DNA of 39,870 nt from Acidobacteriota bacterium (GTDB lineage Bacteria; Acidobacteriota; Vicinamibacteria; Vicinamibacterales; UBA2999). A model generated the notes under the pieces. That model was given only the letters and a program-made list of their open reading frames with translations, was not told the DNA's origin and did not search any database. Of the stretch, positions 1-39,870 are shown piece after piece; within the stretch, counting starts at the first letter, position 1; each line of letters opens with the position of its first letter. A program made the position numbers and the translations under genes. Where the stretch lies: contig SHUG01000010.1 in the NCBI GenBank assembly GCA_009694735.1, positions 1-39,870 of the forward strand, read 5' to 3'.

Positions 1-74
<74 letters not shown>

Positions 75-288
75 GCTTGAGATAGCTAATGCTAGTTGAG
101 AATGGTGTGTGGGGTCGACTGGGGGGCGGTCATTTCGACGATTGGGGACATCAGTCAGTGTTCGCTTGCCAACCGCCATGGCCAGCCTTCGCTTGGCCTG
201 CCAACCGAAGCTCGAACCACAGTGCGGTCCACCGCCGCTCGCTCCGCGAGCCATGGTGGACAACCTTCGCGTGAACCAGAGCGAAGGT
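75..288. repeat. Palindrome-rich spacer between tRNA-Gly and tRNA-Cys
   Basis: There is no credible gene in this 214-bp spacer. It holds two inverted repeats. At 261-290 a perfect 10-bp stem (CAACCTTCGC / GCGAAGGTTG, 10-nt loop) ends inside the encoded CCA of tRNA-Gly. At 219-254 an imperfect 15-bp stem (TCCACC...GGTGGA arms with a 3-bp internal mismatch) is present. Neither is followed by a T-run in the direction of tRNA transcription, so they look like dispersed palindromes or processing signals rather than intrinsic terminators. The short open frames here overlap one another on both strands and are not convincing. Confidence 0.55.
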
Positions 289-363
289 TGGAGCGGGAAA
301 CGGGATTCGAACCCGCGACTTCGACCTTGGCAAGGTCGCACTCTACCACTGAGTTATTCCCGC
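289..363 (-). tRNA. tRNA-Gly (anticodon GCC)
   Basis: On the minus strand the acceptor stem GCGGGAA (363-357) pairs with TTCCCGC (299-293), followed by discriminator T and encoded CCA (291-289). The anticodon loop TTGCCAA gives GCC, reading glycine codons GGC and GGU. The D arm (CTCAGTGGTAGAG) and T arm (GGGTTCGAATCCC) are canonical. Length is 75 nt including CCA. Confidence 0.96.
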
Positions 364-379
364 TCGCCGAGAACAACCC

Positions 380-409
380 ACTGTAACAGATGGGTAGCGC
401 GACAGGCAA
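380..409 (-). promoter_or_regulatory. Possible promoter of the tRNA-Gly/tRNA-Cys transcript
   Basis: On the minus strand TTGCCT (409-404) is followed after 18 bp by TACAGT (385-380), four of six matches to a sigma70 -10 box. The tRNA-Gly 5' end is 16 nt further on, so a transcript would start just upstream of the tRNA and need only short 5' trimming. The match is partial and the call is inference. Confidence 0.4.
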
Positions 410-426
410 GCATTCCGGGCCCACGA

Positions 427-448
427 GCGGGCTAAAGCCCGCCTCTAC
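427..448. repeat. Short palindromic hairpin (TAAA loop) with CTAC tail
   Basis: GCGGGC-TAAA-GCCCGC forms a perfect 6-bp stem and is followed by CTCTAC. It lies between the galT stop codon and the tRNA-Gly promoter region. It belongs to the set of 4-nt-loop palindromes found in other gaps of this window. There is no T-run on either side, so it is not an obvious intrinsic terminator. Confidence 0.65.
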
Positions 449-453
449 GAGAG

Positions 454-1464
454 TTAGCCGATCGCGACCGCTCGCAAGGCCCTTGCCGCCTCCTCCGGAG
501 AGACCGGGTTTCTGGGAACACCACTGCCCCACTCGAGCCCGCTCCAGCGGGTGACCCTCGGAATAATTTCCAGGTGCCAGTGGAAGCCGGCATCGGCGTC
601 GCCGCTAAAGGGCGCGGTGTGCAACACCAGGTTATAGGCCGGCCGCTCCAGCGCCCAATCCACCCGGGCCATGACGTCCTTGAGAATCACCGCCATCGCC
701 TCGAGCGTGGCGTCGGAGACCTCCTCGAACCGGGGCGCATGGTCTCGCGGCAGGAGCCAGGCTTCAAACGGCACCCGCGACGCGAACGGCGCGATCGCAA
801 TTATTGAAAGAGTGTCTGACACCGTACGCCTGCCATCCGTCAACTCCTGGGCGGTGAGGTCGCAGAACACGCAACGGCCGGTCCGGCCGTAGTGTTCCCC
901 TGCTCCCCGCACCTTCTCGTCAAGGGCAGCGGGAACGATCGGATAGGCGGCGATCTGCGAGTGTGAATGATCCAGGCGGGCACCGGCGGCGCGGCCGTGG
1001 TTCTTGAACACGACTGCGGCGGCAAATCTGGCGTCGCGTTTCAGATCCTGCAACCGCGTGCGCCAGGCCCACAGCACCCGCCACAGCCGGTCCGCATCCA
1101 GGCGATGCACGGCCTGATCGTGCATCGGCGTCTCGATCACCACTTCGTGCGCCCCCAGGCCGTCGCGCGACTCGAACACGCCCTCGACCCGGCGATCCTG
1201 GCCGCCCTCGATCCGCAACATCGGCCGCCGGTTCGCCACGACCCTCACCGACCATCCCGGAGTATTGGCAGGCCCGCCTTCACGCCACGCCAACAGCTCC
1301 GGGCCCGCGTCCGCTTCCCTGCCTTCGCAGAACGGACACTCCGCCGGCGCATCGTCCAGGCGCACCGGCTCCAGCACGAAGTCGTGGGGATGCGGTTGCG
1401 CGGTGAGGTCGATCAACACCGACCGACCGGTGATCGGGTCGCGCCTGAGCTCAGTAGTTACCAT
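454..1464 (-). CDS. galT: Galactose-1-phosphate uridylyltransferase (HIT superfamily)
   Basis: The 336-aa cytosolic enzyme belongs to the GalT family, which exchanges uridylyl groups between UDP-glucose and galactose 1-phosphate in the Leloir pathway. Visible marks are a zinc-type CPFC (43-46), a second CVFC (198-201), the active-site segment DHSHSQI, with the nucleophilic histidine expected at H168, and FHWHLEI (294-300). The usual active-site signature is HPH; here it is HSH, with serine replacing proline but both histidines kept. Length is normal for the family. The start ATG overlaps the yraN stop by 7 bp (ATGGTAA), so translation is probably coupled. No other galactose genes (galK, galE) lie in the window, so a related hexose-1-phosphate uridylyl- or adenylyl-transferase role cannot be excluded. 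Confidence 0.88.
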   Translation of the reverse strand: MVTTELRRDPITGRSVLIDLTAQPHPHDFVLEPVRLDDAPAECPFCEGREADAGPELLAWREGGPANTPGWSVRVVANRRPMLRIEGGQDRRVEGVFESRDGLGAHEVVIETPMHDQAVHRLDADRLWRVLWAWRTRLQDLKRDARFAAAVVFKNHGRAAGARLDHSHSQIAAYPIVPAALDEKVRGAGEHYGRTGRCVFCDLTAQELTDGRRTVSDTLSIIAIAPFASRVPFEAWLLPRDHAPRFEEVSDATLEAMAVILKDVMARVDWALERPAYNLVLHTAPFSGDADAGFHWHLEIIPRVTRWSGLEWGSGVPRNPVSPEEAARALRAVAIG

Positions 1465-1826
1465 CCGGGCCTGAAGGCATCCTGGTAGACCGTGATCTTC
1501 GCCGGCGCGATCGAGGCGTCAATGGCGACCACGTCGAAACGGCATGGGCTGGCGTGCAGCTGATGCCCGCTGACGTATTCCTCGGCCATCGACACCAGGC
1601 GTCGCTGTTTCCGCGAGGTGACCATCTCGGCAGGATCGCCAAATCTGCTATCGGTCTTGGTCTTCACTTCGACAAATACTACCGTGCTGCCGTCGCGGGC
1701 GATCAGGTCGATCTCGCCAAAGCGGGAACGATAGCGCCGGTCGAGTATTTGATACCCGAGTCGTTCGAGTTCGGCGCGGGCCATATCTTCGCCAGCCAAG
1801 CCTAGCTGTTGTCGCTGAAAGGTCAT
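1458..1826 (-). CDS. yraN: YraN / UPF0102 endonuclease-fold protein
   Basis: The 122-aa protein has the hallmark UPF0102 block RFGEIDLIARDG followed by VVFVEVKTK, which supplies the acidic and lysine residues of a PD-(D/E)xK nuclease-like core. The N-terminal GLAGEDMARAELERLGYQIL matches the family's helix that precedes it. YraN proteins are widespread, often near rnhB or rsmI, and their biological role is unsettled. Here it sits between the aminotransferase (64 bp upstream) and galT (overlapping by 7 bp). No clear Shine-Dalgarno precedes the ATG at 1826. Confidence 0.9.
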   Translation of the reverse strand: MTFQRQQLGLAGEDMARAELERLGYQILDRRYRSRFGEIDLIARDGSTVVFVEVKTKTDSRFGDPAEMVTSRKQRRLVSMAEEYVSGHQLHASPCRFDVVAIDASIAPAKITVYQDAFRPGW

Positions 1827-1861
1827 GGCGGATACGGAGCAATGGCGGTGCCAATGTTGTG

Positions 1862-1881
1862 GGCGGCACTAAAGTGCCGCC
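1862..1881. repeat. Short palindromic hairpin GGCGGCAC-TAAA-GTGCCGCC
   Basis: A perfect 8-bp stem with a TAAA loop sits in the 64-bp gap between the aminotransferase stop and the yraN start. Its two arms are identical to the arms of the hairpin at 35801-35820, 34 kb away, which argues for a dispersed repeat rather than a locus-specific structure. No T-run follows on the minus strand, so any terminator role is doubtful. Confidence 0.7.
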
Positions 1882-1890
1882 CTTCTGGTG

Positions 1891-3210
1891 TCAGAGCGTG
1901 GACAAGGCCTGGTCGATGATCTCGACGGCGGTGGCGGCTTGCGCCTTGGTTAGCACCAGCGGGGGCGAGATGCGGATGGCGTTCTGGCCGGCGCCGAGCA
2001 CCAGCAGTCCGCGCGCGAAGCAGGCGTCCACCACTCGGTCGCGCTCGGCGATTGCGCGCTCCTTGGTGACGCGGTCCTTCACCAGCTCCACGCCGATCAT
2101 CAACCCCCGTCCACGGACGTCGCCGATGATGGCGTGCTTCTGCTGCAATTCTTTCAGCCGATCCATCATGAACGCGCCAACCTCGGCGGCGTTCTTGATC
2201 AGCGAATCCTTCAGCAGCGTGATGGTGGCCAGGGCGGCGGCGCACGACACCGGGTTGCCGCCGAAGGTGCTGGCGTGCGAGCCGGGCGGCCAATCCATGA
2301 CCTCCGCGCGCGCGGTGGTCACGCCGAGCGGCATGCCCGACGCCACGCCTTTCGCCACCGCGATCATGTCGGGCTCGACGCCGAAATGCTGAATGCCGAA
2401 CATCTTGCCGGTGCGGCCCATGCCCGACTGCACTTCGTCGGCAATCAGCAGGATGCCGTGCTTGCTGGTGAGCGCGCGCAGGCGCTCGTGAAACTGCGGC
2501 GCCGGTACGACGTAGCCGCCCTCGCCCTGGATCGGCTCGACGACCACGCCAGCGACTTCATCCGGCGAGATCAGGTGGACGAGCACCTGGTGCTCCAGAA
2601 AGTCCAGGCACTCGGCGTGACACGTCTCGGGCTTGAGTCCGACCGGGCACCGATAGCAGGTCGCATACGGCGCATGGAACGTGCCAGCCTGCATCGGACC
2701 AAAGCCCTTGCGCTGAATCGCCTTGCTCGACGTGAGTGCGAGCGAGCCGACTGTGCGGCCGTGGAAGCTGCCGAGGAACGCGATCATCCCGTAGCGCTTG
2801 GTCGAATACCGCGCCAGCTTGATGGCGGCTTCGATCGCTTCGGTGCCGGAGTTCGAGAAGAACGAACGCTTCGGCCCGCTGAACGGCGCGATCTCGTCGA
2901 ACGCTTCACCGAGCGCCACCTGCGGCTCGTAGTAGAAGTCGGTCCCCGACATGTGCAGGAACTTCTGCGCCTGATCGACGATGGCCGCAACCACGGCGGG
3001 GTGGGAGTGGCCGGTGGAGTTGACGGCAATGCCGGCGGCGCAGTCCAGGAACAGATTGCCGTCAACGTCTTCGACCATCGCGCCCGAGCCGCGGGCCATC
3101 ACGAAGGGATAGCCGCGCGTGTAGGACGTCGACACCACCTTGCCATCCCGCTCGATGATGGCTTTGGCTTTCGGGCCCGGCAGAGCAGTTTTTATTAGCG
3201 GCGCTTCCAT
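1891..3210 (-). CDS. Class III (acetylornithine/GABA-type) aminotransferase
   Basis: This 439-aa PLP-dependent fold-type I enzyme carries the class III signature LLIADEVQSGMGRTGKM (D258 contacts the PLP ring nitrogen) and the Schiff-base lysine K287 in VAKGVASGMPLG. SNSGTEAIEAAIKLAR (119-134) binds the phosphate, and the ending GLLVLGAGQNAIRISPPL is typical of GabT/acetylornithine-type members. A cysteine-bearing insertion (C185, C188, C197, C201) is the type seen in long archaeal-like members annotated variously as 4-aminobutyrate or broad-specificity amino acid aminotransferases. Substrate cannot be fixed from sequence. The ATG lies 16 bp inside the end of cysS, so it is probably translationally coupled to it. 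Confidence 0.85.
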   Translation of the reverse strand: MEAPLIKTALPGPKAKAIIERDGKVVSTSYTRGYPFVMARGSGAMVEDVDGNLFLDCAAGIAVNSTGHSHPAVVAAIVDQAQKFLHMSGTDFYYEPQVALGEAFDEIAPFSGPKRSFFSNSGTEAIEAAIKLARYSTKRYGMIAFLGSFHGRTVGSLALTSSKAIQRKGFGPMQAGTFHAPYATCYRCPVGLKPETCHAECLDFLEHQVLVHLISPDEVAGVVVEPIQGEGGYVVPAPQFHERLRALTSKHGILLIADEVQSGMGRTGKMFGIQHFGVEPDMIAVAKGVASGMPLGVTTARAEVMDWPPGSHASTFGGNPVSCAAALATITLLKDSLIKNAAEVGAFMMDRLKELQQKHAIIGDVRGRGLMIGVELVKDRVTKERAIAERDRVVDACFARGLLVLGAGQNAIRISPPLVLTKAQAATAVEIIDQALSTL

Positions 3211-4607
3211 CTCGTGCCTTTCGGACCGTCTTCGAGGATCACACCCTTGTCGAGCAGGTCCTGGCGAATGCGGTCAGCTTCGGCGAAGTCGCGGCGGCGG
3301 CGGGCATCCTGGCGGGCCTCAATGCCGGCGTCGATCTCGCCTTGCGGGATCGGCGGGGTGGCCTCTTCGGCGTGGCGCAGCGAGAGCACGCCCAATACCT
3401 GGTCGAAGTGGTCGAAGGCGGCCTTAATCCCAGGCGCCTCGGCCTCGCCCACTTGCTTTGCGTCCATCGCGATATTGAGCGCGCGGACCAGATCGAACAG
3501 CTCGCCCAAGCCGGCGGCGGTGTTGAGGTCGTCACTGAGCGCGGCATCGAACGCCTCAACCCCTGCTTTGACGCGAGCGGTCACCTCCGCATGGGTGCCG
3601 CCACCCGACAACGCGCCCACGCGCCCAAGGAAGTCGGTGATGCGGCGCAGCGCTTCTTCCGCCTGCTCGAGACCAATCCAGGTGAAGTTCAGCTGCTTGC
3701 GGTAGTACGCCGACAACAGGATGTAGCGCAGCGCCGACAGCCGGAAGCCGCGATCGAGCACGTCTTGCACCGTGTAGACGTTGCCCACCGACTTCGACAT
3801 CTTCTGGTTGTCCACCAGCAGGTGCTCGATGTGGAACCAGAACTTCGAGAACTCCTTGCCGGTGGCGCCTTCGCTCTGCGCGATCTCATTCTCGTGATGC
3901 GGGAACACCAGGTCGACCCCACCGGTGTGGATGTCGATCGGCGACTCGCCGAGCAGCCGCAGCGCCATCGCCGAGCACTCGATGTGCCAGCCGGGACGGC
4001 CCGGGCCGCAACCCACGTCCCACGTCGTCTCGCCGGGCTTGGTCGCCTTCCACAGCACGAAGTCGCGCGCGTTCTCCTTCTCGTACTCGTCGGAGTCAAC
4101 CCGCGCGCCGGCCTGGATGCCCTCGTGATCGAGCCGCGCCAGCTTGCCGTAGGCCGGCAGCGTCGCGATCTTGAAGTAGATCGACCCGTCGCTCTGGTAG
4201 GTGTGGCCGCGCTCCCCCAGCTGGTTGATCATGTCGGCCATCGCCCGCAGGTTTTCCGGGTCGGTCGCGCGCGGCGTGTCTTCCACCGGTTCGATGCCCA
4301 GGGCCAGCGCGTCTTCACGGAAGGCCTTGATGTACTGGTCGGTGTATTCGCGCAGCGGCAGGCCCGACTTCTCCGCGCCGACAATGGTCTTGTCATCGAC
4401 GTCGGTAAAGTTCATGACGTGGTGCATCTGGAAGCCGCCGACGTACTTCAGCGCGCGGCGCAGCACGTCGACGCCCACGAAGGTGCGGAAGTTACCGATG
4501 TGGCCACGGGCATACACCGTGAGGCCGCAGGTGTACATCCGCACGGTGTTGTCGCGTACCGGGACGAACGGTTCGACCTGGCGGGTAAGGGTGTTGTAAA
4601 GACGCAT
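3195..4607 (-). CDS. cysS: Cysteinyl-tRNA synthetase
   Basis: The 470-aa class I synthetase charges tRNA-Cys with cysteine in the cytosol. It shows the HIGH-type motif GHIGN (35-39), KMSKS (269-273), and the zinc ligands C27 (YTCGLTVY), C211 (WHIECSA) and H237/E241 (FPHHENE) that discriminate cysteine. The C-terminal helical domain contains ARQDARRRRDFAEADRIR. Length is normal. The ATG lies 9 bp after the stop of the preceding 88-aa gene. The tRNA it charges is encoded at the left end of the window on the same strand. Confidence 0.97.
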   Translation of the reverse strand: MRLYNTLTRQVEPFVPVRDNTVRMYTCGLTVYARGHIGNFRTFVGVDVLRRALKYVGGFQMHHVMNFTDVDDKTIVGAEKSGLPLREYTDQYIKAFREDALALGIEPVEDTPRATDPENLRAMADMINQLGERGHTYQSDGSIYFKIATLPAYGKLARLDHEGIQAGARVDSDEYEKENARDFVLWKATKPGETTWDVGCGPGRPGWHIECSAMALRLLGESPIDIHTGGVDLVFPHHENEIAQSEGATGKEFSKFWFHIEHLLVDNQKMSKSVGNVYTVQDVLDRGFRLSALRYILLSAYYRKQLNFTWIGLEQAEEALRRITDFLGRVGALSGGGTHAEVTARVKAGVEAFDAALSDDLNTAAGLGELFDLVRALNIAMDAKQVGEAEAPGIKAAFDHFDQVLGVLSLRHAEEATPPIPQGEIDAGIEARQDARRRRDFAEADRIRQDLLDKGVILEDGPKGTRWKRR

Positions 4608-4616
4608 GAACGCCTG

Positions 4617-4883
4617 CTACGAACGACTCGCCGCCACCGACGCGGCGTCGAAGGCAAAGGTCACCGACGAGGCGTCGCCAGTGACGATAACCTGCAACGC
4701 GGGCAGGCCAGGCGCCTTGAGGGCCACCGCCGCGGCGGCGCTCACGCGCGTGAGGAAGTCGGCGCCGGCGGCGGCTTCGATCCCGGCATAGCTCACGGCA
4801 TGGCCGGCGACCTCGGTCACCAGCGCCGCCATCCGCGGGTCGCGGGGAACAGTCAACTTGAACGTGAACTCTTTGGGGGACAT
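4617..4883 (-). CDS. Small uncharacterised protein between ribF and cysS (88 aa)
   Basis: I do not recognise this protein with confidence. The frame could open further upstream, but the ATG at 4883 is preferred because it lies 4 nt after the ribF TGA (TGA-TCGC-ATG), a re-initiation arrangement, whereas earlier starts would overlap ribF. The protein begins MSPKEFTFKLTVPRDP and is alanine-rich, with a strand-helix-strand pattern. Its first 50 residues faintly resemble the N-terminal half of anti-sigma-factor HATPase domains (a Phe/Leu/Val strand with PRDPR, then a long helix), but no N-box or G-boxes are visible, so that link is weak. It is sandwiched tightly in a translation/cofactor cluster, which supports it being expressed. 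Confidence 0.6.
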   Translation of the reverse strand: MSPKEFTFKLTVPRDPRMAALVTEVAGHAVSYAGIEAAAGADFLTRVSAAAAVALKAPGLPALQVIVTGDASSVTFAFDAASVAASRS

Positions 4884-4887
4884 GCGA

Positions 4888-5826
4888 TCAGACCGATAGT
4901 CTATCGAACAATCGCGCCGCGCGGCGAACATCCGCCGCAATCTGCTCCTGCAGCGCCTCGATGTCGGGGAACTTGCGCTCGTCTCTCAGCCGCTGCACAA
5001 AGGCCAGCCGCACGGTCTTGCCGTAGAGATCCATCGACCGGCCGATCAGGTGCGCCTCGATGGAGGTGGCCAGTTGATCGCCAAAGGTGGGCCGTTGGCC
5101 GATGTTCGTCACGCTGGGATAAAAAGCCCCGTCCACGGTGACCGCCGTCGCGTAGACGCCGTGGGGCGGAATCAGCTCGTTGTCGGTCGCCAGGTTGGCG
5201 GTCGGAAACCCCATCTCGCGTCCCCGCCTGGCGCCTTCCACGACCACGCCGTCGAGCGCGTAGTGATGCCCCAGCAGCGCCCCCGCCTCGTCCACGCGGC
5301 CCTCGCCGATCAGCCGCCGAATGCGGGTGCTGGAAACGACGAAGTCCTTGTAGCGGATGGGATCGATCTTCTCGGCGCGGAAGCCATACTGCGCGCCGAG
5401 CGACTTGAGCAACGTGAAGTTGCCGCTGCGATTGCGACCAAACAGGAAGTCGGCGCCCACCCACACTTCGGCGACGCGCAGCCACTCCACCAGTACCGTG
5501 CGCACAAAGGCGTCTGGCTCCCACTGCGACATCTCGGGAGTGAAGCGCACCACGGCTGCGCCCTGGACGCCCGCGCGCGCCAGGGCATCGAGCTTCTGGG
5601 CCTTGGTCATCAGCAACGCGGGCGCCTTGTCGGGCCGGAGCACGCGAGGGGGATGCGGATCGAACGTGAGCACCACGCTGGTGCCGCCGCGTTCGAGCGC
5701 GCCGCGCTGGATGCGCTCGACGATCTTGACGTGGCCGCGATGCAGACCGTCGAAGTTACCGAGCGCCAGCACCGGCGACCGCCACGTGAGCGGACGCGGA
5801 TCGTCCGGGAAATAGATTACCTCCAC
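4888..5826 (-). CDS. ribF: Bifunctional riboflavin kinase / FAD synthetase
   Basis: The 312-aa enzyme phosphorylates riboflavin to FMN and adenylylates FMN to FAD. The N-terminal nucleotidyltransferase half shows ALGNFDGLHRGHVKIV, with the GxFDGxHxGH ATP motif, and VVLTFDPHPPRVL. The C-terminal riboflavin-kinase half shows GREMGFPTANLAT and the YPSVTNIGQRPTF block. The start is a GTG at 5826 inside the end of the upstream MBL gene (10-bp overlap), with GGTGG just before it as a ribosome site. The stop is 4 nt before the next gene. Length is normal for the family. Confidence 0.95.
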   Translation of the reverse strand: MEVIYFPDDPRPLTWRSPVLALGNFDGLHRGHVKIVERIQRGALERGGTSVVLTFDPHPPRVLRPDKAPALLMTKAQKLDALARAGVQGAAVVRFTPEMSQWEPDAFVRTVLVEWLRVAEVWVGADFLFGRNRSGNFTLLKSLGAQYGFRAEKIDPIRYKDFVVSSTRIRRLIGEGRVDEAGALLGHHYALDGVVVEGARRGREMGFPTANLATDNELIPPHGVYATAVTVDGAFYPSVTNIGQRPTFGDQLATSIEAHLIGRSMDLYGKTVRLAFVQRLRDERKFPDIEALQEQIAADVRRAARLFDRLSV

Positions 5827-6638
5827 TTGTCCACCAAAGCTTCAGCGGAGGTGGATGCGTCCCCGGCGTCGATCGGCACCACCAGGCCATCATAGGCCAG
5901 CTCAACGCCCTGGGGCAGCCAGGCATTGGTCGCACCGTGCGGCAAGTCGTGGCAAATGTGCGTCAGATACGTATGGCGCGGCCGCACGCGCTCAACTACG
6001 GTGAGGGCTTCGGCCACCGTGAAGTGCGTGGGATGTGGACGATGCCGCAGGGCATCAAGGACAAGGATGTCGAGCCCCTCGAGCAGCGGCCACGTCTCAT
6101 CCGGCAACCGGTTGCAGTCGGTCAGGTAGGCGAACGTGCCGAGACGATAGCCAAGGATCGGGCGCTTGCCGTGAAAGAGCGGCACCGGTTGAATGCCGGC
6201 CGAGCCGATATTGAAGCGGCCCGCCACGGTGGTCAGGTCGATCCGTGGAATGCCGCCGCTCTTTTCGCTGGGCGGGTTGAAGATGTACGAGAAGGTGCGG
6301 CGTAGGTCCGCGGCCGTGCGTTCATCCGCATACGCCGGAATTGCCCCACCCTGCATCACATTAAACCTGCGCACATCGTCCAGGCCCATCACGTGATCGG
6401 CGTGGCTGTGCGTGAACAGGATCGCGTCGACGCGCGCGATGCGATTGGCGAGTGCCTGTTGCCGCAGATCGGTGGACGTGTCGACCAGGATCGACGGCCC
6501 ACCGTCGACGTTGATGTGAATCGACGGACGCGATCGGCGATCGCGTGGATCGGCCGACTGGCACACGGCGCAGGTGCAACCAATCATCGGCACCCCGTGC
6601 GAGGTGCCACTGCCAAGGATGGTGACGACGGCGTTCAT
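5817..6638 (-). CDS. Metallo-beta-lactamase fold hydrolase (PhnP-like)
   Basis: The 273-aa protein carries the metal-binding motif LFTHSHADHVMGLDD (HxHxDH), a downstream LTDCNR segment and a late HICHD, as in RNase Z/PhnP-like phosphodiesterases. The opening ILGSGTSHGVPMIGCTC, with C22 and C24 followed by another Cys (C27), is typical of PhnP-type members that bind an additional zinc. It probably hydrolyses a (cyclic) phosphodiester. PhnP itself acts in phosphonate degradation, but no phn genes are visible, so the substrate is unknown. It heads the minus-strand cluster and diverges from mazG across 27 bp. Confidence 0.82.
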   Translation of the reverse strand: MNAVVTILGSGTSHGVPMIGCTCAVCQSADPRDRRSRPSIHINVDGGPSILVDTSTDLRQQALANRIARVDAILFTHSHADHVMGLDDVRRFNVMQGGAIPAYADERTAADLRRTFSYIFNPPSEKSGGIPRIDLTTVAGRFNIGSAGIQPVPLFHGKRPILGYRLGTFAYLTDCNRLPDETWPLLEGLDILVLDALRHRPHPTHFTVAEALTVVERVRPRHTYLTHICHDLPHGATNAWLPQGVELAYDGLVVPIDAGDASTSAEALVDKWR

Positions 6639-6650
6639 CTAAGAGAGGGA

Positions 6651-6660
6651 ATGTTAGCAT
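6651..6660. promoter_or_regulatory. Overlapping divergent -10 boxes for mazG and the MBL gene
   Basis: Only 27 bp separate the two divergent starts (6638 and 6666). The plus strand reads TGTTAGCAT, an extended -10 (TG-N-TAGCAT, 6655-6660) ending 5 nt before the mazG ATG. The minus strand reads TGCTAACAT, an extended -10 (TG-N-TAACAT, 6656-6651) ending 12 nt before the MBL ATG. The two boxes overlap because the decamer is nearly self-complementary. No good -35 hexamer is seen on either side, so the extended -10 would have to carry the promoter. Confidence 0.45.
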
Positions 6661-6665
6661 GGCGC

Positions 6666-7487
6666 ATGAGCGAACAAGCGGGCGCGCGCTTTCAGCAACT
6701 GGTGGAGATCATGCGCACGCTGCGCTCAGAGAACGGCTGTGCCTGGGATCGGCAGCAGACCGTAAAGACGCTGCGGCCGTTCGTGCTGGGCGAAACCTAC
6801 GAGCTGCTCGACGCGCTGGATCGCGAGAACTACGGCGAGCTGAAGGGCGAGCTTGGCGACTTCCTGTTCGAAGCGGTGTTCCTGGCGCGGATCTGCGAGG
6901 AAGAAGGACGGTTCTCGATCGCCGATTCGCTGCAGGCCGTGTCGGACAAGTTGATTCGCCGCCACCCGCACGTCTTCGATACCGAGGGGAAGGCGTCGCT
7001 CACGCCGCGCGAGGTGAAAGAGCGATGGGAGGACATCAAGAAGAAGGAACGCCACGATGCCGGCGAACCGGAGAAGACGCTGCTCAGCGGCATCCCGCGT
7101 ACCATGCCGTCGCTGCTGCGCGCCTACGAGCTCAGCACGCGGGCGGCGACCGTGGGCTTCGACTGGGTCAAGCCCGGCGATGTGCTCGACAAGATCGACG
7201 AAGAGGCGCGTGAGCTGCGGGAAGCCGTCGCGACGCTGGGCGCGACCTCGCCGGAAGCGGAGGAAGAGCTTGGCGACCTGCTGTTCGCGGTGGCGAACCT
7301 GGCCCGCAAGCTCGGCGTCGAGCCCGAGGCCGCCTTGCGCGTCGCGAACGACAAGTTCCAGAAGCGGTTCGACGACGTGGAGCGACGGGTCACCAGCAAG
7401 GGCGAGCGGATGCGCGACCTGACGCTGGAGCAGCTCGAGGCGCACTGGCAGGTCGCCAAGGTAACCACGAAGGACACGAAGGCATGA
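6666..7487 (+). CDS. mazG: MazG nucleoside triphosphate pyrophosphohydrolase
   Basis: The 273-aa tandem-domain MazG hydrolyses (d)NTPs to NMP and pyrophosphate and is thought to clear abnormal nucleotides. The first domain starts MRTLRSENGCAWDRQQTVK with the EtYELLDALDREN and ELGDFLFEAVF metal-binding helices. The second carries DEEARELREAV and EEELGDLLFAVANLARKLG. The ATG at 6666 gives the N-terminus expected of the family; an in-frame ATG at 6651 lies inside the proposed -10 box, 1 nt from GAGGGA, and is less likely. The last residues (VTTKDTKA) and the stop codon come from a dispersed palindrome (7465-7504). Confidence 0.93.
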   Translation: MSEQAGARFQQLVEIMRTLRSENGCAWDRQQTVKTLRPFVLGETYELLDALDRENYGELKGELGDFLFEAVFLARICEEEGRFSIADSLQAVSDKLIRRHPHVFDTEGKASLTPREVKERWEDIKKKERHDAGEPEKTLLSGIPRTMPSLLRAYELSTRAATVGFDWVKPGDVLDKIDEEARELREAVATLGATSPEAEEELGDLLFAVANLARKLGVEPEAALRVANDKFQKRFDDVERRVTSKGERMRDLTLEQLEAHWQVAKVTTKDTKA

Positions 7488-7504
7488 CTTCGTGACCTTC
7501 GTGG
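7465..7504. repeat. Large palindrome (CCACGAAG type) between convergent mazG and comEC
   Basis: CCACGAAGGACACGAAG (7465-7481) and CTTCGTGACCTTCGTGG (7488-7504) form a 17-bp inverted repeat with one mismatch and a 6-nt loop. The left arm and loop overlap the last codons and TGA of mazG, and comEC ends 8 bp to the right. It is placed where it could stop transcription from both sides, but no T-run is present. It matches in type the repeat inside comEC at 8388-8444. Confidence 0.75.
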
Positions 7505-7512
7505 CCTTCGTG

Positions 7513-9975
7513 TCAAGGCATTCGTAGCGTCCGGCCTGTGAAAGTCCGTGCATCCACCGCGTTACCGTCCGTGGACAACTCAATCTGGCCCTCCTGGTCT
7601 GTCCTGAGTACCTGCGCCCCGGCTGCCCGGTAGCGGTCGAGAACGTATGGCACGGGGTGACCATGGGAATTGCCCCGGCCCACGCCGATCACCACCACGT
7701 CAGGCTTCATCGCATCGAGGAACTCCTGCGAGCTCGAGGTGCCGCTGCCATGGTGTGGCGACTTCAGGACCACGATCGGGAGCAGGTCCAGAGTTGGGAT
7801 CAGCGCCTGCTCCACTTCCCTGCCGATGTCGCCCGTGAGGAGCATCGATACCTGCCCGAAGCGCAACTCGATCACCAACGAGTCGTCATTCCTGACCTTC
7901 TGTCGCTCCCAGTCCGGCAACGGCGGATGGTGCACGCGCAGTTCAACTCCGCCCAGTTCCAGGCGATCGCCTTTCTGCAGCCATCGCCACGTCGCGCGAT
8001 GGCGGGCGGCGACGGTCTGGAGTTTCAATGTGGGATCGTGGCTCGCGACAAAGGCGCCGGCCCACACCTCTCTGGGAGCGAAGTCTTTCGCCAGCGATGC
8101 CGCGCCACCGATGTGATCGTGATCGCCGTGGGTAATGGCCAGGTAGTCCAGGCGGACAATCCCTCTCGCGCGGAGGGCGGGGCCGAGGACGCGGTCGCCG
8201 ATGTCGAAGTCGCCACGCGGCGACACGCCACCGGTATCGACCATCAGTGCGCGGCCGTTGGGCAGCGTCACCAGCATGGCATCGCCCTGGCCGACGTCCA
8301 TGACCGTGAGGTGGAGACGGCCATCGCCGAACGAGCGGGCCAGCGTTGGCGGCGCAAGGGCAATCCAGATGAACAACGCAAATGCTGACCACGAAGCAGA
8401 CGAATGAACAACACGAACGACGCGAAGAAAGGGGCCTTCGTGGTAAAAGACGGCGACGATCAGGCACACATAGTACGCGGCAATCACGCCGACGGATGGT
8501 GACGGCACGCGCCAGGTGAGCCACGGCGCCCAGTCCACCAGGGTAGCGGTGTCCACCAGTCCCCGCACGGCCCAGTGCGTAACCCAGCCCGCGGTGTGGG
8601 CCCCGCCGCCGATGCCCACCGCATCGAGCGCCGCGGTAATCATCGACGCCACCTGCACGATCGCCATGCAGGGCACGGCGATGAGGTTCAGCGCCAGGCC
8701 CGCGAGGGTCACTCGCTGGAAAATCAGTGCGCCGATCGGCATCAGTACTGCTTCGGCACAGGCCGACGCGACGATCAACATAGCAGGCCCGCGCAGCCAC
8801 GCGTGCGTTGGCCAGCCGACTCGTCCAGCGCCGACCACGATCGCCGCCGTGGCGCCGAAGGTGAGCCAGAATCCGACCTCGGCCACCGCCAGCGGCGTGA
8901 CGATCAGCACCGCGGCGGCCGTCAGCGCCATCGCGTGCAGAGGAGCGGTGCGCTGATCGATCGTGCGTAACGACAGGTAGATCGCCGCCATCACGGTGGC
9001 GCGCGTGACCGATGGTCCGCCACCCGCCACGTAGGCGTACCACACCAGCATGGCCACGGCGGCGCCCGCCGCCCAGCCGTCACGAATGCCCAGCCACCAC
9101 AGCGCGGCCAGGATGAGTCCGGCGAGGATCGCGATGTTGCCACCCGAGATGGCAATAACGTGGTACGTGCCGGCCTCTTGCAGCCGGCGCTCGACCTCGA
9201 TGTCGAGCGAACCGCGATCGCCGATCAAGATCGCGGTCGCCACCGCCGCCGACCGCGGATCGCGGACCGCGACGTGGTGCGCCATGGCGCGGCGCACGCT
9301 CGCCCTGATGGCGGCCGCGGTCTCATCGAACCAATGGCCCCGGCTCACCACTTCCACGAGCGCGGCGCTCTTGATCGATCCCACCAGCGCTACGCCCCGT
9401 CTGGCCAACAGCCGCTCCTGGTCGGGGACGCCGGCATTGAGATAACGGGCGGGACGCCGGAGCAGTGCAGCCGCCTTGACCCGGCGGCCGGCCCGCCACT
9501 CACCAACCGCGTCGGCCGCCAGCGTCCCGGTGACGGTTAACGACACGCCGCCGGTCGCCGGTTCAGGGCAGGGGCCAATCCAGATGCGCTCCACGTGCAG
9601 CCGCAGCAATGCCCCACTCTCCGTGACCGCGGCATCGGCCGCGAGGATTCCCTCGACGACGATCGGGGTGTCATGGCGAGGGGCATCGATGCCCTCGATG
9701 GCGAAGCCGCCGAGACGTTGTTCCAGCATCGTGCGGAGCGGCGGATGAAGTGCGGCGTCCTGCGCCGCGGAAGCCAGTAACGCACAGGCCGCAGCGAGGC
9801 CCGCTAGCGAACACCGGAGCGCCCACGTCTTCCTGTGGCGCGAAGCGCAGAGGAAGGCGACGATGCCCGACGCGGCAAGCAGCCAGCGGGCGAGCGGCAG
9901 CCAGGACGGGGGGCCGAACACACCTGCGGCGGTGCCCGCGGCAGTGGCAATGGCGAGAGCGAGGGAGAGAGGCAT
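7513..9975 (-). CDS. comEC: ComEC/Rec2 DNA-uptake channel protein
   Basis: The 820-aa inner-membrane protein is thought to carry single-stranded DNA into the cytoplasm during natural transformation. The N-terminal hydrophobic segments and OB-like DUF4131 region (about 1-210) precede the competence core with YHVIAISGGNIAILAG. Several membrane helices follow. The C-terminal metallo-beta-lactamase domain shows VMDVGQGDAMLV, ITHGDHDHIGGAA and LLTGDI, then KSPHHGSGTSSS. All three domains are intact. In the loop before the last membrane segment there are 19 codons derived from a palindromic repeat (8388-8444). It follows carB by 116 bp. PilT in the same window is consistent with a type IV pilus-based uptake machine. 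Confidence 0.95.
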   Translation of the reverse strand: MPLSLALAIATAAGTAAGVFGPPSWLPLARWLLAASGIVAFLCASRHRKTWALRCSLAGLAAACALLASAAQDAALHPPLRTMLEQRLGGFAIEGIDAPRHDTPIVVEGILAADAAVTESGALLRLHVERIWIGPCPEPATGGVSLTVTGTLAADAVGEWRAGRRVKAAALLRRPARYLNAGVPDQERLLARRGVALVGSIKSAALVEVVSRGHWFDETAAAIRASVRRAMAHHVAVRDPRSAAVATAILIGDRGSLDIEVERRLQEAGTYHVIAISGGNIAILAGLILAALWWLGIRDGWAAGAAVAMLVWYAYVAGGGPSVTRATVMAAIYLSLRTIDQRTAPLHAMALTAAAVLIVTPLAVAEVGFWLTFGATAAIVVGAGRVGWPTHAWLRGPAMLIVASACAEAVLMPIGALIFQRVTLAGLALNLIAVPCMAIVQVASMITAALDAVGIGGGAHTAGWVTHWAVRGLVDTATLVDWAPWLTWRVPSPSVGVIAAYYVCLIVAVFYHEGPFLRVVRVVHSSASWSAFALFIWIALAPPTLARSFGDGRLHLTVMDVGQGDAMLVTLPNGRALMVDTGGVSPRGDFDIGDRVLGPALRARGIVRLDYLAITHGDHDHIGGAASLAKDFAPREVWAGAFVASHDPTLKLQTVAARHRATWRWLQKGDRLELGGVELRVHHPPLPDWERQKVRNDDSLVIELRFGQVSMLLTGDIGREVEQALIPTLDLLPIVVLKSPHHGSGTSSSQEFLDAMKPDVVVIGVGRGNSHGHPVPYVLDRYRAAGAQVLRTDQEGQIELSTDGNAVDARTFTGRTLRMP
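8388..8444. repeat. Palindromic repeat inserted in frame within comEC
   Basis: The 57-bp segment is bounded by perfect 9-bp inverted arms, ACCACGAAG (8388-8396) and CTTCGTGGT (8436-8444). Inside it are degenerate copies of a CGAAC/CGAAG-spaced unit, as in the mazG-end palindrome. It is 19 codons long and keeps the comEC frame, encoding approximately YHEGPFLRVVRVVHSSASW between two hydrophobic segments. Confidence 0.65.
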
Positions 9976-10027
9976 GCCCCACTACATGCAAGCAGCGGGG
10001 CGCGCGAAATCAGGCGGGATCGAACAA

Positions 10028-10048
10028 CTGCGACTTCACAGGTCGCAG
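10028..10048 (-). terminator. Weak hairpin after carB
   Basis: In the 116-bp gap between carB and comEC, a perfect 7-bp stem (CTGCGAC, 7-nt loop, GTCGCAG) is followed on the minus strand by TTGTTCG. The T-tract is poor, so it might only attenuate read-through from carAB into comEC. The stem-loop also looks like a tRNA anticodon arm, but no tRNA is supported. Confidence 0.3.
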
Positions 10049-10091
10049 AAAATGCCACGCTTCGCCGGCGCCGGCATGGCGTTTCTTGCGA

Positions 10092-13361
<3,270 letters not shown>

Positions 13362-14495
13362 TTATTTCTTTTCCATTTCGTCGAGGAATTCCTGGAACAG
13401 ATAGTCGGCGTCGTGCGGTCCCGGCGAAGCCTCCGGGTGGTATTGCACCGAGAAGATCGGCTTGCTGATGTGGCGCAAGCCCTCGATGGTGCCGTCGTAC
13501 AGGTTGAGGTGGGTCACGCGCGCGGTGTCCGGCAGCGTCTCTGGATCCACGGAGAAACCGTGGTTCTGCGAGGTGATCTCGATCGCGCCGGTCTCCAGCT
13601 GCTTGACCGGATGGTTGGCGCCACGATGACCAAACTTCAGCTTGAAGGTCTTGGCGCCCATCGCCAGTCCCATCAACTGGTGACCGAGACAGATGCCGAA
13701 CATCGGCACGTCGGCGTCGATCAACTGCCTGACGTTGTCGACAGCGTAGGTCACGGCCGCCGGATCGCCCGGTCCGTTGCTGAGAAAGATGCCATCCGGC
13801 TCCCACGCCAGCACTTCGCTCGCCGGCGTCGAGGCCGGAAACACGCGCACCTGGCAGTTGTGGGCGGCCAGGCGGCGCAGGATGTTGGTCTTGATGCCGT
13901 AGTCGTAAGCCGCGACCTTTAGCGTGCGCTGGGCGCGGCGCAGCGGCGCCAGGCCGAAGCTGCTACCGGTCACCGCGTCGGCGAGCGAGGTCTCGAAATC
14001 GTAGGCCTCGGCGGTGGTGACGTCCTTCACCAGGTCGCTGCCTGCCATGTGCGGCACGCGCCGCGCGCGCTCCACCAACTCCGCCGGCGCCACCGAACCG
14101 GTGGCGATGACACCACGCATCACGCCGGATGATCGCAGCGCCCTGGTCAGCGCCCGGGTGTCGACGTCGCCGATGGCGACAATATTGTGGCGCACCAGGT
14201 AGCCGCGCAGCGTGCCGGTGGCGCGCCAGTTGCTCGAGATCGGCGAGGCATCGCGCATCACGAACCCGGCCACTTGCGGCTTCGACGATTCGGTGTCGGC
14301 GCTGGCCACGCCGTAGTTGCCGATCTGCGGCGCGGTCATGGTGACGATTTGCCCGGCGTAGGACGGATCGGTGAGGATCTCCTGGTACCCGGTCATGCTC
14401 GTGTTGAACACCACTTCGCCGGCCGTCTCACCCGGTGCGCCCGCCGAGACACCCTGAAACCAGGTGCCGTTTTCCAGTGCCAGAATCGCGTTCAT
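13362..14495 (-). CDS. carA: Carbamoyl-phosphate synthase small subunit (glutaminase)
   Basis: The 377-aa subunit releases ammonia from glutamine for CarB. The N-terminal CPSase domain includes [26 protein letters not shown]. The C-terminal class I glutamine amidotransferase shows the nucleophile elbow [15 protein letters not shown] (catalytic Cys), and [12 protein letters not shown] supplies the catalytic His and Glu. The ATG is 2 nt after the TAG of the upstream PEGA gene, with a GGAG ribosome site overlapping that stop, so the two are co-translated. It abuts carB directly. Confidence 0.98.
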
Positions 14496-14497
14496 CC

Positions 14498-16057
14498 CTA
14501 CTCCTGTACGCTCAACGAGGCGGCCGCGCGCGTACGCTCACCGGCAACCACGCGTACCGTGGTGGCAAAAGGCTGGTAGCCGGCCAGCGAGAGATTGACG
14601 CGGTAGTCACCCGGCGCCAGGGCGGCAATCGTCGCCGGCGTGACGCCGCGCGGCTGGCCATCGATCGTCACCGCTGCCCCGGACGGGCGCGACTCGACGA
14701 TCAGCGTCCCGGTCGACGCCGCGGCCGGTCCGCCTGCGCCAGCCTGCGATCCCGCGGGCTTCGGCGCGATCGCGCCGGAGCGGCCCGCGGCCGCGGAGGC
14801 GGCGGCCGTCAAGCGAATCTCAAGCGATCGCGAGGGTCGCGTGCGGGTCAACACCACCCGGCGTTCTTCGGCGATGTAGCCGCGCCGCGCCACTGCGATC
14901 GTACGCGATCCGAGCGCGAGATCGCGCAGCGCCACCGGTGTGGTGCCCCGGGCGACGCCATCCACTGCCACGCTCGCCCCGCCCGGGGTCGAACGAACTA
15001 ACAGACGCCCGACATTTGCAGGCTCGCCTTCGCGGCCGAAGGCCGCTCCGGCGAGGTCTCGCCGAAGCTCGCCAGTTTCTGAGCGAGCGGAGGCGGAGGC
15101 ATCACGTGCGGCGGGTGCGGAAGGCAGCGCAGTTTCAGTTCCGGGTGTCGCGGCACCTGACGCACCTGACGCACTCGACGCACCCGCCAAGGGCCCAGAC
15201 TGCAGGGCTCTTGGCTTCGCCATGTAGCCGGCGGCAAAGCCCACGACCATGCCAACCAGCATGGTCACGATCAGCATGCCGCCGCTGAATCGATCGGCCT
15301 GCCTGGGCGCTGGGGTGTAGGCGGCGCTCGGTTGCCAGGAGGGCACCGGTTCCACCAGTGGCGACAACGTGGGTTCGAACGGTGCGAATCGCGGTTCCTC
15401 GATCAGCCGTTCGGGCTCGACGTGCGAGTCCACATTGATGGGATCGGCCTGCAAATGGGCCGGAGCCGGTTCCGGCAGAAAGCCCGGGGCCAGCATGTCA
15501 TCGTCGCTGGTCGTTGCGAGCGGCAGCATGGGGATGACCGTGGCGGCCAGGGCGCTGCAAAAGGCCGGGCACGACGCAAAGCGAGCCGTGGCTTCGGGCG
15601 CCAGCGCGCGCGTGAAGACTGTCGACATCGCGTCGCGATCGACCCCGGGCAGGGTGCGCACGTCGACTGGCCGCACGGCCGGCCCTGAGATTGGGCGGCC
15701 GAACAACCATTCGTAGGCAATGGCCGCGAGCGCAAATTGGTCCGACGCGGCCGTCGCGGCGCCGCCGGCGACCACCTCCGGGGCGGCATACGGCGGCCGA
15801 ACCGGCGGGGCGGCGGCTGCGTCGACCTCCGCGCCGAGGCCGGTGACGTGCGTGCTGTCAGCACCGACGAAAATGTGTTGGGGATGAAGGGAGCCGTGAA
15901 CCTGGCCAACGCCGTGCGCGTCGTCCAATGCGCCGGCAATCACCCGAAGGCGCGGCAACAGGTCGTCAATCGCCGCGGGACCGTAGTCGCGCAAGGCCGC
16001 TTCGAGAGAGTCGCCGTCCACTACGTCTGTAACCAAATACAGTGCTGGCTCATCCAA
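14498..16057 (-). CDS. Degenerate kinase C-lobe, membrane segment and two PEGA domains
   Basis: The 519-aa protein opens with what looks like the hinge and C-lobe of a Ser/Thr kinase: [17 protein letters not shown], then [13 protein letters not shown] where HRDLKPxNIL is expected, VTGLG where DFG is expected, YAAPEV (APE) and [17 protein letters not shown]. The catalytic Asp, Lys and Asn and the DFG Asp are all replaced, so it should be inactive. No glycine loop or VAIK precedes it; the frame meets a stop 17 codons upstream of the TTG at 16057. A membrane helix lies at about 259-279, then an Ala/Ser-rich linker and two PEGA domains (about 350-416, 450-517), probably outside the membrane. It sits directly before carA; whether that matters is unknown. 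Confidence 0.75.
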
Positions 16058-16105
16058 CCCTCCAGCCGCGTGCCATGAGCCTTTTCGTTCACTTGTCGAT
16101 TCCCA

Positions 16106-16114
16106 ATGTTATCA
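16106..16114 (-). promoter_or_regulatory. Possible extended -10 for the PEGA-carAB operon
   Basis: The minus strand reads TGATAACAT (16114-16106), an extended -10 of the same form as the TGCTAACAT box of the MBL gene. A transcript would begin near 16099, giving a leader of about 40 nt that includes GGAGG just before the TTG start at 16057. The same bases contain the first possible ATG of bshC on the plus strand, which casts doubt on that ATG. Confidence 0.35.
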
Positions 16115-17806
16115 CGCACGGTTGACAGTGTTAGTGACCGTTTGAGACAGTACGGGGCGGTGCCATCCGACGTCTCGCCCGTCTCCGCCTCATTGGCGGT
16201 GGACATTCGTACATTCCCGTGGATTCGGCGACTGGCGTCCGACTACGCGTTCGCGTACGCGAACGTGGCGCCGTTCTTCGCCGGCGATCCCGCCACCCCT
16301 GACGCCTGGGCCGATACCATCCGGCGCTCGCAGAGCTATGCCCGTCAACCGGCCCAGATTGCGCGCGTCATCGCGGATCAACAGCAGCGGCGCGGCGCGC
16401 CGGCCGCCTCGCGCGCCTCGGGCGCCCGGCTCGCCGACCCCGCCACACGGGTCGTCATCACGGGCCAACAAGCCGGCTTGTTCGGCGGACCCCTCTTCAC
16501 GCTGCTCAAGGCCCTCACGGCCATGAAGCTGGCAGCCAAGGTGGAGCGCGAGCACCACGTGCCGGTGGTACCGGTCTTCTGGATTGACGCCGAAGACCAC
16601 GACTGGCCGGAAGTGAGCGGGTGTACGGTGCTCGACGCCGAACTGGCGCCCTCGTCCATCCGGCTGGCAGATCTCGACGGCGCCGGCCACCTCCCCATTG
16701 CGCGGCTCTCGCTCACCACCGACAGCGCGACGGCGGTCGATCGACTCGACGCCGCCCTGCCCGATTCTGAATTCAAGGCCAGCATCATCGCGTCGCTGCG
16801 TAAGGCGTATGCGCCAGGCACGAGCATGGCCACGGCCTTCGGGACCTGGATTGAAGAGGTGCTCGGGCCGCACGGCCTTGTGGTGTACGACTCGTCCGAC
16901 GTGGCCGCCAAACCGTTGGCTCGCGACGTGTTCGTGACCGAAGTCAGCCAGCCGGGCAACACCGCACGCATCGCCGCGCGCGCCGGGGAGGCCCTGGTGG
17001 CGAAGGGCTATCACGCCCAGGCGACCCTGGCCGACGGCACGGTGTCGCTGTTTCACCTCAACGCCGAACGCGCGCCGGTCCGCATCGACGGCAACCGGGC
17101 GTTCATCGGCGATCGCGAGCTCAGCCGGCCGCAGCTGGTCGACGAAGCGACGGAGCACCCCGAACACTTCAGCCCCAACGTCTTGCTCCGGCCGATTGTC
17201 CAGGACACGGTGTTCCCGACGATTTGTTATGTGGCCGGACCGAATGAACTGGCGTATCTCGGTCAGCTCAAAGGGGTCTACGCGCACTTCGGCGTGCCGA
17301 TGCCATTGATGTATCAACGCGCCACGGCGACACTGGCCGATTCGGCCACCGTCCGCTTCCTGAATAAGTACCAGCTACCGCTGACGGCGCTCAGGGCGCA
17401 GGATGAAGCGACGCTGAACCAGTTGCTGGAGAGCCAGCTGCCGCCCTCCGTGGAGCAATCGCTCGCGGCGGCGGCGGCGGCCATCAACGAGCGCATGGCC
17501 GCGGTGGCGGCGGCGGTGCCGCAGATTGACCCCACGCTCGAGGGCACCGTCAAGTCGACGCTCGGCAAGCTGCAGCACGAAGTGCAGTCACTGCACAACA
17601 AGGTGATTCAGGCGGCCAAGCGGCGTGACGAGACGCTGCGCCGCCAGTTCCAGCGCGCGCAGGCCCTGACCTTCCCGCAGGGCCACCCGCAGGAGCGTGA
17701 AGTCGGGTTCGTGTGGTTCCTGAACCGCTACGGCCCCGCCCTGGTGGACCGGCTGATCGATGAGCTGCCGCTCGAGATGGGCCACCACTGGGTCCTGACG
17801 ATTTGA
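16106..17806 (+). CDS. bshC: Putative bacillithiol-synthesis cysteine-adding enzyme BshC
   Basis: The protein is up to 566 aa. BshC is the last enzyme of bacillithiol synthesis, thought to attach cysteine to GlcN-malate. Family blocks include VITGQQAGLFGGPLFTLLKA, VPVFWIDAEDHDW, SPNVLLRPIVQDTVFPTI and YVAGPNELAYLGQL. A predicted coiled coil (about 410-500) carries the LQHEVQSLHNKVIQAAKRRD segment, then QEREVGFVWFLNRYG. The start is uncertain: the ATG at 16106 overlaps a possible promoter, and a GTG at 16199 would begin at VDIRTFPWIRRLA, where family similarity seems to start. It overlaps the next gene by 4 bp. bshA and bshB are not in the window. Confidence 0.88.
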   Translation: MLSRTVDSVSDRLRQYGAVPSDVSPVSASLAVDIRTFPWIRRLASDYAFAYANVAPFFAGDPATPDAWADTIRRSQSYARQPAQIARVIADQQQRRGAPAASRASGARLADPATRVVITGQQAGLFGGPLFTLLKALTAMKLAAKVEREHHVPVVPVFWIDAEDHDWPEVSGCTVLDAELAPSSIRLADLDGAGHLPIARLSLTTDSATAVDRLDAALPDSEFKASIIASLRKAYAPGTSMATAFGTWIEEVLGPHGLVVYDSSDVAAKPLARDVFVTEVSQPGNTARIAARAGEALVAKGYHAQATLADGTVSLFHLNAERAPVRIDGNRAFIGDRELSRPQLVDEATEHPEHFSPNVLLRPIVQDTVFPTICYVAGPNELAYLGQLKGVYAHFGVPMPLMYQRATATLADSATVRFLNKYQLPLTALRAQDEATLNQLLESQLPPSVEQSLAAAAAAINERMAAVAAAVPQIDPTLEGTVKSTLGKLQHEVQSLHNKVIQAAKRRDETLRRQFQRAQALTFPQGHPQEREVGFVWFLNRYGPALVDRLIDELPLEMGHHWVLTI

Positions 17807-20142
17807 AGAAGCGAGCGAAGAACACCGGCTGGCGCCGGCACATCTACCTTGGCCTCGGCCTGGCCGCGGTGCTCACGCTGGGCACCCTCGCCTATCTTTA
17901 CGTGTCGTACGGCCGGATTATCGATGCCCGGCTGCACGGCGAGCGCGACCGCACCGTGGCCCGCGTGTTCGGTCGGCCGCTCACGCTGCAGACCGGCCAG
18001 AACCTCTCCCCAGCCGAGCTCGTCGCGCGGCTCAACGATGTCGGCTACGCGCAGCGCTCGCGCGTCGAGCAGCCGGGTGAGTTCGCGATCGACCGGAACA
18101 CGGTCGTCCTGATCTCTCGCGGCGGCGACCAAGCGGGCAAGCCGCTCACGGTGTCGTTTCCCGAGCCACCGGCCGTCAAGAAGAAGTCCGCCACCCCGCC
18201 GCCGGTCGCCCAGCGCGTGGCGACGTTGCAGGCCGGGGGAAAAGCGGTGGATCGCGTCACACTCGACGCGCCGCTGCTGACCGGCTTGATGACCGGGACG
18301 CGCGAGAAGCGCCGGCGCGTGGCGCTTGATGTCATTCCCGCCCGCATGCAGGAAGCGGTGCTGGCGATCGAGGACCGCCGCTTCTATTACCACCCAGGCG
18401 TCGATCCCATCCGCATGGTGGGCGCGTTGTTGAGCAACCTGTTTAGCGACCGGGCCTACCTGTCTGGCGCCAGCACCATTACGCAGCAGCTCGCGCGCAA
18501 TTTCTTCCTGACCGACGAAATGGCCAGTGAGCAGCAGACCCGCCAACGCTCGCTGCGCCGCAAGGTCCTCGAGCAGTTCATGGCGGTGATCCTTGAGACC
18601 AAGGCCACCAAGGACGAGATCCTCGAGCTGTACCTTAATGACGTTTACCTCGGGCACCGCGGGTCGTTTGCCTTGCACGGGGTCGCCGAGGCGGCGAAGA
18701 TCTTCTTCGGCAAGGACGTCCGCAACCTGACGCTCAGCGAATCGGCGCTGGTCGCCGGCGTTATCCAATCACCGTTCTTTCACTCCCCCTTCAACAACCC
18801 CGAGCGCGCGCGTGACCGCCGCAACGTCGTGCTGCGGGCCATGGCCGATGCCGGCTACATCACCGCCGACGCGGCCGAGCGCGCGACCAGGGAACCGGTG
18901 GTGGTGGTGGCGCGCGCCGTCGACAACGAAGCGCCCTACTTCGTGGACTACCTGGGGGCCGCGCTGGACGAGTCGTTTCCGGGCGTGACGTCGAAGCCCG
19001 GCGTGCTCGACCTCTACACCACGCTCGATCTCAACCTGCAGCGCCACGCGCAGGACGCCGTCCGCGAAGGCATCGCCAAGGTTGATGCCACCCTCGCGCG
19101 CCGAAAACGCGGCCCGCGCCGCGTGGCACAGGCGGCGCTGGTGGCCATCGATCCGCGCACCGGCGAGATCCTGGCGTTCATCGGCGGCCGCTCGTACAAC
19201 CAGTCGCAGTTCAACCGCGCCGCCAATGCCCGGCGCCAGATGGGCTCAACCTTCAAGCCCTTCGTCTACCTCGCCGCCTTCGAAAAAGCCGCCGACGAGG
19301 GCGGCGACCTCACCCCAGCCACGATCGTCCACGACGAACCGACGACCTGGAGCTTTGACCACCAGGAGTGGTCGCCGCGCAACTACGACGGCGAGTACGA
19401 CGGGGGCATCACCTTGCGGCGCGCGCTGGCCATGTCGCGCAACATCGCCACCGTCAAGGTCGCCGAACAGACCGGCTACGACAAGGTCGTGGCGCTGTGG
19501 CGAAAGACCAAGATCGGCGAGCAAGACCAGGTGAAGCCGTATCCATCGGTCGCCCTCGGCGTCGTCGAGCTGACGCCGCTCGAAGTGGCCGAAGCCTACA
19601 CGGTGTTTCCGAATAACGGCACCATCAAGAAGCTGAGGTCGATCGTTCACGTGCAAAGCGGCGAGCACGACGCCAGGCCCACGGTGGCGGCCGGGCCGAG
19701 CGTGGCGCGGCCGGCCGCCGCGTTCCTGGTCACACACATGCTCCGTAGCGTCTTGAACGAAGGCACCGGCGCCAGTGCCCGTAGCGCGGGCTTCACGCTC
19801 GACGCCGCCGGCAAGACGGGCACCACCAACGACCTGCGCGATGCCTGGTTCGTGGGCTTCACACCGGAGCTGCTCACCGTGGTGTGGGTGGGCCTCGACG
19901 ACAACCAGCCGCTCGGCCTGAGCGGGTCGCAGGCGGCACTGCCGATCTGGACGTCGTTCATGATGAAGGCGCTCGCCGGCCACCCCAACGTCGGCTTCTC
20001 GGCACCCGCCGGCGTCAGTTTCGTCGAAGTCGACCGCGATACCGGCAAGATTGCGACACCCGCCTGCCCCCGCGTCACGCTGGAAGCCTTCCTTTCAGGC
20101 ACCGAGCCGCTCGCCAGCTGCGAGCTGCATCGATTCCAGTAG
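17803..20142 (+). CDS. Class A penicillin-binding protein (PBP1-type)
   Basis: The 779-aa bifunctional enzyme polymerises and cross-links peptidoglycan. There is a short cytoplasmic tail, a membrane anchor (about 15-36), a small domain of UB2H type (about 50-125) as in PBP1b, a GT51 glycosyltransferase with catalytic E190 in AIEDRRFYYHPGVD and GASTITQQLARN, then a transpeptidase with S482-x-x-K485 (GSTFKPF), SRN (545-547) and KTGTT (671-675). All catalytic motifs are present. The start is a TTG at 17803 whose last bases overlap the bshC TGA (TTGA), so it is translated by coupling. A terminator-like hairpin follows the stop by about 20 bp. Confidence 0.95.
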   Translation: MKKRAKNTGWRRHIYLGLGLAAVLTLGTLAYLYVSYGRIIDARLHGERDRTVARVFGRPLTLQTGQNLSPAELVARLNDVGYAQRSRVEQPGEFAIDRNTVVLISRGGDQAGKPLTVSFPEPPAVKKKSATPPPVAQRVATLQAGGKAVDRVTLDAPLLTGLMTGTREKRRRVALDVIPARMQEAVLAIEDRRFYYHPGVDPIRMVGALLSNLFSDRAYLSGASTITQQLARNFFLTDEMASEQQTRQRSLRRKVLEQFMAVILETKATKDEILELYLNDVYLGHRGSFALHGVAEAAKIFFGKDVRNLTLSESALVAGVIQSPFFHSPFNNPERARDRRNVVLRAMADAGYITADAAERATREPVVVVARAVDNEAPYFVDYLGAALDESFPGVTSKPGVLDLYTTLDLNLQRHAQDAVREGIAKVDATLARRKRGPRRVAQAALVAIDPRTGEILAFIGGRSYNQSQFNRAANARRQMGSTFKPFVYLAAFEKAADEGGDLTPATIVHDEPTTWSFDHQEWSPRNYDGEYDGGITLRRALAMSRNIATVKVAEQTGYDKVVALWRKTKIGEQDQVKPYPSVALGVVELTPLEVAEAYTVFPNNGTIKKLRSIVHVQSGEHDARPTVAAGPSVARPAAAFLVTHMLRSVLNEGTGASARSAGFTLDAAGKTGTTNDLRDAWFVGFTPELLTVVWVGLDDNQPLGLSGSQAALPIWTSFMMKALAGHPNVGFSAPAGVSFVEVDRDTGKIATPACPRVTLEAFLSGTEPLASCELHRFQ

Positions 20143-20155
20143 GTTGGTTGCCCAG

Positions 20156-20178
20156 CGCGACCGCCGCGCGGCGTTTTT
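20156..20178 (+). terminator. Intrinsic terminator of the bshC-PBP unit
   Basis: A GC-rich self-complementary segment (GCGCGACCGCCGCGC, or alternatively CGCCGCGCGGCG) is followed directly by TTTTTG. It begins 14 bp after the PBP stop codon. This is the best-formed rho-independent terminator in the left half of the window. Confidence 0.6.
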
Positions 20179-20181
20179 GAG

Positions 20182-20425
20182 AGCCACCGATTTCACAGAT
20201 TCACACAGACTGTGGCGGCCCGACATCAGGCCGGTTGGCATTTCTCAACCGGCCTGACCGAGTCGTCAGAAACCAGAGCCAAGAGCGGCTGTGGCTGTGA
20301 GCGCGCTTGGCACTGGCTTCTGACGGCTCGGTCCAGCGGAGCGACGCTCCGCGTCGGGCCGCCGTGGCAATGCATCGTTCGGCGGTCGCCATAATCTGTG
20401 GCTAACTTGTGACTAATCTGTGGCT
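20182..20425. repeat. 244-bp nested palindromic element upstream of the XdhC gene
   Basis: The ends are AGCCACCGATT (20182-20192) and AATCTGTGGCT (20415-20425), inverted apart from one base; a second AATCTGTGGCT lies at 20393-20403. Inside is a segment (20210-20367) predicted to fold as a closing stem plus three hairpins with very few unpaired bases. No coding frame is convincing here. The right end abuts the -10 box of the XdhC gene. A shorter element with the same type of ends lies at 26504-26618. Confidence 0.7.
20210..20367. other. Predicted four-way-junction (cloverleaf) structure
   Basis: Closing stem P1: 20210-20224 with 20353-20367, 15 pairs including three G-T wobbles and an unbroken 11-bp core GGCGGCCCGAC/GTCGGGCCGCC. 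P2: 20226-20237 with 20246-20257, 12 perfect pairs, 8-nt loop. P3: 20258-20283 with 20306-20331, 26 positions with two mismatches and one wobble, 22-nt loop. P4: 20336-20342 with 20346-20352, 7 pairs, 3-nt loop. Only 20225 and 20332-20335 are unpaired at the junction. It could act as a folded RNA or as a DNA cruciform. It resembles no RNA family I recognise. Confidence 0.5.
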
Positions 20426-20430
20426 ACAAT
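20425..20430 (+). promoter_or_regulatory. -10 box of the XdhC-family gene (leaderless type)
   Basis: TACAAT ends 8 nt before the ATG at 20439, so transcription would be expected to begin at or next to the start codon. The first T is shared with the right end of the palindromic element. No well-placed -35 is seen. Confidence 0.5.
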
Positions 20431-20438
20431 TCAAAGAC

Positions 20439-21275
20439 ATGAATCATGAAGTCTTCGCCGCGCTCGGGCAAGCGCTCTCCCGCGGTGAAGAGGCGGCGCT
20501 CGTCACCATCGTCTCGGCCAACGGATCCACGCCGCAACGGGTGGGCGCCAAGATGCTGGTGTTCGGTGACGGCCGCATTGTCGGCACGGTCGGCGGCGGC
20601 TGCTACGAGCACGACGCCATCGGCAAGGCGCGCCAGGTGCTTGAGACGCGCAAGCCCACCACGGTGCGCTACGACCTCAATGATGACTTCGCCGAGGAAA
20701 CCGGCCTGGTCTGCGGCGGGCAGATGGAGGTCTTCATCGAGCCGATCGAGGCGGCGCCGGCCGTCTACATTTTTGGCGCCGGGCACGTCGGCTACTACCT
20801 GGCCAGGATGGCCCACGAGGCCGGCTTCGGCGTGCATGTGATCGACGATCGCGCCGCGTTTGCCAACCCCGAGCGGTTTCCGTTCGCGGCGTCGGTGGTC
20901 GTCGACGACATTCCGGAGTGGCTCGCGCGCACGACACTGCCGGCCACTGCCTATGCCGTGGTCGTCACCCGCGGCCACCGCAACGACCTCGACGCGCTGC
21001 GCGCCCTGGCGCCGCGTGAGCTGCGCTACATGGGCTTGATCGGCAGCCGCGCAAAGGTTGCCCGTCTCTACGAACAACTGATGACCGAGGGCGGCGTCGA
21101 TCCCGATCGCCTCGCCCGCATTCACGCGCCGATTGGTCTCGACCTTGGCGCGGTGACGCCGCAGGAAATTGCCGTCAGCATCACCGCCGAGCTGATTGCC
21201 GTGCGACGCGGCAAGGCGGAGTCGCTCAAGGCCGCCTCGCTGCAATGGTTTCCCAACCTCAAAGCGCTGCGCTAG
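20439..21275 (+). CDS. XdhC/CoxI family protein
   Basis: The 278-aa protein belongs to the family that protects, sulfurates and inserts the molybdenum cofactor into xanthine dehydrogenase and related hydroxylases. The N-terminal XdhC_CoxI domain carries VSANGSTPQRVGAKMLV and GTVGGGCYE (49-57). The C-terminal Rossmann domain carries YIFGAGHVGYYLARMAHEAG, then VVVTRGHRNDLDALRAL and YMGLIGSRAKVARL, with IHAPIGLDLGAVTPQEIAVS near the end. Both domains are present. The ATG at 20439 is chosen because it follows a -10 box by 8 nt and gives the usual N-terminus. No molybdoenzyme subunits are encoded here. The stop codon lies inside the left inverted repeat of a palindromic element. Confidence 0.88.
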   Translation: MNHEVFAALGQALSRGEEAALVTIVSANGSTPQRVGAKMLVFGDGRIVGTVGGGCYEHDAIGKARQVLETRKPTTVRYDLNDDFAEETGLVCGGQMEVFIEPIEAAPAVYIFGAGHVGYYLARMAHEAGFGVHVIDDRAAFANPERFPFAASVVVDDIPEWLARTTLPATAYAVVVTRGHRNDLDALRALAPRELRYMGLIGSRAKVARLYEQLMTEGGVDPDRLARIHAPIGLDLGAVTPQEIAVSITAELIAVRRGKAESLKAASLQWFPNLKALR

Positions 21276-21438
21276 TCCCCTGGAAGCGTGATGACTGGCA
21301 TAAGTCCCGGAGCGCGGCGCCCGGATCGCAAGGCGCGACGACTGAGCATATTGGGCATCTGTGAGGGAGGAGCAACGCAGCGAGGCGGGATGCCCCGCCC
21401 GGGAATTATGTGAGTCATCACGCTTCCAGGGGACTAGC
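21271..21438. mobile_element. 168-bp MITE-like element with perfect 26-bp inverted ends
   Basis: Positions 21271-21296 and 21413-21438 are perfect inverted copies (26 bp), with CTAG near each outer edge that may be a 4-bp target duplication or part of the repeat. A second inner stem continues the palindrome (21299-21310 with 21399-21410, one mismatch). The core holds a GGCGGG-ATGC-CCCGCC hairpin at 21385-21400 and GC-rich short stems. No transposase frame fits inside. The left end contains the last codons and TAG of the XdhC gene; the right end lies 25 bp before the amidohydrolase start. Confidence 0.65.
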
Positions 21439-21444
21439 CGGATC

Positions 21445-21467
21445 CCACGCGCGGCAGCCGCGCGTGG
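21445..21467 (+). promoter_or_regulatory. Hairpin covering the amidohydrolase start codon
   Basis: CCACGCGCGGC (21445-21455) and GCCGCGCGTGG (21457-21467) are perfect 11-bp inverted arms around a single base; in RNA about nine pairs would form. The right arm contains the GTG start (21464-21466). Such a stem would hide the start codon and could limit translation. It may equally be another dispersed palindrome. Confidence 0.4.
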
Positions 21468-22789
21468 ATGGGCTGATTATCCGTGGCGCCACCATCGTCA
21501 CCATGAACGACGCCTTCGAGGTCGTCGAAGGCGACCTGCTGGTGCGTGACGGGCGCATTGTCTCGGTCGGCTTCGTTCCCGACTCCGAACGCGCTGACCG
21601 CACCATCCACGCGCACGGTGCCTTTCTGGTGCCAGGCTTCATCCAGACGCATATCCATTTATGCCAGACGCTCTTTCGCGGCTATGCCGATGATCTGGCG
21701 CTGCTCGACTGGCTGACGACCCGCGTCTGGCCGATGGAAGCCGCGCACACGCCGGCCTCGCTCGCCGCCGCCGCCCGGCAGGCCGCGTCCGAACTGCTGC
21801 TGAGCGGCACCACGACCGTCTTGACCATGGAGACCGTGCACGACACCGACGCGGTGTTCGAGGCACTCGATCCGATGGGCCTGCGAGCCGTCGTTGGCAA
21901 GTGCATGATGGATGCGGACACTGCGGTGCCGGCGCGGTTGCTCGAGAAGACCCAGCAGTCACTCGATGAGAGCGTGGCGATTGCCAAGCGCTGGCATGGC
22001 CGCGCCAACGGGCGCTTGCGCGCGGCGTTCGCGCCCCGCTTTGCGGTGTCGTGTTCACAGGCTCTGCTCGAAGCGGTGGCAGCTCTCTCGCAGGAGCACG
22101 GCCTGGTCGTCCACACGCACGCGTCGGAGAATCGCGACGAGATCGCGCTGATCCGCGCGCGCACCGGCCGTTCGAACATCGATTACCTCGCCCACACCGG
22201 CCTGACGTCGCCGCGCCTGTGCCTGGCCCACTGCGTGTGGGTCGACGATCGCGAGCAGTCGGTGATGGCCGAGCACGGCGTGAAGGTGCTCCACTGCCCC
22301 GGCTCGAACCTGAAGCTCGGCTCAGGCCTGGCACCGGTGGTCGAGATGCGGGCCAAGGGGATTTCGGTGTCGCTCGGCGCCGACGGCGCCGCCTGCAACA
22401 ACCATCTCGACATGTTTGAAGAGATGCGGCTGGCTGCCGTACTGCAATCGGTCCGCAAGGGTCCCGGCTCGTTGACTGCGCGCGATGCCGTGTGGATGGC
22501 CACGCGCGAGGGCGCCCGCGCGATTGGGCTCGAGCGCGAACTCGGCAGCATTGAGGCCGGCAAGCGCGCCGACTTCCTGTTGGTGGACCGCGACCGTCCG
22601 CAGTTCATGGCCAGCCACGATCCGTACTCCACGCTGGTCTACTCCGCCCGCGGCACCGACGTTCGCACCACGGTGGTGGACGGCGAGGTGCTGGTGGACG
22701 CGTTTCGTTCGACCAGGTGGGATCCAGATGCCATCGCCACCGCCGCCCGAACTGAAGCGGCCGCGCTGGCCGCCCGGGCGGGGTTCTAG
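21464..22789 (+). CDS. Amidohydrolase, MTA/SAH- or deoxyadenosine-deaminase-like
   Basis: The 441-aa metal-dependent hydrolase is of the TrzN/MtaD/SsnA group. After a small N-terminal beta domain come THIHLCQTLFRGYADDL with metal ligands H63 and H65, HTHASEN, AHCVWVDD, VLHCPGSNLKLGSG and SLGADGAACNNHLDMFEEM with the catalytic Asp. The family deaminates adenine- or guanine-type nucleosides or dechlorinates triazines; the LxxxDDLxLLDWL and SNLKLGSG features favour 5'-methylthioadenosine/S-adenosylhomocysteine deaminase-like activity, but guanine deaminase is possible. The frame extends to a GTG at 21410 inside the palindromic element; the GTG at 21464 is preferred because it starts at the conserved DGLIIRGATIVTM. 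Proximity to an XdhC gene hints at purine catabolism. Confidence 0.85.
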   Translation: MDGLIIRGATIVTMNDAFEVVEGDLLVRDGRIVSVGFVPDSERADRTIHAHGAFLVPGFIQTHIHLCQTLFRGYADDLALLDWLTTRVWPMEAAHTPASLAAAARQAASELLLSGTTTVLTMETVHDTDAVFEALDPMGLRAVVGKCMMDADTAVPARLLEKTQQSLDESVAIAKRWHGRANGRLRAAFAPRFAVSCSQALLEAVAALSQEHGLVVHTHASENRDEIALIRARTGRSNIDYLAHTGLTSPRLCLAHCVWVDDREQSVMAEHGVKVLHCPGSNLKLGSGLAPVVEMRAKGISVSLGADGAACNNHLDMFEEMRLAAVLQSVRKGPGSLTARDAVWMATREGARAIGLERELGSIEAGKRADFLLVDRDRPQFMASHDPYSTLVYSARGTDVRTTVVDGEVLVDAFRSTRWDPDAIATAARTEAAALAARAGF

Positions 22790-22798
22790 TGCTACAAT
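22790..22798 (+). promoter_or_regulatory. Extended -10 promoter of the hrcA operon
   Basis: TGCTACAAT (TG-N-TACAAT) starts 1 bp after the amidohydrolase stop codon. Transcription would start near 22805, inside the CIRCE-like operator. No -35 consensus is apparent, which fits an extended -10 promoter. Confidence 0.6.
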
Positions 22799-22800
22799 TC

Positions 22801-22827
22801 CTGGCAGTCCAGATAGTGGACTGCTAA
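22801..22827 (+). promoter_or_regulatory. CIRCE-like HrcA operator
   Basis: CTGGCAGTC, nine bases, GACTGCTAA. The CIRCE consensus is TTAGCACTC-N9-GAGTGCTAA. The spacing is exactly nine, eight of nine bases of the right half agree and six of nine of the left half. The one change in the right half (G to C) is mirrored in the left half, so the symmetry is kept. It lies between the -10 box and the hrcA ATG and overlaps its first base, as expected for autoregulation by HrcA, whose gene it precedes. Confidence 0.8.
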
Positions 22828-23882
22828 TGACTGGCCCGGCCCTTTCCGACCGTACGCGCCGCATTCTGGCCACGCTGGTTCGCTCCTATATCGAGACGGG
22901 CGAACCGGTGGCGTCGGCGGCGCTTGCGCAGAAGGCCGGCCTGAACGTGTCGTCGGCCACCGTGCGCAACGTGCTCGCCCAGCTCGAAGAGATGGGCTAC
23001 GTCTGGCAACCGCACACCTCGGCCGGACGGGTGCCGACCGACACCGGCTACCGCTGCTACGTCGACATGCTGATCGAGGCACGCCGCCCGTCCAAGGACG
23101 TCTCGGCGGTGGAATTGCGGCTGCGCCAGGAAGCCGGCGATGCACCGCTGATCGATGACCTGCTCTCGTCGACGTCGCATGTGCTGTCGGAGGCGAGCAA
23201 GAGCGTGGGCTTTGCGATTGGCCCACCCAATGCGCGCGCGTTGTTCCATCGCATCGAGTTTGTACCGCTCAGCGGCAATCGCATTCTCGTCGTCGTGGTG
23301 GCCAGTGGCAACCAGGTGTCGCAGAAGACCGTCGACATCGGCGAGTCGGTCACGCCGTCGGAGCTGGTGCAGGCCGCGAACTTTCTCAATTCCGAATTCG
23401 CCGGCCGCACCCTCGAAGAGGTGCGCGACGGCGTCGTCGACCGCCTGAAACAGGAGCGCTCGCTCTACGACCAGCTGCTCGGACTGGCATTGCGGCTGGC
23501 CAGCAGCTCGTTCGCGAACCTCGACCGGCCGACCGCCGTCTACATTGACGGTGCCTCGAGCCTGCTCGAAGAGGTGGTGCAGGCCAGCGGCATTTCGGCC
23601 GCCACCCTGCGCGGACTGTTGCGGATGGTCGAAGAAAAGCAGCGGCTGGTCGGGATCCTGACCGAATACATTGATGGTCCCGGTCTCACGGTCGTGATCG
23701 GGGCCGAACACAGCGACCCGGAACTGCGGCCGTTCAGCCTGATCGCGGCGACCTATTTCGATGGCCGCAGTACGGGCACGGTCGGCGTGATTGGGCCCAC
23801 CCGCATGCGTTATTCGAAGGCCATCAGCGTGGTTGACATCGCCGCGCTGGCCGTCGCCAGGGTGCTGCGCGACGTTAACTAA
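22827..23882 (+). CDS. hrcA: Heat-inducible transcription repressor HrcA
   Basis: The 351-aa repressor binds CIRCE operators and releases them on heat stress. The N-terminal winged helix shows RRILATLVRSYIETGEPVAS, with VSSATVRNVLAQLEEMGYV as the recognition region and HTSAGRVPTDTGYRCYVD following. The C-terminal GAF-like/insert domains end with FSLIAATYFDGRSTGTVGVI and GPTRMRYSKAISVVD. The ATG at 22827 is fixed by the operator and the family N-terminus; the frame is open further upstream inside the amidohydrolase, but that is not coding. It is the first gene of hrcA-grpE-dnaJ-prmA. Confidence 0.97.
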   Translation: MTGPALSDRTRRILATLVRSYIETGEPVASAALAQKAGLNVSSATVRNVLAQLEEMGYVWQPHTSAGRVPTDTGYRCYVDMLIEARRPSKDVSAVELRLRQEAGDAPLIDDLLSSTSHVLSEASKSVGFAIGPPNARALFHRIEFVPLSGNRILVVVVASGNQVSQKTVDIGESVTPSELVQAANFLNSEFAGRTLEEVRDGVVDRLKQERSLYDQLLGLALRLASSSFANLDRPTAVYIDGASSLLEEVVQASGISAATLRGLLRMVEEKQRLVGILTEYIDGPGLTVVIGAEHSDPELRPFSLIAATYFDGRSTGTVGVIGPTRMRYSKAISVVDIAALAVARVLRDVN

Positions 23883-23897
23883 TTAGTCTTATTGGCC

Positions 23898-23913
23898 GCC
23901 CCCGAAAGGGGGC
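23898..23913. repeat. Hairpin with GAAA tetraloop between hrcA and grpE
   Basis: GCCCCC-GAAA-GGGGGC is followed by CCCTAC. The stem is perfect and the GNRA loop is very stable in RNA. It sits in the 59-bp gap inside the operon without a T-run, so it may protect or punctuate the mRNA. The CTAC tail links it to the dispersed 4-nt-loop palindromes. Confidence 0.55.
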
Positions 23914-23941
23914 CCTACACTCAATCAGTTCCGCACCAACC

Positions 23942-24472
23942 ATGAGCGACCAACCGAACGATCCCATTGACCCCGGCATGCCCGCGACCGAAGCCGGGCC
24001 TCTCGACCCGCCCGATGCCGGCACGCCGGCTGAAGCCATCAAGCGCGAGCGCGACGATCTGTACGATCGCCTGCTCCGCAAGAGCGCGGAGTTTGACAAC
24101 TTCCGCAAGCGCGTCGATCGCGATCGCAAGGACATGATCGAGTGGACCGCCGCCGAAGTGCTGAACGATGTGCTGGCGATCGCCGACGACTTCGACCGTG
24201 CGCTCGCCGCCGACGCGCCGCCTGAGGCGCAGCACTACAAGGCCGGGCTCGAGTTGATCCAGCGCCAGCTGGCCGACCTGATCAAGAAGCGCGGCGTCAC
24301 CACGCTCGAGGCACTCGGCGCCGACTTCGACCCACACGTTCACCAGGCCGTGGCCTATGAAGAAGTGCCCGGCGCCCGTGACGGCGAAGTGGTGGCCGTG
24401 CTGGCCAAGGGCTACAAGCTCGGGGACCGTCTGCTGCGCCCCGCCATCGTGAAGGTGGCCAAGGCATCGTGA
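23942..24472 (+). CDS. grpE: Nucleotide exchange factor GrpE
   Basis: The 176-aa cochaperone releases ADP from DnaK. A proline- and acid-rich N-terminal tail (1-33) is followed by the long coiled-coil helix (RERDDLYDRLLRKSAEFDNF and on to about 65) and the C-terminal beta domain containing TLEALGADFDPHVHQAV and LAKGYKLGDRLLRPAIVKV, the GrpE signature. Length is typical. Its stop overlaps the dnaJ start by 4 bp (GTGA). dnaK itself is not in the window. Confidence 0.97.
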   Translation: MSDQPNDPIDPGMPATEAGPLDPPDAGTPAEAIKRERDDLYDRLLRKSAEFDNFRKRVDRDRKDMIEWTAAEVLNDVLAIADDFDRALAADAPPEAQHYKAGLELIQRQLADLIKKRGVTTLEALGADFDPHVHQAVAYEEVPGARDGEVVAVLAKGYKLGDRLLRPAIVKVAKAS

Positions 24473-25593
24473 GCAAGCGCGACTACTACGACACGCTCGA
24501 AGTCTCGAAGACGGCCACCGACCAGGAGATCAAGAGCTCCTACCGCCGGCTTGCGCTCAAGCACCATCCCGACCGCAACCAGGGCGACAAGGCGGCCGAA
24601 GAGAAGTTCAAGGAAGCCGCGGAAGCCTACGCCATTCTCAGCGACGACGAGAAGCGCGCGCGCTACGACCGTTTCGGTCACGCTGGTGTCGGTGGCGGTG
24701 CGCAGGGCTTCGACCCCTCGCAATTCAGCGGCTTCGAAGACATCTTCGGCGGGCTCGGCGACATCTTCGGCTTCGGCGGCTCACGCCGCGGCGGCCCGCA
24801 ACGCGGCTCCGACCTCCGCTACGACCTCGAGATCAAGTTCGAGCAGGCCGCCAAGGGCTTCGAGACGCACATCCAGATCCCGCGCCAGGAAGCCTGCGAC
24901 ACCTGCAAGGGATCCGGTGCGGCGCCAGGCACCTCGCCGACCAGCTGTCCTGGCTGCCGCGGCGCCGGCCAGATCCGCTTTCAGCAGGGCTTCTTCACCA
25001 TGGCGCGCACCTGCGGCCAGTGCCGCGGCGCCGGCAAGGTGATCACCAAGCCCTGCCAGACCTGCCGGGGCGCCGGCACGATTGAGCAAACGCGCAAGCT
25101 GACGGTGAAGATTCCCGCCGGGATTGCGACCGGACAGCGCCTGCGCCTGACCGGCGAAGGCGAATCGGGCGCGCAGGGTGGGCCGACCGGTGATCTCTAC
25201 GTGGTGATCTTCGTGCAGGAGCACGAGTTCTTCCAGCGCGATGGCAACGACCTGCACTGCTCCGTGCCCCTCCCGTTCACGACGCTCGCACTCGGCGGCG
25301 AGATCAAGGTGCATGGCATTGACGGCGACGAGACCGTCAAGATTCCCGAGAGCACGCAGACCGGCACCACCTTCCGCTTGCGCGGCAAGGGCATGCCCGA
25401 CGTGTCGGGGCGCGGCCGCGGCGACATCCTGGTGACGGTGCAGGCGGTGACGCCGAAGAAGCTCACCAAGGACCAGAAGAAGCTGCTCGAGCAACTCGCC
25501 GAAACGCTGCCCGAGCAGAAGGTCAAGCCGCACGCCCGCGACACCGATGACGACCGCGGGATCTTCGGTAAGGTGAAGGACATTTTTGGCTAG
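24469..25593 (+). CDS. dnaJ: Chaperone DnaJ (type I Hsp40)
   Basis: The 374-aa cochaperone stimulates DnaK ATPase and delivers substrates. The J domain (RDYYDTLEVSKTATDQEIK and HHPDRN with the HPD triad), Gly/Phe-rich region (about 72-105), four CxxCxGxG zinc motifs (CDTCKGSG, CPGCRGAG, CGQCRGAG, CQTCRGAG) and C-terminal substrate-binding domains are all present. The start is a GTG overlapping the grpE stop. Its end overlaps the TTG start of prmA by 8 bp. Confidence 0.98.
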   Translation: MSKRDYYDTLEVSKTATDQEIKSSYRRLALKHHPDRNQGDKAAEEKFKEAAEAYAILSDDEKRARYDRFGHAGVGGGAQGFDPSQFSGFEDIFGGLGDIFGFGGSRRGGPQRGSDLRYDLEIKFEQAAKGFETHIQIPRQEACDTCKGSGAAPGTSPTSCPGCRGAGQIRFQQGFFTMARTCGQCRGAGKVITKPCQTCRGAGTIEQTRKLTVKIPAGIATGQRLRLTGEGESGAQGGPTGDLYVVIFVQEHEFFQRDGNDLHCSVPLPFTTLALGGEIKVHGIDGDETVKIPESTQTGTTFRLRGKGMPDVSGRGRGDILVTVQAVTPKKLTKDQKKLLEQLAETLPEQKVKPHARDTDDDRGIFGKVKDIFG

Positions 25594-26500
25594 CCGAAGT
25601 TGGCCCGCGCTCGAACTGCGAGCCCTCTCACTCGCTGACCCGGAGAACGCGGACGAGTTACTCGCCGCCCTGATCGACGACTACTCGCCGATCGCGATCG
25701 AAGACCTCGCCGAACGGCCGCTCCCTCCGGGCGGGCTGTGGGATCCGACCTATCCGCCGATCCCAGACCCGCCACCAACTCCCCTCCATTGGCGGGTGTT
25801 CTTCGAGACTGACGCCGTCCGCGAAGAAGCCGCGCAAGCGATTCGCGACGCGTTCCCGTCGATCGCGATCGCTTACGTGGAGTTGCCCGACGAAGACTGG
25901 GCCGCGCGCTCGCAGCAGTCGCTGACCATGGTGCACGCCGGCCGGTTCATCGTCGCGCCGCCGTGGGACATGCCGGCAGACGATGTCGATGCGACGGTGA
26001 TTGTGATCGAACCGTCGATGGGCTTCGGCACTGGACACCATGCGACGACGCGGATGTGCCTGCGGTTGCTGTCGGACCTCGACGTCTCGGACCTGACGGT
26101 GCTCGACCTGGGAACCGGATCTGGCGTGCTGTCGATGGCCGCCGCACTCAGTGGCGCACGCCACGTGATCGGCATCGATGTGGATGTCGATGCGATTCAA
26201 TCCGCGGAAACCAGCGCTCGCCTCAACACGCTGCCTGACACCCTTGAGTTCCAGGTATCGGACTTCCGCTCGTCACCGCCCGCGGCCGCCGACGTGGTGC
26301 TGGCGAACTTGACGGGCGGGATGCTGACATCCAGCGGGCCGGCGATTGCCGTACTGGTGAAGCCCGGGGGCCAGATGATTCTGAGCGGCTTCGATCACAC
26401 CGAGGTCGATGCGGTGATCGCCACCTTCGGCGGATTCACCGAGACCGCGCGACTTACCGAAGACAACTGGATCGCGCTGCTGCTCCGAGCCGCTGATTAA
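25586..26500 (+). CDS. prmA: Ribosomal protein L11 methyltransferase
   Basis: The 304-aa SAM-dependent enzyme trimethylates ribosomal protein L11. The characteristic PSMGFGTGHHATTRMCL block and Rossmann motif VLDLGTGSGVLSMAA are followed by ANLTGGML, the PrmA counterpart of the NPPY-type motif. The N-terminal ferredoxin-like domain is present. The start is a TTG at 25586 within the end of dnaJ; gene order dnaJ-prmA(-rsmE) is common in bacteria, and rsmE indeed lies beyond, though here on the opposite strand. The C-terminal end converges on the DUF1028 gene. Confidence 0.92.
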   Translation: MASRSWPALELRALSLADPENADELLAALIDDYSPIAIEDLAERPLPPGGLWDPTYPPIPDPPPTPLHWRVFFETDAVREEAAQAIRDAFPSIAIAYVELPDEDWAARSQQSLTMVHAGRFIVAPPWDMPADDVDATVIVIEPSMGFGTGHHATTRMCLRLLSDLDVSDLTVLDLGTGSGVLSMAAALSGARHVIGIDVDVDAIQSAETSARLNTLPDTLEFQVSDFRSSPPAAADVVLANLTGGMLTSSGPAIAVLVKPGGQMILSGFDHTEVDAVIATFGGFTETARLTEDNWIALLLRAAD

Positions 26501-26503
26501 AAC

Positions 26504-26618
26504 AGCCACGGATTAACACTGATTAGACACAGATCTGATGTTCTGTGCCATTGCCGCCTTGTGGAATGAATCTGTGTTTAATCTGTGTCGAATCTGTGGC
26601 TGTGCTTAATCTGTGGCT
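26504..26618. repeat. Palindromic element with AATCTGTGGCT ends (short form)
   Basis: AGCCACGGATT (26504-26514) and AATCTGTGGCT (26591-26601, repeated at 26608-26618) bound an imperfect inverted repeat of about 31 bp per arm (26504-26534 with 26570-26601). The ends and the doubled right terminus match the larger element at 20182-20425. It fills the gap between convergent prmA and the DUF1028 gene and its right edge touches the latter's stop codon. A bidirectional stop for transcription is possible. Confidence 0.7.
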
Positions 26619-27400
26619 CACTTCACCGGCCGCTGACTGCCCTTTTCTCTCGCGGCATTCCAGCTCTCGACCACGCGGCGCAGTTCCTTGAACGGGTTCG
26701 GGCTGTCGTCCACTTGCAGGCGCAGCACAGTGTCGTTGTTCAACCACACGCCACCGCCCTTCTTGACGATCACCATCGACGCCGCCTGCATGCCGCGCGT
26801 GTCGCCGCCCGCGGCCTGGCCGGCATCGAGCGCCGCCATCAAGCGCAGTGAGAGGTGTCCCTTGGTTTCCTCGAAGGCTTTAACCATGCCCTCGACCACC
26901 GCCGGACCGGCCAGGATGTTGCCCTGCGCCGTGCAGTACTTGCCTTGCTTCCCGCCCGCCCAGGTCGTGGCCTTGGGACCGGTTAAGGTCGCCGTGTTGC
27001 CTTGCAGATCGATCACCGCGAACTGGCGGCCCTGCTTGGTCCACCGCTCGGGCTGCGGGTCTGGATCGCTCTCCCAGATGGCCTTGATGATGGCGTCGGG
27101 CTTCATGCCTGCTCTCAGCAGCGCGATGCCCTTGGGCCCGTAACTCACGTCGACGATTGCCTGCGTGGCGACGACGCCAGCATCGGCATCGGCGGTCAGC
27201 ACGCCAGTCAGCGTGAACACGCGCGACTGCACGGCGCCGCCGACCTCGCCGGTTTCAGGATCGAACCCGAGAATCGAGAACGTCGCAACCGTGGGAGGCA
27301 GCTCTTGTCCCACGCCTTGCGCCATTACGCCGAGCGGTAGCGCGGCGCCAACGGCCGCGCAGGTGGCAGCGGCCGCCAACAACATCAGGATTCTCTTCAT
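26618..27400 (-). CDS. Secreted DUF1028 family protein
   Basis: The 260-aa protein has a signal peptide (KRILMLLAAAATCAAVGAAL, probable cleavage near AMA/QG at about residue 28). The mature part starts with ATFSILGFDPETGEVGGAVQ and continues with GVVATQAIVDVSYGPKGIAL, the DUF1028 hallmark; the family is predicted to have an Ntn-hydrolase fold. Its biochemical function is not established. The ATG at 27400 overlaps the rsmE TGA by one base (TGATG) with GGAGAG upstream; a GTG one codon earlier is an alternative. It is probably exported to the periplasm. Confidence 0.85.
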   Translation of the reverse strand: MKRILMLLAAAATCAAVGAALPLGVMAQGVGQELPPTVATFSILGFDPETGEVGGAVQSRVFTLTGVLTADADAGVVATQAIVDVSYGPKGIALLRAGMKPDAIIKAIWESDPDPQPERWTKQGRQFAVIDLQGNTATLTGPKATTWAGGKQGKYCTAQGNILAGPAVVEGMVKAFEETKGHLSLRLMAALDAGQAAGGDTRGMQAASMVIVKKGGGVWLNNDTVLRLQVDDSPNPFKELRRVVESWNAAREKGSQRPVK

Positions 27401-28137
27401 CACAACTCTCCCCAGCTAGTTAACAACGCCGTCAGCGCCACCAGCGGCGCTGCGTCCGCGCGCAGCGTTCGTCCGCCGAGCGACACCGGCACGGCGCCAC
27501 TCCGCATGGCCGCTTCGAGTTCAGCGGGCGACCATCCACCCTCAGGCCCAACGATCACATGCGCCGATGTGGGTTTGGCGACCGCTTGCACGCTTCGCAC
27601 GCCATCGCCAGTCCCTGACGGTTCCACGCAGATGAGCCGCACGCCGTCCACCGGCTCGGCCAGGTACGCGGCCAACAGCCGCGCTGCGCCCACCGCGGGC
27701 ACCACCGCACGTCCGCATTGCTTGGCGGACGACACGGCAATCCGCTGCCAGCGGGCCACGCGCTGGCTCTTGTCCACGGTCGACAGGCTGATCTCGGAAC
27801 GCTCGCTGACGACTGGCATGATGCCGGCGGCACCCAGCATCACCGCATCGCGCACCACGTCGTCCATCTTGTCGGCCTTCAGTACGCCGATCACCAGGGT
27901 CACCGCCAGCGCGACCTCGGGCGCGGGGGTGGCGCGCGCGATCGGGCGAACCGAGGCCGACCGCTTCCCAACCTCCACCACCTCGGCCAGCCAGAGTCCG
28001 CCGCGGCCGTCGAAGACCTCGACCTCGGCGCCGGTGCCGAGCCTCAGCACGCGAACCAGGTGCGCGGCCTCATCATCGGGCAGCGACATACACGCGGCCG
28101 TCGCGTCGAGGTCGGGCACGTAGAAACGCGGGCGCAC
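27400..28137 (-). CDS. rsmE: 16S rRNA m3U1498 methyltransferase
   Basis: The 245-aa SPOUT-class enzyme methylates U1498 of 16S rRNA. After the N-terminal PUA-like domain (RPRFYVPD, LPDDEAAHLVRVLRLG), the knotted domain shows LVIGVLKADKMDDVVRDAVM, MPVVSERSEIS and the SAM-binding VIVGPEGGWSPAELEA followed by SLGGRTLRADAA. A longer frame reaches 28200, but the GTG at 28137 gives the conserved start and lies 6 nt after a -10 box, whereas the longer version would overlap the divergent kinase gene. Confidence 0.93.
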   Translation of the reverse strand: MRPRFYVPDLDATAACMSLPDDEAAHLVRVLRLGTGAEVEVFDGRGGLWLAEVVEVGKRSASVRPIARATPAPEVALAVTLVIGVLKADKMDDVVRDAVMLGAAGIMPVVSERSEISLSTVDKSQRVARWQRIAVSSAKQCGRAVVPAVGAARLLAAYLAEPVDGVRLICVEPSGTGDGVRSVQAVAKPTSAHVIVGPEGGWSPAELEAAMRSGAVPVSLGGRTLRADAAPLVALTALLTSWGEL

Positions 28138-28142
28138 GCGGA

Positions 28143-28152
28143 GAGTATACTC
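28143..28152. promoter_or_regulatory. Palindromic GAGTATACTC: shared divergent -10 for rsmE and the kinase
   Basis: The decamer is its own reverse complement, so TATACT occurs on both strands (plus 28146-28151; minus 28149-28144). The plus box ends 11 nt before the kinase ATG and the minus box ends 6 nt before the rsmE GTG. The starts are only 25 bp apart, leaving no room for separate promoters. Confidence 0.55.
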
Positions 28153-28162
28153 ATCCGCACAG

Positions 28163-29149
28163 ATGTTCTTCCGCGGACAGACGGTCGGGAAATACCGCAT
28201 CCTCTCGCCGCTGGGAAGCGGCGGCTTTGGCAGCGTCTACCTCGCGGAAGACACCTGGATCGACAAGAAGGTCGCCATCAAGGTTCCGCATCGCCAGAAC
28301 CTCGACTTCGGCGAGCTGCTCCGCGAACCCCGCCTGCTGGCCTCCCTCAGCCATCCGAACATCGTCACCGTGCTCACCGCGGAGAAGCAAGACGACGTCT
28401 TCTTCATCGTGATGGAGTACGTGCCGGGCGACACGCTGGAGGCGGTGATCGATCGCGATGGCACGCTCGACTTGGCGCGGGCGCTCGATTACACCTGCCA
28501 GATTTGCAACGCGATGGATCACGCGCACAAGCACGGGATCATTCACCGCGACCTGCGGCCGGGCAACGTGCTGGTGACCGACCAGGGCATGATCAAGGTG
28601 GCCGACTTCGGCACCTCGCGCTTTCTCGAGATCGCCGCGCACGGCACCACGGTGATCGGTAGCCCGCCGTACATGGCTCCCGAGCAGTTCCAGGGCAAAG
28701 CGGTGTTTGCCTCCGACATCTACTCGCTGGGCGTGACGATGTACCAGATGTTCACGGGCGTGCTGCCGTACGACACCCCGATGCCGGCCGACCTCGACAA
28801 GCTGATGCGCGGCGAGCTGGCGTCGCCGCCGAAACTGAAGAACCCGAAGCTGCCCAAGGCCATCAGCGACATCGTGATGAAGGCGATCGCCGCCGACATC
28901 CCATCGCGCTACCAGCGCGCCTCGGACCTGCTGGACGCGGTGCTGGCCGCGCGCACGCCGGCGCCAGCGTCCCGCCGGCCGTGGCGCCAGGTGCCGAGTT
29001 CGCCTGGCAGCACGGCGTCTGACGAAGTGCAGGACATCCAGGCCCGGCTCAAGGCACGCGAAACCGTGCAAGCCAAGTTCTGCTGGAAGTGCGGCAAGGC
29101 GCTGGCCGCCCGCGCCGACGCCTGCCCCTTCTGTTCCGAGCGGCAGTAG
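28163..29149 (+). CDS. Soluble Ser/Thr protein kinase with C-terminal zinc ribbon
   Basis: The 328-aa protein has a complete Hanks-type kinase domain: glycine loop GSGGFGSVYLAE (18-29), VAIK with K40, IIHRDLRPGNVLV (D130), VADFG (D148), GSPPYMAPEQ and DIYSLGVTMYQM. The HRDLRPGN loop differs from HRDLKPxN only in Lys to Arg. A proline/serine linker follows and a ribbon-like CWKCGKAL...CPFC (C307, C310, C321, C324) ends the protein. There is no membrane segment, so it acts in the cytosol; substrate unknown. It differs from the degenerate kinase at 14498-16057, which lacks all catalytic residues. Confidence 0.92.
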   Translation: MFFRGQTVGKYRILSPLGSGGFGSVYLAEDTWIDKKVAIKVPHRQNLDFGELLREPRLLASLSHPNIVTVLTAEKQDDVFFIVMEYVPGDTLEAVIDRDGTLDLARALDYTCQICNAMDHAHKHGIIHRDLRPGNVLVTDQGMIKVADFGTSRFLEIAAHGTTVIGSPPYMAPEQFQGKAVFASDIYSLGVTMYQMFTGVLPYDTPMPADLDKLMRGELASPPKLKNPKLPKAISDIVMKAIAADIPSRYQRASDLLDAVLAARTPAPASRRPWRQVPSSPGSTASDEVQDIQARLKARETVQAKFCWKCGKALAARADACPFCSERQ

Positions 29150-29159
29150 CCTCCGACCT

Positions 29160-29217
29160 CGCATACCAAGGTAGCCTCCGCCTCGCCTGCCAATGTAGCC
29201 TCCGCCTTTAGGCGGAG
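29160..29217. repeat. Repeated GTAGCCTCCG units ending in a TTTA-loop hairpin
   Basis: GTAGCCTCCG occurs at 29171-29180 and 29195-29204, with a further CCTCCGACCT near 29150. The last copy runs into CTCCGCC-TTTA-GGCGGAG (29200-29217), a perfect 7-bp stem. The unit is upstream of the ilvE promoter and belongs to the dispersed 4-nt-loop palindromes, with GTAG here as the reverse complement of the CTAC tail. Confidence 0.55.
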
Positions 29218-29229
29218 CTCACCCCAGAG

Positions 29230-29235
29230 TACAAT
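29230..29235 (+). promoter_or_regulatory. -10 box of ilvE (leaderless type)
   Basis: TACAAT ends exactly 8 nt before the ilvE ATG at 29244, as for the XdhC-family gene. No Shine-Dalgarno fits between, supporting a leaderless or nearly leaderless transcript. Confidence 0.5.
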
Positions 29236-29243
29236 TCCGCATC

Positions 29244-30212
29244 ATGGCATTTGCGGGAACGGGCAAGATCTGGATGAACGGGTCGATGGTGGACTGGCAA
29301 GACGCCACCATCCACGTTGCCTCGCACGCGCTTCACTACGGCACCGGCGTCTTCGAAGGACTGCGGGCGTACGACTCGAAGAGCGGCACCAACGTCTTCC
29401 GGCTCGAGCCGCACATGCGGCGGCTGATCGATTCCTGCCGCATCTATCGCATGGAGCCGCGCTGGTCGCAGGCGGAACTCTCGCAAGCGGTGCTCGACAC
29501 GGTGCGGGTCAACGGCTTCAAGAGCTGCTACATCCGGCCGCTGGTTTATCGCGGCTACGAACAGCTCGGTCTCGATCCCCGGCCCTGCCCGGTGGACGCG
29601 TCGATCATCGTGTGGGAATGGAACCAGATGCTCGGCGACGGCGCGCTCGAGCACGGCACTGACGCCGGCGTCAGCTCTTGGACCCGCCTCGCGCCCAACA
29701 CGCTGCCGGCGCTGGCCAAGGGCACCGCCAACTACGCCAACTCCAGCCTGATCAAGATGCAGGCGTCGCTCGACGGCTACGGCGAGGGCATTGCCCTCAA
29801 CGAGAGCGGCTTGCTGAGCGAAGGCAGCGGGCAGAACCTGTTCCTCGTCCGCGACCGCGTGATCTACACGCCCTCGCTCGGCTCGTCCGCGTTACAGGGC
29901 ATCACCCGCGAGAGCGTGCTGACAATCGCGAAAGACCTCGGCTACGAGGTGCGGGAAACGTCGCTCCCGCGCGAGTTCCTGTACCTGGCGGACGAAGCGT
30001 TTTTCTGTGGCACGGCGGTCGAGATCACCCCCATTCGATCGATCGACAAGATCACCGTTGGCAACGGCAAGCGCGGACCGATCACCGAGGCGCTGCAGCA
30101 GCGCTTCTTCGGCATTCTTCGTGGTGAGCTGCCCGATGCGCATGGCTGGCTCACCCCCACCGCCGCTGAAGCTTCCACCTTCGCCGAGACTTCGGCGCAC
30201 CAGGGCTGCTAG
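29244..30212 (+). CDS. ilvE: Branched-chain amino acid aminotransferase
   Basis: The 322-aa PLP fold-type IV enzyme interconverts Leu, Ile and Val with their 2-oxo acids. It opens KIWMNGSMVDWQDATIHV and HYGTGVFEGLRAY, typical of IlvE group I. The PLP lysine is in LAKGTANYANS (about K163), followed by LNESGLLSEGSGQNLFLV, which contacts the cofactor, then LQGITRESVL and FFCGTAVEITPI. Length is slightly over the usual 305-310 aa owing to a C-terminal tail. D-amino-acid transaminase or aminodeoxychorismate lyase share the fold but lack this N-terminal pattern. Confidence 0.95.
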   Translation: MAFAGTGKIWMNGSMVDWQDATIHVASHALHYGTGVFEGLRAYDSKSGTNVFRLEPHMRRLIDSCRIYRMEPRWSQAELSQAVLDTVRVNGFKSCYIRPLVYRGYEQLGLDPRPCPVDASIIVWEWNQMLGDGALEHGTDAGVSSWTRLAPNTLPALAKGTANYANSSLIKMQASLDGYGEGIALNESGLLSEGSGQNLFLVRDRVIYTPSLGSSALQGITRESVLTIAKDLGYEVRETSLPREFLYLADEAFFCGTAVEITPIRSIDKITVGNGKRGPITEALQQRFFGILRGELPDAHGWLTPTAAEASTFAETSAHQGC

Positions 30213-30233
30213 ACGACACTCTTGGGGGATTCG

Positions 30234-31427
30234 ATGCACATCAATGATCTGTTGAAACTGGCCGTCGAAAAAGGCGCCTCCGACCTGCACCTGAAGGTCG
30301 GCAGCTACCCCATCGCCCGCATTCACGGCCACCTGTCGCCGGTGTCAGAGGAGAAGCAGCTCGGTCACGAAGATTTAATCGAGATGGCGGCCTCGATTAT
30401 GTCGACGGCGCAGCGGCAGAAGTTCAAGGACTCGCAGGAAGTGGACCTCGCCTACAGCGTGCCGGGCCTCGGCCGCTTCCGCTGCAACGTCTTTCAACAG
30501 CGCGGCACGATCGGTTGCGTCCTGCGCGTCATCCCGGTCACCGTCAAGAGCCTCGACGAACTGGGCTTGCCGCCCATCCTGAAGAAGGTCGCGGAGGAGG
30601 AGCGCGGCCTGGTGCTGGTGACCGGTACCACCGGCAGCGGCAAGAGCACGTCGCTGGCGGCGATGGTCAACCACATCAACCACACCCGCACCGCCCACGT
30701 CATCACGATCGAAGATCCGATCGAGTACCTGCACCGCGACAACCAGTGCATCATCAACCAGCGCGAGATCGGCGTCGATACGCGGTCGTTCGCGTATGCC
30801 CTGCGCAGCGCCCTGCGCCAGGACCCGGACGTGATTCTGGTCGGCGAAATGCGCGACATGGAGACCATCGAGACCGCGATGCATGCGGCCGAGACCGGCC
30901 ACCTCGTGTTGTCCACGTTGCACACGCTCGACGCCACCGAAACCATCAACCGCATCATCTCGGTGTTCCCGCCGTATCAACAGAAGCAGGTCCGGCTGCA
31001 GCTGGCGTCGGTGCTGAAGGCGTCGATTGCGCAACGCCTGATCCCCCGCGCCGACGGCGCCGGTCGCGCCCCCGCGGTGGAAGTGCTGGTCGCCACGCCC
31101 TTCATCAAGGACTGTATCGTCGACAAGGACAAGACCCACCTGATCGCCGGCGCGATTGCGCAGGGCACGTCGCAGTACGGCATGCAGACGTTCGACCAGT
31201 CGATTTTTAGCCTGTTCCAGACCGAGCAGATCAGCTACGAAGAAGCGCTGCGCTGGGCCTCGAACGTGGACGAGTTCAAGCTGCGGGTGCAGGGCGTGTC
31301 GACCACCGCCGACATCTCGCGCGACCAGATGGCTGGCACCATTTTCCCCGGCGCCGCGAAGCCGGCGGCGCCGGCCGCCAAGACCGCGCCACCAAAGGCG
31401 CCGGAGATTACCCGCTTCGGCAAGTGA
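30234..31427 (+). CDS. pilT: Type IV pilus retraction ATPase PilT
   Basis: The 397-aa hexameric ATPase depolymerises type IV pili for twitching motility and DNA uptake. N-terminal MHINDLLKLAVEKGASDLHL, Walker A GTTGSGKST (131-139), the Asp box ITIEDPIEYLH, Walker B PDVILVGEMRD, and the His box TGHLVLSTLHT are clear. Near the C-terminus IAQGTSQYGMQTFDQSIFSL replaces the region of the AIRNLIRE motif. The ATG at 30234 is preferred to a TTG at 30222 because GGGGGA lies 5 nt before it. A Pro/Ala-rich tail ends the protein. It starts 22 bp after ilvE. Confidence 0.96.
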   Translation: MHINDLLKLAVEKGASDLHLKVGSYPIARIHGHLSPVSEEKQLGHEDLIEMAASIMSTAQRQKFKDSQEVDLAYSVPGLGRFRCNVFQQRGTIGCVLRVIPVTVKSLDELGLPPILKKVAEEERGLVLVTGTTGSGKSTSLAAMVNHINHTRTAHVITIEDPIEYLHRDNQCIINQREIGVDTRSFAYALRSALRQDPDVILVGEMRDMETIETAMHAAETGHLVLSTLHTLDATETINRIISVFPPYQQKQVRLQLASVLKASIAQRLIPRADGAGRAPAVEVLVATPFIKDCIVDKDKTHLIAGAIAQGTSQYGMQTFDQSIFSLFQTEQISYEEALRWASNVDEFKLRVQGVSTTADISRDQMAGTIFPGAAKPAAPAAKTAPPKAPEITRFGK

Positions 31428-31447
31428 GGTCCGGCTAAAGCCGGACC
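31428..31447. repeat. TAAA-loop hairpin, first of a tandem pair
   Basis: GGTCCGGC-TAAA-GCCGGACC is a perfect 8-bp stem immediately after the pilT stop codon. The following bases CATAATCGA recur after the second copy at 31502-31519. No T-run is present. Confidence 0.65.
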
Positions 31448-31501
31448 ATAATCGATGCGGCATCCACATCAATGCGGTGTCGAGCTCCGGTCCGATGTGG
31501 C

Positions 31502-31519
31502 GTCCGGCTTTAGCCGGAC
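31502..31519. repeat. TTTA-loop hairpin, second of a tandem pair
   Basis: GTCCGGC-TTTA-GCCGGAC has the same stem as the copy 74 bp upstream but with the loop in the opposite orientation (TTTA instead of TAAA), and the same right flank CCATAATCGA. It ends 12 bp before recX. Confidence 0.65.
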
Positions 31520-31531
31520 CATAATCGAGCG

Positions 31532-31984
31532 ATGGCTGACGCCTACATCACCGCGCTGACCATGCTCTCCCGGCGCGAGCTGTCCGAAACGCAGATCCGC
31601 ACCCGACTCGCGCGCAAAGCGTTCGAGGACGATGACATCGAGGCGGCGATTGAGCGCCTGCGGCAGGACGGCACGATCAACGACCGCCGCGTGGCCCTGT
31701 CGGCTGCGCGTCTCGAAAGCACCATCCGGCACCGCGGACGCGCGCGCGTCATCCAGAAACTGCGGACGCTCGGCATCGCCGGCGACGTGGTCGAATCGGC
31801 CGTCAACGAAGTGTTCGAGGAAGTGGACGAGAACGCCTTGCTGGACCGCGCCTTCGAGCGCCGCCTCCGGGGGCAAGCCCCGAAAGACCTGGACGAGAAA
31901 GGGCGTGCCCGGATCGTCCGCGGCCTGGCCGCCCAAGGGTTCACGATCGGGCACATTCTGAAGCGTTTTCGAGGCTTAGAATAG
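31532..31984 (+). CDS. recX: Regulatory protein RecX
   Basis: The 150-aa RecX family protein modulates RecA filament growth. The three-helix repeats show in ALTMLSRRELSETQIRTRLA, AIERLRQDGTINDRRVA and GRARVIQKLRTLGI. recA is usually the neighbour but is not in this window. The ATG at 31532 is in keeping with family length. The end contains the -10 box of alaS, and the stop is only 4 bp before the alaS ATG. Confidence 0.9.
   Translation: MADAYITALTMLSRRELSETQIRTRLARKAFEDDDIEAAIERLRQDGTINDRRVALSAARLESTIRHRGRARVIQKLRTLGIAGDVVESAVNEVFEEVDENALLDRAFERRLRGQAPKDLDEKGRARIVRGLAAQGFTIGHILKRFRGLE
31977..31982 (+). promoter_or_regulatory. Possible internal -10 for alaS
   Basis: TAGAAT overlaps the last codons of recX and ends 6 nt before the alaS ATG (31989); the intervening AGAGAG could also serve as a weak ribosome site. 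This would add a near-leaderless alaS transcript to the read-through one. Confidence 0.35.
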
Positions 31985-31988
31985 AGAG

Positions 31989-34676
31989 ATGCATCCCCGT
32001 GAAATACGCGCGTCCTTCCTGAAATACTTCGAGAGACACGGCCACCGTGTCGTGCCGAGCAGTCCCCTCTTGCCCGGCGACGACCCCACGCTGCTGTTCA
32101 CCAACGCCGGAATGAACCAGTTCAAGGACGTGTTCCTCGGCCGCGAGAAGCGCGACTACACCCGCGCCGCCTCGTCGCAAAAGTGCATGCGCGTCAGCGG
32201 CAAGCACAACGACCTCGATAACGTCGGGCCGTCACTGCGGCATCACACGTTCTTCGAGATGCTCGGCAACTTCTCGTTCGGCAACTACTTCAAGCACGAC
32301 GCCATCGAGCTGGCCTGGAACCTGCTGACGAAGGAATGGCAGCTGGATCCGTCCACGTTGTATGTGACGGTATTCAAAGGCGCGCCGGGCATTCCGCGCG
32401 ACGACGATGCGTATCGGCGGTGGCTTGCTTTCGTGCCCGCCGACCACATTGGCGAGCTGGGCATGGCCGACAATTTCTGGGCGATGGGCGACACCGGTCC
32501 GTGCGGCCGATGCTCGGAGATCTACGTCGACCGCGGCGCGCAGGTGCCCGGTACCGGCAACTTCGTCGTCGATGTCGAGTCGGGCAGCGAGCGGTTCGTC
32601 GAGATCTGGAACAACGTGTTCATGGAATTCGAACGCGACGACCAGGGCACGCTCACGCCACTGCCGGCGCCGTCGATCGACACCGGCATGGGCCTCGAGC
32701 GCATCGCGGCGGTGATGCAGGGCACCCTGTCGAACTACGACACGCCGCTCTTCATGCCGCTGCTGAACGCGATTGGCGAACGGTCGGGGCACCAGTATGG
32801 CAAGTCGATGTCGCCAAGCGACGTCTCGATGCGCGTGGTGGCCGATCATGCGCGAGCCTCCACCTTCCTGATTGCCGACGGCGTCGTGCCCTCGAACGAG
32901 TGGCGTGGATACGTGTTGCGTAAGATCATGCGGCGCGCGATGCGGCACGGCCGCAAGCTCGGCATGCACGAGGCGTTCCTCTATTCGCTGGCCGACGTCC
33001 TGGTGCGCGAGATGGGCGGCGCCTATCCCGAGCTGACCGCCAGCCGCGACACCCTCGTGCAGGTGATCAAGAGCGAAGAAGAACGGTTCGACGCGGTGCT
33101 TACGAGCGGACTGCCACGCCTCGAGGAGGTGCTCGAGCGGGCGGCGAACACCACCAAGGTGGTGCCCGGCGACGAGGCGTTCACGCTCTACGACACCCAC
33201 GGCCTGCCCCGGGATTTCATCGAGGACCTGGCCAGTAACCAGGGGTTGAGGTTCGATGCCGAAGGCTTTGATACCGCCATGGAGGGCCAGCGCGTCAAGG
33301 CCCGCAAGGGCGCCTCGTTCGACAGCAAGAAGGGCGACGGCTTCACTTTCATGTCAGACGAGGAACGCGAAGAGCTGCGCGCGGTCGGCGACACGTTCGA
33401 CGGGTATGGCGAGACCACGCTGAAGGGCGTCCCGGTGCTTGCGCTCTTCAACGAGCAGAAAACCTCGGTCGAGTCACTCGAAGCGGGCGAGAACGGCTAC
33501 GTGGCGCTCGGCAAGACCCCGTTCTATCTTGAGGCGGGCGGCCAGGTGTCGGATCAGGGCTGGATGGAGCCCGCGTCGGGCCAGCGCTCGCGTGTCACCG
33601 GCGTGTCGCGCCTCGGCCCGGGCCTGCCGCGCCTGCATCGGGTGGAAGGCATCGAGGGCCGGCTGGCGCTGCGCGACCTGGTGACTACGCACGTCGACGT
33701 GGCGCTGCGCGATGCGATCCGCCGTAACCACACCGGCACTCACCTTCTGCATGCGGCGTTGCGCACGGTGCTCGGCCCGCACGTCAAGCAGGCCGGTTCG
33801 TTGGTGTCGCCCGACCGCCTGCGGTTCGACTTCCAGCATTTCTCGGCGGTCACAACCGAGCAACTCCTGGAGGTTGAACGCATCGTCAACAGCACGATCC
33901 TGAAGAACGATCCGGTCAATACCGCGGTGCGCAATACGCAGGAAGCCATTGCCTCGGGCGCCATGGCGCTGTTCGGCGAGAAGTACGGCGACAAGGTGCG
34001 CGTGGTGGCGGTTGGCGATGGGTCCTTCAGCACCGAGCTGTGCGGCGGCACGCACGTGCGGGCGACCGGCGACATCGGCCCGCTGTTGATTACCGCCGAG
34101 TCTGGCGTCGCCGCCGGAGTGCGGCGCGTAGAGGCCCTCACCGGCCTGGGCGCCCTTGAGTTTGCGCGGGGCGCGATTCGCGACTTGAACGTCGCGCGCG
34201 AGTATGCGCCTCCCGGCCCACTCGAGCACTGGCTCGATGCGCAGGGCAAGCTGGTGACGCGGCTGCAGAAGGAAAACCAGCAACTCAAGACCAAGCTGGC
34301 GCTCGGCGGCACCGGCGGCGGCAAAGACGACGACCAGGTCGAGATTGCCGGTGCGACCGTGATTGCCCGCGAAGTGAAGGACGTGGACAAGGAATCGCTC
34401 CGCGCCATGGCCGACACCCTGAAGTCGCGGCTCAAGAGCGGCATCGTCATCCTGGCGGCGGGCATGCCCGATGGCAAGGTGTCGCTCATCGCGTCGGTGA
34501 CTCCAGACCTCGCCAAGAAGGCCCCGGCCGGCCAACTGGTGAAGCAATTGGCACCCATCGTTGGCGGAGGCGGCGGTGGTCGCGCGGATTTCGCCGAAGC
34601 CGGGGGGAAAGAAGCGGCGAAGATACCAGATTTGCTCAAGGAAGCTCGGCTGTTGATCGAGAAATTGCTGACCTGA
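31989..34676 (+). CDS. alaS: Alanyl-tRNA synthetase
   Basis: The 895-aa class II synthetase charges tRNA-Ala. The catalytic core has RASFLKYFERHGHRVVPSS, LLFTNAGMNQFKDVFLG and the RVSGKHNDLDNVG block. The editing domain has the zinc motifs NHTGTHLLHAALR and ELCGGTHV. The C-terminal DHHA1 region ends with a glycine-rich GGGGGGRADFAEAGGK. All three domains are complete. It follows recX by 4 bp. Confidence 0.98.
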   Translation: MHPREIRASFLKYFERHGHRVVPSSPLLPGDDPTLLFTNAGMNQFKDVFLGREKRDYTRAASSQKCMRVSGKHNDLDNVGPSLRHHTFFEMLGNFSFGNYFKHDAIELAWNLLTKEWQLDPSTLYVTVFKGAPGIPRDDDAYRRWLAFVPADHIGELGMADNFWAMGDTGPCGRCSEIYVDRGAQVPGTGNFVVDVESGSERFVEIWNNVFMEFERDDQGTLTPLPAPSIDTGMGLERIAAVMQGTLSNYDTPLFMPLLNAIGERSGHQYGKSMSPSDVSMRVVADHARASTFLIADGVVPSNEWRGYVLRKIMRRAMRHGRKLGMHEAFLYSLADVLVREMGGAYPELTASRDTLVQVIKSEEERFDAVLTSGLPRLEEVLERAANTTKVVPGDEAFTLYDTHGLPRDFIEDLASNQGLRFDAEGFDTAMEGQRVKARKGASFDSKKGDGFTFMSDEEREELRAVGDTFDGYGETTLKGVPVLALFNEQKTSVESLEAGENGYVALGKTPFYLEAGGQVSDQGWMEPASGQRSRVTGVSRLGPGLPRLHRVEGIEGRLALRDLVTTHVDVALRDAIRRNHTGTHLLHAALRTVLGPHVKQAGSLVSPDRLRFDFQHFSAVTTEQLLEVERIVNSTILKNDPVNTAVRNTQEAIASGAMALFGEKYGDKVRVVAVGDGSFSTELCGGTHVRATGDIGPLLITAESGVAAGVRRVEALTGLGALEFARGAIRDLNVAREYAPPGPLEHWLDAQGKLVTRLQKENQQLKTKLALGGTGGGKDDDQVEIAGATVIAREVKDVDKESLRAMADTLKSRLKSGIVILAAGMPDGKVSLIASVTPDLAKKAPAGQLVKQLAPIVGGGGGGRADFAEAGGKEAAKIPDLLKEARLLIEKLLT

Positions 34677-34708
34677 CACTCCCCTCCGGGCCGAAGTCGC
34701 CGATAAGG

Positions 34709-34714
34709 TAGACT
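34709..34714 (+). promoter_or_regulatory. -10 box of the lytic transglycosylase gene (leaderless type)
   Basis: TAGACT ends 8 nt before the TTG start at 34723, the same spacing as for the XdhC gene and ilvE. AAGG within the 8 nt might aid ribosome binding if transcription starts earlier. Confidence 0.4.
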
Positions 34715-34722
34715 GAAGGTCC

Positions 34723-35430
34723 TTGAAAAGCAGTCTTCTGGTCCTCGTGTTGACCCTCGGCTTGGCATCGCCTGCCGTCGCCCAGATTTATTCCTGGCGC
34801 GATGCCGACGGCAAGCTGGTGCTGTCGGATCAGCCGCGCCTCGACCGGGGCGCCATGAACACCTATGCAGTGGCGGGAGCCTCCTCCGTGCGCGCGACCA
34901 AGCCGCTGGTGCCCAGTCTCAAGAGTGCGCGCTACGACGCGTCCATCAATGAGCATTCGCGCCGCATGGGCGTTTCCGCCGACCTGGTCCGCGCCGTCAT
35001 CCAGGTGGAATCGGCCTTCAACCCCAGCGCGCTGTCGACCAAGGGCGCGATGGGCTTGATGCAACTGATGCCCGCCACGGCGATGGAACTCGGGGTCAAC
35101 AACCCGTTTGAGCCGGACCAGAACATTCGCGGTGGCGTGGCCTACCTGAAGCGCCTGTTGGTCCGCTACGACCACAAAGTGGAACTGGCGCTGGCCGCCT
35201 ACAACGCCGGCATGGGGAACGTCGAGAAATACGGCGCGGTGCCGCCCTTCAAGGAAACCCAGGCCTACGTTAAGACAATTACCGGCGCGGCCCCCTCGGC
35301 AACGAGGGCCCCATCCAGAATCATCTACAAGTGGATGGAACTGGTCGCCGGCAAGCCCGTGACTCGCTATTCGAACAAGGCCCCCGCAACGGGCGCCTAC
35401 GAAGTCGTCAGTTCCCGCCTTCGCCCCTAA
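34723..35430 (+). CDS. Periplasmic lytic transglycosylase (DUF4124 + SLT domain)
   Basis: The 235-aa protein cleaves peptidoglycan to 1,6-anhydro products. A signal peptide (1-20, ending SPAVA) is followed by a DUF4124 segment (IYSWRDADGKLVLSDQP) and an Slt/family 1 catalytic domain with VIQVESAFNPSALSTKGAMG (catalytic E96), GLMQLMPATA and AAYNAGMGNVEKYG. It is complete. The start is a TTG at 34723, giving the natural signal peptide. It could assist pilus or secretion-system passage or cell-wall turnover. Confidence 0.92.
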   Translation: MKSSLLVLVLTLGLASPAVAQIYSWRDADGKLVLSDQPRLDRGAMNTYAVAGASSVRATKPLVPSLKSARYDASINEHSRRMGVSADLVRAVIQVESAFNPSALSTKGAMGLMQLMPATAMELGVNNPFEPDQNIRGGVAYLKRLLVRYDHKVELALAAYNAGMGNVEKYGAVPPFKETQAYVKTITGAAPSATRAPSRIIYKWMELVAGKPVTRYSNKAPATGAYEVVSSRLRP

Positions 35431-35483
35431 CGGGGCTTCGGTGCGGCAAGCCCGCCCCTCGGTCCGGCCTCCGACGACCTCCG

Positions 35484-35492
35484 TGTTATGAT
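35484..35492 (+). promoter_or_regulatory. Extended -10 promoter of rpsT
   Basis: TGTTATGAT (TG-N-TATGAT) predicts a start near 35499 and a leader of about 32 nt that ends with GAGG (35519-35522) 8 nt before the GTG. Unlike several other genes here, rpsT therefore appears to have a leader with a normal ribosome site. Confidence 0.55.
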
Positions 35493-35530
35493 TACGTGTT
35501 TGTCATCCTATTGATATTGAGGTCCCTGAC

Positions 35531-35791
35531 GTGGCGAAGAGAAACAAGTCGGCCCTGAAGGCCAATCGGCAGAACGTGAAGCGGCGCGAACATAACCGCG
35601 AATTGCGCTCGAAACTCCGCACCGGCCTCAAGGCCGTCCGCAAGTCGCTCGACGACAAGAACGTTGAAGGCGCCAAGGCGGCCCTCAAGACGTTGCAGTC
35701 GCTCGTCGACAAGATGGCCACCAAGGGCATCATCCACAAGAACACTGCATCGCGCTTGAAGTCGCGTCTCTCGACCCGCGCCAGCAAGTAG
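35531..35791 (+). CDS. rpsT: 30S ribosomal protein S20
   Basis: The 86-aa basic protein binds 16S rRNA early in 30S assembly. The family pattern is plain: AKRNKSALKANRQNVKRREH at the N-terminus, a long lysine/arginine-rich helix bundle and IIHKNTASRLKSRLST at the end. The start is GTG with GAGG 8 nt upstream. It is monocistronic, with its own promoter and a terminator right after the stop. Confidence 0.96.
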   Translation: MAKRNKSALKANRQNVKRREHNRELRSKLRTGLKAVRKSLDDKNVEGAKAALKTLQSLVDKMATKGIIHKNTASRLKSRLSTRASK

Positions 35792-35800
35792 TGCCAGGAG

Positions 35801-35829
35801 GGCGGCACTTCTGTGCCGCCTCGTTCTTA
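35801..35829 (+). terminator. Intrinsic terminator of rpsT
   Basis: GGCGGCAC-TTCT-GTGCCGCC is a perfect 8-bp stem with a 4-nt loop followed by TCGTTCTTA, a modest T-tract. It lies 9 bp after the rpsT stop and just before the end of convergent holA. The stem is identical to that of the palindrome at 1862-1881, so a dispersed repeat may have been used as a terminator. Confidence 0.65.
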
Positions 35830-36819
35830 CCTCCCGCACATTTCGACGACCAGGCGCTCCAGGAGAAATCTCGGAGCGCCCACCGACGACTTGATCGCCA
35901 AGTCGGTGCGGAACACCGCGTCGAGGCTATTCTTCACGCGGCTGTCCGGACGCAGGCGGATGGCGGCGGCGCGAATCTGTCCCAGAATCATCGGCGGCTG
36001 CGCGCCGGCGTCGATCTGCGCGGCAATCTCTCGCAAGGCACCGGCGGCGTCGGCGTTCCAGATCGCCTTGCCCAGGGCAAAGTCCTCGCCCGGTTCGTTT
36101 TGCGGCATCACCAGGTCGCGCACGTGGTTGGCGGTGATCGCCGATTCGCCGGCGGCATAGAGCACCAGTTTCTCCACCTCGGCGCGAATCCGTCCCAGGC
36201 TCATGCCTGTCGTCTCCAGCAACAGCGACAGCGCCTTCGGCTCGATGGTCAGTTCGTCCTTGTCGAGCCGCTTCTCAATCCACTGCGCGGCGTCGCGAGG
36301 TGAAGCCAGCGAGCCGCAATCCACGCAGTCGGCCTGCTTGCGCAGGATCTTCACGAGCCGGCGGTTGCCGTCCAGTCCGCCCGCCACGAACACCAGCGTC
36401 GTCATCAGCTCAGGCTTCTCGAAATAGGCCTCGAGCTCCTCGACCGGTGTGGTACCCCGCTTGGCCTTCTTGACCACATCCAGGGTTCCTTGCGAGTCGT
36501 CTTCGTCTTTGCCGCCGCGCTTCGGCGCCAGCAGCGTCTCGGCTTCATGGATGATGATCACCCGGCGTGGCGACATCATCGGCAGTGTCCGCGCCGTGGA
36601 GAGAATGGCGCCGATCAGCGAATCGCGTCCGGCCGCGTTGCTGGCTTCGTTGGCATACAGGCTCTCGACGTTGAACGCGTGCAGGCCTTCTTCCACGACC
36701 CCGGCAAACTCCAGCGCGAGGTCGTGCCGCGACTGCAGGTCGTCACCTTCGAGCAAGTACAGGGGCGCTGTCTTGCCGGACTTGATCTGCTTGCGAACGT
36801 CAGCTGGGGTGAGAGTCAT
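35827..36819 (-). CDS. holA: DNA polymerase III delta subunit
   Basis: The 330-aa clamp-loader subunit opens the beta sliding clamp. The N-terminal APLYLLEGDDLQSRHDLALE is the degenerate AAA+ start of HolA, followed by RTLPMMSPRRVIIIHEAETL and the helical lid and collar domains (MSLGRIRAEVEKLVLYAAGE, FALGKAIWNADAAGALREI, MILGQIRAAAIRL). A charged insertion (about residues 97-122, KRGGKDEDDSQG...) is longer than usual. It is third in leuS-lptE-holA. No good ribosome site precedes the ATG. Confidence 0.9.
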   Translation of the reverse strand: MTLTPADVRKQIKSGKTAPLYLLEGDDLQSRHDLALEFAGVVEEGLHAFNVESLYANEASNAAGRDSLIGAILSTARTLPMMSPRRVIIIHEAETLLAPKRGGKDEDDSQGTLDVVKKAKRGTTPVEELEAYFEKPELMTTLVFVAGGLDGNRRLVKILRKQADCVDCGSLASPRDAAQWIEKRLDKDELTIEPKALSLLLETTGMSLGRIRAEVEKLVLYAAGESAITANHVRDLVMPQNEPGEDFALGKAIWNADAAGALREIAAQIDAGAQPPMILGQIRAAAIRLRPDSRVKNSLDAVFRTDLAIKSSVGAPRFLLERLVVEMCGR

Positions 36820-36830
36820 CCGTGGTGTTG

Positions 36831-36862
36831 CCCTGATCCCTGATCCCTGATCCCTGATCCCC
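36831..36862 (-). repeat. Heptamer tandem repeat (GGGATCA)n, potential G-quadruplex
   Basis: On the plus strand five C-tracts (CCC, last one CCCC) recur every 7 bp with TGAT between them (first bases at 36831, 36838, 36845, 36852, 36859). The transcribed minus strand is therefore G3 tracts spaced by ATCA, which satisfies the four-tract rule for a G-quadruplex in the lptE-holA mRNA. The repeat makes up most of the 45-bp gap between the two genes. Confidence 0.7.
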
Positions 36863-36864
36863 GA

Positions 36865-37446
36865 TCAGAACGCTTCCAGAATGGCGCTGACCACCGACTT
36901 GGCAAAGTCCGTGGCAATGCGATCGAAGGCCGCGCGGTTGCTGCCGGCAAAGGCGGCGAAGTCCTGGGGCCCGCTGGTCGGCGTGCCCAGGTCGTATTCT
37001 TCAGAAAACGACAGCGCGGCGTTCTCCCACAGCGTCTTCTGCTGCTTCACATCCTCGAATGCCACCTTGACCACCACGGTGAAGCGATAACGCGACGCCA
37101 GTTGCGCGTCGTTCAGGCCCACGGGCTGGGTCGACACCGACTGGATCTCGCCGCGCACGATGCCGTCAGCACCCGCGTCGGAGGGAATCACCGTGTAGCG
37201 GCCACTGGCCTGGAACTGCTCGCGCACCTTCTGCGTGAAGATCTGCTCGATGGTGGGATTGGGCGTCGTGTTGCCGAACATCGGGATGCCGAGCGTGCGG
37301 ATGTAGTCGGGCAGAAACGAGCCGCGGCCCGCCAGCGCGTAGCCGCACGACGTGGCGCCCATGCCAGCCGCCAGCACCGGGAGCGCGCGAAGCACGTCGC
37401 GTCGGGTGGGCTTGGGCGCCGTAGCCTTGGCGAAGGTGGCAATCAT
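36865..37446 (-). CDS. lptE: LPS-assembly lipoprotein LptE (putative)
   Basis: The 193-aa protein probably plugs the LptD barrel that inserts lipopolysaccharide in the outer membrane. After the N-terminal signal comes C34-GYALAG, then LPDYIRTLGIPMFGNTTPNP and IEQIFTQKVREQFQASGRY, the LptE/RlpB pattern, and a C-terminal helix. The signal has TRRDVLR before its hydrophobic stretch, a twin-arginine-like motif, and ATSC as lipobox, so export as a Tat lipoprotein is possible. The leuS-lptE-holA order is common. AAGAG 2 nt before the ATG is a very close ribosome site. Confidence 0.85.
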   Translation of the reverse strand: MIATFAKATAPKPTRRDVLRALPVLAAGMGATSCGYALAGRGSFLPDYIRTLGIPMFGNTTPNPTIEQIFTQKVREQFQASGRYTVIPSDAGADGIVRGEIQSVSTQPVGLNDAQLASRYRFTVVVKVAFEDVKQQKTLWENAALSFSEEYDLGTPTSGPQDFAAFAGSNRAAFDRIATDFAKSVVSAILEAF

Positions 37447-37455
37447 CTCTTGCTA

Positions 37456-39870
37456 TTAAGCCACAACAATCGAGACCAGGCGACCCTTGGCAATCACGAT
37501 CTTCTTGATGGTCTTGCCGGTGATGTGCGCCTGCACGTTCGGATCCGCCAACGCGAGCGCTTCCAGCTCCTGGTCGTCAGTGTCGGGCGCCGCGATCACG
37601 CGGCCGCGCAGCTTGCCGTTCACCTGGACCGGAATCTCCAGTTCCTCGGCCTTGGCGACCTCCGCGTCGAACGCCGGCCACGAGGCGCCGGCCAGGCCGT
37701 CCTGGTGGCCGTACATCTGCCACAGCTCTTCCATCGTGTGGGGCGCAAACGGCGACAACATCACCAGCAGCGCCTCGATCGCTTCGCGGGCGACCTGTGG
37801 CGCCTGCGCCGAGCGTTCGCCTCTATCGGTGAACGCATACAGCTCGTTCACCAGCTCCATCATCGCCGACACCGCGGTGTTCATCTGCTGGCGCTGGTCG
37901 ATGTCGTGCGTCACGCGGCGAATGGTGTCGTGCGTCTTGCGGCGCAGGCCGCGTTCGGCGGCCGTGAGGCTGGCGTGAACGATCGCGCCGTGGCCACCCG
38001 CCACCGCCTGCTCGCGCCACTGGTCGGCGGCGCGCCAGACGCGCGCCAGGAACCGGAAGCTGCCCTCCAACCCAGAGTCGGACCACTCGACTTCCTTCTC
38101 CGGTGGCGCCACGAACATCACGTACAGGCGCAGCGCGTCGGAGCCGTACTTCTGGATCATCGAATCCGGATCGACGACGTTGCCCTTCGACTTCGACATC
38201 ACGGCGCCGTCTTTGAGCACCATGCCCTGCGTCAGCAGGTGCGTGAACGGCTCGGTATGTTCGATCAGGCCGAGGTCGTGGAACACGCGGGCGAAGAAGC
38301 GCGAGTAGATCAAGTGCAGGATGGCGTGCTCGACGCCGCCGCTATAGAAGTCGACGGGACACCAGTACGCGACCTTCTTCGGATCGAAGGGCATCTGGTC
38401 GTTATGCGCGTCGGCGAACCGGTAGAAATACCAGGACGAGTCGACGAACGTGTCCATGGTGTCGGTTTCGCGCCGGGCCGGGCCGCCGCACTTGGGACAG
38501 GCCACGTTCACGAACTCCGGCACGCTCGCCAGCGGCGAGTCGCCGCGGCCGGTGAACTCGGTAATCTTCGGCAGCGTCACCGGCAACTGATCGTCGGGGA
38601 CCGGGACCACGCCGTCGACCGGGCAGTGGATCATCGGGATCGGCGTGCCCCAATAGCGCTGGCGCGAGATGCCCCAGTCTTTCAGCCTGAACTGCACGGT
38701 GCCTTCGCCGATGCCGCGTTCCTCGGCTTCCTCGGCAAGAGCCTGGCGCGCCTTGCCTGACTCCAGGCCGTCGTACGGTCCCGAATTGATCAGGATGCCA
38801 TCGTCCGACGTCGCCCCCTCCGCGGTCACCGTTTGGCCGTCGGCGGATCGCACCACCGGAACGATGGGCAGGTCGTACTTGGTCGCGAAGTCGAAGTCGC
38901 GATCGTCGTGAGCCGGCACCGCCATCACGGCGCCGGTGCCGTATTCGCCCAGCACGTAATTGGCCACCCAGATCGGCACGGGCTGGTGCGTGAACGGGTT
39001 GATCGCGAAGCGGCCCGTGAAGAAGCCTTCCTTGGGCACCTCGCCCGTGAGGCGGCCAGCGCGGTCTTGCGCACGGAACCGCTGGGCCTTGTCCATGAAC
39101 GCCTTCTCGTCTTGCGATTGCTTCGCGAACGAGTTGACCAGTCCGTGCTCGGGCGCCAGCATCACGAAGGTGGCGCCGTAGATGGTGTCGATGCGCGTTG
39201 TGAACACCTCGATTGAGGCATCCTCACCCTGGATCGGGAACTTGACCTTGGCGCCTGCCGACCGCCCAATCCAGTTCCGCTGCATCGTCAGCACCTTCTC
39301 AGGCCATTGCGACAGGCCTTCGGCCGCGTGCAACAGGTCGTCGGCGTAATGGGTGATCTTGAAGAACCACTGTTCCAGGTCCTTCTGCACCACGGCGGTG
39401 CCGCAGCGCCAGCACGCGCCGTCGACGACCTGCTCGTTGGCCAGCACGGTCGCGTCGACCGGGCACCAATTGACGGTCGAGCGGCGGCGATAGGCCAGGC
39501 CCTTCTCGAACATCCGCGTAAACAGCCACTGGTTCCAACGGTAGTAATTCGGCAGACACGTGGCCAGCTCGCGTCCCCACGCGTAGCTGATGCCCAGCCG
39601 CTGCAATTGGCCCTTCATGTGGGCGATGTTGTCGAGCGTGGAGGTCTCCGGGTGAATACCGCTCTTGATGGCCGCGTTCTCGGCCGGCAGGCCGAATGCA
39701 TCCCACCCGAACGGGTGCAGCACGTTGAAGCCCTGCAGCCGCTTCAGCCGCGAGACGACGTCGCCGATGATGTAGTTGCGAACGTGGCCAACGTGCGCGT
39801 GACCGGAGGGATACGCGAACATCTCGAGGCAGTAGAACTTTTTCTTCGAGGGGTCTTCGGTGACTTCAAA
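37456..39870 (-). CDS. leuS: Leucyl-tRNA synthetase (5' end outside the window)
   Basis: At least 804 residues are present; the frame stays open to the right edge, and about 30 N-terminal residues are missing compared with the usual 820-870 aa. The HIGH-type motif is in [14 protein letters not shown], the CP1 editing domain contains the threonine-rich [15 protein letters not shown] and [16 protein letters not shown], and KMSKS appears as [12 protein letters not shown]. The zinc ribbon [20 protein letters not shown] and the C-terminal domain ([13 protein letters not shown]) are present. It charges tRNA-Leu and heads leuS-lptE-holA. Confidence 0.98.

Follow-up and report, generated by a model that had tools for sequence, protein, structure and literature searches.

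Dispersed four-armed palindromes in Acidobacteriota and their association with GxxExxY genes

Results and discussion

A four-armed palindrome upstream of xdhC

The window analyzed here is a 39,870-nt stretch, read on the forward strand, from the genome of an Acidobacteriota bacterium (UBA2999; assembly GCA_009694735.1, contig SHUG01000010.1). Within it, a penicillin-binding protein 1A (PBP1A)-like gene (Transgly and Transpeptidase; 17803–20142) is followed on the same strand by an XdhC-family gene (PF02625 and PF13478; 20439–21275), the downstream neighbor that a first-pass annotation of the sequence had already named, and a palindromic element of 245 bp with a core of about 150 bp occupies the spacer between them. 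Folding of the core (20210–20367, 158 nt, forward strand) gave four stems. The outer stem, P1, has 15 pairs (20210–20224 with 20353–20367; without its outer end pairs the core spans 20214–20363), P2 (20227–20256) is a hairpin of 12 pairs (20227–20238 with 20245–20256) closed by a 6-nt loop, P3 (20257–20332) is a hairpin of 30 pairs, interrupted by single mismatches and uneven at its apex, which folding and alignment together identify as the arm that varies by compensatory changes, and P4 (20336–20352) has 7 pairs and a GAC triloop. Five bases are left unpaired at the junction (2 + 0 + 3 + 0), so the stems of 15, 12, 26, and 7 pairs with 1 and 4 unpaired bases described in the first-pass annotation were essentially right. 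The core is flanked by 11-nt units in inverted orientation, with a left array of three units, AGCCACCGATT TCACAGATT CACACAGA, on the reverse strand (20182–20209) and a right array, TAATCTGTGGC TAACTTGTGAC TAATCTGTGGCTA, on the forward strand (20392–20426), which agrees with the earlier description of a structure carried inside a palindromic element. The right spacer (20368–20391, forward strand), which includes GGCGGTCGCC, is by eye longer than the left one and resembles the spacer in the four copies from relatives.

The predicted minimum free energy (MFE) of the core as RNA was -114 kcal/mol compared to a shuffle mean of -69.3 kcal/mol (sd 4.4), which corresponds to a z-score of -10.2 with none of 200 shuffles equally good, and DNA parameters gave a z-score of -10.3; the fold is beyond chance, as had been claimed for it. 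In its exact register the element reaches -0.72 kcal/mol per nt. A weaker test was a scan of 404 kb of the genome in 150-nt segments spaced 50 nt apart. Of the 8049 segments, 2 were more stable than -0.60 kcal/mol per nt, against 1 in a Markov control. The element was not one of the two; on account of register, its best segments reached no more than -0.597. Two scans for junctions were set aside: a loose four-way-junction scan made 338 calls in 404 kb of genome versus 316 in about 416 kb of Markov-simulated sequence of a related genome (G007) and was useless, and an energy-density scan returned 24 and 41 branched folds that mostly resembled other GC-rich sequence and led to one copy in G007. 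A scan of the window with Rfam 15 found no gathering-score match over the element, with two tRNAs elsewhere as the only matches, so the suggestion that the layout lies outside the known RNA families holds for that release; at E-values up to 1, seven sub-threshold matches were found in 20100–20450, five of them to miRNA hairpins. The flank motif CGGCGGTCGCC was uninformative (50 sites versus 39 in a control).

Other inverted repeats are present in the window. Just after xdhC lies a second, different palindrome (21271–21438) with 59-nt arms that are 80% complementary; its 168 nt fold into a single long hairpin of -113.9 kcal/mol, and a partial relative (69 nt, 78%) lies at L118 (3420–3488). An inverted pair of the same 11-nt arrays with a 32-nt spacer and without a core is located between convergent ORFs (26503–26619). 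Throughout this genome, a two-unit array pattern gave 95 matches, compared to 34 for a reversed-pattern control.

Copies in related genomes

Relatives of the core with 71–74% DNA identity were found in three of the eight other genomes of the genus (one each in G005 and G008 and two in G007), and a DNA search of 43 genomes of the family gave no match beyond these three genomes. The genome that carries the window also contains a second pair of arrays (C59) around a core that differs in sequence but shares the four stems, as well as a third core (C58). Two covariance models were built, R1 from the window family, including the window copy, and R2 from four copies of the C59 family (alignment A6), with all window-family sequence excluded. 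R2 recovered the window copy at an E-value of 2.9e-7, the next-best match in the window having an E-value of 0.4; under the stricter filters of a 1.17-Mb search, the window copy was reported by R1, the model built with it, and not by R2. Copies matching R2 occur in 10 of 162 genomes of the order, this one counted, with several each in G007, G004, and G006 and one or two in the others, among which the match in G037 is weak (E = 0.006). Weak matches to R1 in G016, G034, and G027 consist for the most part of long single hairpins, and further ones at E-values of 0.1–0.5 were obtained in G012, G014, G017, G018, G022, and, twice, G007. Two pattern scans of viral contigs for a phage origin yielded no copy, the two matches of the second scan not folding as the element. 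A scan of named genomes with the end pattern of the second family returned one Acidobacteriota MAG contig (L171), which holds the same copy as G006, and a Pseudoroseomonas match that does not fold as the element and was rejected.

Duplicates on the opposite strand, multiple views of a single site (L171, L241, L255, L262, and L275 among them), weak or partial matches (L232, L238, L145, and L293), and minor second matches in L223, L228, L148, L245, and L276 were excluded, resulting in 44 distinct copies, of which 37 were joined by 7 more from the GxxExxY loci described below. The unit is four-armed and about 123–171 nt long. In 42 of the 44 copies, the MFE fold has a three-branched junction with 0–8 unpaired bases and the longest arm (27–37 pairs) in the middle. 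If an array is required to have at least three correctly pointing units, inverted arrays flank 39 of the 44 copies on at least one side and 17 on both sides, with none pointing the wrong way, while the corresponding counts at 4000 random positions were 76 and 9. By eye, the array unit varies between copies, being CACAGATTA-, CACGAAGGA-, or CACAGAGAC-like, and the association of arrays with cores therefore exceeds one shared sequence. Additional inverted short arrays with other units (GGGAGTC-like and GGGATC-like) were seen at L145 (9494–9709) and L117 (11458–11651).

Occupied and empty sites

The xdhC gene is present in all nine genomes of the genus, and the 420 nt upstream of it contain arrays and a core only in this genome, both being absent in all eight relatives. 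Inspection by eye showed a spacer of 10 nt at this position in three relatives, short inverted repeats of other kinds in four, and in G001 a different gene upstream. The PBP1A–xdhC spacers of L178, L179, L180, and L182 contain, again by eye, such other repeats (CCAGTAG-, GGGAGAC-, and CAGAGTT-like among them), and the spacer looks as if it attracts short inverted repeats. A second comparison of this kind was provided by the element at G007:C21:147615–147892, which is missing at the orthologous sites in G005 and G002, where 9 and 32 nt, respectively, take its place. Orthologous sites with and without the element, as expected of MITE-like elements, were thus found at two places. No target duplication was recognized, the junctions at the xdhC and G007:C21 sites having diverged too far to show one, and no active insertion was seen among the sites compared.

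Among the 26 element loci besides the window, only one pair has common flanks. One acyltransferase-like gene (named by inspection) precedes the copies in both G005 and G007 and, by eye, also the copy in G008, whose contig starts at the end of that gene; relative to asymmetric flanks, the window core appears by eye to be reversed compared to these four G005, G007, and G008 copies. At L106 (1024–3333; G007:C21), genes, one of them sigma-factor-like by eye, are enclosed by two equally oriented copies that are 97% alike, and the genes on either side of this arrangement are adjacent to each other in other relatives.

Covariation at the level of DNA

In the five-sequence alignment of the window family, 97.0% of the cells pair and nine pairs are changed on both sides, all within P3, a result reached in none of 500 shuffles; a control on further pair types was weaker, with 32 of 500 shuffles as high. 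In the second family (A6), 19 of 52 pairs are changed on both sides (0 of 500 shuffles). The mixed alignments A4 and A5 do not enter these counts. The first-pass annotation had let its reading stand or fall with the existence of second copies and with stems preserved by covariation; the covariance-model and DNA searches of related genomes supplied the former, and the compensatory changes in both families the latter.

Covariation, together with the very stable fold and a location on the coding strand shortly before xdhC, is what a structured RNA directed toward that gene would show, whether a small RNA or a leader with a four-way junction kept for RNA function. The window family taken alone is compatible with such an RNA, as its 12 cells changed on two sides are accompanied by 8 changed on one side, all of them G-U pairs or derived from one, and by 9 that are unpaired. 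In the second family, however, 28 two-sided cells stand against a single one-sided one, with 7 unpaired, and the changes come without G-U steps. Furthermore, the P3 arms of the 42 folded copies contain 50 G-T, 70 A-C, and 91 other mismatches in 1497 positions; if one strand acted as RNA, G-U should be overrepresented on it, and in the absence of an excess of G-T over A-C neither strand looks like an RNA strand. Given that the element accompanies xdhC in one of nine genomes, that the flanks of its copies are scattered, and that neither G-U steps nor a strand bias is apparent, an RNA role tied to xdhC is unsupported, and we regard this explanation as highly unlikely. Of the two alternatives offered in the first-pass annotation, a structured transcript directed toward xdhC and a protein-recognized DNA cruciform, the cruciform fits better, and the data point to a dispersed DNA element as opposed to an RNA family. 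The element also cautions that strong intergenic covariation in bacteria, which is usually taken as evidence for RNA, can arise at the DNA level.

Either selection or copying between arms may underlie the matched arm changes, and the one orthologous pair of solo copies, C59 in this genome and G007:C21:147688 (flanks 82–84% identical), does not discriminate between the two: 6 of 52 pairs are changed on both sides and still paired, one has become G-T, and two have lost pairing in one sequence. Template switching during replication yields matched changes without intermediates, and the palindromes could accordingly be passive, their arms kept matched with no protein involved and any use being that of a terminator or insulator. 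The short spacer that holds the window copy, flanked by genes on one strand and occupied in four relatives, by eye, by other short inverted repeats, would suit such a passive palindrome. This proposal leaves unexplained the fixed layout, with its 27–37-pair middle arm in 42 of 44 copies, as well as the appearance at new sites and the bracketing of GxxExxY genes presented below, and we consider it very unlikely. Strand assignments are relative to one model; the two models often differ on which strand of a copy is forward, and any correspondence of arm order between the two families is for that reason tentative.

Association with GxxExxY genes

GxxExxY proteins (TIGR04256; PF13366, PDDEXK_3) form a family of the PD-(D/E)XK nuclease superfamily that is named for a motif. 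Short arrays of the kind found here flank GxxExxY genes in other bacteria, and our data support this association within the present genus only. A search of the nine genomes of the genus gave 29 matches to PF13366. Of the two GxxExxY genes in the genome of the window, one contains an in-frame TAG and both lack an accompanying element, and no GxxExxY gene is near the window copy; the gene at C161 is a clear member of the family (121 bits versus a TIGR04256 cut-off of 35) and lies between arrays, of which one side only has the required three units. At 8 of the 29 loci, R2 gave strong matches (E = 2e-17 to 1.3e-9). Two elements bracket the GxxExxY gene at L255, L264, L268, and L275, and one element lies on one side of it at L258, L262, L276, and L278. 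R1 matched seven of these eight loci, missing L268. Since L264 and L275 are orthologous, the eight loci represent seven independent sites. The remaining 21 loci lack the element, including four of the nine that have arrays on both sides. Inverted arrays were found on both sides of the gene at 9 of the 29 loci and on either side at 13, none pointing the wrong way, compared to 0 of 26 loci with Y1_Tnp genes and 0 of 14 xdhC and acyltransferase loci, the latter with one wrong-way array (4 of 30 and 1 of 15 loci, respectively, were incomplete and left out of this control). In the reverse direction, of the 34 element loci that had been assembled ahead of the GxxExxY search, 3 contain such a gene; most copies, that of the window among them, are solo.

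The Y1_Tnp loci also served as the control for the element itself. A rival explanation is a REP/REPIN-like palindrome moved by the Y1 (HUH) tyrosine transposases of these genomes, REPs being dispersed palindromes too. Genes of this type occur in all nine genomes, three of them in this one, and TIR-flanked tyrosine transposases have been reported from Acidobacteria (PMC3733652). Of 44 Y1_Tnp matches, 30 were tested, the other 14 being without a locus, and none had a convincing element, as R2 and R1 each gave one match at an E-value of 0.023, at different loci; with these marginal matches counted as none, the difference from the 8 of 29 GxxExxY loci is significant (Fisher p = 0.002). Neither proximity to Y1 genes at the 30 loci nor the 20–40-bp unit size of REPs was observed for the element, the arrays are absent from the Y1_Tnp loci as given above, and the one Y1_Tnp gene at L212 adjoins a tandem cluster of a different palindrome. 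A Y1 gene at a distance may still move the palindrome in trans, but movement by Y1 transposases is, on this evidence, unlikely. The cluster at L212 (1000–1520; G005:C10) consists of tandem GCGACGGCTTTAGCCGTCGC hairpins, a REP-like palindrome, and a pair similar to this arrangement is present in the genome of the window (L119, 3480–3720).

In an alignment of 22 GxxExxY sequences, comprising 21 of the 29 loci and L171, a duplicate of one of these, D68 and K80 of the D..ExK motif are invariant and E78 is conserved in at least 90%. A search of PDB sequences with the protein found no solved relative, a single-sequence structure model was useless (pLDDT 38.6), and no assigned function was met in the literature searched.

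The arrangement of the copies at the bracketed loci bears on whether the palindrome is the end of a GxxExxY-encoding unit or a target site or hotspot into which these genes insert. Solo copies far outnumber gene-bearing ones, and at L268 the two copies of the unit are direct repeats with 96% identity, as duplicated targets could be. In addition, the array-gene-array unit at G007:C21:44461 has as its counterpart in G005 and G002 a short, degenerate inverted array, which would fit a pre-existing target. Against this, the two copies at L275, which are 84% identical, and those at L264 are placed on opposite strands by both R1 and R2, like terminal repeats, although the strand scores at L264 are close; the arrays lie outside both copies at the bracketed loci; and orthologous sites in relatives lack solo copies together with their arrays. 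We therefore view insertion of the genes into a pre-existing palindrome as unlikely.

Proposed mobile unit and related systems

Taken together, the window copy is probably a solo end sequence of a small mobile unit that encodes a GxxExxY protein and has four-armed palindromic ends, on whose junction the putative nuclease may act. The full unit would have the order inverted short array, four-armed palindrome, GxxExxY gene, four-armed palindrome, and array. Upon strand separation, the palindrome would fold into the junction, which the GxxExxY protein may bind and cut, a role suggested by the name of the superfamily, the conserved D..ExK residues, and the bracketing of the genes, and the unit could then be moved or copied through repair. 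Solo copies would either have been moved in trans or be left behind when end-to-end recombination removes the gene, as in solo LTRs; the two copies being direct at L268 and opposite at L275, recombination between direct ends and movement in trans are both conceivable routes. That the core occurs in two orientations would likewise be explained by derivation from opposite ends of a unit.

A broader proposal, which we put forward tentatively as the less probable extension, is that GxxExxY proteins are junction-specific nucleases driving bacterial mobile elements of a new class, whose ends are four-armed palindromes set in short inverted tandem arrays and recognized by shape and not by sequence, with solo ends spreading in trans. 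Recognition by shape would allow the ends to diverge almost completely, through matched-pair changes in the arms, while the fold stays fixed. If GxxExxY is the enzyme and the palindrome its substrate, an orphan nuclease family would be linked to a mobile element with shape-recognized ends, and the pairing of a protein of about 125 residues with a DNA of 130–150 nt offers a tractable test.

We recognized no description of these palindromes in the literature searched, which covered few subscription journals. The nearest organization is that of REPtrons and their TIR-flanked variants, in which a RAYT (Y1 tyrosine transposase) gene is flanked by REP palindromes and solo REPs are found genome-wide (PMC3733652). 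Both systems have a small enzyme gene between palindromes and many solo palindromes elsewhere, in intergenic positions and both orientations. They differ in that the enzyme here is a PD-(D/E)XK-superfamily protein whereas that of REPtrons is an HUH transposase, that the palindrome is four-armed and several times longer than the 20–40-bp REP repeat, and that outer arrays of short units are present, with one to about a dozen copies per carrying genome. The element is also like MITEs and other small non-autonomous bacterial elements in being short, non-coding, palindromic, located between genes, and absent at orthologous sites of relatives. Unlike in MITEs, no simple terminal inverted repeat with a target duplication was recognized, and the interior is itself a conserved four-armed structure; to our knowledge, the probable partner does not belong to any known transposase type. 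Multi-arm palindromic ends that occur in two orientations are familiar from the terminal hairpins of parvoviruses, to which the present element, being chromosomal and bacterial, may be likened in shape only.
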